Below, one piece after another: positions 1 to 48,540 of a stretch of DNA of 48,540 bases. The notes beneath the pieces were generated by a model. It made no database searches, was not told where the DNA came from, and worked only from the letters and a program-made list of their open reading frames with translations. How positions within the stretch are numbered: position 1 is the first letter of the stretch; each line of letters begins with the position of its first letter. The DNA comes from Deltaproteobacteria bacterium. GTDB taxonomy: Bacteria > Desulfobacterota > Desulfomonilia > UBA1062. The position numbers and the translations under genes were made by a program. The stretch covers positions 1-48,540 of the forward strand of contig JAKPDW010000042.1 of the NCBI GenBank assembly GCA_029552245.1, read 5' to 3'.

Positions 1-1
1 G

Positions 2-838
2 CTCAGGGGCACGCTCAAGTGCGCGGCCGTGAAGGCGCCCGGGTTCGGTGACCGCCGCAAGGCCATGCTCGAGGACATCGCCATCCTGACCGGCGGCCAG
101 GTGATCTCCGAGGAGCTGGGCCGCAAGCTCGAGAGCGCGTCCATCTCGGACCTCGGCAGGGCGAAGAAGGTGGTCATCGACAAGGACAATACCACCATCG
201 TCGAGGGCGCCGGCAAGAGCAAGGACATCCAGGGCCGCATCACCCAGATCAAGGCGCAGATCGAGGAGACGACCTCGGACTACGACCGTGAGAAGCTGCA
301 GGAGCGCCTGGCGAAGCTCGCGGGCGGCGTGGCGGTGATCAAGGTGGGCGCTGCGACCGAGCCCGAGATGAAGGAGAAGAAGGCGAGGGTCGAGGACGCC
401 CTGCACGCCACTAGGGCGGCCGTCGAGGAAGGGTTCCTGCCCGGCGGCGGCGTGGCGCTGCTGCGCTGCATCGACAAGCTCAACAGCCTGGATCTCGAGG
501 GCGACCAGAAGTTCGGGGTGAAGATCGTGCAGAAGGCGCTCGAGGAGCCTCTCAGGCAGATCGCGGTGAACGCCGGCCTCGAGGGCGGGATCGTGGTCGA
601 GAAGGTGAAGTCCCTGAAGGGCAATCACGGCTTCAACGCCGCGACCGAAGAGTACGAAGACCTCTTGAAGGCCGGTATCATCGACCCCACCAAGGTGACG
701 CGCTTCGCGCTCCAGAACGCGGCGTCCGTGGCCGGGCTCTTGCTCACCACCGAGGTCATGGTCGCAGAGATCCCGGAGGAGAAGAAGACCGGCCCCGGGG
801 CAGGCGGCATGCCCCACGGCATGGACGACATGATGTAA
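2..838 (+). CDS. groEL: Chaperonin GroEL, C-terminal half (5' end outside window)
   Basis: Sixty-kilodalton chaperonin subunit of the GroEL/GroES folding machine in the cytosol. The frame is open from base 2 and reads [20 protein letters not shown], a hallmark GroEL segment near residue 270 of the usual ~545. The GTG at 29 is an internal valine codon, not a start. Downstream the conserved [14 protein letters not shown] stretch and the Gly/Met-rich C-terminal tail ([11 protein letters not shown]) are present, so the visible part is intact. It ends just before a strong intrinsic terminator. The start, and any groES partner, lie upstream of the window. Confidence 0.98.
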
Positions 839-861
839 ACGGGCCCTTGACATCGAGGCTG

Positions 862-897
862 AACACGGCGGCGTGTTCGACACGCCGCCGTGTTTTT
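862..897 (+). terminator. Intrinsic terminator of groEL
   Basis: A perfect GC-rich stem (862-875 pairs with 881-894) closes a TTCGA loop and runs into five T residues at 893-897. It lies 23 bases after the groEL stop. The opposite strand has no T-tract, so it terminates plus-strand transcription only. Confidence 0.9.
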
Positions 898-964
898 ATG
901 CCCGGCTCCCGACCGGGGAGAGGACCCCGCCGGTATCGACCGTCTTGCAGGGCCACCCTTCACT

Positions 965-1387
965 TCACGGCCATGAAGGGATCAACCCGCTCATGGTCAC
1001 CTTGGGTTGCACAGAGGCCTCCGCCTCCTCCTCCGAGTCGAACTCGCAGGAGGCAGCCCTGCCCTTTTCCGACCAGGCCACGTACACACGGGTTCTCAGG
1101 CCGAGCTCTGCCTCCTGGACGGACCAGAAACGGTAGAACGTCATCCCGCCCTCGATGATTGGGTTGGCCGGGTCCTTGTGCCAGCCCGGCGACAGGGCGG
1201 GGGATGCCTGCGGCTCAGCCCACAAGGAAGCCGCCTGGGTGCGGCACAGGACTGCCGCCCTGCTCATGGTTTCGCTGTAATGGGCGGCGTGCATGCAGAC
1301 CTGGATCGTGCGGAACGCCGCCAGCGCGCACACCATGAGCATGGCGAGAGCGATCATCACCTCTATGATCCCGAACCCGCTCTTCAC
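965..1387 (-). CDS. Type II/IV pseudopilin (PulG/GspI-like), small
   Basis: About 140 residues. The N-terminus VKSGFGIIEVMIALAMLMVC is a class III signal: a short basic leader, a Gly|Phe prepilin peptidase site, Glu at mature position +5, and a hydrophobic helix of about 20 residues. The rest is a small globular domain with three further Cys and no recognised family motif. The GTG start is chosen because it overlaps the stop of the upstream pseudopilin gene as GTGA (1384-1387) and places the peptidase site at residue 4-5. It probably forms a minor-pseudopilin pair with that neighbour. No secretion ATPase, platform or secretin gene is nearby, so the machine they serve must be encoded elsewhere. 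Confidence 0.75.
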   Translation of the reverse strand: MKSGFGIIEVMIALAMLMVCALAAFRTIQVCMHAAHYSETMSRAAVLCRTQAASLWAEPQASPALSPGWHKDPANPIIEGGMTFYRFWSVQEAELGLRTRVYVAWSEKGRAASCEFDSEEEAEASVQPKVTMSGLIPSWP

Positions 1388-1974
1388 CTGGCGGCCCTCC
1401 AGCCGTCGTCCCATTCGTACTCGAGGACGACGCCGGAAGCGGGCATGACCCTCAAGGCCATGTCCCTGCTCCCTGACGTGAGGTACACGGTGCCCGAGTT
1501 GCACGTGCCCATGGCCGAGAAACTCACGCGGTTGTCCGACAAGCTCACCCCGTCGCGGGGGATCTCCGTGTCGTTCGGGCCCCTGGCGGCCCTCGAACCG
1601 AACCGAATACCCCTCTGGAGGACATAGGGGCCCACGAAGGGTTCGCCGGCGTCGCGGCGGCCGTTCCCGTCGGTATCGGCATGGCAGTACCATCTCGACT
1701 CACCAGGGACGAAGCAGACTCTCCAGCAGACCCGCTGCCTCATGGCGAGGTCTCTCGCGTGGACGATCTTCTGGTGGATCTCGCTCGCCTGTCTCGTGAT
1801 GGCCGAGCGCATGAAGAAGGGCCCGAGCACCGGCAGGGCGAGACCAGCCAGCACGCACACGACGACAACGACGGCCGTCAGCTCGGCGAGGGTGAACCCC
1901 TCTCCGGCCGCGGGGTTCACCAGACGGCCTGTTCCGACCTCTCCACGTACACCATGACTGCATGCGCAGCGCAT
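1384..1974 (-). CDS. Type II/IV pseudopilin (GspH/FimT-like)
   Basis: About 196 residues from the ATG. A prepilin cleavage site reads AAGEG|FTLAELTAVVVVV, with Glu at mature position +5 and a long hydrophobic helix. A C-terminal domain with conserved-looking aromatic and Gly positions follows, as in GspH/FimT minor pseudopilins. The leader from this ATG is long (about 27 residues); an in-frame GTG at 1920 gives a normal nine-residue leader and may be the true start. The stop overlaps the next pseudopilin start by 4 nt. A TATAAT box at 2055-2060 on this strand may drive the pair. Confidence 0.78.
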   Translation of the reverse strand: MRCACSHGVRGEVGTGRLVNPAAGEGFTLAELTAVVVVVCVLAGLALPVLGPFFMRSAITRQASEIHQKIVHARDLAMRQRVCWRVCFVPGESRWYCHADTDGNGRRDAGEPFVGPYVLQRGIRFGSRAARGPNDTEIPRDGVSLSDNRVSFSAMGTCNSGTVYLTSGSRDMALRVMPASGVVLEYEWDDGWRAAR

Positions 1975-2388
1975 ATTCCATGAAAAGAGAAAGGCACGCT
2001 CACCGAATAGGGCTTCAAGGGTACGACGCTCGGTTCGAGCCTTCTCGATGTTCGATTATAGTACGCATCCCCGGCCAAGAAAAGGGCACACCTCGGTGCG
2101 CGCGCCACGCAGGAAGGCTGCGGGATGACACCCATGATCGGCAGTCGAGCACGGAGGTCCATGGTCAAAGGGGGATTCTCGGCCTTGCCTTTTGACGCGC
2201 AGGTCTTCCCGCTCTGGCCGCAGCGCCTTGTCCTGACCTCGAGAGGAGGCCATATCCTTCACACGACACTCGGCATCACGGGTCTTCACCCGCTCGGCGC
2301 TCATGCGGCACCGGCGAAACGCCGCGGCCGGCCCCTCGCGATGCGTGTCCTCACCCGCCTTCACACCGTGCCCATGCCGGCCCAGAAA
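1975..2388. other. Intergenic region between the DUF523 and pseudopilin genes
   Basis: About 410 bases. Apart from the candidate minus-strand promoter at 2055-2083, no convincing gene is visible. The open frames here are short and of biased Arg/Pro/Gly composition, typical of random high-GC sequence. No terminator with a T-tract was found after the DUF523 gene. Confidence 0.6.
2055..2083 (-). promoter_or_regulatory. Candidate sigma-70 promoter of the pseudopilin pair
   Basis: On the minus strand a perfect TATAAT (2060-2055) is preceded 17 nt upstream by TTTTCT (2083-2078), a weak -35. It would start transcripts near 2048, about 75 nt before the pseudopilin ATG. This is a by-eye assignment. 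Confidence 0.42.
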
Positions 2389-2859
2389 TCACTCGTCCGC
2401 ATCCTCGTTCACGACGGCGATGCCCATGTCCCGGAGCATGGCCGCGGTGACCCCGAGCCCCCGGGTCAGCCCGCCGGTCGTCCACACCTCGTGCGTCGCG
2501 CAGGAAGGGCTCCGCTCCTTCAGTATGGCCAAGCGCACCCCCATGAGCCCGGCCAGGAGGCATACCTGCCGTGCGCCGTGAAGGATCGCCCCTGTCACGT
2601 CGCGGCCCGACGCGTCCACCACGCCCGCCTCGCCCCTCACCACCGCCGCACCGTCTCCGCCTTCGAGACGGGCGCTGGGCCTCGGGGTCGGCAGTCCGCC
2701 AAGCTGCTCCGGGCACACGGGGACGAGGTGCACGTCATGCAGACCGGTTATGTATGCGCACCGACGCGTGGTGCCGTCGTACCTGCAGGAGACGCCGAGA
2801 AGGCACGCACTCACGAGAACCGGTCCGCCAATCCCTGACAGATCGAAGCGGTCTTTCAC
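2389..2859 (-). CDS. DUF523 family protein
   Basis: About 156 residues. It matches the DUF523 family (PF04463): a near-N-terminal VLVSACLLGVSCRYDG, a central CPEQLGGLPTPRP and a C-terminal AILKERSPSC. The conserved cysteines suggest metal or cluster binding, but no function is established for the family. The family usually has Gly after SPSC; here it is Ala. The GTG at 2859 is preferred because AAGGAG sits 9 nt upstream; the longer frame would need a TTG codon. The gene stands alone between the pseudopilins and purN. Confidence 0.85.
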   Translation of the reverse strand: MKDRFDLSGIGGPVLVSACLLGVSCRYDGTTRRCAYITGLHDVHLVPVCPEQLGGLPTPRPSARLEGGDGAAVVRGEAGVVDASGRDVTGAILHGARQVCLLAGLMGVRLAILKERSPSCATHEVWTTGGLTRGLGVTAAMLRDMGIAVVNEDADE

Positions 2860-3342
2860 GATCCACGCTCCTTGTGCATCCGAGGCCTTGGGCTGCCGGT
2901 GCAAGGCCGTCCGGCCCGCTGTTTCCGCCCCCGGGACCCCGACACCAAACCTTGCATACGTCAGGGTGCCCTCGCCTCGAGCAACCCCGCCTTACGCACA
3001 CCGGCACAGACGGCCGTGATGGAAAGACCCCGGCCGACAAAAGGCCGCCTTGTTCGGCCGCGTGTCGCAAGGCGGCCTTCATGGGCCTTCAGGCCTCGTT
3101 GCATGCACAAGGTCGTGGAGTCTTTCCCGAGGGCCGCTCGTGCGCCACCCGGATGGGCGCCGTTGATCCGTACGCGCTCGCGACGCGCCTCATGCGTGTC
3201 GTTGCAGGCCACATGCCGCACACGCAGGCGAATCACCCTCTTTTTGCCCCACAGAGACCCTTTCCGTTCGCCGCACTTGCCGCTGGGCGGACCACCGCCA
3301 GGCGACTTCCCGGCCCTCACCGCAAGGATGCGCGCACGCATC
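2860..3342. other. Intergenic region between purN and the DUF523 gene
   Basis: About 480 bases with no convincing gene. The notable element is the long inverted repeat at 3041-3079, annotated separately as a probable terminator for purMN. A promoter for the DUF523 gene could not be picked with confidence. Confidence 0.6.
3037..3079 (-). terminator. Probable terminator of the purM-purN operon
   Basis: Perfect 12-bp inverted repeat (3041-3052 with 3068-3079) around a 15-nt loop. Read on the minus strand, the stem is followed by TTTTGT, a short T-tract. It lies about 260 nt beyond the purN stop and is the first good stem after it. The modest T-run makes efficiency uncertain. Confidence 0.5.
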
Positions 3343-4005
3343 TCACAGGGTGCACCCCTCGATCGGGGGGTTCACGAGGAAGGCGGCCGGGTCCTTCTCG
3401 AGGCCCTTCACCCTCACCTTCCTCCCCTCCACGACGAGCCTGTTCTCTGCGAAGAGCCGGATGGCCATGGGATAGATGCGGTGCTCCAGCCTGAGGATCC
3501 TCTCGTTCAGCTCCTCCTCGGTGTCGTCAGGGTACACGGGGACAACGGCCTGGATGATGATGGGCCCCGTGTCCACGCCCTCGTCCACGAAATGCACCGT
3601 GCACCCGGAGAACCTGACCCCGTAGTCTATGGCCTTCTGTCTCACGTGAAGACCCGGGAATGAGGGCAACAGGGCGGGGTGTATGTTCATGATCCTGCCT
3701 GGGAAGCGCCTCAGGAAGGCCGGGGTGAGCACACGCATGAAACCTGCAAGGGTCACGAGGTCGACCTGGTACTCTTCCAGCTTGCCTGCGAGCGCCTCGT
3801 CGAAGGATTCCCTGTCGGGATACGCCTCGTGCTGCACCACGACCGTCGGGACGGACATCTTCCGCGCGCGGACGAGTGCGTAGGCGTCCGGCACGTTGCT
3901 GATCACCACGGCGACGGTGCCGTCGATGAGACCGGAGGCGCAGGCATCCATGATGGCCTGGAGGTTCGACCCGCTCCCCGAGACGAGAACGCCTATGCGG
4001 ATCAT
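3343..4005 (-). CDS. purN: Phosphoribosylglycinamide formyltransferase
   Basis: 220 residues, normal length. It transfers a formyl group from 10-formyl-tetrahydrofolate to GAR, the third step of purine synthesis, in the cytosol. Visible signatures: the N-terminal phosphate loop GVLVSGSGSNLQA (5-17), the catalytic NIHPALLPSFPG with Asn107 and His109, and VHFVDEGVDTGPII with Asp145. These match the E. coli triad Asn106/His108/Asp144. The ATG overlaps the purM stop as ATGA (4002-4005), so the two are translationally coupled. The C-terminal ~25 residues extend slightly past the usual end. Confidence 0.97.
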   Translation of the reverse strand: MIRIGVLVSGSGSNLQAIMDACASGLIDGTVAVVISNVPDAYALVRARKMSVPTVVVQHEAYPDRESFDEALAGKLEEYQVDLVTLAGFMRVLTPAFLRRFPGRIMNIHPALLPSFPGLHVRQKAIDYGVRFSGCTVHFVDEGVDTGPIIIQAVVPVYPDDTEEELNERILRLEHRIYPMAIRLFAENRLVVEGRKVRVKGLEKDPAAFLVNPPIEGCTL

Positions 4006-5039
4006 GAGATGATCACCGGGTCCATTCCCTTGGTGCGCGCGTCGATGTAGCCGATGATGTCCGCCGTCTCCTTGAGGCCCTTGAGCCTGAGCATGACATC
4101 GTCGGCGTCCTTCGGTGACACGATCAGGATCATCCCCACACCCATGTTGAACGTGCGGTACATCTCGTGATCTTCGATCTTGCCGACCTCCTGGATGAAC
4201 CTGAAGATCGGGGGGACCTCCCACGAGCCTTTCCTGATGCGGGCGCACGACCTCGACGGGAGAACCCTCGGTATGTTGTCCACGAAGCCGCCGCCCGTGA
4301 TGTGAACGATCCCCTTGATCTCGAAGCTGCGGATCACGTTGAGCACGCTCTTGACATAGATGCGCGTGGGCGTGAGGAGTTCCTCTGCGAGGGTCCTGCC
4401 GATATCCTCGAGATAGTCGTCCACCCTGAGCTTGGCCCGCTCGAAAAGGACCTTGCGCACCAGGGAGAACCCGTTGCTGTGCAGGCCCGAGGAGTGGATC
4501 CCGATGATCACGTCCTTGGCGGCGATCCTGGACCCATCGATGATCTTCTCGGCATCAACAACGCCCACGCCGAAACCGGCGAGGTCGTACTCGTCTTCCC
4601 TGTAGAAACCGGGCATCTCGGCCGTCTCTCCGCCGATGAGCGCACATCCGGCCTCGGCGCAGCCCCTCGTGATACCCGATATGACGGCCTTGGCGCGTTC
4701 CAGGCTCAGCGCCCCGGTCGCGAAGTAGTCGAGGAAGAACAACGGTTGCGCACCCACGACAACCAGGTCGTTGACCACCATGGCCACGAGATCGATGCCC
4801 ACAGTGGAGTGGTTGTCCGCCATGAAGGCGATCTTGAGCTTGGTGCCTACGCCGTCCGTGGAAGATACGAGTATCGGGTCGGTGTATGCCCCGGTGTCGA
4901 GCTTGAAGAGCCCTGCGAACCCGCCTATCCCGCCTATGACCTCAGGACCGTGGGTGGACCTCACGCTCGACTTGATCGCCCTGACGAGCTGGTTCTGTTT
5001 GTCTATGTCTACTCCTGCATCCCGGTACGTCAATGACAT
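4002..5039 (-). CDS. purM: Phosphoribosylformylglycinamidine cyclo-ligase (AIR synthetase)
   Basis: 345 residues, full length. It closes FGAM to AIR with ATP in purine synthesis. Family motifs are all present: the GGFAGLF segment near residue 40, SSTDGVGTKLKIAF near 59-72, GGETAEMPGFY, and GGGFVDNIPRVLP in the C-terminal half. It is the first gene of a two-gene operon with purN and overlaps it by 4 nt. The start has a purine-rich stretch (GGGGGG) just upstream and a candidate promoter about 25-50 nt before it. Confidence 0.98.
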   Translation of the reverse strand: MSLTYRDAGVDIDKQNQLVRAIKSSVRSTHGPEVIGGIGGFAGLFKLDTGAYTDPILVSSTDGVGTKLKIAFMADNHSTVGIDLVAMVVNDLVVVGAQPLFFLDYFATGALSLERAKAVISGITRGCAEAGCALIGGETAEMPGFYREDEYDLAGFGVGVVDAEKIIDGSRIAAKDVIIGIHSSGLHSNGFSLVRKVLFERAKLRVDDYLEDIGRTLAEELLTPTRIYVKSVLNVIRSFEIKGIVHITGGGFVDNIPRVLPSRSCARIRKGSWEVPPIFRFIQEVGKIEDHEMYRTFNMGVGMILIVSPKDADDVMLRLKGLKETADIIGYIDARTKGMDPVIIS

Positions 5040-5620
5040 GGGTACCCCCCAGATTTTCCCTAGTATATGAGATTCACGCGCTCGTCAATCCGGCAACGAG
5101 CCAGAGGAGACCGTCCGTGCGCCTGTCGTGTGCATATGCACCCATTCACGTTGCGGGAGACTTCATGGCGCATGCCCGAAGCAACCAGGTGCGCAGGGGG
5201 GTGAGAGACTGTACGGGCGGAGCGTCCACCCGTCCCTGGGTGGAACGTCCGTTTGGCACTCCCTTCGCCCTCGAAGCCCGCTGACGGCGGGTACACCCCC
5301 TTTCCAGGCGTCTCGCGCCGAGCGCCCACGAATCACTCGAGATACCGAGGCGTCGGGGGGTCAACCCCGGGTGTGCGCACTCCCGTCACCACTCCCGATG
5401 GCGACGGGTGACCGCGCGTATCCGGAATGACCCGGTTACGAGCTTCGAAATATAGCAATAAAGGCGGATGATCTCCCTGAGGCCGTGGATCGAGCGCAGA
5501 TCAACGCGTGTCGTCCGTCCCTCCAGGGTTGCATCATCGAAGACCCCGGACGATGTGACATGAAGCACGACGACGATCATACCGGTTCCATGAACAGCGA
5601 TCAGGGTCGCATCGAAGTCG
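5040..5620. other. Intergenic region between purM and the zraP-like terminator
   Basis: About 580 bases. Only the purM promoter candidate near its left edge is supported. A minus-strand frame at 5386-5661 was considered and rejected because it runs through the terminator hairpin and has no family resemblance. Confidence 0.55.
5062..5088 (-). promoter_or_regulatory. Candidate promoter of purMN
   Basis: Minus-strand TTGACG (5088-5083) and TATACT (5067-5062) with a 15-nt spacer, just upstream of purM. The hexamers are good but the spacer is short for sigma-70. No purine operator was recognised. Confidence 0.45.
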
Positions 5621-5658
5621 AAAAAAAAGGATGGCGGTATGGGCATTGGCCGCCATCC
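5621..5658 (-). terminator. Strong intrinsic terminator of the zraP-like transcript
   Basis: On the minus strand a perfect 9-bp GC-rich stem (5658-5650 with 5637-5629, loop 12 nt) is followed by eight consecutive T residues (5628-5621). It lies about 150 nt beyond the stop of the zraP-like gene, leaving a long 3' UTR. Confidence 0.88.
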
Positions 5659-5733
5659 CAAGAGGAGGTAGATAGGAGTTGTGTGGTTATGAAGAAGGTT
5701 CCTGGGCTTTCTTCATAGCCATGAGCCTTTTTC

Positions 5734-5766
5734 TTGTTTCCTCTGTCCTTTTGTTTCCTCTGTCCT
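5734..5766. repeat. Short tandem repeat, 17-bp period
   Basis: TTGTTTCCTCTGTCCT occurs at 5734-5749 and again at 5751-5766, separated by one T. It lies in the 3' UTR of the zraP-like gene. On the transcript strand it reads as A/G-rich GAGGAAACAA units. Confidence 0.8.
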
Positions 5767-5811
5767 GAGGGTGTCCCCCGGGCTTTCGCCCCGCCCGGTC
5801 CCCTCCCGGCG

Positions 5812-6312
5812 TCAGATCCGTCCGCAGCCGCGGCCGAAGCCCATGCCGCCCATGAAGCCGCGCATGTAGACCGGTCTGAACCTTGCCTCGGGCACCACCT
5901 TCTTGACCTCCAGCTGGTGCCGTATCCGGGCGCGCTCGATCTGGTCCCTGATGGACGCGATCTGCTTGTGGAGGTCGAGGACCTTCGCCTCGTCCGGCTT
6001 GTCGGCGTTGATGGCGGCTTCGAGTTCGAGGACCTTTATCCTCTCCTGCTGCGCGAGCGGCTCCAGCTTCTTGTAGAGCTCGGCTTCCAGCTTATCGACC
6101 CGCTCCCGCTGCTCGGGGGTGAGATCGCCTGCGCCCGGGGCGAAATACATCCCGCCGCGGCAGAAACCGCCTCTGTCTCCACGGTCGTCCCTGTCGTACA
6201 TCATGCCTCTCCCGTCGGGCCCGTAACCCCACCTCGGACCCCAGGCCATGAGGGGCACGGCCAGTGCGGTCAAGATGGAGAGCGTCAAGACGATTATCAT
6301 GGTCCGTTTCAT
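5812..6312 (-). CDS. Periplasmic ZraP/Spy/CpxP-like stress protein
   Basis: 166 residues. A signal peptide (about 1-23, ending LMAWG) precedes a Gly/Arg/Asp-rich linker. A helical region of about 90 residues follows, opening with LTPEQRERVDKL (about 64-75), the LTxxQ-type motif of the Spy/CpxP/ZraP family. The C-terminal tail is Gly-rich with one Cys (GRGCGRI). Family members are periplasmic chaperones or metal-binding regulators; ZraP is zinc-linked. It is divergent from a ZraS/ZraR-like pair and has a consensus sigma-54 promoter. AAGGAGG lies 8 nt before the ATG, fixing the start. The His cluster of enteric ZraP is absent, so the metal role is uncertain. Confidence 0.82.
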   Translation of the reverse strand: MKRTMIIVLTLSILTALAVPLMAWGPRWGYGPDGRGMMYDRDDRGDRGGFCRGGMYFAPGAGDLTPEQRERVDKLEAELYKKLEPLAQQERIKVLELEAAINADKPDEAKVLDLHKQIASIRDQIERARIRHQLEVKKVVPEARFRPVYMRGFMGGMGFGRGCGRI

Positions 6313-6364
6313 TGGTGATCCTCCTTGTTCGAGTGTGTCGGTTCACTCAGCTTGCCCCTCATTG

Positions 6365-6380
6365 AGCAACACCCGTGCCA
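6365..6380 (-). promoter_or_regulatory. Sigma-54 promoter of the zraP-like gene
   Basis: On the minus strand the sequence is TGGCAC-N5-TTGCT, an exact match to the -24/-12 consensus. Transcription would start near 6353, giving about 40 nt of leader before the ATG at 6312. The neighbouring activator carries an intact GAFTGA motif, the sigma-54 contact. Confidence 0.9.
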
Positions 6381-6476
6381 ATGCATCGACGAGTCTCTTT
6401 CTCCTTGTGATATCATCCCCTTACGAATGCCGCCCGCCGTCTACACGCCATGGATGATCCCCGGCATCGATGCTCC

Positions 6477-6526
6477 TGTACATTTTCTATACACATCGCC
6501 CAAGCTTCGTGTATAGAAACTATACA
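6477..6526. promoter_or_regulatory. Two dyad activator sites upstream of the sigma-54 promoter
   Basis: Two 17-bp sites share the form TGTA(T/C)A(G/T)-N3-CTATACA, at 6477-6493 and 6510-6526. Their starts are 33 bp apart, about three helical turns. Viewed together, TTTCTATACAC (6484-6494) and GTGTATAGAAA (6509-6519) form a perfect 11-bp inverted repeat. They lie about 100-145 bp upstream of the -24 element, the usual place for enhancer sites of NtrC-class activators. The ZraR-like protein is the natural candidate binder, by inference. Confidence 0.72.
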
Positions 6527-6842
6527 TGGTGCATACCTCGAGCAGGGTACCTCGCGGAAGCAGTGTGGCCGGGGGGACGAACGGCCCTCGGTTTCGGGCA
6601 TGGACGACGAGGAGTCTGCCTGGAGGTGAACCTCGATGCCCGAGGAGGCCGCCATGCACCGTCAACGCCTCACAACGCACTGGTTTCACACATGGTTTTC
6701 GGTTCGCGACATCGTCTCTCCCCGGGTGCCCGGTCGCCTGTGAGCCCCTGTCTCGACCCGTTCTCGCCTCCTCTCCGACGAACGGCACGAGGGGCCTGGT
6801 CATGGACGCCGAGCATCCGGCGCTTCGCCTTGGGGACATGGC
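6527..6842. other. Leader region upstream of the sensor kinase gene
   Basis: About 315 bases with no supported gene. Several overlapping frames exist but have no start signal or family match. A promoter for the kinase-activator pair is expected here but could not be picked by eye. Confidence 0.5.
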
Positions 6843-8630
6843 ATGGATGTTGAAAACCAGAGTTTTCTGAAACACATGGGCACCGATAAGAAAGGCAACT
6901 CTCGCAAGGTGTGGATCCGCATATCCCCGTGGGTGATCATGGGGTCTCTTGTGGTGATGGCGCCGATCTTCATTTTCATCACCATGGAGAGCATCAGGAT
7001 CCAGCGCAGGAGTATCGAGCTGATGCTCAGCGAGAAGGGGGGTGCCCTGATCCGCGCCTTCGAGGCAGGGACGAGGACAGGGATGATGTGGGGGGACTGG
7101 AGCGGGTCGAGGGTGCAACAGCTCATCAGGGAAACCGCGGATCTCCCCGACATCCTCTACATCCTCATCACCGACGAGAAGGGCACGATCATCGCCCACA
7201 ACCAGCCCCTCAACATCGGTCTGAAGTACGGACCTGACCTCCCCAAGGTCATCGACAGGACCCTCAGGTGGCGGATCGTCATGACACCGAACGGCACCCG
7301 GGTGTTCGAGGTATACCGGCGTTTTCACCCGTCGCGTCCGGGCATGTTCCCGAGGCCTGGGCATCCCATGCACTACCGGTATCAAGACTGGTTCTCCCCC
7401 CACATGCTCCCGGCACCGTCGGCCCCACCGGTCCAGGTCATCTACGTGGGCCTTGACATGGAACCCATCGAGAGGGTGGTCAACGAGAGCATCAAGCAGA
7501 AGGTGATCCTCGCGGTGTTCCTCCTCATGTACGGGCTGTTGGGCATCGTTGCCGTGGTCATCGTCCAGAACTACCTCTCCACCCGCGCCTCACTCTCGAG
7601 GGTGAGGGCCTTCTCCGACACGCTGGTCGAGAACATGCCCATGGGGCTCGTCGTGATCGGCGAGACAGGGACCCTGTTATCCCTGAACGACGTCTCGGAG
7701 AGGCTGCTCGGAATCTCCGGCAGAGACTGGGCAGACTCGAAGGCGAAGGACATCCTCCCTCGAGAGATCGTCGACATGATCGTGGAGGTGGACGACGAAC
7801 ACCCGCTCGCCACCAAGGAGCTCGAGCTCGACGCAGGGGGGAGGAACCTCTCGCTTGAAGCGACCGCGGGCAGCCTCAGGGACGAGGAAGGCCGCCTCCT
7901 CGGGCACCTCGTGCTCCTGCGCGACGTCACCGAGATAGAACATCTCAAGCGCGAGATGGAACGCAAGGAACGCCTTGCCTCCCTGGGGAGCCTCGCCGCC
8001 GGGGTGGCCCACGAGATCAGGAACCCCCTGAGCTCGATCAAGGGGTTCGCCACCTACTTCAGGGAGCGCTACCACATGGTGCCCGAGGATGCGAGGATCG
8101 CCGACATCATGATCGGCGAGGTTGAGAGGCTGAACAGGGTGATCGGCCAGCTCCTGGACCTCGCCAAGCCCCTGGACATGAAGAAGGAGCGCTGTTCCCT
8201 GCTCTCCATCGTGAGACGGACGCTCGAGACGGTGGAGGACCAGGCTGCGAGGAGATCCATCACCATCGACCGGTCCGGGCTGGGAGAGAACCCCTGTCAC
8301 GTCGTGGCCGACCCGGACAAGATAGCCCAGGTCATGCTCAATCTCTACCTCAACGCCATGGAGGCGATGGATTCCGGGGGTGTGCTCAGCGTCGCCCTCG
8401 AATGCAACGGCATCGACTCGCCCGTGACGATCGAGGTGAGCGACACCGGCTGCGGCATCCATCCGGAACATCTCGAACATATCTTCGACCCGTACTTCAC
8501 CACCAAGCAGTCAGGCACCGGGTTGGGCCTCGCCGTGGTCCACAAGATCGTCGAGGCCCACGGCGGGGACATCAAGGTGACCAGCCGCATGGGCCAGGGG
8601 ACGACGGTACGGGTCACGCTCGGACCTTGA
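6843..8630 (+). CDS. ZraS-like membrane sensor histidine kinase
   Basis: 595 residues. One membrane segment at about 29-47, a periplasmic domain of about 170 residues, and a second segment at about 220-242. Then a PAS domain (about 255-365), a HisKA domain with phospho-acceptor His390 in AAGVAHEIRNPLSSIKG, and a HATPase domain with NLYLNAMEAM, DTGCGIHPEHL and SGTGLGLAVVHKI. The periplasmic part ends in a His/Met-rich stretch (about 162-188: four His and three Met), plausible for metal sensing. It would phosphorylate the response regulator encoded 11 nt downstream. The start has only a weak upstream purine run; an ATG at 6876 is an alternative. Confidence 0.9.
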   Translation: MDVENQSFLKHMGTDKKGNSRKVWIRISPWVIMGSLVVMAPIFIFITMESIRIQRRSIELMLSEKGGALIRAFEAGTRTGMMWGDWSGSRVQQLIRETADLPDILYILITDEKGTIIAHNQPLNIGLKYGPDLPKVIDRTLRWRIVMTPNGTRVFEVYRRFHPSRPGMFPRPGHPMHYRYQDWFSPHMLPAPSAPPVQVIYVGLDMEPIERVVNESIKQKVILAVFLLMYGLLGIVAVVIVQNYLSTRASLSRVRAFSDTLVENMPMGLVVIGETGTLLSLNDVSERLLGISGRDWADSKAKDILPREIVDMIVEVDDEHPLATKELELDAGGRNLSLEATAGSLRDEEGRLLGHLVLLRDVTEIEHLKREMERKERLASLGSLAAGVAHEIRNPLSSIKGFATYFRERYHMVPEDARIADIMIGEVERLNRVIGQLLDLAKPLDMKKERCSLLSIVRRTLETVEDQAARRSITIDRSGLGENPCHVVADPDKIAQVMLNLYLNAMEAMDSGGVLSVALECNGIDSPVTIEVSDTGCGIHPEHLEHIFDPYFTTKQSGTGLGLAVVHKIVEAHGGDIKVTSRMGQGTTVRVTLGP

Positions 8631-8641
8631 GAGGTGGACAC

Positions 8642-10033
8642 ATGGGAAACCAGCCTGACAGGGCAGTGCTCGTGGTCGACGACGATCTCGGGCACCGCAC
8701 CATGCTCAAGACCCTCCTTGGGGGATGGGATTTCAAGGTGAGCGAGGCGTCTGACGGCCAGGAGGCCATAGACGCGGTCAGGGACGCCCCCTTCGACCTC
8801 GTCCTCATGGACATCCGCATGGTCAAGGTCTCGGGACTCGAGGCCCTCGCTTCCATCAAGGAGATCAACCCGGCGATCCCGGTCATCATCATGACCGCCT
8901 ACTCGTCCGTGGAGACCGCTATCGAAGCGATGAAGAAAGGGGCCTACGACTACCTCACGAAACCCCTCGACTTCGACGCCCTGCGGCTCAAGATGGAACA
9001 GGCCATGGAGCACAGCTCGCTCAAGGAGGAGAACCGCATCCTCAAGAGCCTGGTGGGCGAGCGCTTCGACTCGTCGAACATCATCGGCAGGAGCCCTGCC
9101 ATGGTGAGGCTTCTCGAGACCGCGCAGCGCGCCTCGGCATCGGACGCAACCGTGCTCGTCTCGGGAGAGTCGGGGACCGGCAAGGAGATGGTGGCCGGCG
9201 CGATCCACTACAACTCCTCGAGGAAAGACGGCCCGTTCATCAAGATCAACTGCGCGGCGATCTCCGAGGGCCTGCTCGAGTCGGAGCTGTTCGGCCACGA
9301 GAAGGGGGCCTTCACCGGCGCCCTCAGGCGCAGGGAGGGGAGCTTCAAGCAGGCGCACCGGGGAACCCTGTTCCTGGACGAGGTGAGCGAGATGTCTCTC
9401 GCCATGCAGGCGAAGCTCCTCAGGGTCATCCAGGAACGCGAGTTCACGCGTGTGGGCGGCGAGGAAGTCATCCGCGTGGATGTCCGTATCATAGCGGCCA
9501 CGAACAGGGACCTTGCACAGATGGTGAGGGAGCGGACGTTCAGGGAAGACCTCTTCTACCGCCTCAACGTCATACACTTGAGCGTGCCGCCCCTTCGTGA
9601 GCGAAGGGAGGACATCCCCCTTCTCGCACAGCACTTCCTCGGGCTCTTCACCAAGAAGAACGCGAAGGACATCAAGGGGTTCACACCCCAGGCCATGGAC
9701 CGTCTCATCAGGCACACGTGGCCAGGCAACGTCAGGGAGCTCATGAACACCATCGAGAGCGCCGTGGTGCTCTCCTCGACCCCCAACCTCAGGGAAGAGG
9801 ACATCACGCTCGTCTACCCGGGTGGGGAAGACGCCGTTCCCCAAGCCATCCCCGCCGAACTCACCCTCGACGAGGTGGAGCGTTCGACCATCCTCGCCGT
9901 CCTCTCTTCCGTCGGCGGCAACAAGAGCGAAGCGGCCAGAAAGCTGGGGATAACCAGGGCGACGCTCCACAAGAAGCTGAAGAGCTACGGGGTGGAAGGA
10001 GAGAACCTTCATGGCCCCTCACGTCGTGCATGA
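8642..10033 (+). CDS. ZraR/NtrC-like sigma-54 activator response regulator
   Basis: 463 residues with three domains. A receiver domain (about 6-120) has Asp13/Asp14, phospho-acceptor Asp57 (LVLMDIRM) and Lys107. A sigma-54 AAA+ domain (about 145-385) has Walker A GESGTGKE (175-182), an intact GAFTGA loop (222-227) and Walker B LFLDE (243-247). A Fis-type helix-turn-helix closes the protein (about 415-455, GNKSEAARKLGITRATLHKKL). The ATG with GAGAGGTGG upstream sets the start, 11 nt after the kinase stop. It presumably activates the consensus sigma-54 promoter of the divergent zraP-like gene through the dyads at 6477-6526. Confidence 0.95.
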   Translation: MGNQPDRAVLVVDDDLGHRTMLKTLLGGWDFKVSEASDGQEAIDAVRDAPFDLVLMDIRMVKVSGLEALASIKEINPAIPVIIMTAYSSVETAIEAMKKGAYDYLTKPLDFDALRLKMEQAMEHSSLKEENRILKSLVGERFDSSNIIGRSPAMVRLLETAQRASASDATVLVSGESGTGKEMVAGAIHYNSSRKDGPFIKINCAAISEGLLESELFGHEKGAFTGALRRREGSFKQAHRGTLFLDEVSEMSLAMQAKLLRVIQEREFTRVGGEEVIRVDVRIIAATNRDLAQMVRERTFREDLFYRLNVIHLSVPPLRERREDIPLLAQHFLGLFTKKNAKDIKGFTPQAMDRLIRHTWPGNVRELMNTIESAVVLSSTPNLREEDITLVYPGGEDAVPQAIPAELTLDEVERSTILAVLSSVGGNKSEAARKLGITRATLHKKLKSYGVEGENLHGPSRRA

Positions 10034-10161
10034 CCACGGGCCTCGTCCTCGGCGATGCGGGTGTGCCGCGCCGTGAAGAGAGAAGGTCCCCGGACCCTGG
10101 CAGTGACCCTTGAGGACGGGCCAGCCTCCGGGCACCTCGGGGCCTCCCGCGCAAGGCGCCC

Positions 10162-10785
10162 TCAGGTTACGAGCCGGATCCCGGGAAAGAAGGAGGAGAT
10201 CTCCCTGAACGCCTGTTCCCTCTCCCTGTAGTGAACGGCATTGATGCCCACGGAGCGGGCCCTCTCCACGTGCCCCTCGGTGTCGTCCACGAAGAGGGTC
10301 CTTGCCGCTTCAAGCCCCATGCAGGACAACACGTCCTTAAACAGGCTCGGGTCACTCTTGGATTTCCCCATGTGGTAGCTGTTGAAGACACGTTCGAACA
10401 GGCGAGAAAAGCCGAGTCGCCCCTCCAGCTCGTCGAGCCAGTCTGTCTGGTCGCTGAGGACGGCCGTGCGTATCCAGTTTTCCGCGAGCCTCTTCACGAG
10501 GTCCACCATCCAGGGTCTCATCACGAACCCGTCGAGGATCGTCTTCCTCATCGTGACATCGTCTTCCCTCAATCCCGTGCGTCTCCTGAGCTCCGCGAAG
10601 TACCGGGCCTCGGTCGAGCGGCCTGTCAGGTACCCTGTCGAGGCGATGAGGAGACGCGCGGTCTCGAAGAATGCCGCCGGATCCATACCGTTTCTCGAAG
10701 CGATCTCGTACAGGCCGTTTCTGAACCCTTCCTCGGCAAGGACTCCCCCGAAGTCGAAGAGCACGGCATCTATACACCTCCGCAT
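10162..10785 (-). CDS. HAD superfamily hydrolase, subfamily IA
   Basis: 207 residues. Motif I is VLFDFGGVL, with nucleophile Asp11; the usual second Asp (acid/base) is replaced by Gly, as in the DFGGVL subgroup. Motif II is VLSDQTDW, motif III includes the SKSDP lysine, and motif IV is LFVDDTEGHVERA. An alpha-helical cap lies between about 18 and 85. The substrate is unknown; small phosphorylated metabolites are typical. GGGGAGGG precedes the ATG. It follows the AEC transporter gene by 13 nt on the same strand, so the two are likely co-transcribed. Confidence 0.88.
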   Translation of the reverse strand: MRRCIDAVLFDFGGVLAEEGFRNGLYEIASRNGMDPAAFFETARLLIASTGYLTGRSTEARYFAELRRRTGLREDDVTMRKTILDGFVMRPWMVDLVKRLAENWIRTAVLSDQTDWLDELEGRLGFSRLFERVFNSYHMGKSKSDPSLFKDVLSCMGLEAARTLFVDDTEGHVERARSVGINAVHYREREQAFREISSFFPGIRLVT

Positions 10786-10798
10786 AGGGACCCTCCCC

Positions 10799-11758
10799 TC
10801 ACATGATCATATTCCTGAGGAAACCGCCCGAAAACCACAGGACGGGCAGCACCAGGACGATGAATGCGGCCGTGCTGACCACGAACAACGTGGATGCGAA
10901 CTCGGCCTCCAGGTCGAACAGGACGGCCGCGACCACCGAGTAGATCGCGGCAGGCATGAAGGACTGGATCAAGATGACAGTCTCGATCGCAGGATCGAGG
11001 TGTACGCATGCGAGCACGACCGCGCACAGAGAAGGCACGGCGACGAACTTGATGGAAAAGAGCGCGGCGTGCTCGCCGGCCCCCGCCCCCCTGAGAGCCG
11101 GGTCGAAGCTCAAACCGAGGGCGAAGTAGTACAGCACCATGGAAAGCATGATGAATGCGTCCAGGGGAAACGGCACCCTTGGACGTTCGATCCCGAGCAC
11201 GAGGAGCACGGTCGCACCTATCACCGCATAGAGCGGCATGTTCTTGAGACTGAGGAAGAACTCCCCCGCGGACGGTATCCCTCCTGCGGCCCTCGAAGAC
11301 TTCCTGTGTGCATAGGGAAAGATCACGAGAAAGACGAACGGCATGAAGTACGCGAGGAAGACGGACGAGAGCCCGAGCCCCCGCTCGCCGAGGACGAGGT
11401 AGCAGAAGAAGGCGCCCATGGTAAACCCATGGTTGGAGAGGGAAGAACTCACGTGAAAGGCGGCCTTGCGTCTCGTGTCGAGGCCGAGGACCTTCCCCGC
11501 GGCCATGCCGAGGAGAAAACCCGCGCTCACGAGGATCAGTCCAGCCACGGGCAGCACGGCGAGCTGGGCGGTCAGCACGAGCCCCCAGGTGCTCCACAGG
11601 GCCACCACCGGTTCTATTGCCACGAGGTTCACGTTCACGAGCCTCTTGGTCATCCCGGTAGCCCATGACTGTCCCCTGATCCTTCGAATGCCCGCACCCA
11701 GGAGAAAGGGCAGGACGACGAGAGACTGGAACACCAAGAACCGGTAGGTGATGTTCAT
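10799..11758 (-). CDS. AEC (auxin efflux carrier) family transporter
   Basis: 319 residues and strongly hydrophobic, with about ten predicted membrane helices in two halves joined by a charged loop near the middle (AHRKSSRAAGGIP). This is the pattern of AEC-family permeases (PF03547), which move small carboxylates or amino acids across the inner membrane. The substrate cannot be told from sequence. The start is the ATG giving MNITYRFLVFQSLVV; the much longer upstream frame has random composition. It is the first gene of a pair with the HAD phosphatase. Confidence 0.83.
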   Translation of the reverse strand: MNITYRFLVFQSLVVLPFLLGAGIRRIRGQSWATGMTKRLVNVNLVAIEPVVALWSTWGLVLTAQLAVLPVAGLILVSAGFLLGMAAGKVLGLDTRRKAAFHVSSSLSNHGFTMGAFFCYLVLGERGLGLSSVFLAYFMPFVFLVIFPYAHRKSSRAAGGIPSAGEFFLSLKNMPLYAVIGATVLLVLGIERPRVPFPLDAFIMLSMVLYYFALGLSFDPALRGAGAGEHAALFSIKFVAVPSLCAVVLACVHLDPAIETVILIQSFMPAAIYSVVAAVLFDLEAEFASTLFVVSTAAFIVLVLPVLWFSGGFLRNMIM

Positions 11759-12137
11759 GCATGGCCTTATACCATACCGTGGCCGCGATCGCGCCTCGAT
11801 ATCGGGGTTGCCCGCGGTACGGTCCGGTGGTGCGGTGTGAGGCCGCATGGGGCCTGGCCCGGGCATACCCGGCCGGGAGGCCTGTCCTCGTTTCGTGCGG
11901 GCAGGCCTAAGGCACGCCGCCGTGCTCGATCGAGTCCTGCCCATGCCTGCACCAAGGGGTTCTAAGGCCCGGGCATGTTCGCTCGCCGAAAAACGCCTCC
12001 GGGTGCGGGGATCGAGGGCTCGGCACCGGCACAGGGTCCGACAGTTTCGGCGGAACGCCGCCGGGTATGGGGATCGAGGATAGTGGTGAGACGGGAAAAA
12101 GAAGATCCTTTCAAGGTACGGGTTTCTCGAAGGGTGC
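11759..12137. other. Intergenic region with a short imperfect repeat
   Basis: About 380 bases between the hybrid kinase stop and the AEC start. It contains an imperfect direct repeat, CCGGGT(GC/AT)GGGGATCGAGG, near 11999-12017 and 12060-12078. No gene and no T-tailed hairpin were recognised. Confidence 0.5.
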
Positions 12138-15134
12138 TCAGGCCTGTCCCTTTGGCTTGGCGTCGAGCTCTTCGCGTATCGCCCTGGCGAGTGCCTCCAG
12201 GGTGTAGGGCTTGTGCACGTACCTGCCCACGCCGAGCTCACGCGCCGCCTTGACACGCTCGTTCTCGGAGAAACCGCTCACGATGACCGCCTTCATGGGG
12301 CCTGTTGCCTCGACGATCTTCCTGTACGTGTCGAGACCGTCCATCCCCGGGCCCAGGATCATGTCGAGGACGACGAGGTCGCATCGGCGCCTGGAGACGA
12401 ACTCGACGGCATCCTCCCCAGTGGAGACCGTGTGCACGGTATACCCGAGCCTCATAAGGATGTTCTTGACCAGCTCTCTCTGATCCTCCACGTCGTCGAC
12501 GACGAGGATGCTCTCTGTTCCCGCGAAATCCGTTATCGGCGCAGAGTCCTGGCTGTGCACGGCCTTCTCGGTCGTGACCGGGAAATAGAGATCGATCCTC
12601 GTCCCCTCCCCTGGCGCACTCACGATGTCGATGTGTCCCTTGTGATCCTTGACCGTGGTCCAGACGACGGTCATGCCGAGGCCGGTACCGCTTCGTCCCA
12701 TGACCTTCTTGGTGAAGAAGGGCTCGAAGATCTTCTTCTGGTCTTCCTCGGTGATTCCCATCCCCGTGTCCTCCACGGTAAGGACCGTGTAGACGCCGGG
12801 GCCGACCGTGTCGAACCCCTTGAGCGGCTGGTCGAGACGCCTGGTTGAAGTGCGTATGGTGACCTCGCCTCCGGAGGGTATCGCCTCGGCAGCGTTCGAT
12901 ACGAGGTTCATGAGGGTCTTCCCGAGGTGGAGCTCCGAGCCCGCGATGAGTCCCACCGTCTCCTGCAGGTCCACCTTGAAAGACACACCGGGATGGTACT
13001 CTTTCAGTTTCTGGAACTCCGGGCTCTCGAGGTAGTCGCTCACCACGCGGTTGATGTCAACCACGCCGGATTTCCCCACCCCCCTCCTCGCGAGGGTGAG
13101 CAGGTCTTGGACCATAGCCGCCGCCTTCTCGCCGGACTTCTTGATCGTGAGGGCCACCTTCCTGAGGGGAGACCCCTCGGGGAGCTCCATCAGCAGCAGT
13201 TCGGGATACCCGGTGATACCGCTCAAGATATTGTTGAGATCGTGTGCGACGCCGCCTGCGAGGTTGCCTATGGCCTCCATCTTCTGCGACCTCACCAGCT
13301 GGACCTCGAGCTGTCTCTTCTCCTGTTCGGCCGCCTTCCTGGCGGTGACGTCGTTTCCCACGCACAGGATCTCGTTTATTGCGCCGCCTTTTCCCCGCAC
13401 CGGCCTCATGCTCCAGCTGACCCACACCCGCTCGCCGTTGCGCCTGATGTTCTCGTTCTCCACCCCGGCGGCAAGGACGGGCTCGGCGAGGAACCTGCCC
13501 ACGATCTCGGCCATGTCCCTTCCCGATGAGTCCCTGCGGGGGATCATGAACCCGACCACGTCCTGGCCTATCATCTCGTCCTCTTCGTACCCGTAGAACT
13601 CGCATGCGAACCTGTTCGCGAACGTTATCTTCCCCTCGGTGCTGATCCTGAGAATGATGCTCGCCGCGCTCTCCACGAGATCACGGTACTTTTCTTCGCT
13701 CTCCTGCAGCCTCTCGAACGTGCGGGCGTTGTTGATGCAGATGGCGATCTGCGGGGCTATGCCGAGCAACAGCTTCACGTCGTTCTGCCTGAGGGGCGTC
13801 TGCCTGAACGTCCGGTCGACGACCAAGATGCCCAGGGGTTCCTGCTCGAAGACGATCGGCACGCAGATGAAGGACGACGACTCGGAGAGCATGAGCAGCT
13901 CCTGGCTCCTCTCGGAGAGGTCTTTCGTTATCTCGTGCGCGTCTTCTATCAAGAGGGGCCTTCTCTCCCTGAAACAGACGACCAGGGGGCCCTTGGAAGC
14001 GGGGTTGTCCAGGTGGAGACTCGTGGCCTTCAAGAACTCCTCCTGTTCGGCGGTGAGCCCGTATCCTGCACGGTACTCGAGGAGGCTCTTGTCCTCGTTG
14101 GCGAGCATGACGGCGCCCCTGTCGAAATCCAGCCTGTTCTTCATGATGTTCACGACCGACTCGAGAAGCATGTCTATGTCGAGCGTGCCCGATATGGCCT
14201 CTCCTATCTCCTGGATGAGCAGAGAGTCGTTGTACCTGGCGTTGGACTCGGCTATGAGCATCTCCGCGGTGAGCGACTGTTCCCTGAGGCGTTTCCTGTA
14301 CTCCGTGTTCTCGAGCCTGAGTCTCAGTATGCTCAAGGCCAGGACGAGCGCGACGAACAGCTCGAACGGCTTCATGAGCCCGTAGCCCTCGGGCAGGACC
14401 GACCATGCGACGGCAAACGCCACGATCCCGCCAAACAGCAGGTAGTTGATGTATCTCTTGAGTCTCAAGAACAGCGGTTCGCGCCACGTCACGATGTACC
14501 TGCAGCTCTCGTCACCCCTGTGGATGCATTCGGGGTGCTCGATGTGGGCGTATTCACCGGTGAACAACTTTGCCATGGCCTCGAACTGACCGATCCGGTT
14601 CTCGCACTGGTAGGGCTTCTCGTGCACTCCCCGGTGCGGCCTCGTGACCACGAGCATCTTCGACCTGCCCAGGGTCTCGACATCGAGCTGTGAGCTCCTG
14701 GTCACCTTCGCATGGATCCTCGGCAGGAGCTTGTAGGCGATCTCAGGGGTGATGAAGCCCTGGATGTACTCCCGGATCACCTTGTAGGCCTTCGAGGACA
14801 CGACGAACCTCCCCGCCTCCCTCGAGATGCGGGGGTTTCGTGTCCTCTTGCGCACGAGGTCGTGGAAACGGTCTGCAGTGTCCTGGTCGTACCAGAACCC
14901 GGGGTCCTCGAGGTGGCTCCGCTCCATGCCGACATGCCCGAGCACCTCGTCCACCGAGACGTACGGGTAATACTTCTCCAGGTATTCAACGTAGGTCTTT
15001 ATGATCCTTACGTTGTACAGGAGATCCCCTCTCTGGTCCCTCGTGTCGCCCATCTCGTGACTGCTCCACCCATAGGCGGGCTGCAATGCCTTTCGCGTCG
15101 GGGTCTTCCGCGTGTCATCCCCCGCCCGAGGCAT
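12138..15134 (-). CDS. Hybrid sensor histidine kinase with N-terminal Desulfobacterota-type ligand module, GAF, PAS and receiver
   Basis: 998 residues. The N-terminal ~215 residues (LYNVRIIKTYVEYL to HPECIHRGDESCRYIVTW) form a module seen on many Desulfobacterota kinases; its tail resembles V4R-type small-molecule domains. Two membrane segments follow (about 230-247, 257-272), then GAF (about 305-470), PAS (about 483-600), HisKA with His631 (GGVAHDLNNILSGI), HATPase (N743/N747, DTGMGI, SGTGLGM) and a C-terminal receiver with Asp924 and Lys975. The receiver may be an internal relay or a phosphate sink. No partner regulator is adjacent. An ATG at 15053 (MGDTRDQRG) is an equally plausible start. 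Confidence 0.9.
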   Translation of the reverse strand: MPRAGDDTRKTPTRKALQPAYGWSSHEMGDTRDQRGDLLYNVRIIKTYVEYLEKYYPYVSVDEVLGHVGMERSHLEDPGFWYDQDTADRFHDLVRKRTRNPRISREAGRFVVSSKAYKVIREYIQGFITPEIAYKLLPRIHAKVTRSSQLDVETLGRSKMLVVTRPHRGVHEKPYQCENRIGQFEAMAKLFTGEYAHIEHPECIHRGDESCRYIVTWREPLFLRLKRYINYLLFGGIVAFAVAWSVLPEGYGLMKPFELFVALVLALSILRLRLENTEYRKRLREQSLTAEMLIAESNARYNDSLLIQEIGEAISGTLDIDMLLESVVNIMKNRLDFDRGAVMLANEDKSLLEYRAGYGLTAEQEEFLKATSLHLDNPASKGPLVVCFRERRPLLIEDAHEITKDLSERSQELLMLSESSSFICVPIVFEQEPLGILVVDRTFRQTPLRQNDVKLLLGIAPQIAICINNARTFERLQESEEKYRDLVESAASIILRISTEGKITFANRFACEFYGYEEDEMIGQDVVGFMIPRRDSSGRDMAEIVGRFLAEPVLAAGVENENIRRNGERVWVSWSMRPVRGKGGAINEILCVGNDVTARKAAEQEKRQLEVQLVRSQKMEAIGNLAGGVAHDLNNILSGITGYPELLLMELPEGSPLRKVALTIKKSGEKAAAMVQDLLTLARRGVGKSGVVDINRVVSDYLESPEFQKLKEYHPGVSFKVDLQETVGLIAGSELHLGKTLMNLVSNAAEAIPSGGEVTIRTSTRRLDQPLKGFDTVGPGVYTVLTVEDTGMGITEEDQKKIFEPFFTKKVMGRSGTGLGMTVVWTTVKDHKGHIDIVSAPGEGTRIDLYFPVTTEKAVHSQDSAPITDFAGTESILVVDDVEDQRELVKNILMRLGYTVHTVSTGEDAVEFVSRRRCDLVVLDMILGPGMDGLDTYRKIVEATGPMKAVIVSGFSENERVKAARELGVGRYVHKPYTLEALARAIREELDAKPKGQA

Positions 15135-15724
15135 ACACCACCCTCGGATACCTCCTTATCGACATCGCGGGGACGAATATTGAGCCTCGCTTCCCCGTTC
15201 CGCCCGCATCATACCTTGCACGGCATATCCCGTGCCCGTGCATGAACGGATGATCTCGATCGCCGGCCCCAGTCTGATTCGCCTTCGGCGTCTTGGGCTG
15301 AAAGGTCGGCATCAGGGTGCTGCCGGGCCTACCCGGTTCGATAAAACAGCCTCCTGACGGCCTTCTCATGGGTCGCGTGCGGACTGCGGCCATGGCTGCC
15401 CTTGCCGGGGGATGCGGCTCAACGGGGAGTGTGAGCATGCACGCCTGGACCGGCAGGCGGTCCGTGTCTTCTCCGGCTTCTCTTACAACGCGGCTTGGCC
15501 GGGAGAGTGACCATGCACGCCTGACCCTGAGAATCCCGAGAAGGGCCCAGGTCCTGGCGTCCACACGAGCTTGGGCGGCCTCGTGGTCACGTCGGTCCCT
15601 CGGTTAGAATCCTGAGACGGTTCTAGGCCCCGCCTTTCATACCGAAGGGTGTTCTCTCACGCAAAACGGCTGCTTAAGGGGGTGAGACCTCGTGGACACG
15701 GGACGCTCCCTGAGGCGGGCAACC
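15135..15724. other. Intergenic region upstream of the hybrid kinase
   Basis: About 590 bases without a supported gene. It contains the imperfect direct repeat at 15425-15523. A minus-strand frame of about 150 codons overlaps it but has random composition. No T-tailed hairpin was found for the PilZ-like gene that ends at 15725. Confidence 0.5.
15425..15523. repeat. Imperfect 23-bp direct repeat
   Basis: Units at 15425-15447 and 15501-15523 match at 21 of 23 positions and share CATGCACGCCTG. The offset is 76 bp. The function is unknown; a regulator site or mobile-element scar are both possible. Confidence 0.65.
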
Positions 15725-17839
15725 TTAGGCCATGCCGAGCTTCGTCTTGATGACGCTTTTGATGAATTTCACGTAGCTGAAGTTGGTGTTCGCCTTGATG
15801 TCGTCGAGGTGAGGGTCGAGGTACCTCGCCTTCAGGACCCACAGGTTGTACGTCTTGAAGGGCACACCCTGCTGGGTGAGATACTTGGCGGGGAAGATCT
15901 GGACTATGACCTCCGGGGAACCGTACGCCTCGCCGAGGATGGAGACGGCATCCTGGAGGATCTCCCAGGTCGGCTCGCCCGAGGCCGGGTCCGGGATGAA
16001 GACCTTGATGCTGTTGAGGAGGTCCGAGAGGTTCAGTCCCCTGTCTGAGCGGTCTAGGAGGAAATAGGCCTTCTCGCGCCCCTCGTGCACGAGCATGAAC
16101 GCACTGCACTGCCGCGTCAGGCCGAGCCTTCGGTACGTGTCCCAGAGGTCGTGGCCCTCGTGGCCGAGATCGAAGGCGTCGATCATGATGCCCGACGAGT
16201 TGCGCCGGTAGGCGCTGACCATGCCGTCGAGGTGGCCACCGGCGCAGGGTGCGATCTCCCAGCCTTGCGGCAATGTCTTGGCCCTGTCCTCGATGTTCAC
16301 CAGGATGTAGGCGAACTGGTCGATCGAGCACACCTTCTGGTCGCCTATCTCCTTGTGCACCCCGCCGAAGAAGAAGTTCGGGAACTTGTTCTCGGGGCGG
16401 TAGTAGAACATCAGGTGCCCCATGTTCGTCGAGGGCATCCTGTGGAACCCGTCGAGGAAGTTGAGTATCTGCTGGAGCACGAAGATCCCCGTCCTCTTCG
16501 CGCCCATGGGCAGGGCCGCGAGATGGTGCACCATCCACGTCCTCGGGTAGGCCCTGATGATGGAGACGTGGCCGTAGATGCTGTCGTTCGATTGGTACGT
16601 TATGCTCGCGAAGATATCCGGACAGTCGTGGTACAGCTGCTCGTAGGTGGCCTTGAACGCCTCCTTGTAACCGCTGATACATTGGTACTTCTCGGGGTAT
16701 ATGAACCCGGACTGGAAGAAGAATTCCCACAGGGAATCGAGGGATACCCTCGATGTCACGACCGAGTGGGGGTCGATGGCACGGGTAACCAGGTTGAACA
16801 GCCTCGTGTACGTGTGAGGCGTCATGTCGGTGATCGCGCAGCCGAACCTCGTCTTCCTCCCCCAGAGAGACTTGGCGTAGACGACCTGGAAAGAGCACGG
16901 CAGCGCGAGCTCGCCGGGAAAGACGATCTCCGCGCACCGGATCGTCATGCCCGTCATGAGCAGGGCCTTGTCGTTTTTCTCGACAATCGAGAACCCGGCG
17001 GTGGTCAGGTCCACGATGTCGAAGAACACCCTCCTACCCGTGAGAGGATGCACGAACGCGAGCCGCGGGGCAGGGTCGGGGTTCACGCGGACATTCCGGT
17101 GCGTCCTCTCCCGGCACAGCCTGACGGGTGCATTGAGCGGTTCGAACACCACCACACCCTTTTCGGGTTCGGCCCTGGTGCACCTCACCGTACCCGCGTA
17201 CACCTTCTCCTTAGCGCTGATGAGGTTCAGGGTCACGAACCGCTCTCTTCTTATGCGCTCGACCGTCTCCGCCGAGCATCCCCTCAAAGACACGCGCAGG
17301 CCGCCGGGGTGGTATTCGCGGAGTTCACCCTCCACCCTCTCTCCAGAAAAGGCGATGACGGCATAGACGTTCGAGCACGCATGCCTCTTGGTCTTGCGGT
17401 TTGTGTACAACCGCGCGTCCCGGACCATCCTGACCGTGATGCCGCCCGGGGCCGTGTCCTGGGCCTCGACATCGGCGACAGCCAGGATGTCGCCAGTGTC
17501 CACGACCAAAGAGACGGGTTCTACCGTCTCCCACGCCCCTTCGCGAAGGCCGGGCTCTATCGTGCACGAGAGGAGGTCTCCCCTGCACGGTCCGGGGTGA
17601 ACCGGGATGAGCACCTCGTCCTTCGTGCGGGGGTCCCGGGCGAGCAGGAAGACCGTCCTGTCCAGGAAATGGTGATAGTTGACGAGATTGAAGAACCGTT
17701 TCAGTGGAACGCGCACCGGATTGGTGAGCATGCGCGCCCTGGTGGAGCGCACGGCGGACATGGCCTCTGCTCCATATCCCCGCTCCGGGTTGTCCCTCCC
17801 CCTACGGTCATTGACGTGCTTTCCATGAACGTCTGTCAT
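15725..17839 (-). CDS. PilZ-like protein with C-terminal acyltransferase-like domain
   Basis: About 704 residues. Two PilZ-like modules are seen. The first (about 148-240) has RKTKR, matching the RxxxR c-di-GMP motif, but a degenerate second motif (EYHPGG). The second (about 245-350) has DLTTAG, close to (D/N)xSxxG, but no exact RxxxR. The C-terminal half (about 365-704) is mixed alpha/beta with a GNAT-like look (GHVSIIRAYPRTWMVHHLAA); this assignment is tentative. A c-di-GMP-tuned acyltransferase is one hypothesis. The chosen ATG has AGGGGG about 8 nt upstream; an in-frame ATG at 17920 adds 27 unconserved-looking residues. It appears monocistronic. Confidence 0.62.
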   Translation of the reverse strand: MTDVHGKHVNDRRGRDNPERGYGAEAMSAVRSTRARMLTNPVRVPLKRFFNLVNYHHFLDRTVFLLARDPRTKDEVLIPVHPGPCRGDLLSCTIEPGLREGAWETVEPVSLVVDTGDILAVADVEAQDTAPGGITVRMVRDARLYTNRKTKRHACSNVYAVIAFSGERVEGELREYHPGGLRVSLRGCSAETVERIRRERFVTLNLISAKEKVYAGTVRCTRAEPEKGVVVFEPLNAPVRLCRERTHRNVRVNPDPAPRLAFVHPLTGRRVFFDIVDLTTAGFSIVEKNDKALLMTGMTIRCAEIVFPGELALPCSFQVVYAKSLWGRKTRFGCAITDMTPHTYTRLFNLVTRAIDPHSVVTSRVSLDSLWEFFFQSGFIYPEKYQCISGYKEAFKATYEQLYHDCPDIFASITYQSNDSIYGHVSIIRAYPRTWMVHHLAALPMGAKRTGIFVLQQILNFLDGFHRMPSTNMGHLMFYYRPENKFPNFFFGGVHKEIGDQKVCSIDQFAYILVNIEDRAKTLPQGWEIAPCAGGHLDGMVSAYRRNSSGIMIDAFDLGHEGHDLWDTYRRLGLTRQCSAFMLVHEGREKAYFLLDRSDRGLNLSDLLNSIKVFIPDPASGEPTWEILQDAVSILGEAYGSPEVIVQIFPAKYLTQQGVPFKTYNLWVLKARYLDPHLDDIKANTNFSYVKFIKSVIKTKLGMA

Positions 17840-18228
17840 TTCACAGCCCCCTTGAGTGAACCCCATTCCATGCCCGTACGTGTACACCAACGCCGCCCCC
17901 GCTTCCAGGCCATCGTGCATCTCGGCACCGCCTTAAGGGATGCTGCCCTGGGCTGAAGGCCTTCCTGCCGGGTATATCCCGATCCGTGCCAGATCACGTC
18001 ATTCTCTGGGATGCCGTTCGTTGAAGAGGTGTCCGGGCGACCGGCCTGCACACGATCTTCTGTGCCGCTTACGGCTCGGCCTCGAGAGGGGCCTTCACCC
18101 TTCGCTTCCCTTCCACCCCGGGAATCGGCACCCGGTGTCCAGGCTCCCCCCAGGTGCAGGGGCATGTCGAGGGAATGCCTCGGCGCATTGTATCACATTT
18201 CCGCACACCGTACGAACGCGATGCCGGC
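17840..18228. other. Intergenic region between the methyltransferase and PilZ-like genes
   Basis: About 390 bases. Frames here have random Arg/Gly/Pro-rich composition. No terminator with a T-tract and no confident promoter was recognised. Confidence 0.5.
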
Positions 18229-19059
18229 TTATGATGGTTTTCTCCCTGTCACGATGATGAGAGGCGAGTACGTGAACCTTCTCGGGTGGTTGAAGACCTG
18301 CCTGAAGTCCTTCCTGAAGGTTTCGTATCCGCCGGGATACCCGTCGAAGACATCCCTGGCCTTCGAGGAGGCCATCTCCAGCTTCTTGAACCAGTTGAAG
18401 TCGTCGCTTTCCTTGAGCTCGCCGTAAATCAGGTGGTGCGGCACCAGGTGCACCTCGATGTCGTCGAACCCGAGGTCGTACAGGTGGGTGTAGAGCTTCC
18501 TGCCAGCGTACGGATCGAAGTTGTACTTCTCCATCATCCTCCTCACCAGGGCGTGGATGACCGACTCCATGGCGGGTTCGATGGGGTAATGGTTCAGGCA
18601 GTTGTAGTCGAGGTCGAGGAGGCAGATCCTGCCCCCCGGCTTGAGAACCCGCGAGACGTTCTCGACCATCTCCCGGGCGCCTTCCAGGTAGTACTCGAGA
18701 ACGAAGCGTATCCACACGAAGTCGAACGAGCCGAGCGCATTGAGGGGCGACCTCAGGTCCATGAGGGCGAACTCGATCCCCGGGGTGTCCCCGTAGGTTT
18801 TCTTCGCGAAGCGTACGCGGTCCTCGGCGAAGTCGACCCCCACCGCGGACCCGCCCGGCTGAACCATCTCGCACAAAACGGCGGTGGTCTTTCCGGACCC
18901 GCACCCGCCGTCGAGGACCCTGGCGCCCGGACCGATCCCGCACAGGAGGGCCTGGCTCCTCACGGCCCCGGGGTCGGTCTTCACGTCGAGCCTCAGGGCC
19001 TCTTCGGGGTTTTCCATGAGGTATTGCCCGACTGTATCCATCATATGCCCCCTTTCCAT
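18229..19059 (-). CDS. Class I SAM-dependent methyltransferase
   Basis: About 276 residues. A Rossmann methyltransferase core starts with motif I ARVLDGGCGSGKTTAVL, followed by the acidic residue of VGVDFAEDRV, FALMDLRSP, and the post-core LKPGGRICLLDLDYN. The first Asp of motif I is retained. The C-terminal ~100 residues are helical with a short Phe/Trp-rich patch. The substrate is unknown. The ATG at 19059 is preferred because GGGGAG lies 6 nt upstream; an ATG pair at 19044/19041 is an alternative. It is the last gene of a loose minus-strand group with the GGQ protein, the zinc-ribbon protein and the lipoprotein. Confidence 0.85.
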   Translation of the reverse strand: MERGHMMDTVGQYLMENPEEALRLDVKTDPGAVRSQALLCGIGPGARVLDGGCGSGKTTAVLCEMVQPGGSAVGVDFAEDRVRFAKKTYGDTPGIEFALMDLRSPLNALGSFDFVWIRFVLEYYLEGAREMVENVSRVLKPGGRICLLDLDYNCLNHYPIEPAMESVIHALVRRMMEKYNFDPYAGRKLYTHLYDLGFDDIEVHLVPHHLIYGELKESDDFNWFKKLEMASSKARDVFDGYPGGYETFRKDFRQVFNHPRRFTYSPLIIVTGRKPS

Positions 19060-19094
19060 CGATCTCTCCCCTGATCCCAAGTACGCGCGGACAC

Positions 19095-19502
19095 TCAGTC
19101 CCCGGGCCCGCCGGCGTCGGAGGCTTCCGTCTGCGAGCCTCTCTTCAGCTCGAGCTTTTTTCTCGCCTTCCTCGCCCTTGTCGCCTTCCGCTTCCTGGCC
19201 CTGGCGATCTCAACGGCCCGCCTGGAAGATCCCTCGGAGGCGAGATCCTCGATCTTGTCCGCGAGGATCCTTCGCGCGAAGAACCTGTTGGCCTCCCTCG
19301 AGCGCGACTTGTCGCACTTGACCTCGATCCCTGTGGGTACGTGCTTGAGGTGTACACAGGAGGAGGTCTTGTTCACCTTCTGGCCTCCCCTTCCCCTGGC
19401 CCTCACGAAGATCTCCACGAGATCCCGCTCGCTGATCGCGAGCGCCTTCATGCGTTGTGCGAGGGCCTTGACCTTTTCCGGGCTGATGAACGTGTCGGAC
19501 AT
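19095..19502 (-). CDS. Stand-alone GGQ-domain peptide chain release factor-like protein
   Basis: 135 residues. It has the RF-1 family domain with the catalytic GGQ at 39-41 (RGRGGQKVNKTSSCVHL), and no N-terminal codon-recognition domain. The C-terminus is very basic (ARKRKATRARKARKKLELKRG), as in ArfB/ICT1 proteins, which enter the empty mRNA channel and release peptides from stalled ribosomes. The N-terminal segment differs from classical ArfB, so it may belong to a separate RF-1-domain subgroup. The role would be ribosome rescue, by inference. It lies 37 nt downstream of the zinc-ribbon gene and 35 nt upstream of the methyltransferase start. Confidence 0.82.
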   Translation of the reverse strand: MSDTFISPEKVKALAQRMKALAISERDLVEIFVRARGRGGQKVNKTSSCVHLKHVPTGIEVKCDKSRSREANRFFARRILADKIEDLASEGSSRRAVEIARARKRKATRARKARKKLELKRGSQTEASDAGGPGD

Positions 19503-19539
19503 GGGCCGCGTGACTCAAACGCCCATCCCTTGGGGCTTC

Positions 19540-19872
19540 TCAGTGGAAATAGATGAGGTAGATCGCCGAGAAGACCACGTAGGCGATCCCGATGAGGAGC
19601 GCGGCCGCCAGCTTGTCGTAGAAGACGAACGGGCCGAAGACCCAGTAGTTGCACCCCGGGCACTTGACGAACCACCTCCTGGATATGACCGTCCTGCACC
19701 TCGGGCAGGAGAAACGCCTTCCCGGGAGGCCGTGTTCCCTGATCTCGATGTTCCGCCTGAACTCCCGGTGAAGGTTCAGGCGCTCGCCGCACTTGGAGCA
19801 CTTGATTTCCAAGGGTTGGAAATCGTCCCACACGATCTTCTTCCCGCACGTCGGGCATGTGACAGTCATCAT
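19540..19872 (-). CDS. Zinc-ribbon protein with C-terminal membrane segment
   Basis: 110 residues. Four CxxC pairs (CPTC at 6-9, CSKC near 25, CPRC near 51, CPGC near 67) make two zinc ribbons. A single hydrophobic helix at about 87-106 (KLAAALLIGIAYVVFSAIYLIYF) ends the protein. The topology suggests a tail-anchored inner-membrane protein with cytosolic ribbons. No function is recognised. The second codon is also ATG, so the start could be three bases shorter. Confidence 0.75.
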   Translation of the reverse strand: MMTVTCPTCGKKIVWDDFQPLEIKCSKCGERLNLHREFRRNIEIREHGLPGRRFSCPRCRTVISRRWFVKCPGCNYWVFGPFVFYDKLAAALLIGIAYVVFSAIYLIYFH

Positions 19873-19905
19873 ATGGCCTTGTTCACCCCTTTCCCTTGCG
19901 CGTTC

Positions 19906-20475
19906 TCATTGCGTCGCCCACCTGCCGCCCTCGATCTCTTCGAGGAGAATGGTGAGTGTGTCGTCGCCGTACTTCACCTCGAGTCTCACGTCAGCCGTCG
20001 ATGTGTCGACCGTCACGTCGAGCCCGCTCATCCCCCAGGCATGGAGTTCACGGGGCATGCGTGCCTCGTCCACGCCCAGCCATCCCCATGCGTAGAAGAC
20101 CCGTGCGTGCCCGTCCGCGGTCGTCCTGAGGAGGTACGGCCCTTCGGGCAGGTCACCCGCGACGATCCCAGCGATGTCCGGCAGGGGCATCGTGGCCTCC
20201 CCTGTCTTCCTCCCCCACATGTCCGTGAACGTGAGGTCGGCATTCCTTATGATGACCGTGCCCACCGGCAGCCCCCCAGGCCCGTATACCTGCACGGTGC
20301 CGGTCCGGGCAGACGTCAGGACGAGTGCGCCCTGTATGTCCACCCCCGTCCCGCCCACAACGCCCGACGCCTCGAACCGGGCGCGAAAGGGGTAAACCCC
20401 GTCCCTGGGCACTTCCAGGTGCGCGCAACCTGCGGCAAGAACCAGGTACAGGCCCACCCACACAGAGCGTTTCAT
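19906..20475 (-). CDS. Small outer-envelope lipoprotein, unknown function
   Basis: 189 residues. The N-terminus MKRSVWVGLYLVLAAGC is a lipoprotein signal with lipobox LAAGC, so mature Cys17 is acylated by Lgt (encoded at 27021-27800). The rest is beta-rich with alternating hydrophobic residues (VLTSARTGTVQVYGPGGLP), loosely like LolB/LolA-type half-barrels, but no family motif is certain. The ATG that places the signal peptide is chosen over the longer frame. It is the first gene of the minus-strand group ending with the methyltransferase. Confidence 0.7.
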   Translation of the reverse strand: MKRSVWVGLYLVLAAGCAHLEVPRDGVYPFRARFEASGVVGGTGVDIQGALVLTSARTGTVQVYGPGGLPVGTVIIRNADLTFTDMWGRKTGEATMPLPDIAGIVAGDLPEGPYLLRTTADGHARVFYAWGWLGVDEARMPRELHAWGMSGLDVTVDTSTADVRLEVKYGDDTLTILLEEIEGGRWATQ

Positions 20476-20994
20476 GCAACGCCCATATACCGTGTTCATC
20501 CCCTCGTGACAAGGGCCGCTCGTCTCCAGGACCCCTCTCTCCGGTCCATGACACGATCGTCCCACGCAAGAAGCGCTCGACCTCCCGAACTCGACGTAGC
20601 CGTCCCCAGGCACGAGCCCGCACGCAGGCCCTCATCCCGCCCGCCATACACCCGAAAGGCGTGATCCCCAAAAGACACCGCCTGTTCTCTGTGGCCAGGC
20701 GTCCGGCCGATCGTGCCTTACGATCTCGACGCACGATCGGGAACCCATCCCGACGGAAGCCCCTCAGGCGGACCGCCAAGACGACATGCCCCTGTGCGTG
20801 AACGACCACCCCATGGGTTTCCCTTGGGAAACAAGGACCGCCTTGGCCGAGGTGCACCGTATCGAGAGGATCCCCCCTTCAGAAACCGCGGGACGGAACC
20901 GGCAAACGCGCACGTGCGACGTTCGTGCGAAGGCGAACGCACCCCCGGAGCCTGTCGCCCGGCCCGGTGCTGCTCGTAACATACCGGATACAGG

Positions 20995-21023
20995 TTGAGT
21001 GTTGGCGCGACGGGTGATAGAAT
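20995..21023 (+). promoter_or_regulatory. Sigma-70 promoter of the glutaminase-like gene
   Basis: TTGAGT (20995-21000), a 17-nt spacer and TAGAAT (21018-21023), with TG one base before the -10 (extended -10). The start would be near 21030, about 315 nt upstream of the ATG. Confidence 0.62.
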
Positions 21024-21293
21024 GACCATGCGTGCGATGTGGCGCACGAGGCCGGTTGTCGGCCGAACCTGGGCCGCGGGCGCAAGAGAACGTTCAATGG
21101 CTCGTTGAGGCGTGAAAGGGCATGTCTCGCCGATGGGGGCAGGGGTGCCTGGAGCTTCACGTGACGGGCCGCCGATGGTATGCGGAGAGTTTGCCGTGAA
21201 GGCGTTTCCGGGAGGTTGTCCGGCCGTGACGAGCCGATGGTTTCCCCTGGCGCGTGGAGCGCCCGCCCTGCGTGTGATGAAAGGGTGACCCGT

Positions 21294-21318
21294 GGACCAC
21301 CCGTCGGATGGGTGGTCC
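21294..21318 (+). promoter_or_regulatory. Hairpin in the leader just before the ribosome binding site
   Basis: Perfect 9-bp stem (GGACCACCC with GGGTGGTCC) around a seven-base loop, ending 13 nt before AAGGAGG (21332-21338). There is no T-tract, so it is not a terminator. It could protect the mRNA or affect translation. Confidence 0.5.
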
Positions 21319-21344
21319 TTGAGCTTGGAGCAAGGAGGTCTTTC

Positions 21345-22310
21345 ATGCGTAACGCACCTATCCTTCCGTTGTCCCTCCTCGAAGGCCGAAGGCGCGCAAC
21401 GTCCTTTTCGCGAAGAGTCGCTGCGTTCGGTTTGGTCTGCCTCGCATGCCTTTGCTGCCACAACGATTCTTCCGACGGTTCACCCGTCACACCGAGGCTG
21501 AGCCCCATTCAACGTGACGAGGCGCTCGTGCTCGCGGCCTTTGCACGGAACGCCGTGGTCGAAGACGACGAGACCGGGGACGAGTACCCCATTGCATGGT
21601 CCATGGTGAACTGGTGCTGCGAGGAACGCACTCTGTCCCTCCAGTATGCCCTCGCCCGCGCTTTGCGTTCCGGCATGGGCGCCCCCGTGGTCATGAGGAC
21701 CCAGGAACTCTCGAGCGACCATATCCTGGGTCTCGTCACCGGGGACCCTCTCCCCTTCGCCTCGATCAACCTTGCAGGGCCACTGGCCTGCGAACAGACG
21801 ATCCTCGAGCCCGGCGGCGCTCCTGTCGAGGGTGACCCCCAACGGCTCTTCTGGCACATCCACCACGCCGTGGCGATGAACGTGGACGGCCAGCTCATGG
21901 TCCTCGACCTCTCCATGGCCGACGAGCCCGTGAGCATCCAGGCGTGGATCTCGAGCTTCGTGCAAGACGCCTCGGCATGCAGGCACCTCGGCGATCCTGA
22001 CTTCCAGAAGGTCGAGGCGTACTGGCGCTGTGTCATGAGCGGCATGGATCCCGGCCCCGAGCCGCCCTGCGAGTGCGCGTACACGATCACCCCCGCGTTC
22101 ACCTGGCGCTTCGACCAGGATGTCCTCGTCGAAGCGATACAGGGCGTTCCGCCGACCCTTGTCGTTCAGAGCGGTGCCTTTACCACCCTCATGCAGGACA
22201 GCTATGGGGTGGACGTGTCGAGAGACGACATACCGAGGTATCTGAGCCTGTACGAGGCCAAGACCATGGAGGATGTGTGCACGTGGGTTGACCTTCCTTT
22301 CTGCAGGTAG
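21345..22310 (+). CDS. Secreted protein-glutaminase-like (Gln deamidase) enzyme
   Basis: 321 residues. The N-terminal region has a basic stretch then a hydrophobic Cys-rich segment (about 26-38), consistent with export. The middle part fits the pattern of protein-glutaminases (Gln_deamidase_2-type, papain-like fold). These have a Cys near the start of the domain (here Cys91/Cys92 in VNWCCEERT), a His (His173/His174 in FWHIHHAVAM), and an Asp in a VLDLSM strand (Asp188). Those enzymes convert protein-bound glutamine to glutamate. The assignment rests on motif spacing only. A classical lipobox is not clear. A perfect AAGGAGG fixes the start. The gene stands alone behind a long leader. Confidence 0.5.
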   Translation: MRNAPILPLSLLEGRRRATSFSRRVAAFGLVCLACLCCHNDSSDGSPVTPRLSPIQRDEALVLAAFARNAVVEDDETGDEYPIAWSMVNWCCEERTLSLQYALARALRSGMGAPVVMRTQELSSDHILGLVTGDPLPFASINLAGPLACEQTILEPGGAPVEGDPQRLFWHIHHAVAMNVDGQLMVLDLSMADEPVSIQAWISSFVQDASACRHLGDPDFQKVEAYWRCVMSGMDPGPEPPCECAYTITPAFTWRFDQDVLVEAIQGVPPTLVVQSGAFTTLMQDSYGVDVSRDDIPRYLSLYEAKTMEDVCTWVDLPFCR

Positions 22311-22647
22311 GCCGACTCATAGGACCTTCCATTTTCTCTTGTCATCGAACACACGCCGAAGAGAAGACCCATGCCCGCAATCCCCGGGCGGTCAGCCCAT
22401 TCTGCCCGCCAAGGAAGACACAGCGCGTGCCGCTGGGACATGCCCGGGCCGTGTTCCTTGGCGCACGCACCCTCTCGGCGCCGATGGTGACCTGCACCAT
22501 GGGAAATCTCGGCCCACGGCACGGGCGATGACCCGCAACCACGGCCGATAATGGCTGGAAATCAGGAGAAATCCCTCTCCATCATGCCTCGTGGTGCGGG
22601 AGGACATGTATTGACTCTGCCGATCGCGGGATTATTTATACTGCCAA
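22311..22647. other. Intergenic region before the universal stress protein gene
   Basis: About 335 bases. The only supported element is the promoter abutting the next gene (22611-22640). No T-tailed terminator was found after the glutaminase-like gene. Confidence 0.5.
22611..22640 (+). promoter_or_regulatory. Promoter abutting the usp start codon
   Basis: TTGACT (22611-22616), an 18-nt spacer and TTTATA (22635-22640). The expected start, 22646-22648, coincides with the ATG at 22648, implying a leaderless mRNA. A second reading of the -10 (TATTTA at 22633, spacer 16) would leave a leader of only a few bases. Confidence 0.5.
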
Positions 22648-23106
22648 ATGGTGGGGAAGATCCTCATACCTACGGACTTCAGCAAGACATCCAGGCATGC
22701 GTTCCGGTACGCGGTCTCCCTCAACGGAACACTCAAGGCGAGGCTCTTCCTCCTCCACGTCATCAACGACTTCGCCGACCTCACCGAATACAGCCTCAGC
22801 CTGTCGTTCCTTCCCCAGATATACAGCGAGCTGGAGCATACGGCCACCCTGAAGCTCGAGGAGATGGTGACCGACATGGTGCCCTCGGACATGCACTGCG
22901 ACACCTACATCCTGCACGGCATCCCTTTCTACGAGATCGTGAGCTTCGCCTTGAGCGAGCAGATGGACCTCATCGTCATGGGCTCTCACGGCCACACGGG
23001 CCTCAAGCACGTATTGTTCGGCCATACCGCCGAGAAAGTGGTCAAGAAGGCGCACTGCCCTGTGCTGACCGTGAAGGACCCTGATTGCGGCCTCTCTCTC
23101 CCCTAG
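22648..23106 (+). CDS. Universal stress protein (UspA family)
   Basis: 152 residues, normal length for a single Usp domain. It begins VGKILIPTDFSKTSRHAFRYAV and ends with the ATP-binding signature VMGSHGHTGLKHVLFGHTAEKVVKKAHCPVLTVK region (G2xG9xG(S/T) type), so it probably binds ATP. Such cytosolic proteins respond to starvation or respiratory stress. No Shine-Dalgarno sequence is present; a promoter sits immediately upstream, so translation is probably leaderless. An in-frame GTG directly follows the ATG. Confidence 0.92.
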   Translation: MVGKILIPTDFSKTSRHAFRYAVSLNGTLKARLFLLHVINDFADLTEYSLSLSFLPQIYSELEHTATLKLEEMVTDMVPSDMHCDTYILHGIPFYEIVSFALSEQMDLIVMGSHGHTGLKHVLFGHTAEKVVKKAHCPVLTVKDPDCGLSLP

Positions 23107-23446
23107 GCGCCCGCAAGGCCGCGCGGGCGACCCCTTAGCCCGTACATACCCCATCCTGCCCCCGGGATATTCCTGCGATGCCGCACGCGGGTTTCGTGAG
23201 AGTCCGAGGCTTTTGCGCCGGGCGGCATGGGGGGGTCCATGGCCTAAGGGTTCATTCTCTTCCATCGATGGACAGGGCCGCCTACGGTACGGATTGTTCT
23301 TGCTCGATACGAACCGGCCTCGGGCGGTTTTTCCCCCGCCCAGGCCTCTCACACGGCTTTCGCGCCGCGGCGTGGGTTCGAGGCCGTGGAACCGGGCCAG
23401 GCCACGGTGCGAAACGCAGCCCCCCTGCCCCAGCGGGCCCTTGCAT
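23107..23446. other. Convergent intergenic region with hairpins
   Basis: About 340 bases between two convergent genes. It has a 7-bp GC hairpin (23108-23114 with 23123-23129) directly after the usp stop, and a stronger near-perfect stem at about 23317-23346 with T5 in its loop. Neither has a T-tail, so termination here may be Rho-dependent. No gene is supported. Confidence 0.5.
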
Positions 23447-24196
23447 TCACTGGATGGGGTTGATGGGCCCCGTGAGCTTGCCTTCCACGAACTGCCTGAC
23501 GAGCTCGTCGTCGGTGTTCCTGAAGTCCTCGGGCGTACCGTAGAACGCGATCTTCCCGTTGTAGAGGAGCGCCATGTAGTCTGCCAGCGAAAAGGCACCC
23601 TTTATGTCATGGCTGATGACGAGGCTGGTGGCGCCCGTCTTCTGCTGCACCTGCCTGATGAGGGTGTTGATGGCCGTCGTCATGACCGGGTCGAGGCCGG
23701 TGGTCGGCTCGTCGAACAGGAGCACCTTCGGGCTGAGCGCCAAGGCCCTCGCGAGGCCCACCCTCTTGCGCATGCCGCCGGAGAGTTGCGCGGGCATCTT
23801 GGCCTCGATGCCCGCGAGCCCCACCTCCCTGAGCAGGGTCGACACCTCCCTCATGATCTCTTCCCGGGAGAGCTTCGTGTGGATGGTGAAGGGGAACCCC
23901 ACGTTCTCGCCTACGGTCATGGAGTCGAAGAGCGCCGAGTCCTGGAAGCAGACCCCGTATGCCTTCCTCACCTCGGTGAGCTCAGCCTCGTCCATGGCCA
24001 CGATGTCCCGGCCCTCCACGAGGATGCTGCCGGAATCGGGCTTCAGAAGGCCGAGCACGTGCTTGAGGAGCACGCTCTTGCCGGTCCCCGTCGGGCCCAT
24101 CACGATAGTGATCTTCCCTGCCACGATGTCGAGGTCGAGCCCGTCGAGCACCTTCTGAGACTTGAACGTCTTGGTGAGCCCCCGTATCTCGATCAT
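23447..24196 (-). CDS. MlaF-like ABC transporter ATP-binding protein
   Basis: 249 residues. A complete ABC ATPase: Walker A GPTGTGKS (34-41), Q-loop GVCFQDSALF, signature LSGGM (138-142), Walker B VLLFDEP with Asp162/Glu163, and switch His in VISHD. The wording around the Q-loop (SALFDSMTVGENVGFPF) is that of the MlaF/Ttg2A branch, which powers phospholipid exchange between inner and outer membranes. No MlaE permease or MlaD substrate-binding gene is adjacent, so partners would be elsewhere. The ATG overlaps the stop of the upstream amidase gene as ATGA (24193-24196). Confidence 0.88.
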   Translation of the reverse strand: MIEIRGLTKTFKSQKVLDGLDLDIVAGKITIVMGPTGTGKSVLLKHVLGLLKPDSGSILVEGRDIVAMDEAELTEVRKAYGVCFQDSALFDSMTVGENVGFPFTIHTKLSREEIMREVSTLLREVGLAGIEAKMPAQLSGGMRKRVGLARALALSPKVLLFDEPTTGLDPVMTTAINTLIRQVQQKTGATSLVISHDIKGAFSLADYMALLYNGKIAFYGTPEDFRNTDDELVRQFVEGKLTGPINPIQ

Positions 24197-25092
24197 CCCT
24201 TCCCCTTCCACCGCGTCTCGTAGAGGTCCGCCCTCCTGTGGGCGAGCAGCGGGAATCGTGACCTGATCTCGTCGGTATACGTCATGTCGATTTCCGTCAC
24301 GATCACTTCCTCGTCCGTCCCGGCCCTTGCCAGGACCTCGCCCCAGGGCGACGCGAGAACCGAGCGCCCCCAGGGCACGTACGCGAGATCCTCGTTGACC
24401 GCAGGCTGTACGCCCACGACATAGCCCTGGAGTTCCAGCGCCCTGATCCTCACGAGCATTTCCCAGTGCGCCTCGCCGGTCGCCGAGGAGAAGGCGGCCG
24501 GCACGAAGAGAAGCCTGACGCCCATGTCCGCCAGGACCTGCACGAGCTGAACGAACCTCACGTCGTAGCACACGATCACCGATGCCCTGCACCAGGGGGT
24601 GGTGAAAGACCCGAGGGAAGACCCGGGCGCCACGGTCTCCGATTCCCTCACGTTCGGCCCCCCGCACGGGGCGCAATCGAAGAGGTGGATCTTGTCGTGG
24701 TGGTATACCGCCTCCCCTTTCGGGTCGACCACGAAGGCCCGGTTGTACAGACGCCCGTCGCCCGAGGGCCAGGGCAGCGAGCCCGCAACCACGTAGACGC
24801 CGAGTTCCGAGGCCTTCCTGCACACGCGCTCGAGGGCGGACGCGCTCAGGGCGGCCGCCCTCCTGATCGAGACTGGCTCGTACGGGGTGGAGAACATCTC
24901 GGGGAGCACGCAGATGTCGGCGCCGTCTCCGGATGCCAGCCCGATCAGCTCGCACGCCCTCTCGATGTTCGCCTCGACGTCGTATCCCTGGCGCAGCTGG
25001 CAGATACCGACCGACAGTCTTCGATCAGAGGACCTTCTCGTGCGATCTTGGAGTTCCATGTGCGAAAGACCTGTCCGCAGTTGTATCGGCAT
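24193..25092 (-). CDS. Nitrilase-superfamily carbon-nitrogen hydrolase
   Basis: 299 residues. The catalytic Glu-Lys-Cys triad is visible: Glu65 (VLPEMFSTPYE), Lys134 (YHHDKIHLFD) and Cys175 (VIVCYDVRF). The overall pattern is closest to NIT2/omega-amidase-type enzymes, which hydrolyse alpha-ketoglutaramate and similar amides in the cytosol; the exact substrate is not certain. The first ~25 residues are probably not part of the fold; an ATG at 25059 is an alternative start. The stop overlaps the ATPase gene by 4 nt, and the adenylate cyclase stop lies 13 nt upstream, so it sits within the lgt operon. Confidence 0.87.
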   Translation of the reverse strand: MPIQLRTGLSHMELQDRTRRSSDRRLSVGICQLRQGYDVEANIERACELIGLASGDGADICVLPEMFSTPYEPVSIRRAAALSASALERVCRKASELGVYVVAGSLPWPSGDGRLYNRAFVVDPKGEAVYHHDKIHLFDCAPCGGPNVRESETVAPGSSLGSFTTPWCRASVIVCYDVRFVQLVQVLADMGVRLLFVPAAFSSATGEAHWEMLVRIRALELQGYVVGVQPAVNEDLAYVPWGRSVLASPWGEVLARAGTDEEVIVTEIDMTYTDEIRSRFPLLAHRRADLYETRWKGKG

Positions 25093-25105
25093 GAACCCCC
25101 GCCAG

Positions 25106-27004
25106 TCAAGGGGAGAGGAGCCGGGACAGGTTGAAGGTGAGGCCGGAGGTGACCGCCTCCTTGGGGAGCCAGATCCTGATCTCCGTGCCAGGCCTCCTCG
25201 TCCTCTTCACCCACCCCTTGAGGTGGTCCGGGCTCATGTATTCGCAGAAGAGCTCCTTCCACGTGTTCATGTACACCACGTCTATCTCTCGGATATGGTG
25301 CCTGACCTCCGGGCACTCCATGTTCCCTATCACGACCATGATCGCAGGGTAGCGGTCCTCCATGAGGGAGGTGCGGTCGAGGCCGATGGACGCGGCATCC
25401 GGTATGACGGCGGAGAGCGTCTTCATGAGGGACTGGATGTCCGACAGCGCCACGCCTGTTGGGTTCGGAACCATGTGGAAGGAGGTGGATGCATCGAACC
25501 GCTTGTTGTACACGAGCCACGCGAGGACGCCCACCACCCGTTTCGCCTCGACGATCGGCCTTTGGCCGGCCTCGGGCGCCGAATCGTAGATGCACCACCT
25601 CCCCTTGCCGTAGGCGAAGTATATGTCGCGGTAGGCAGGCTCCCTCTTCTTCACCCGTCGCTCGGCCTCTATCTTCCCCTTCTTGGTCACGTAGAAGGCC
25701 TCGATCCGTCTCCTCAAGACCTCGACCTCGATATCGTCGTCTATGCTCGTTCCCGAGACCATGAACGACCGGGCGCTGCGGATGATCTTCACGGTCGACT
25801 GCCTGAGGAAGGAGTGGATCTCGTCGCCGAAGACCCGGTAACGTTCGACGCCCCACTGCGAGAACCCGTTGAGGTTCTTCACCGCGTGCATCGACCATCC
25901 CCATGAATGCACCACCTCCGCCATGGCCGCGGCCTTGTCTTCACCCCCCGCCTTGACGAGGTCCATGGGTTTGATCTGCGGGTTTACCTTGAGGTAGAAG
26001 CACTTTCTCAACAAGTCCACGGTCTTGGGGTCGTCCTGCTCGAGGTAGTGCTCCTCGAGACGCCTGAGCACGTGGAGGTACGGGTCTATGACGCGACCAG
26101 CCGCGTTCTCGTGGACCTCCCTCTTGAGACGATCGCACAAGAGCTCCGGGACACCGGAAGCATCCAGGTAGCTCACGAGGAGGGCCATCTTGAGGACCGA
26201 CTTCAGGGGATCGTCCAGCGCCTTGTGCATCTGCCACAGGGCGGCACCCATGAGCTCGTGCTCGGGGATCCCCTGGAGGTCCCCCATGTCCACGAATATC
26301 CTCCCGGCGTCTTCCTTCTTCGTCAGGACGGCCCTTCGCGCCTCCTCGTAGGCATCGCGCCCCCGGCCCGCCTGCACCACCCACCACAAGGGCACGCACC
26401 CCTCGACGATCGTCATGGTGCGGTAGAACTCCTCCTTGAGGATGGTCTTGAGGGCCGAGCCAGAGCCTTCCTGGGATACGGAGCCGAAGTCGTTCTTCCG
26501 GATGTCTTCCAGGTCCATCAGGAAAAAATGGATGTCGAGAACGAACTTCGTCGAGATGAACCGCTGGATCATGCGGATCTTCCTGCGGAGCATCTCCATG
26601 CCGTCCTTGCCCGTCTTCTCCGAGTCCACCACGACCCACACGTCGAAGTCCGACTCCCTGGTCTGGGCGAGGCTTCCCGAAGAGCCTATCGTGTAAATCC
26701 CCTCGATCAGCCTCCTGTCGGGGAGGAACTGCCTCAGGTCGCCCACCTTGAGACGGGAGGAGAAGAACGCACCCGTCTCCCTCATCTTCTCAGGCCCCCA
26801 GTCGAATCTCATGATCCCGCACGGGCATGCGTCGTCGACGAAGCCGGGCAATGCAGGGTGGTTGATGTGCAGGAGCAACGGCAGGAACTCCAGGATGACC
26901 CTCGCGCTCACGGGGTCGCAGTCATACATGCGCCTCTTCTTCAAGGCGTTGTACCGCGAGAATTCCCTGAGCGCACGAGTGATCGATTGATCGTGGCTCC
27001 CCAT
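25106..27004 (-). CDS. Class I adenylate cyclase (CyaA-type), short form
   Basis: 632 residues. The nucleotidyltransferase motif of class I cyclases is clear: IYTIGSSGSLAQTRESDFDVW, with GSSGS at 107-111 and Asp119/Asp121. This matches the GSxxSxxQxxxSDxDxW signature of enterobacterial CyaA. The middle region also aligns in style (VERYRVFGDEI, LRQSTVKIIRSARSF). The protein is about 200 residues shorter than E. coli CyaA (848) and appears to lack most of the C-terminal regulatory part. It makes cAMP from ATP. It starts 16 nt after the lgt stop and is probably co-transcribed with it. No cAMP receptor gene is in the window. Confidence 0.85.
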   Translation of the reverse strand: MGSHDQSITRALREFSRYNALKKRRMYDCDPVSARVILEFLPLLLHINHPALPGFVDDACPCGIMRFDWGPEKMRETGAFFSSRLKVGDLRQFLPDRRLIEGIYTIGSSGSLAQTRESDFDVWVVVDSEKTGKDGMEMLRRKIRMIQRFISTKFVLDIHFFLMDLEDIRKNDFGSVSQEGSGSALKTILKEEFYRTMTIVEGCVPLWWVVQAGRGRDAYEEARRAVLTKKEDAGRIFVDMGDLQGIPEHELMGAALWQMHKALDDPLKSVLKMALLVSYLDASGVPELLCDRLKREVHENAAGRVIDPYLHVLRRLEEHYLEQDDPKTVDLLRKCFYLKVNPQIKPMDLVKAGGEDKAAAMAEVVHSWGWSMHAVKNLNGFSQWGVERYRVFGDEIHSFLRQSTVKIIRSARSFMVSGTSIDDDIEVEVLRRRIEAFYVTKKGKIEAERRVKKREPAYRDIYFAYGKGRWCIYDSAPEAGQRPIVEAKRVVGVLAWLVYNKRFDASTSFHMVPNPTGVALSDIQSLMKTLSAVIPDAASIGLDRTSLMEDRYPAIMVVIGNMECPEVRHHIREIDVVYMNTWKELFCEYMSPDHLKGWVKRTRRPGTEIRIWLPKEAVTSGLTFNLSRLLSP

Positions 27005-27020
27005 CTGAAAGACTATCGCT

Positions 27021-27800
27021 TCATCGGGGGCGTGACTTTAAGGACACGCCGACAGTGAACAGACCCAGCGCGACCATGGCCAGGCACAAGACCTGCCCCA
27101 TGGTGAGCGTGAGGAGGACGAAGCCGATCTGGGGGTCAGGCTCTCTGAAGAACTCCAGGACGAACCTCACCGCGCCGTAGCAGGCGAGGAAGATGCCGAA
27201 CACCACCCCGTGGGTGGACACCTTCCTCGCCGCCAGGTAGAGAATCACGAAGAGAAGCAGGCCCTCGCCGAACGCCTCGTAGAGCTGCGACGGGTGGCGT
27301 GCGACCGGGCCGCCGGACGGGAAGACCATGCCCCACGGGGCATCCGTCACCCGGCCGAAGAGTTCACCGTTGATGAAGTTCCCGATACGGCCGAAAAACA
27401 GCCCCGGGGTCGCGCCGATGGCGCCCAGGTCCGCGAGCATGAGAAAGGGCTTTTTCCTGGCCCTCGAAAACAGGTACCCCGTCAATACCAGCCCTATGAG
27501 CCCGCCGTGGAACGACATCCCCCCTTCCCACACGGCGAAGAACTTGAGCGGGTGGGCCAGGTAGTAGGACGGGTTGTAGATCAGGCAATACCCGATGCGG
27601 GCCCCTGCGACGAGGCCGAGGATGCAGTACGTCACGAGGTCCTCGACATCGGCGCGCGTCATGGGGAGCTGTTTCTTCCTCGTGACGTGGAGCATCACGG
27701 CGTACGCCACCACGAAGCCCACGATGTACATGAGGCCGTACCACCTGAGCTGGAGCGGGCCTACGTGCACTATCACCGGGTCGATGATCGGGTATCTCAT
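27021..27800 (-). CDS. lgt: Phosphatidylglycerol-prolipoprotein diacylglyceryl transferase
   Basis: 259 residues, full length, with about seven membrane helices in the inner membrane. It transfers diacylglycerol from phosphatidylglycerol to the lipobox Cys of prolipoproteins. The signature GRIGNFINGE is at 137-146 with essential Arg138, and FHGG (98-100) contains the conserved His of the periplasmic head. It is the first gene of a minus-strand group: lgt, adenylate cyclase, nitrilase-type amidase, MlaF-like ATPase. No Shine-Dalgarno is evident before the ATG. TTGACT at 27838-27833 on this strand may be its -35, but the matching -10 is weak. Confidence 0.97.
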   Translation of the reverse strand: MRYPIIDPVIVHVGPLQLRWYGLMYIVGFVVAYAVMLHVTRKKQLPMTRADVEDLVTYCILGLVAGARIGYCLIYNPSYYLAHPLKFFAVWEGGMSFHGGLIGLVLTGYLFSRARKKPFLMLADLGAIGATPGLFFGRIGNFINGELFGRVTDAPWGMVFPSGGPVARHPSQLYEAFGEGLLLFVILYLAARKVSTHGVVFGIFLACYGAVRFVLEFFREPDPQIGFVLLTLTMGQVLCLAMVALGLFTVGVSLKSRPR

Positions 27801-28032
27801 GAGAACAGCTCATCTCACAGTTCCAGAAAGAGAGTCAAGGAGATCCGCGACGCTGCGGCCGGTCCCCGCTTGCTCCCGACGGGAAGGGATCGGGCAGATG
27901 GCCGGAGAACGAGGGATGATGCGCCGAAACAACGACCCGACCCTCCCTTGCGCGATGAAGAGACCGAAACCATCCATGCCACCCCTTAACTGCATAATTA
28001 TTTATCTTTTCTAGACAATTTTCCGAGCGTCC

Positions 28033-28061
28033 TTGACTAATCAGCGCGCGGTTGCTATTGT
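28033..28061 (+). promoter_or_regulatory. Sigma-70 promoter of the carD operon
   Basis: TTGACT (28033-28038), a 17-nt spacer and TATTGT (28056-28061). Transcription would start near 28068, 16 nt before the carD ATG. It is preceded by an AT-rich stretch (about 27985-28020) that is unusual for this GC-rich window and may act as an UP-type element. Confidence 0.68.
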
Positions 28062-28083
28062 GCAGGAAATGAGAGGGAGTTGT

Positions 28084-28578
28084 ATGTTCAAAATCGGTGA
28101 TATAGTCGTCTATCCTGCACACGGTGTTGCAGAAGTCGAATCGGTGGAGGACCGCCAGATTTCGGGCAGCACCATCTCCTTCATGATCCTCAAGATCCTG
28201 GACACCCAGATGACGGTCATGGTCCCGGTCTCGAACATAAAGAACGTGGGTATAAGGGAGCTCATCGACGCCAAGGGTATCGGGAAGGTCATGGATATCC
28301 TGAGGCAGCGTTCCGTCCACGTGGACAACCAGACGTGGAACAGGCGCTACCGCGAGTATATGGAGAAGATCAAGAGCGGCTCCGCCTTCGAGATAGCGGA
28401 GGTGCTCAGGGACCTGAACATCCTGAAGAAGGGGAAGGAACTCTCTTTCGGCGAACGCAAGATGTACGACACGGCCAAGAACCTGCTCGTCAACGAGATA
28501 TCCATATCGGGCAAGATGGACAAGAAGGAAGCGGAGAAGATGATCCTGACAGCCCTCGGAAGAACCGAAACCCCATAG
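28084..28578 (+). CDS. CarD/CdnL-family transcription regulator
   Basis: 164 residues. The N-terminal RNA-polymerase-interacting domain begins MFKIGDIVVYPAHGVAEVESVE, the CarD_TRCF hallmark, and the C-terminal ~90 residues are helical (WNRRYREYMEKIKSGS, GERKMYDTAKNLLVNEI), as in CdnL. Such proteins bind the RNA polymerase beta subunit and stabilise open promoter complexes at housekeeping promoters. GGGAG precedes the ATG; the longer frame would begin inside the promoter. It heads a plus-strand operon whose next genes are PIN-TRAM, ispD, ispF and cysS, a conserved order. Confidence 0.93.
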   Translation: MFKIGDIVVYPAHGVAEVESVEDRQISGSTISFMILKILDTQMTVMVPVSNIKNVGIRELIDAKGIGKVMDILRQRSVHVDNQTWNRRYREYMEKIKSGSAFEIAEVLRDLNILKKGKELSFGERKMYDTAKNLLVNEISISGKMDKKEAEKMILTALGRTETP

Positions 28579-28619
28579 TCACGTACCATGAAGAGAGATC
28601 TCCCGGAGACTGACGCCCG

Positions 28620-29609
28620 ATGAAATGGCTGCTGCGCATCCTCATAGCCGTGATCGTGTTCTACGGCGCCTACCAGTACGCACTCGTACAGATGAAGGGC
28701 GGCCTCTGGCTCGTGATCCTGCCGATCATCGCGCTGAGCTGCCTGGCCGCCGTGTTCCTGGGGGAGATCCGGGGGTTCAAGCTCCACCCCATGGCGTACG
28801 CCGGCGGCCTCGTCGGAACGATCCTGGGCCTCATCATCGGCAGCCTCTTCGGTTACGTCCTGCTCAACATAAACGAGAGCGGCATCTACCTCTTCATACT
28901 GGTGAACACCACCTTCGCCTATCTGGGTTACACCATCGGCCTCAACTGGGGAAAGGAGATCTCCCAGCTCCCCATCTTCCGCCAGAGGTCGAAGACCGAG
29001 GGCGCAAGGATGAAGATCCTGGACACGAGCGTCATCATCGACGGGAGGATAGCGGATATCTGCGAGGCGGGCTTCATCGAGGGGACGATCGTGGCGCCGC
29101 AGTTCATCCTCAACGAGCTCCAGCACATAGCCGACTCGCCTGATCCCCTCAAGAGGGCGCGTGGCAGGCGAGGCCTCGACATCCTCAACAAGCTGAGGAA
29201 GAGCCCGGGCGTGAAGATCGAGGTCATGGACATCGACTTCCCGAAGATCCGCGAGGTGGACTCCAAGCTCATCGCCCTGGCGCGCGAGATCGGCGCCGAC
29301 ATCCTCACCAACGACTTCAACCTCAACAAGATCGCGCAGCTGCAGGGCGTCAACGTCCTCAACATCAACCAGCTCGCCAATGCGGTCAAGCCCATCGTCC
29401 TGCCCGGGGAGACGCTCACGGTGAACATCACGAGGCCCGGAAAGGAACGGGGCCAGGGGGTCGCCTACCTCGACGACGGGACCATGGTGGTGGTGGAACA
29501 GGGGGAATCCCTGATCAACCAGTCCATCGAGGTGACCGTGACCTCCATCCTCCAGACGCCCGCCGGCAGGATGATCTTCGGACAGCCCAAGAACCATGCC
29601 TCCGCTTGA
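28620..29609 (+). CDS. Membrane-anchored PIN/TRAM domain protein (YacL family)
   Basis: 329 residues. Four membrane helices (about 4-20, 28-47, 60-82, 89-108) are followed by a PIN nuclease-like domain (about 131-255). Its acidic residues are Asp135 (LDTSVIIDGR), Glu166 (LNELQH), Asp214 and Asp232 (TNDFN). A TRAM RNA-binding domain follows (about 262-322). The pattern matches B. subtilis YacL, thought to be a membrane-bound ribonuclease; its substrate is unknown. The gene ends 14 nt inside ispD (overlap 29596-29609). Confidence 0.94.
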   Translation: MKWLLRILIAVIVFYGAYQYALVQMKGGLWLVILPIIALSCLAAVFLGEIRGFKLHPMAYAGGLVGTILGLIIGSLFGYVLLNINESGIYLFILVNTTFAYLGYTIGLNWGKEISQLPIFRQRSKTEGARMKILDTSVIIDGRIADICEAGFIEGTIVAPQFILNELQHIADSPDPLKRARGRRGLDILNKLRKSPGVKIEVMDIDFPKIREVDSKLIALAREIGADILTNDFNLNKIAQLQGVNVLNINQLANAVKPIVLPGETLTVNITRPGKERGQGVAYLDDGTMVVVEQGESLINQSIEVTVTSILQTPAGRMIFGQPKNHASA

Positions 29610-30279
29610 TGTCGTCATCGTCGCCGGTGGGACGGGCCTGCGCTACGGGGCCAGGAAACAGTTCCTCGACCTGGGCGGCATCCCCGTGCTCAGGAGGTCC
29701 GCCGAGTGTTTCGAGAGGTGCCTGCCCTGCGACAGGATCGTCGTCGCGGTGCCGCCCGAGGACGTGGAGCGCGCATCCGGGATCCTTCAGGGCATGGCCG
29801 TCGAGCTCATCGTCACGCCCGGCGGCGCAACCAGGAGGGAATCGGTGTACAACGCCCTCAGGCACTGCAGGCCGGGGGGGACGGTGGTCGTACACGACGG
29901 GGTCCGGCCGCTCGTCGCCCCGGAGCTGGCTCGACGGGTGGTCTCGGGCCTCGAGGGCTGCCACGGCTGCATCCCGGCGTTGCCGCTGACCGACACGGTG
30001 AAGGAGGCCCGCGAGGGGTTCGTCGCCCGCACGGTCCCCAGGGCGGGGCTCGTGTGCGTCCAGACACCGCAGGCGTTCGTGACGGATGCGCTGGTGGAGG
30101 CCCACCAGAAGGCCCACAGGCACAAAAAGGCCGCCTACACGGACGACAGCTCGCTCCTGGAGGAGGCGGGCATGAGAGTGAGGATCGTGGACGGCGATCC
30201 CCTCAACATCAAGATCACCTACCCGGCCGACCTGGCCCTCGCGGAGGCGATACTCAGATGCCGTGCAGGATCGGTATAG
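29596..30279 (+). CDS. ispD: 2-C-methyl-D-erythritol 4-phosphate cytidylyltransferase
   Basis: 227 residues. It couples CTP and MEP to CDP-ME in the non-mevalonate isoprenoid pathway. The Gly-rich nucleotide loop VVIVAGGTGLRYGARKQF is present with Arg16 and Lys21. Also visible are TRRESVYNAL, the VHDGVRPLV motif that holds the metal-binding Asp, and TDDSSLLEEAG with the C-terminal ITYPADLALAE. The start lies within the end of the PIN-TRAM gene and its own end overlaps ispF by 22 nt, so translation is tightly coupled. Confidence 0.96.
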   Translation: MPPLDVVIVAGGTGLRYGARKQFLDLGGIPVLRRSAECFERCLPCDRIVVAVPPEDVERASGILQGMAVELIVTPGGATRRESVYNALRHCRPGGTVVVHDGVRPLVAPELARRVVSGLEGCHGCIPALPLTDTVKEAREGFVARTVPRAGLVCVQTPQAFVTDALVEAHQKAHRHKKAAYTDDSSLLEEAGMRVRIVDGDPLNIKITYPADLALAEAILRCRAGSV

Positions 30280-30737
30280 GTTACGACATCCACCGTCTCG
30301 TGGCAGGCAGGCCCCTGGTGATCGGCGGCGTGAAGATCCCCCACGACAGGGGCCTGCTCGGGCACTCTGACGCGGACGTGGTCGTGCACGCCGTCTGCGA
30401 CGCCATCCTCGGGGCCCTGGCCGCCGGTGACATCGGCGAGCACTTTCCGGACACCTCGCCCGAGACCGAGGGCATGGACTCCCTCGAGATGCTGCGCAGG
30501 GTCGCGGCCATGCTCGGTGGCCGCCTGAGGATAGCCAACATCGACATCAACTGCATCTGCGAGAGGCCGAGGCTCTCCGGCCACCGCCGGGAAATGGTCA
30601 CGGCGATATCGACGGCGGCAGGGGTGGACCCCTCCGCGGTCTCGATCAAGTTCAGGACCTCCGAGGGACTTGGTCCCGTGGGCCTCGGCGAGGCCGTCTC
30701 GGCCCAGGCGGTGGTGCTGCTGGAGGAGGTGGCGTGA
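30258..30737 (+). CDS. ispF: 2-C-methyl-D-erythritol 2,4-cyclodiphosphate synthase
   Basis: 159 residues, normal size. It cyclises CDP-ME2P to MEcPP in the MEP isoprenoid pathway and forms a homotrimer. Zinc ligands are visible: Asp9 and His11 in GIGYDIHRL, and the His of LLGHSDADVVVHAV. SIKFRTSEGLGPVGLGE near the C-terminus is the nucleotide-binding segment. The ATG lies inside ispD (22-nt overlap). IspD and IspF products ultimately feed the prenyl tail of menaquinone made by the operon at the end of this window. Confidence 0.97.
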   Translation: MPCRIGIGYDIHRLVAGRPLVIGGVKIPHDRGLLGHSDADVVVHAVCDAILGALAAGDIGEHFPDTSPETEGMDSLEMLRRVAAMLGGRLRIANIDINCICERPRLSGHRREMVTAISTAAGVDPSAVSIKFRTSEGLGPVGLGEAVSAQAVVLLEEVA

Positions 30738-30868
30738 AATCCCGGACGCGGGCATCCGTGACGAGTGCGGCCCCCACGGCCTTGAAAACCCTTTATCGCC
30801 AAGGTGGTGTGTGGTACTTTCTTCGTCCCGACGGCACAGGCATACATAGGCATGTATAAGGAGACCCC

Positions 30869-32305
30869 ATGCAGCTGACCATATACAACACGCCCCTCAA
30901 GAAAAAGAAACCCTTCGAGCCGCTCGCAGGAAAGAAGGTCGGCATGTACGTGTGCGGCGTCACCGTGTACGACATGTGCCACGTGGGACACGCGCGCTCC
31001 CTCCTCGTGTTCGACGTCATAGCCAGGTACCTGAGAAGGTGCGGCTACGACCTCACCTACGTGAGGAACTTCACCGACATCGACGACAAGATCATCGCGA
31101 GGGCCAACACCCTCGGCATAGACTACCGGGAGGTCGCCGACCGGTACATCGAGGAGTTCGCGACGGACATGAAGTCGCTCGGGGTGCTGAACGCGGACAT
31201 CGAGCCCAAGGCGACCGACCACATACCCCAGATCATCGACATGGTGCGTATCCTCCAGGACAAGGGCTACGCCTACCCCGCCCCTGACGGCAGCGTGTAC
31301 TTCTCGGTCGCCAAGTTCAGGACCTACGGCGGCCTCTCCGGGAGGAGGACCGAGGAGATGATCGCCGGCGCCCGCGTGGATATCGACGAGATGAAGCGCG
31401 ACCCCCTGGATTTCGCCCTGTGGAAGCGGAGCAAGGAGGGTGAGCCCTGGTGGGAGAGCCCCTGGTCCAGGGGCAGGCCCGGGTGGCACATCGAGTGTTC
31501 CGCCATGAGCACCCACTACCTGGGCCCCACCCTCGACATCCACGGGGGCGGGAGAGACCTCGTGTTCCCCCACCACGAGAACGAGACGGCGCAGTCGGAG
31601 GCCGCCTTCGGTGTGCCGTTCGTGCGCTACTGGGTGCACAACGGGTTCGTGACCGTGGCGGGCGAGAAGATGAGCAAGTCCCTCGGGAACTTCATGACGA
31701 TCCGCGACCTCCTCAAGGACGTGCATCCCGAGGTCTTGAGGCTGCTCGTCCTCTCGCACCATTACCGGAGCCCCATAGACTTCTCGAAGGACGCCATCTC
31801 CGTGGCCAAGGGCGCCCTCGTGCGCTTCTACGAGATGCTCCACAGGGTCTCGACCTCGACATCGACCGGGGACGCCTCGCGCATCGAGCGGTTTGTCTCC
31901 TTCTTTACCGAGGAGGTGGGCGAGGCCATGGCAGACGACTTCAACACGGCAAGGTGCATCGCAGCCCTCCACGAGCTCACCACCGAGGTGAACCGCCTGC
32001 TCGACAACGACCCACGGATCTCGAAGGCTGACCGGGCTGCCCTCGACACGGCGGTCGCAGAGGTCAGGGACCTCTTCGGCATCCTCAGGGAGGAGCCCGC
32101 CGTCTTCCTCGATGCGGTGAAACGCTCGGGCGTTTCCCTTTCGGGGCTCTCCGAGGAGGAGATCGAGCGCCTCGTCGAGGAACGGAACCAGGCGCGCAAG
32201 GCCAAGGACTTCAGGCGTGCGGACGAGATCCGGGACATGCTCAAGGCAAAGGGCATCGTCCTGAAGGACACCCCGGGAAAGACCATATGGGAAAAGTCGA
32301 TGTGA
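30869..32305 (+). CDS. cysS: Cysteinyl-tRNA synthetase
   Basis: 478 residues. Class Ia synthetase that charges tRNA-Cys. The first zinc ligand Cys29 ([10 protein letters not shown]), the HIGH-type motif HVGHA (38-42), the second zinc cluster around ECSAMS and HHENE, and KMSKS in [11 protein letters not shown] are all present. The C-terminal DALR-like helical part ends with the LLxxR-type segment [20 protein letters not shown] lies just before the ATG. There is a 131-nt gap after ispF with no convincing terminator, so read-through from the carD operon is likely. Confidence 0.98.
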
Positions 32306-32417
32306 CGGAGAGGGCCTGCGTCGAGGACACGCCGGCACCCGTCGGGCTTGCGGCCTCACCGCGAGGGGGACATCCCCACCGAAAGGCAGCCTGAGGCGCG
32401 CACGGTGATCCTTTGAC

Positions 32418-34412
<1,995 letters not shown>

Positions 34413-34416
34413 GGGC

Positions 34417-35127
34417 ATGAGATTCTCCATGGACGCCTTGCCCCCGGGTTTCACGACATCCCGAACGGGAAGGGTGACCCTCGTCTACAGGGAAGACATG
34501 CCTTTCCTCGTGAAGCTCGCGAGGCTGCCGTCCGACCACGCCAGACCCTCCGGGCTCTCGGGCAGGAGGGCGATACGCGTGGTGGAGCCCGGCATGGTGG
34601 TGCGGACGGTCGTTCACGGCGGCCTTCTCAGGAACCTGACGGGCGACAGGTTCCTGGCCGCCACGCGCTCGCTCAGGGAGCTCGAGACGAGCCTGATCCT
34701 CGCCGACCGCGGGATCCCCACTCCCGAGATCCTGGCGATCAGGATCACGCGTGGTCTCCTCTTCGTCAGGCTGGAGGTGGCAAGCAGGCTCGTCCCCGAG
34801 GCGAGCGATCTCCTCGCCTTCCTGGAAGCGAACCCGGACGACACCCGGGAATACCTCCGCAAGGCGGGCTCCCTCATACGGCGCATGCACGACTGCGGCG
34901 TGTACCACGCGGACCTGCACGTGAAAAACCTGCTGCTCGACGGCTCAGGCGTGCTCTACGTGATCGACCTTGACAAGGCACGCGCCTTCGACAGGCTGCC
35001 CACTGTCCTGAGGCGCATGAACACGAACCGGTTCGAGAGGTCGGTCAGGAAGTGGGCCAAGGCTGGCCGCTTGTCCGCCCCCCATGGCTGGGAGCTCTCC
35101 TTCAGGGCCGGTTACGAGAGGCTGTGA
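34417..35127 (+). CDS. Kdo-kinase/InaA-like lipopolysaccharide kinase family protein
   Basis: 236 residues. The eukaryotic-kinase-like catalytic loop HADLHVKN (164-171) has Asp166 and Asn171, and YVIDLDKAR (181-189) supplies the metal-binding Asp184. These are typical of the KdkA/WaaP/InaA group that phosphorylates Kdo or heptose of LPS at the inner-membrane face. The arrangement RRMHDCGVYHADLH is nearest to Kdo kinases; the precise acceptor is not certain. It directly follows uvrB (4 nt) and is the last gene of the long plus-strand unit beginning at carD. Confidence 0.8.
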   Translation: MRFSMDALPPGFTTSRTGRVTLVYREDMPFLVKLARLPSDHARPSGLSGRRAIRVVEPGMVVRTVVHGGLLRNLTGDRFLAATRSLRELETSLILADRGIPTPEILAIRITRGLLFVRLEVASRLVPEASDLLAFLEANPDDTREYLRKAGSLIRRMHDCGVYHADLHVKNLLLDGSGVLYVIDLDKARAFDRLPTVLRRMNTNRFERSVRKWAKAGRLSAPHGWELSFRAGYERL

Positions 35128-35502
35128 CCTCAGGGGCACCCAGGGCCGACACCAAGGACGCGCCTGCCCCGGCACACCGTAGGCCCGTTCACACCTGACA
35201 TGCCCCAGATGGGGTCTTTCTCGCCACCTTGCCCACAGAGTCGTCGATGGTGACCCGTCTACACCTGACATACCACAGATGGGGTCTCTCCGCCTGGAGA
35301 CGCTCGCCCCACCCGGCAGGACGAACAGGTACACCACGCCCGGTCCGCAGGCCTTTACCCCTCACGCGGCCGCCAGGTGTATCCCCCGCCCTCTCCCCGA
35401 GGATCTCTCTTGACGAAACGGTTCTCTCGAGCCCCCTTGGCCGGGCCCGCCCATGGGCGGCCGGGATCTGGAGCCGATTTCAAGAAAGGGGAGAAGGAAC
35501 GA
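35128..35502. other. Convergent intergenic region carrying the repeat pair
   Basis: About 375 bases between convergent genes. It holds the 37-bp direct repeats annotated separately and a palindrome CCGCCCATGGGCGG near 35448-35461. No gene and no T-tailed terminator were found for either flanking gene. Confidence 0.55.
35184..35290. repeat. Direct repeat pair, 70-bp period (possible IS end remnant)
   Basis: Units at 35184-35220 and 35254-35290 share CCCGT, then ACACCTGACAT and CAGATGGGGTCT; the 30-bp cores (35191-35220 and 35261-35290) match at 27 positions. On the minus strand each unit reads GACCCCATCT...TGTCAGGTGT. Multiple sub-terminal repeats with TGT ends are a feature of IS21-family termini, so this could be a solitary IS end. 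No transposase is nearby. The IS link is inference. Confidence 0.6.
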
Positions 35503-36300
35503 TCACCTCTTTATGGACAGTCCTGTCGGTCCGTCGGTTTCGGGTTGTATGGCGCACGGGGAGAGATTCGGCTCGTGTTCGCCCGCGAGCATGGATATCA
35601 CCGTGCGGACGTCCTCGAGCAGCTTGTCACGTTCCTCGAGGCTGTACCTCGATGCGTCCACGGGCTCGCCTATGTGCACCTCCACCCTCTGGTCCACGTG
35701 GATATCCGAGCTGCCGGGCCGGTGAATCCGTTCTGAACCACGTATCCCAACGGGTATGATCAGGGCCCCAAGCTCGATGGCGAGCACAAAGCCACCCTTC
35801 TTGAACGCGCCGAGCCTTCCTGTCCTGCTCCTGGTGCCTTCCGGTGCGACCCAGAGGACGATCCCGTCCTCCATCTTCTCCCTGGCCGAGGCGAGATCCT
35901 TTCTCGCCTGGGCGTTGTCGGACCGGTCGATGGAGATGAACTCCGCCGCCCTCATCCCCCTGCCCCACAGGGGTATCCTGAAGAGCTCCTTCTTCGTGAG
36001 CATGCGGATACTGCCCTCGAGCGAGACGTATATGAGCGGGATGTCGTAGTGGCTCCTGTGGTTGGACATCACGATGCAGGGCCTGCCCTTGGGAACCTTC
36101 ACGGCTGCCGGGTTATGGACCTCCCACGTGGCACCCGTCGCCCTGAGGAGCAGAGAAGACCACCACCTGAGCACCCTGTCCGCGTGGTCCCGGTCATAGG
36201 CGTTGATCAGCCGGAGATAGAGGACATAGACCGAGATCGCGAGCGTGGACCCCACGGTCACGGCCAGTATCGCACATTTTCTCAAGAATGTGGCCTTCAT
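35503..36300 (-). CDS. 1-acyl-sn-glycerol-3-phosphate acyltransferase-like (PlsC family)
   Basis: 265 residues. An N-terminal membrane helix (about 10-30) anchors the protein. The acyltransferase motifs follow: I, NHRSHYD with His81 and Asp86; II, around FISIDRSDNAQ; III, PEGTRS (153-158); IV, IIPVGIRG. It probably transfers an acyl chain to lysophosphatidic acid or a similar acceptor at the inner membrane. AAGGAGG lies 11 nt before the chosen ATG; an upstream in-frame ATG at 36327 is possible. The ~30-residue C-terminal tail is polar and probably variable. It is convergent with the Kdo-kinase-like gene. Confidence 0.9.
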   Translation of the reverse strand: MKATFLRKCAILAVTVGSTLAISVYVLYLRLINAYDRDHADRVLRWWSSLLLRATGATWEVHNPAAVKVPKGRPCIVMSNHRSHYDIPLIYVSLEGSIRMLTKKELFRIPLWGRGMRAAEFISIDRSDNAQARKDLASAREKMEDGIVLWVAPEGTRSRTGRLGAFKKGGFVLAIELGALIIPVGIRGSERIHRPGSSDIHVDQRVEVHIGEPVDASRYSLEERDKLLEDVRTVISMLAGEHEPNLSPCAIQPETDGPTGLSIKR

Positions 36301-36755
36301 GGCCGCTTCAACCTCCTTCTTCAACATGACTGGGCGTGTGATACGAGCTTGTGACGAGCAGGCACTATACACGAGCACCTGGTCCAGGAAAAGTAAAGAA
36401 AGTTTAAAAGGAGACCCCTTATACTCCGGAAACCTGCCCGAGACGCCTTCGGGTCGGGGCTCAGAGAAAAGGGCCGGCCCTCATGGCGGCCTGGTCGAGA
36501 GGCCCCCTTTCTCACGACGAGGGTAAAGCAGTTGTCCCGTACGTTGTGTACGAGGCGCACCATACACCTGGAGACGGGCACGCGGCTCCCCCGCACATTC
36601 CCTTCGCCCGTCTCCAAGGTTTACGCCCCCTTGGGTATGGGCTGGGCATCCCGAAAGGGTGGTGCTGCAAGGTCGGCTTCTTCCCCGTCGATCGTGGTGG
36701 GTTTGGAGGGTTGGCCATCGAGGCCGCCAAGAGGTCAGGTGCTGCGTGGCCGGCT
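36301..36755. other. Intergenic region between the DUF3783 and PlsC-like genes
   Basis: About 455 bases. A perfect 11-bp inverted repeat, TGGAGACGGGC at 36569-36579 and its complement at 36606-36616, encloses 26 nt. It has no T-tract on either strand. A TATAGT at 36369-36364 on the minus strand may be the -10 of the PlsC-like gene. No gene is supported. Confidence 0.5.
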
Positions 36756-37145
36756 TCAGGCCTCCTCTTTGTGTTGCCTCATGCGGCGAAGCACGAACTC
36801 GTGTTCCTTCTTGAGGTGCTCCACGAGATCGCCGAAGCGCCAGTCCACGTTCTCCCTCGTGACCATGGCATAGATGGGCTGCGGCAGGTCCCTCGTCTTT
36901 GCGTTCTTCATGATCGCGTGGATCGTCTCGGCCTGGCAGTTGAAAAAGAGGACGACCTTTGCATCAACCTGGAGGGGTTCAGGGCCGGTCTTGTCGGAAA
37001 ACAGGATCTCATGGACCATGAGGTTTCCCTGGTCAGGCTCGATGGCCTCGCATCGAGACACGCCCATCTCGGACACGAACGTAGAGAACCGTGACCGTTC
37101 GTCGTCCGTGAAGCCCCACACGTATACCCTCGGCGTCATGTCCAT
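36756..37145 (-). CDS. DUF3783 domain protein
   Basis: 129 residues. The central and C-terminal parts resemble DUF3783: a Lys/Val-rich strand KVVLFFNC, then PIYAMVTRENVDWRFGDLVEHLKKEHEF, in which VTxxNxxW is the family mark. No function is known for the family. A perfect AGGAGGG lies 5 nt before the ATG (MDMTPRVYVWGF), which fixes the start; the longer frame upstream is random in composition. It is divergent from the Rrf2-like gene, with about 210 nt between them. Confidence 0.75.
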   Translation of the reverse strand: MDMTPRVYVWGFTDDERSRFSTFVSEMGVSRCEAIEPDQGNLMVHEILFSDKTGPEPLQVDAKVVLFFNCQAETIHAIMKNAKTRDLPQPIYAMVTRENVDWRFGDLVEHLKKEHEFVLRRMRQHKEEA

Positions 37146-37287
37146 GCGACCCTCCTGTCCGTCCCCCATCCCTGTACCATACCCCTGCTGCGATCTCACG
37201 CCCATTTTTCTCAGGTGGAGCTCATCCGCCGGTGCTACCTTCACATGATCTCCATGGATGTGAAGACATCGAGAGGCGATCCAGGTC

Positions 37288-37315
37288 TTGACTATCCTTC
37301 ATGGTGGACTATGTA
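37288..37315 (+). promoter_or_regulatory. Candidate promoter of the Rrf2-like gene
   Basis: TTGACT (37288-37293), a 16-nt spacer and TATGTA (37310-37315), overlapping a GTATAC palindrome. Transcription would start near 37322, about 30 nt before the ATG at 37354. This supports 37354, not 37393, as the ancestral start. Confidence 0.5.
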
Positions 37316-37353
37316 TACAGGACACGATCGGTCTGCTCCGGGTACACGTTGTG

Positions 37354-37755
37354 ATGGGACTGACGTGAGAGGCGGGATACGCGATCAGGGGCATGCTCTT
37401 CCTCGCATCGAAGGGAAAGAAGGGCCTTCCCATGCTCTGCGACATCGCGCAGGCGGAGGAGGCCCCTCGTCTTTTGATGGCCGAGATCTTCCAGGAACTC
37501 TCGAAGAAGGGGCTTGTCACGTCCCATGTGGGTATCTGCGGAGGCTTCGCCAACCGCAGGCCGCCTGAACGGGGAACGCCGTGCGGGATGGTGATGGCCA
37601 TCGATGGTCATCTCGCACCGAAGGCGTGTCTGACAGGCTGCGGGGTATCCCCCCTCCCGGGGTCCTGCACCGCGCACCCCGTGTGGGAAAGGTTCCAGGC
37701 GCTCACCCGTGGCATCTTCTCCGAGGTGAGCCTGAAGTCCCCGGTCTCCCCCTGA
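37354..37755 (+). pseudogene. Rrf2-family regulator interrupted by in-frame TGA at codon 5
   Basis: From ATG 37354 the frame reads MGLT, then TGA (37366-37368), then EAGYAIRGMLFLASKGKKG. Rrf2 proteins begin M-x-L-T-R-E-x-x-Y-A-I-R, so the TGA sits exactly where Arg is expected; one C-to-T change (CGA to TGA) explains it. Without the stop the protein would be 133 residues, normal for the family. The remaining frame has recognition elements (LMAEIFQELSKKGLVTSHVG) and three Cys (CX3CX8C, from ACLTGCG to GSC), the usual Fe-S ligands. Translation from ATG 37393 would lose most of the first helix. It is upstream of cydAB and may have controlled it. A sequencing error is possible. Confidence 0.78.
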
Positions 37756-37834
37756 GGGAACGGGACGCGCCAGGCCCGGGTGCGCCGGAAAGGACGTTTT
37801 TCCTGGGCACTAGGTCGTCGCCAGGGAGGTTTTC

Positions 37835-39208
37835 ATGGACGTCGTGACTCTGGGCAGGTGGCAGTTCGCCATAACGAGCATGTTCCACTTCATCTTCGTC
37901 CCCCTCACGCTCGGGCTGTCGGTCCTCGTGGCCTGGATGGAATGGCGTTTCGTCAAGACCGGCGACGGGACGTGGCTGAGAATGGCGCGGTTCTGGGGCA
38001 GGCTCTTTGTCATCAACTTCGTCCTGGGCGTGGTCACGGGAATCACCATGGAGTTCCAGTTCGGCATGAACTGGGCCGAGTACTCGAAGTACGTCGGGGA
38101 TATCTTCGGCGCACCGCTGGCCATCGAGGCGACATCGGCCTTCTTCATGGAGTCGGTCTTCCTGGGCCTCTGGATGTTCGGCTGGAACAAGGTCTCGAAG
38201 AAGACCCACGCCTGGTCCATCACGCTGGTTGCCTTCGCCACGAACCTCTCGGCACTGTGGATACTGCTCGCCAACGGCTGGATGCAGAACCCCGTGGGCG
38301 CCAACATCGTAGAGCTCGCGGGCAACCCGCTCGTTTCCCGGCGGGCCGAGATGGCGGATGTCTTCGCGGTCTTCACCAACCCCTACGGCTGGGTAAAGTT
38401 CTTCCATACGGTCCTGTCCGGCTATGTCCTCGCGGCCTTCTTCGTCATGGGAGTCTCGGCCTGGCACCTCTTGAAGCCCAACGAGGTCGTCCTGTTCAAA
38501 CGGTCGTTCAAGGCGGCCGCCGTCTTCGGGCTCGTCTCCGGCTTCCTCGTCCTGGGAACCGGGGACTTCCACGGGTCTGAGATCGCCAAGACGCAGCCTT
38601 CCAAGCTGGCGGCCCTCGAGGCGGTGTGGGAAACCCACAAGGGCGTGGGCCTGAGCATCGTCGTGATACCCGACAGCGAGGCGGAACGCAACTCCCTGGA
38701 ATTGATCACCATACCGAAGCTCGCGAGCCTGCTGGCGTACCGGGATCCTGACGCCGAGATCAAGGGTCTCAAAGACATCCCCAAAGACCTCAGGCCGCCC
38801 GTGGGGCTCGTCTTCCACAGTTTCCGCCTCATGGTCGGCATCGGCATGCTCATGCTGCTGTTGTCCATTGCGGCCGTGTACCTCTCCTTCAGGGACCGGA
38901 TCGAGGCGTCTCCCCTGTTCCTCAAGCTGATGATCCCGGCCATGGCCCTCCCCTATATCGCCGGCCAGCTCGGGTGGATCGTCGCCGAGGTCGGCAGGCA
39001 GCCGTGGATCGTCTACGGCGTTCTCAAGACCGCAGACGCGGCGTCCAAGTCCGTGGATGCGGCCCAGGTCCTCTTCTCCCTTGTCGCCTTCACCGTGGTC
39101 TACAGCCTGCTCGGCGCTGTGGACGCCTATCTCCTCGTCACCTCTGCGAAGGCGGGCCCGGAGGCAAGGCTCCCTGCCGGCCTCGACGCAACCGGAAAGG
39201 GGGTGTGA
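37835..39208 (+). CDS. cydA: Cytochrome bd ubiquinol/menaquinol oxidase subunit I
   Basis: 457 residues, the short Q-loop form. Quinol-oxidising subunit of the high-affinity terminal oxidase in the inner membrane, carrying hemes b558, b595 and d. Visible ligands: His18 (b595 side, SMFHFIF), Glu98 and Glu106 (IEATSAFFMESVF), and His191 (VKFFHTVLSGYV, b558). About nine membrane helices. The conserved GWIVAEVGRQPWIVYGVL segment near the C-terminus is intact. GGGAGG precedes the ATG. The Rrf2-like gene ends 79 nt upstream, and cydB follows after 1 nt. It probably uses menaquinol made by the mqn operon. Confidence 0.97.
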   Translation: MDVVTLGRWQFAITSMFHFIFVPLTLGLSVLVAWMEWRFVKTGDGTWLRMARFWGRLFVINFVLGVVTGITMEFQFGMNWAEYSKYVGDIFGAPLAIEATSAFFMESVFLGLWMFGWNKVSKKTHAWSITLVAFATNLSALWILLANGWMQNPVGANIVELAGNPLVSRRAEMADVFAVFTNPYGWVKFFHTVLSGYVLAAFFVMGVSAWHLLKPNEVVLFKRSFKAAAVFGLVSGFLVLGTGDFHGSEIAKTQPSKLAALEAVWETHKGVGLSIVVIPDSEAERNSLELITIPKLASLLAYRDPDAEIKGLKDIPKDLRPPVGLVFHSFRLMVGIGMLMLLLSIAAVYLSFRDRIEASPLFLKLMIPAMALPYIAGQLGWIVAEVGRQPWIVYGVLKTADAASKSVDAAQVLFSLVAFTVVYSLLGAVDAYLLVTSAKAGPEARLPAGLDATGKGV

Positions 39209-39209
39209 G

Positions 39210-40247
39210 ATGGATGCCCTGTACGCCCTCCAGGTGACGTGGTTCGTGCTCTGGGGCGTGCTCTGGTCGGTCTACTTCATGCTCGACGGGTTCGTGCTCG
39301 GCATGGGCATGCTGTACCCGTTCATGGCCAGGGACGAGAAAGAGAAACGGACCATGATCGCCACGGTCGGCCCGGTATGGGACGGCAACGAGGTGTGGCT
39401 CATCACCGCGGGAGGCGCCACGTTCGCTGCCTTCCCCACCACGTACGCCCTCATGTTCAGCTACCTGTACACGGCCCTGCTCCTGCTCCTCTTCTCTCTC
39501 ATCATCAGGGGTGTCTCCATCGAGTTTCGCGGCAAGGTCGAGAAACAAGGATGGAAGCGCTTCTGGGACGTGGGCATATTCGTGGGCGGCATGCTGCCCG
39601 CCGTGCTCTTCGGCATAGCCTTCGGGAACATCTTCCAGGGCCTCCCCATGGACGCTTCCGGCTACCACGGCACCCTCGTTGGCCTGTTCAACCCGTACGG
39701 GCTGCTTGCTGGCGTGCTTTTCGTGTTCCTGTTCATGGTGCACGGTGCGCTGTACGTGTCCGTCAAGACGACCGGCGGCCTGAGCAGGAGGGCTGCGGCC
39801 TTTGCCGGGAGGTCGTGGAGCGTCCTTGCGGCCGTGGCGATCCTGTTCCTGGTCCACACCTACCTTTCGACAGGCATCTTCGCCAACTACCTCGCCTCGC
39901 CCGTCCTGTTCCTTCTCCCCCTGGCCGCCGTCTCAAGCCTGGCGCTCATAAGGCTCCAGCTTTCGAGGGGAAGCCTCGCAGGCGCTTTCGCCGCCTCGTG
40001 CTCGACCATCGTGCTCGTCTGCGCCACGGGCTTCGTCGGCCTGTTCCCCAACCTGATCCCGTCGAGCCTGGATACGGCCTACAGCATGACCATCACGAAC
40101 TCGTCCTCGAGCGTGGCGACGCTCGCCGTGATGACCGTGGTGGCGCTCGTCTTCGTCCCCGTGGTGATCGCGTACAAGGCCTGGGTGTACAGGGTCTTCA
40201 GGGGGCCATTGAACCCGGAGGATATCGACTCGCAAAAGGTCTACTGA
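39210..40247 (+). CDS. cydB: Cytochrome bd oxidase subunit II
   Basis: 345 residues with about eight or nine membrane helices. Structural partner of CydA in the bd oxidase. Signature regions: FMLDGFVLGMGMLYPF near the start, the GPVWDGNEVWLITAGGATFAAFPTTYA segment (residues ~54-80), and the C-terminal TITNSSSS stretch. The ATG lies 1 nt after the cydA stop, with AAAGGGGG inside the cydA end as ribosome site. No cydX- or cydCD-like genes follow before the convergent ubiD-type gene, so heme/thiol export and the small subunit must be encoded elsewhere. Confidence 0.97.
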   Translation: MDALYALQVTWFVLWGVLWSVYFMLDGFVLGMGMLYPFMARDEKEKRTMIATVGPVWDGNEVWLITAGGATFAAFPTTYALMFSYLYTALLLLLFSLIIRGVSIEFRGKVEKQGWKRFWDVGIFVGGMLPAVLFGIAFGNIFQGLPMDASGYHGTLVGLFNPYGLLAGVLFVFLFMVHGALYVSVKTTGGLSRRAAAFAGRSWSVLAAVAILFLVHTYLSTGIFANYLASPVLFLLPLAAVSSLALIRLQLSRGSLAGAFAASCSTIVLVCATGFVGLFPNLIPSSLDTAYSMTITNSSSSVATLAVMTVVALVFVPVVIAYKAWVYRVFRGPLNPEDIDSQKVY

Positions 40248-40469
40248 CCCTGTGCCGGTTCACGAAGGAGACGGGACCGCCCTCTTTCACCGTGGTCGGG
40301 ACAGGGCATGCCCACCTGAGGCGCTCGGTGGCCGATTGAGCTGCGTGCCCGTTCTCCGCCTAAAACGGCGCGGCACGGCCTCGGGCATACCCCACCCGGG
40401 CCCAAAGACGACGATCGGCCCGGAGGGGGGGACGCTCGCGATGGGACCGCGAATGGGCACGATACCGCC

Positions 40470-42296
40470 CTAGGGGCCGCTTGACACAAAGAGGTCCTTG
40501 AACTTCTCGTCCACCAGGGCCCGGATCTCCTCGGTCATGCGGATCTCGTCAGGCCACGTGCGCATGTGCCCATCCATGGGCCCTTTCCTCGTGGCATCGA
40601 CCACCACGCCTGCTGGGTGGACGTGGATGTCCCGGGCGGGGTCCACGTTGTTGAACGCCTTCCACAAGACCAGGGACCCGTCCGTGAGATCGACCCCGTC
40701 GTCGTACAGGACAACGATGCCCTGGCCGAGGACATCCTGGGGTATCCGTTCCAGGAACGACCTCGAGCTCCTGGCCCCCCCCTTCGCCACGCCGACAAGC
40801 ACGAGCGGGTGCACTCGCTCCTCGAAGAGTTTCCTTACCGACACGAACCCGCTGTCGGTGGCCCTCAGGCGTCTCAGGATCCCATCCCCTCCCATGGGGG
40901 GCGCCATGCGCTCCCTGCGCGTTCTCGGCATTTCCCCCGCCACACGGAACGTGGCGTCAATCCCCACTTTCAACCCGTGGAGCCCCTGGGGCGCCGAGTG
41001 ATCCAGCACGTCGAGGATACCATGGGTAAAGGTGAGGTCCGTCCACGGGTCGACGGTGTCCAGGATATGCGCCAGCAACGCGCCGCCCTTCCTGAGCAGG
41101 CTCTCGTCGTCCACCGTCACGATCATCTTGGCGAAGCTCATCTGGCCCATGCCCCACAGGCCGCTCATCACCTTGGATGCGTGGCCGGGGAATGCCTTCT
41201 CCATGGCGACGACGACAATGTTATGGAATACCCCTTCCCAGGGAAGCCAGTAGTCTCTGATCTCGGGCAGCATGGTCCTGATCATGGGCAGGAACAGGCG
41301 TTCCGTCACGTAGGCGAGGTAGCAGTCCTCCATCGGCGGCCTGCCCACCACCGTGGCGCTGTAGACGGGGTTGGCCCTGTGGGTGACAGCGGTCACGTGG
41401 AACACGGGGTACTCGTCGGCCAGGCTGTAATAACCGGTATGGTCGCCGAAGGGGCCTTCAATCCTCGTTTCGCCTGGGTCAACGTATCCCTCGAGAACGA
41501 ACTCCGACTCCGCCGGCACCTCGAGGTCCACGGTGAGGCACTTCACCATGGTCACCGGCTTCCTGCGGATGAACCCGGCGAGGATCATCTCGTCGACGCC
41601 CCGGGGCATGGGCGCCGTTGCTGCGTAGGTGACCGCGGGGTCAGTACCGATGGCCACCGCCACCTCCATGCGCCTGCCCGCCTCCCGGTACTCCTTGAAG
41701 TGGTGGGCGCCATCCTTGTGGACGTGCCAGTGCATGCCGGTGGTGTTCCTGTCGTAGACCTGCATCCTGTACATGCCCACGTTCCGCTTCCCGTCGGAGA
41801 GCCCCTTTGTGAAAACCACGGGCAGCGTCACGAACGGGCCACCGTCTTCGGGCCAGCAGTGGAGCACAGGCAGCCTGTGGAGGTTTACCTCGCCTCCCCT
41901 GTAGACCACCTCCCGGCAGGGTGGGCGCTTCGTACCGCTGAGCCTGGGCAGGAACCTCGACCAGGAAACCGCCTTGCCGGCCATCGAGAGCTTCTCCAGG
42001 AAGCTCGCGGGAGGTGTGAGTTCGAGGATCTCCCTGAGCCTCTCGGCAAGCGCATCCGGGGTGGAGCCGAGCGCGAGACCGATCCTTCGCATGCTCCCGA
42101 AGGCGTTCGTGAGCACAGGGAAGACCGAGCCGGCGACGTTCTCGAAGAGCAGGGCCTTGCCGCCCCCGCTGCTCTTGCACATTCGGTCCGTGATCTCGGT
42201 GATCTCGAGGCGGGGCGAGACGGGCTTCCGTATGCGTTCGAGCTCGCCCGCCTCCTCGAGGCACGCAATGAACTCCCCGAGATTCCTGAAGCTCAA
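40470..42296 (-). CDS. UbiD-family decarboxylase, likely menaquinone pathway (MqnL-type)
   Basis: 608 residues from the TTG start. UbiD decarboxylases need prenylated FMN; here the enzyme probably acts late in the futalosine menaquinone pathway on prenylated dihydroxynaphthoate. Family features: LSFRNLGEFIACLEEAGEL at the N-terminus, DRNTTGMHWHVHKDGAHHF, and EGPFGDHTGYYSLADEYPVF with its catalytic acidic residues. The TTG is chosen because the family begins at LSFRxL and AAGGGGTGAG lies just upstream; GTG codons at 42353 and 42338 are alternatives. It follows the UbiX-type gene by 4 nt and ends the operon. Confidence 0.9.
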   Translation of the reverse strand: MSFRNLGEFIACLEEAGELERIRKPVSPRLEITEITDRMCKSSGGGKALLFENVAGSVFPVLTNAFGSMRRIGLALGSTPDALAERLREILELTPPASFLEKLSMAGKAVSWSRFLPRLSGTKRPPCREVVYRGGEVNLHRLPVLHCWPEDGGPFVTLPVVFTKGLSDGKRNVGMYRMQVYDRNTTGMHWHVHKDGAHHFKEYREAGRRMEVAVAIGTDPAVTYAATAPMPRGVDEMILAGFIRRKPVTMVKCLTVDLEVPAESEFVLEGYVDPGETRIEGPFGDHTGYYSLADEYPVFHVTAVTHRANPVYSATVVGRPPMEDCYLAYVTERLFLPMIRTMLPEIRDYWLPWEGVFHNIVVVAMEKAFPGHASKVMSGLWGMGQMSFAKMIVTVDDESLLRKGGALLAHILDTVDPWTDLTFTHGILDVLDHSAPQGLHGLKVGIDATFRVAGEMPRTRRERMAPPMGGDGILRRLRATDSGFVSVRKLFEERVHPLVLVGVAKGGARSSRSFLERIPQDVLGQGIVVLYDDGVDLTDGSLVLWKAFNNVDPARDIHVHPAGVVVDATRKGPMDGHMRTWPDEIRMTEEIRALVDEKFKDLFVSSGP

Positions 42297-42300
42297 CGGC

Positions 42301-42912
42301 TCACCCCTTGCGGCCCTGGGTTCCCCACCGCCTCGCACGCGGCATGGGGACACCCAACGTGTCCATCACGCGCTCCACCACGAAGTCGACCAGGTCATCG
42401 ACGGTCTCGGGGTGATGGTAGAAGGCCGGGGATGCCGGGAGGATGATTGCCCCGGCTTCTTGTGCGGCGAGCATGTTCTTCAGGTGAACCCGTGACAGGG
42501 GCGTCTCCCGGGGCACAAGGACCAGGGTCCTGCGCTCCTTGAGGGTCACGTCCGCGGCGCGTTCCAGGAGGCCGGAGGTGTACCCTGACGCCACGGCGGC
42601 CATGGTCTTCATCGAGCACGGGATGACAGCCATGCCGCGTACCTGGAAGGACCCGCTCGCAACAGGCGCGAACATGTCCCGGTTGTTGTGGAGCATGATT
42701 CTCCCGGGTGCCGACCCACCGGCAGCCAGGGACGCAAGGGCGTTTTCGATGCCTTCCTCGGGCAGGCAGAGATCGTGGGAGGCAACCTTGGCCCCCATGT
42801 CGGAGACGATGAGGTGGATCTCGCACGAGCATGCAAGGAGGGCCTGCAGGAGTCTCACCCCGTAAATGGTGCCCGATGCCCCGGTTATCCCCACGATGAA
42901 ACGTTCCGTCAC
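42301..42912 (-). CDS. UbiX-family flavin prenyltransferase, likely menaquinone pathway (MqnM-type)
   Basis: About 203 residues. It makes prenyl-FMN, the cofactor of the adjacent UbiD enzyme, from FMN and dimethylallyl phosphate. Motifs: FIVGITGASGTIYGVRLL (FMN site), MAVIPCSMKTMAAVASGY, and the RETPLSRVHLKNMLAAQEAGAIILPASPAFY stretch with the conserved Arg and Glu. The GTG at 42912 overlaps the prenyltransferase stop as GTGA (42909-42912); a GTG at 42918 is an alternative start. The UbiX/UbiD pairing at the end of the operon supports coupled function. Confidence 0.93.
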   Translation of the reverse strand: MTERFIVGITGASGTIYGVRLLQALLACSCEIHLIVSDMGAKVASHDLCLPEEGIENALASLAAGGSAPGRIMLHNNRDMFAPVASGSFQVRGMAVIPCSMKTMAAVASGYTSGLLERAADVTLKERRTLVLVPRETPLSRVHLKNMLAAQEAGAIILPASPAFYHHPETVDDLVDFVVERVMDTLGVPMPRARRWGTQGRKG

Positions 42913-43778
42913 GTCCACCTCTTCGCCGTCTCGCCCGCCACAATGGCCGCGAGGACGAGTACCGATATGGCGCTGTTCACGTTGAAGAACGCGATGTCGA
43001 TCCTGCTGAGGTCATCCTTTCGAACCAGGAGGTGTTCCACCACGAAGAGCACGGCGATCGCCGCCACGAAGAACAGGTAGACCACGTGGAGGGAGAAGAG
43101 CTCGTACATGCCCGCAAGGCACGCCACACTCACCGCATGCAACAACCTGGAGATCTTGAGCGCGCCTTGGATCCCGAACCTCTGCGGGATCGAGTGCAGG
43201 CCTTCCCGGCGGTCGAAGTCCACATCCTGGCATGCGTACAGGATGTCGAACCCGGCGATGTACGTGAGCAGCGCGACGCTCATCACGCAGATCCTGAAGG
43301 TGATGGTGCCGCTCGCCGCCACCCAGACGGCCGTCGGGGCCATGCCTATGGCAAAGCCCAGCACGATGTGGGACAGCCAGGTGAAGCGTTTCGTGTACGA
43401 GTAGGCGAACAGCACGGCAAGCACCGGGATGGAGAGCACGAAGCAGAGCCTCGAGAGCATGGCGGCCGCGCCGACGAAAAGGGCGGCGGATACCGCCACG
43501 AAAGCACCGGCCCACCTCCGCGAGATGACCCCCAGGGGGATCTCCCTGTTCGCCGTGCGCGGGTTTCTCGCATCGAGGTCCGCGTCTGCTATGCGGTTGA
43601 AACCCATTGCGGCAGACCGCGCCGATACCATGGCCACGAGTATCCAGAACACGGTGGCAGGGGTCAGGGGCCTCTCCTGGTGGACGAGAACCGCGGCAGA
43701 CAGGGCGAAAGGCAGGGCGAACACGGTGTGGGAGAACTTGATCATCCTGCCGTAGGTACGTATCCTCGAGAGCATCAT
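42909..43778 (-). CDS. UbiA-type prenyltransferase (MqnP-like)
   Basis: 289 residues with about eight or nine membrane helices in the inner membrane. It attaches the polyprenyl tail to the 1,4-dihydroxy-6-naphthoate ring. The first Asp-rich motif is NRIADADLDARNPRT, the second is DILYACQDVDFDRREGLHSIP; both Mg-diphosphate sites are intact. Position after mqnB and before ubiX/ubiD makes the menaquinone assignment firm, although UbiA proteins alone are ambiguous. It starts 32 nt after the mqnB stop; two successive ATG codons are possible starts. Confidence 0.93.
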   Translation of the reverse strand: MMLSRIRTYGRMIKFSHTVFALPFALSAAVLVHQERPLTPATVFWILVAMVSARSAAMGFNRIADADLDARNPRTANREIPLGVISRRWAGAFVAVSAALFVGAAAMLSRLCFVLSIPVLAVLFAYSYTKRFTWLSHIVLGFAIGMAPTAVWVAASGTITFRICVMSVALLTYIAGFDILYACQDVDFDRREGLHSIPQRFGIQGALKISRLLHAVSVACLAGMYELFSLHVVYLFFVAAIAVLFVVEHLLVRKDDLSRIDIAFFNVNSAISVLVLAAIVAGETAKRWT

Positions 43779-43810
43779 GATGAGGACCTAGCCGCTCGCG
43801 CCCCGCCTTG

Positions 43811-44434
43811 TCAAGCACCAGGCCTTGTCGGTCCCGACCAGCCCAACTTCCAAAGGAACGTGTCCCTGCAAAAGGCGAACACCGTGTCCCTCAAGAGGCC
43901 GATGTTCCATGCGATGTCGCAGCCCGGGCTCGTGTCGCTGACAAACTTCACCAGGTGACAGGGCAGGCCATACCTCCTGCTCGCCTGGCATATGCCGGCG
44001 CCTTCCATGTCCACGAGACCAGCGAGCCTCGACATGGCCCTGCGTTCGGACGTCTCCCTGATCGGCCTGTCCATGGTGGCCAAGACGGCCTCAGGTATCC
44101 CGTCGACAATGCTTGGCGTGGATCTCATGATCTCTCCCGTTGCGACGTGCAACCGGTCGGGCTCGACCACCTCCCTCACCTGGAAGATCTCGCCAATCCC
44201 GGCATCCGGCGACAGTGCACCCGCCGCCCCGATGTTGCACACGGTGGAAACCCCGTGCCTCGTCGCGAGATGCGCCACCCCCAAGGCGGCGTTGATCTTT
44301 CCCATGCCCGTCACGACGAGGACCGTATGCCCCGACGTGAAGACATGAAACGGCGAACGGTCGACCTCCTTGAGGCCAAGCCCGGTGATGAACGGCTCCG
44401 CTTCCAGCATGGTAGCCATGGCTATCCCGATCAC
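43811..44434 (-). CDS. mqnB: Futalosine hydrolase (MqnB)
   Basis: 207 residues. A nucleoside phosphorylase-fold hydrolase (MTAN/futalosine group). It releases the base from aminodeoxyfutalosine or futalosine to give dehypoxanthine futalosine. Visible features: VVTGMGKINAALGVAHL near the nucleotide site, NIGAAGALSP, and the catalytic-region MEGAGICQASRRYGLP followed by VKFVSD with the conserved Asp. The GTG start overlaps the mqnD stop as GTGA (44431-44434). No aminofutalosine deaminase is in the operon, so direct cleavage of aminodeoxyfutalosine is possible. Confidence 0.9.
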   Translation of the reverse strand: MIGIAMATMLEAEPFITGLGLKEVDRSPFHVFTSGHTVLVVTGMGKINAALGVAHLATRHGVSTVCNIGAAGALSPDAGIGEIFQVREVVEPDRLHVATGEIMRSTPSIVDGIPEAVLATMDRPIRETSERRAMSRLAGLVDMEGAGICQASRRYGLPCHLVKFVSDTSPGCDIAWNIGLLRDTVFAFCRDTFLWKLGWSGPTRPGA

Positions 44435-45222
44435 AGGACCCCCTTCAGCCTTGCACGATCCCTCAACACCTCGATGGCCCTTCGTCCCTCCTCCCCCATG
44501 TCGATGCTGTATTCGTTCACGTACAGGGAAATGTGGCTGTCGATGACGTCTTGCCTGGTCTCCTGTGCGTGCGAACGCACGTACTCCATGGTTGCGCAGG
44601 GGTCGGCCTGCGCATGGCGGATGGATTCCCTGACGAGTTCCTCTATGCGCCCCTTGGAACCCGAGAGGTCTCTGCGCACAGCCATGCAGCCAAGCGGCAC
44701 GGGCAGCCCCGTCTCGTCTTCCCACCACCTGCCCAGGTCCACGACCTGCTCGCAACCGTACTCAGGGTATACGAACCTGCTTTCGTGGATGATCAACCCT
44801 GCATCGAACGCGCCTCCCGCCACTGCCGGCAGGATCTCGTCGTACCTGAGAACGGCCACGGTTCTCAGTCCGGGGTTCCACAGCTTCAGGAGGAGGGCTG
44901 CCGTCGTATGGCCTCCAGGCACCGCTATGCGGGCCTCGTCCAGGCGTATCCCCGGCTTGCAGGAGACGACGAGAGGGCCGCAGCCGCGGCCGATGGCGGC
45001 ACCGCTCGAGAGGATCTCGTAGCGGTCATCGAGCTTGAGCACGGCGTGTACCGAGAGCTTCGTGACGCCGTAGCGTGAGTGAAAGGCATCCCTGTTCAGG
45101 GCTTCCACGTCCCTCATGACAGGGGTGAACACGAGCGGCGACGTGTCGATGAGGCCGTGCACCAGCGCATGGAAGACGAACGTGTCGTTGGGGCATGGGG
45201 TAAAGGCGATATCCACGTGCAA
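44431..45222 (-). CDS. mqnD: 1,4-dihydroxy-6-naphthoate synthase (MqnD)
   Basis: 263 residues. It converts cyclic dehypoxanthine futalosine into 1,4-dihydroxy-6-naphthoate, the menaquinone ring precursor. The fold is a type II periplasmic-binding-like bilobal domain used as an enzyme. Signatures: IAFTPCPNDTFVFHALVHG at the N-terminus, IAVPGGHTTAALLLKL, and the FDAGLIIHESRFVY segment with the active-site His. Its start lies 3 nt after the mqnC stop and its stop overlaps mqnB by 4 nt. Confidence 0.96.
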   Translation of the reverse strand: MHVDIAFTPCPNDTFVFHALVHGLIDTSPLVFTPVMRDVEALNRDAFHSRYGVTKLSVHAVLKLDDRYEILSSGAAIGRGCGPLVVSCKPGIRLDEARIAVPGGHTTAALLLKLWNPGLRTVAVLRYDEILPAVAGGAFDAGLIIHESRFVYPEYGCEQVVDLGRWWEDETGLPVPLGCMAVRRDLSGSKGRIEELVRESIRHAQADPCATMEYVRSHAQETRQDVIDSHISLYVNEYSIDMGEEGRRAIEVLRDRARLKGVL

Positions 45223-45225
45223 GGC

Positions 45226-46302
45226 TTACCCGAACCTCCTGATCTCCCGGTAATCCGAGTCCCTTTGCACAGCCGTCTTCCCTGCATCGAGAATGAGGTG
45301 GATCATTTCGTCAACGTTCGTCCGTGTGGCGATCCCGGTCGCGCGGACCACCACCTCCTCCGTGAGCACGCCCCCCATGTCGTCCGCCCCCATGGACAGG
45401 GCCACCTGGGCGAGCTTGGTGCCTTCTGTCAGCCATCCTGCCTGGATGTGGGGGATGTTGTCCAGAAAGATCCTGGAGACCGCGACGATCCTGAGATAGT
45501 CGAGGCCGGTGCTCGGCGGCATGTCCGCAAGGCTTGTGCGCGCACTGGAGAACGACCAGGGAATGAAGGCCCTTATGATACCGGTTTGGTCCTGTACCTC
45601 ACGGATCACACCCAGGTGCTCGACGCGTTCCCGCATGGTCTCACCGAGCCCATAGGTCATGGTTGCGCTCGACTTCATGCCGTGGCGGGCGAGGCAGTGC
45701 ATGACCGAGCGCCACTGGGCCGCTGTAAGCTTGTTCGGGCATACGCGGGAGCGGACCCTGTCCACGAGGATGTCCGACGCCCCCGGCACCGAGTCGAGCC
45801 CCGCTTCCTTGAGGGCCTCCACGACCTGGTCCAGGGACAGGGAACCCTTCCTCGCCATGTGCACGATCTCTGCGGGCGAGAAGGAGTGCAGGACGACTTC
45901 CGGGAAACGCCCCTTGATCGTCCTCACCATGTTCACGTAGGTCTCCAGGGTGTAGTCGGGGTGCAGTCCCCCCTGGAGCATCACCTGTGTCCCACCGTTG
46001 ATGACCAGTTCTTCAACCTTGCCGCAGATCTCGTCCATGCTCGATTCGTACCTGCCGGGCCCGCCCGGTTTCGCATGGAAGGCGCAGAAGGCGCATGCGG
46101 CCTCGCAGACGTTCGTGAAGTTGATTATCCGGTCCACGATGAAGCCGACCGTGTCCCCGGGCACGGCCATGCGCCTTCGGAAATCGGCGGCCATCCCGAG
46201 TTCGGGCAGGTCCCACGAGAAGAGGTCGAGGGCTTCTTCGGGCATGATACGCCTCCCCTCGTATATCTTCCGCCTGAGGAGTTCCTTCGTGGTGTTGCTC
46301 AT
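45226..46302 (-). CDS. mqnC: Cyclic dehypoxanthinyl futalosine synthase (MqnC)
   Basis: 358 residues. Radical SAM enzyme that cyclises dehypoxanthine futalosine. The [4Fe-4S] motif CEAACAFC has Cys66, Cys70 and Cys73 (CX3CX2C), preceded by NFTNV. HPDYTLETYVNM and SFSPAEIVHMA are typical of the MqnC/CofGH branch. The ATG overlaps the mqnA stop as ATGA (46299-46302). The C-terminal MGADDMGGVLTEE region, also found in MqnE, is intact. Confidence 0.96.
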   Translation of the reverse strand: MSNTTKELLRRKIYEGRRIMPEEALDLFSWDLPELGMAADFRRRMAVPGDTVGFIVDRIINFTNVCEAACAFCAFHAKPGGPGRYESSMDEICGKVEELVINGGTQVMLQGGLHPDYTLETYVNMVRTIKGRFPEVVLHSFSPAEIVHMARKGSLSLDQVVEALKEAGLDSVPGASDILVDRVRSRVCPNKLTAAQWRSVMHCLARHGMKSSATMTYGLGETMRERVEHLGVIREVQDQTGIIRAFIPWSFSSARTSLADMPPSTGLDYLRIVAVSRIFLDNIPHIQAGWLTEGTKLAQVALSMGADDMGGVLTEEVVVRATGIATRTNVDEMIHLILDAGKTAVQRDSDYREIRRFG

Positions 46303-47159
46303 AGGCGCGCGCCCGCATCCAGGCGGTCTTCGACGCCGCCCTCGGTGTCCACGTACGCTGCATACCGTATCACCCTCGTCTCGGGCAGGAACCCCATCTC
46401 GCCCGCAACTGCAAGGTAGTACCCGAGCCCCTCCCTGAGTCCGGGCGTGAACCTGAACTGGAGCAGGCGGTAGTAGGCGTCGATATCCCATGACACGAGG
46501 GGATACCGCTCCCTCGCCTTCTGTATGAGGCCGGTCCTGTCGGTTCGCAGGCAGTCGAGCGATCTCCTGTACGATGCGACGACCTCGAGAATCTCTTTCT
46601 CGTGTGTCTCGATGATCTCGCTGCGGATCGCGAACACCGCGAAGACCACCGGGTAGCCCGTCTTCCTGAGCCACAGGTCGCCCAGGTCGTAGACGTACGG
46701 GTCCCTCAGCTGTCTCATGGCCTCGTTTCCTATGATGAGGGCCGCGTCGTACCCTTCCCGGTCGAGTGACGGGGACGTCCCGGAGGGAACGTATACGGCA
46801 TCGATCCCATAGAACCTCTGGAGAAGGATCTTGAGGAGAACCACCGAGGTCTTGGAAGCACTGGAGAGCCCGATGACCCTGCCCTGCAGGTCTTCTATGG
46901 GCATCCGGCTCACGAGCACCACGGACCTGACGTACCCGATGGAGCTCAGGCAGAACTCGGGAATGAGCACGAGCTCGTCCTCGAGGCCCGCGTACGCGGC
47001 CGCTGAGATCGGGCTGACGTCGAGAGACCGCTCTTGGATCATCCGGTTCAGTTCGCTCGGGTACCCGGGCACGATCCTGACCCCGCTCACGGGCTCGTAC
47101 TCGAACATGTGGTGGTAGAACGGATAGCAGTTCAGGTAGTCTATGTATCCGAGGTTCAT
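46299..47159 (-). CDS. mqnA: Chorismate dehydratase (MqnA)
   Basis: 286 residues. It dehydrates chorismate to 3-enolpyruvyl-benzoate, the entry step of the futalosine pathway. A two-lobe periplasmic-binding-like fold: the start LGYIDYLNCYPFYHHM and the PSELNRMIQERSLDVSPISAAAYA block are diagnostic, and EGYDAALIIGNEAMR marks the second lobe. The ATG overlaps the mqnE stop as ATGA (47156-47159), and the stop overlaps mqnC by 4 nt. The last ~20 residues are likely variable. Confidence 0.95.
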   Translation of the reverse strand: MNLGYIDYLNCYPFYHHMFEYEPVSGVRIVPGYPSELNRMIQERSLDVSPISAAAYAGLEDELVLIPEFCLSSIGYVRSVVLVSRMPIEDLQGRVIGLSSASKTSVVLLKILLQRFYGIDAVYVPSGTSPSLDREGYDAALIIGNEAMRQLRDPYVYDLGDLWLRKTGYPVVFAVFAIRSEIIETHEKEILEVVASYRRSLDCLRTDRTGLIQKARERYPLVSWDIDAYYRLLQFRFTPGLREGLGYYLAVAGEMGFLPETRVIRYAAYVDTEGGVEDRLDAGARL

Positions 47160-48268
47160 GATGCACGCCTTTCCCTGTAGTCTGCAGCGCAACGCACCGG
47201 GGTCATGCCCGCGTTCTCGATGAGCCTTATGAGCGTCACCTCGCTGCCGCTGTCCGCCGTGGGTGCGCCCGCAGCGTGCACGACCCTTTCGTGATGGTAC
47301 GTCCCGCCCAGGTCGTCCGCGCCGAAGCACAGAAGCGTCTGTGCCATCTTTTCTCCCAGGTACATCCACAATGCCTTGAGGTGCGGGACGTTGTGCAGGA
47401 AGACGCGTGCGGCAGCGAACAGGCGGATGTCCGCATAGCCGGTGGAGGTCTTTGCCTTGGCCCTCACCAGGGAGCCCGTCTCGTGGTAGGGGAGCGGCAC
47501 GAAGGTCTTGAACCCGCCTGTCTCGTCCTGGAGCGAACGTATCGAGGCGAGGTGGTCCACGATGTCCTCGGGCCTTTCCAGGTGGTTGTAGAGGAGGGTG
47601 GCGTTCGTCTTCAGGCCCAGGGTGTGAGCCTGGCGCATGACCTCGCACCACCTCCGGCCCGAGATCTTCCTCGGCGCGATCACCTCCCTTATCCTCGGCG
47701 CGAAGATTTCGGCACCCCCGCCGGGCAGCGCACCGAGCCCGGCTGCAATGAGGCGGCTGAAGACCTCGTCGAGGGGGATGCCGTTTTCTTTCGCGAAAAA
47801 GTCGTATTCCACTGCGGTGAAGGCGACGATGAGGGCGTCGGGACAGGTTCTCTTGATCCTGCGCAGCATCTCCTCGAAATAGTCCAACTTGAGCGACCTG
47901 TTGAGCCCGCCCACGATGTGTATCTCATCTACACCCATGGAGGCGGCCCACCTCGCCCTGTGCTCTATCTCGTCCAAGTCAAGCACGTACGCCCCGTCTT
48001 CTCCCTCGGATCTCGAAAAGGCGCAGATCGGGCAACGCAGTTCGCAGACATTCGTGTAGTTGAGGTTCATGTTCACGGAGTAGAACACCCTGTCGCCGTG
48101 AAGGCGTCTCTTGACGTACGAGGCGATCAAGCCGAGCTCGAGGATGTCATTGGTCGTGAGCATGAAGAGGGCGTCGTCCTCGCTCACAGGAAGGCACGCC
48201 TCGACCTTTCGCGCTATGTCTCTCAGGGTTTTGTTCCGGATGGTCTCGAGGTTGAGGGCCTGGTCCAA
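47156..48268 (-). CDS. mqnE: Aminodeoxyfutalosine synthase (MqnE)
   Basis: 370 residues. Radical SAM enzyme joining 3-enolpyruvyl-benzoate and SAM to form 6-amino-6-deoxyfutalosine. The cluster motif CELRCPIC has Cys75, Cys79 and Cys82, preceded by NLNYTNV. HIVGGLNRSLKLDYFEEML, NATLLYNHLERPEDIVDHL and GADDLGGTYHHE are standard. No ATG is available at the N-terminus; TTG at 48268 fits the family start (LETIRNKTL), with a weak purine run upstream, so the start is uncertain. It is the first gene of the menaquinone operon and has a good promoter upstream. Confidence 0.94.
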   Translation of the reverse strand: MDQALNLETIRNKTLRDIARKVEACLPVSEDDALFMLTTNDILELGLIASYVKRRLHGDRVFYSVNMNLNYTNVCELRCPICAFSRSEGEDGAYVLDLDEIEHRARWAASMGVDEIHIVGGLNRSLKLDYFEEMLRRIKRTCPDALIVAFTAVEYDFFAKENGIPLDEVFSRLIAAGLGALPGGGAEIFAPRIREVIAPRKISGRRWCEVMRQAHTLGLKTNATLLYNHLERPEDIVDHLASIRSLQDETGGFKTFVPLPYHETGSLVRAKAKTSTGYADIRLFAAARVFLHNVPHLKALWMYLGEKMAQTLLCFGADDLGGTYHHERVVHAAGAPTADSGSEVTLIRLIENAGMTPVRCAADYRERRAS

Positions 48269-48310
48269 GATCGTCTCTGGCTGGAGTTTTCTCTGTTGCA
48301 GTAGTGTTTT

Positions 48311-48340
48311 ATGCTAGCCGGTCTCGCTCCCGGCTGTCAA
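48311..48340 (-). promoter_or_regulatory. Sigma-70 promoter of the menaquinone operon
   Basis: Minus-strand TTGACA (48340-48335, perfect -35), an 18-nt spacer and TAGCAT (48316-48311). Transcription would begin near 48304, about 35 nt before the TTG start of mqnE. No other promoter is apparent within the operon. Confidence 0.7.
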
Positions 48341-48392
48341 CCGGCTTGTCCCGTTCGGTTCTTCTTCCTCTCCATCCCCTGTCCCGTGAGGC

Positions 48393-48540
48393 TCACCCGC
48401 CCCTGGGCCCGGGGGAGACGTCCACCTCGAGCACCTCAACCGTCTCCTGCACCTTGCCCTCGTAGACCTGGAACCACCTCGGCAGAAAATACTCGTTCGC
48501 CAGCCTCCTGAACCCCTCGCCCTCGTAATCCGTACCCCCT
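48393..48540 (-). CDS. C-terminal end of an unidentified protein (5' end outside window)
   Basis: A minus-strand frame open to the window edge for 48 codons, ending TGA at 48395-48393. It reads GGTDYEGEGFRRLANEYFLP, then RWFQVYEGKVQETVEVLEVD and a short Gly/Pro tail. The composition is protein-like (Tyr/Phe/Glu-rich), unlike the Arg/Pro-rich shadow frames. I do not recognise the family. It ends about 50 nt before the mqn promoter on the same strand, with no terminator between. Confidence 0.6.
   Translation of the reverse strand, partial: GGTDYEGEGFRRLANEYFLPRWFQVYEGKVQETVEVLEVDVSPGPRGG

Follow-up and report, generated by a model that had tools for sequence, protein, structure and literature searches.

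The gene at positions 37354-37755 (+ strand) of the 48,540-nucleotide stretch of DNA analyzed here (hereafter the window) is probably a pseudogene, a decaying Fe-S-type Rrf2 regulator gene that resembles GSU1639 and belongs to the cydAB-linked kind known from the Geobacterales and other groups. Decay is supported because a TGA stands at Arg5, seven of 21 otherwise invariant positions are changed, Arg59 is replaced by Val, the profile score is the lowest of the set and the promoter and operator-like site are weak; it is also supported because the same-genus genome G002 and the same-family genome G023 have no Rrf2 gene 5' of cydA while cydA and cydB of the window are full length. The best overall reading is of a real, ordinary and mildly instructive gene in decay.

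The frame translates as MGLT*EAGYAIRGMLFLAS... (past the TGA also written MGLT*EAGYAIRGMLFLASKGKKG...) and runs to a natural stop, TGA 37753-37755, with a single internal stop and no frameshift across 134 codons. As originally predicted, that internal stop is codon 5 (TGA 37366-37368, + strand) and falls on an Arg that is conserved in all 39 orthologs. When read through, the product matches the Pfam Rrf2 family (PF02082, curated cut-off 30 bits) with 54.8 bits (E 1.5e-14) over profile positions 1-128 of 132, and the proposed Rrf2 identity is upheld by this nearly complete match. The leftover open frame from the first ATG past the stop (37393-37755, + strand), which lacks residues 1-13, still reaches 45.8 bits. 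With the NCBIfam superfamily model TIGR00738 the two products score 70.4 and 58.7 bits, slightly below the cut-off of 73.3. The start region (37351-37356, + strand) reads GTG-ATG, and since 34 of the 39 orthologs carry ATG in place of the GTG at 37351, preceding the ATG used here, the original start may have been at 37351. The Shine-Dalgarno energy (-3.8 kcal/mol) lies inside the ortholog range and is uninformative.

The comparison rests on Rrf2 genes adjoining cydA. Beyond the window itself, searching 395 genomes of the phylum for the read-through protein brought up nine matches at 38-43% identity and a weaker tail; from a CydA search of the genome contigs, the best 80 of 586 loci were kept. 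Among the loci so assembled, 42 distinct Rrf2 genes, the window counted, stand immediately 5' of cydA in the same orientation. The working set consists of 39 orthologs and the window; L047, whose contig begins within the gene, and L072, which has an internal deletion, were left out, and L159 was omitted from the trees because its cydA is short. Three further loci that adjoin cydA and were found later (L195, L197 and L198) and a fourth (L196) were not added, the L195 protein being the same as that of L040. Many of the 39 come from Geobacter records, and their commonest N-terminal start is MELTRKGEYAIRG. All 39 have an uninterrupted frame with Arg at codon 5 (CGC 23, CGA 5, AGA 5, CGT 3, AGG 2, CGG 1), and none contains an internal stop, the TAA marked in L079 being its natural end. 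One C-to-T change from CGA would be the simplest origin of the TGA in the window, and a nonsense mutation, already put forward in the original prediction, stands as the leading option. The relic itself stands 79 nt 5' of cydA in the same orientation, and trees group it with the cydA-linked Rrf2 set. A plasmid search with the Rrf2 protein returned only matches below 60% identity (27-37% among the 20 matches listed).

The lesion is not confined to codon 5. Cys92, Cys99, Cys105 and His108 are each present in 39/39 orthologs; the window has Cys92, Ser99, Cys105 and His108, together with an extra, off-register Cys96, so that the three cluster cysteines and the His are not all in register as expected of the Fe-S type. 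The claim that the remainder of the gene, including three cluster-type cysteines, is intact is therefore contradicted, and further invariant positions are altered as well. Seven of the 21 positions invariant in the 39 orthologs have changed in the window (the stop at Arg5, F41L, K44E, I74G, L76P, N90K and C99S), compared by the same rule with 4/25 in L179 and 3/25 in L167, the nearest relatives, and with 0-2 of 21-23 in eight rows of other divergent clades. Of the 50 positions at which 29 core rows are all alike, 23 (the stop counted) are altered in the window, 18 in L179 and 16 in L167. The window exceeds every other row in altered invariant positions, although at these small counts its margin over the sister rows does not reach significance (Fisher p 0.30 for 7/21 vs 4/25 and 0.22 for 23/50 vs 16/50). 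Seven of its 22 substitutions at core positions score -2 or lower in BLOSUM62 (three in each sister row, six in L005, five in L008), and when the 29 core rows are made into a profile, its score of 100.6 bits is the lowest of 40, the next lowest being 127.3. Changes occur in all regions and are densest in residues 71-91 and the recognition helix. Leaving aside Tyr9 to Arg12, several family positions are kept, namely Cys92, Cys105, His108, Trp111, Gly60, Gly63 and Gly64. The originally envisaged picture of a gene intact but for one recent nonsense mutation is not supported, since the middle Cys, Arg59, Lys44, the other conserved residues and the promoter and operator are also altered.

Residues implicated in DNA binding are among those affected. 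For the ScNsrR-DNA structure, PMC9338935 describes DNA contacts from helices 1 and 2 at their N-termini, from helix 3 along its side and from the wing. Lys5 and Phe6 engage a phosphate through their main-chain nitrogens, Lys45 may reach the bases, and most contacts are made by Arg60, the equivalent of EcIscR Arg59. A wing Arg, or Lys, is retained in the vast majority of Rrf2 proteins according to PMC9973013. The alignment with E. coli IscR is gap-free for the first 87 residues of the window copy, whose Val59 therefore occupies the place of IscR Arg59. Residue 59 is Arg in 37/39 orthologs and Gln in the other two, and neither the helix 1 N-terminus, where codon 5 is TGA, nor the wing Arg has the DNA-binding form in the window. 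The position of Lys44 would correspond to ScNsrR Lys45, judging from the residues named in PMC9338935. Given the stop at codon 5, the loss of residues 1-13 on restart, Val59 and K44E, DNA binding of the kind seen in relatives is unlikely for a truncated and for a read-through product alike.

The region 5' of the gene is likewise worn. The original prediction placed a promoter about 30 nt before ATG 37354; a strict sigma-70 scan of 37150-37900 finds no site, while a homologous TTGACT (37288-37293, + strand), the counterpart of the TTGACA -35 box of the orthologs, begins with its TTGAC at -66 from that ATG and is followed by a degraded operator-like site, which bears out the predicted promoter in part. 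Upstream sequence of 75 nt or more was available for 38 orthologs, and 33 of these carry an AGGAC-N6-GGTCC-like site 24-42 nt 5' of the rrf2 start (e.g., L035, L151 and L105), accompanied in most by TTGAC at -59 to -66; the loose pattern used to collect these sites is estimated to occur in about 3% of random 75-base stretches. The window has its version in the same place (ACAGGACACGATCGGTCTGC, 37317-37336, + strand), with half-sites GGAC (37320-37323) and GGTC (37330-37333). Of 97,042 positions in the window just one scores higher, but the site reaches only 8.3 bits, against 14.1-32.6 for the orthologs in the matrix, and its A/T-rich centre is lost. The distance from box to site is 29 nt, compared with 24-28 in orthologs with both elements (15 in L167). 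Promoter and operator-like site are recognizable but worn. The GAC-N7-GTC site would be the regulator's own operator, and the TTGACA box and palindrome 5' of rrf2-cydAB suggest autoregulation, which is predicted because this promoter and operator-like arrangement is conserved before cydAB-linked regulators. A limited survey of the literature, as far as the sources were available, gave no description of an operator-like site before rrf2-cydAB.

The adjoining oxidase genes are full length: cydA (subunit I, 37835-39208, + strand) matches PF01654 with 574.5 bits and cydB (subunit II, 39207-40247, + strand) matches PF02322 with 335.6 bits. In-frame cydA stops were flagged in some relatives; in L121 and L124 the stop is the very end of the gene, and in L118, L122 and L131 re-alignment ended short of any stop. 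Elsewhere in the genome, which measures 3.27 Mb in 95 contigs and is 99.3% complete, the only further Rrf2 match is a gene on contig C56 whose frame is uninterrupted. Beside cydAB, on the - strand at 40470-48268, are genes that resemble, by eye, UbiD, UbiX and UbiA and the futalosine (mqn) menaquinone pathway, and such neighbors would suit a menaquinol-fed bd oxidase. On the other side, at 36756-37244 (- strand), is a DUF3783-domain gene. Each of the four same-genus genomes contains DNA resembling it; three of them lack a match to the window's cydA, and in G002 it and cydA are on separate contigs. As DUF3783-like DNA thus occurs apart from cydA within the genus, cydAB may, by position, be a later neighbor of this gene here.

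Trees of Rrf2 and of CydA (39 rows each) both group the window with L167 and L179 (genomes G375 and G341) and then with L040, for which reason the regulator and the oxidase most likely arrived together, as far as trees can indicate. Within the window's class, a CydA match of E 1e-170 or better is found in only two others of the 42 genomes, its own included. These are G002, with 80% CydA identity to the window, and G023, with 73%, the two nearest cydAB-bearing relatives, and it is in both of these that Rrf2 is absent 5' of cydA. In G002 a long same-strand gene, by eye of the ADP-forming acyl-CoA synthetase type, ends about 100 nt before cydA, and in G023 the gene 5' of cydA points away. None of the five best matches to the operator matrix on the contigs of either genome lies immediately 5' of cydA. 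A perfect inverted repeat, TCAGGG-ATTA-CCCTGA, was seen by eye immediately 5' of cydA in G002 (L149, complement of about 3085-3125) and is perhaps the operator of another regulator. A second lesioned copy of a cydA-linked Rrf2 gene is present in L072 (3560-3850), from the Geobacter sp. MAG isolate NC_groundwater_1996, whose DNA is 97% identical to L162 but has an exact 120 nt in-frame deletion that takes out the HTH along with most of the wing. The window TGA or the L072 deletion could each be an assembly fault; taken at face value, the two lesions and the absences in G002 and G023 fit repeated loss of the regulator.

If the gene is decaying, the nonsense codon at residue 5 would stop translation at once, a restart at ATG 37393 would give a product without residues 1-13, and even a read-through product would lack residues that hold the cluster or contact DNA in relatives. 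Presumably no working regulator is made, and cydAB would now be under constitutive or other control; the loss may, as the original prediction put it, "derepress or deregulate" the bd oxidase. The lack of any frameshift suggests that the decay, if real, is not very old. Two further possible signals of decay were rejected. At 5.3, the window's ratio of Rrf2 to CydA distance is no outlier beside the 4.4-6.5 of other divergent copies (sisters 4.4-4.5; L046, L059 and L084 5.9-6.5). GC by codon position is suggestive in comparison with three window genes but not with the full ortholog set, in which some intact genes also have raised GC at position 2 and lowered GC3. The internal TGA was further assessed for selenocysteine, sequencing error and drift (tests grouped under the label ALTERNATIVES). 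In a neutral-drift simulation without indels, roughly 0.1-0.5 of the runs with a comparable degree of amino acid change contained at most one stop, and a single stop is thus compatible with decay but not proof of it.

It is improbable that the TGA is a sequencing or assembly error and that codon 5 is in truth a sense codon of a divergent but working regulator. The lesion is a single-base event with no further stop or frameshift in the gene, and divergent intact relatives do exist (L167, L179 and L005); C99S, R59V, K44E, I74G, L76P and the worn operator are, however, all independent of the TGA base, and the adjoining cydA and cydB are full length. About equally improbable is a shortened, altered and yet used Rrf2 protein with a changed role, begun at ATG 37393 by restart after a four-codon leader. 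The 120 codons open past the TGA without an indel, the several family positions kept and the share of simulated runs (only about 0.1-0.5) with no more than one stop would be in keeping with this; but the changes extend across all regions, most of them in residues 71-91 and the recognition helix, and the missing residues 1-13 include the beginning of helix 1, a helix that in ScNsrR binds DNA through its N-terminus as reported in PMC9338935. Nor is a native start there borne out by relatives, a condition set in the original prediction: all 39 aligned orthologs start at the equivalent of 37354 or one codon earlier and none at that of 37393, the seemingly N-truncated L199 running off the end of its contig. 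Less likely still is that restart at 37393 or rare readthrough provides a scarce, DNA-blind Rrf2 partner interfering with the cell's one other Rrf2 regulator; such a partner would be predicted to keep the C-terminal helix region and two of the three cluster cysteines.

Programmed recoding, with the TGA read as selenocysteine or read through, is the least probable of all: selenocysteine was worth testing because the genome encodes tRNA-Sec, at 74.5 bits for a cut-off of 47, and SelB, at 339.7 bits for a cut-off of 242.25, but RNA 3' of the TGA has no folding advantage over shuffled sequences (z 0.78 and -0.43) and gives no supporting hairpin, the site is Arg in all 39 orthologs and never Cys, the read-through protein lacks other conserved residues, and TGA is an ordinary stop in this genome, as it terminates 14 of the 17 window genes checked, the end of rrf2 itself among them. 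The programmed readthrough raised originally thus finds no positive support. The tRNA-Sec gene lies at 79770-79863 of contig C30 and that of SelB at 299168-301012 of contig C32 (genome G000), and with this machinery present other in-frame TGA codons of the organism could be real selenocysteine.

A dying gene is most likely, over any special decoding. The local regulator of the bd oxidase seems to have been caught mid-loss: of the three genomes of the class with the window type of CydA, two lack Rrf2 beside cydA and the third has it broken. The locus illustrates how an oxidase operon can become uncoupled from its sensor, and the ortholog comparison also provides a conserved promoter and operator-like layout for cydAB-linked regulators.

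Among characterized proteins, IscR of E. coli belongs to the same fold family, but the window scores only 43.9 bits with the IscR equivalog model (cut-off 207.55) and has Val in place of Arg59; the consensus of the IscR type 1 site given in PMC3899308 has the same GAC-N7-GTC core as the operator-like site of the orthologs. NsrR of Streptomyces coelicolor shares the Rrf2 fold, and its DNA-bound structure supplied the contact residues considered above (PMC9338935), but the match to its equivalog model NF008240 is 20.8 bits against a cut-off of 182 and the window holds no evidence of NO sensing. Closest in arrangement is GSU1639 of Geobacter sulfurreducens, an Rrf2 gene immediately 5' of cydAB (GSU1640-1641) that, in the account of PMC7726332, has the cluster cysteines and is directly controlled by Fur; the available text of that source contains no statement that GSU1639 controls cydAB. 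From gene order and genus, GSU1639 would be equivalent to the type represented by the 39 orthologs, from which the window copy differs in its codon-5 stop, its off-register middle Cys and its worn operator.
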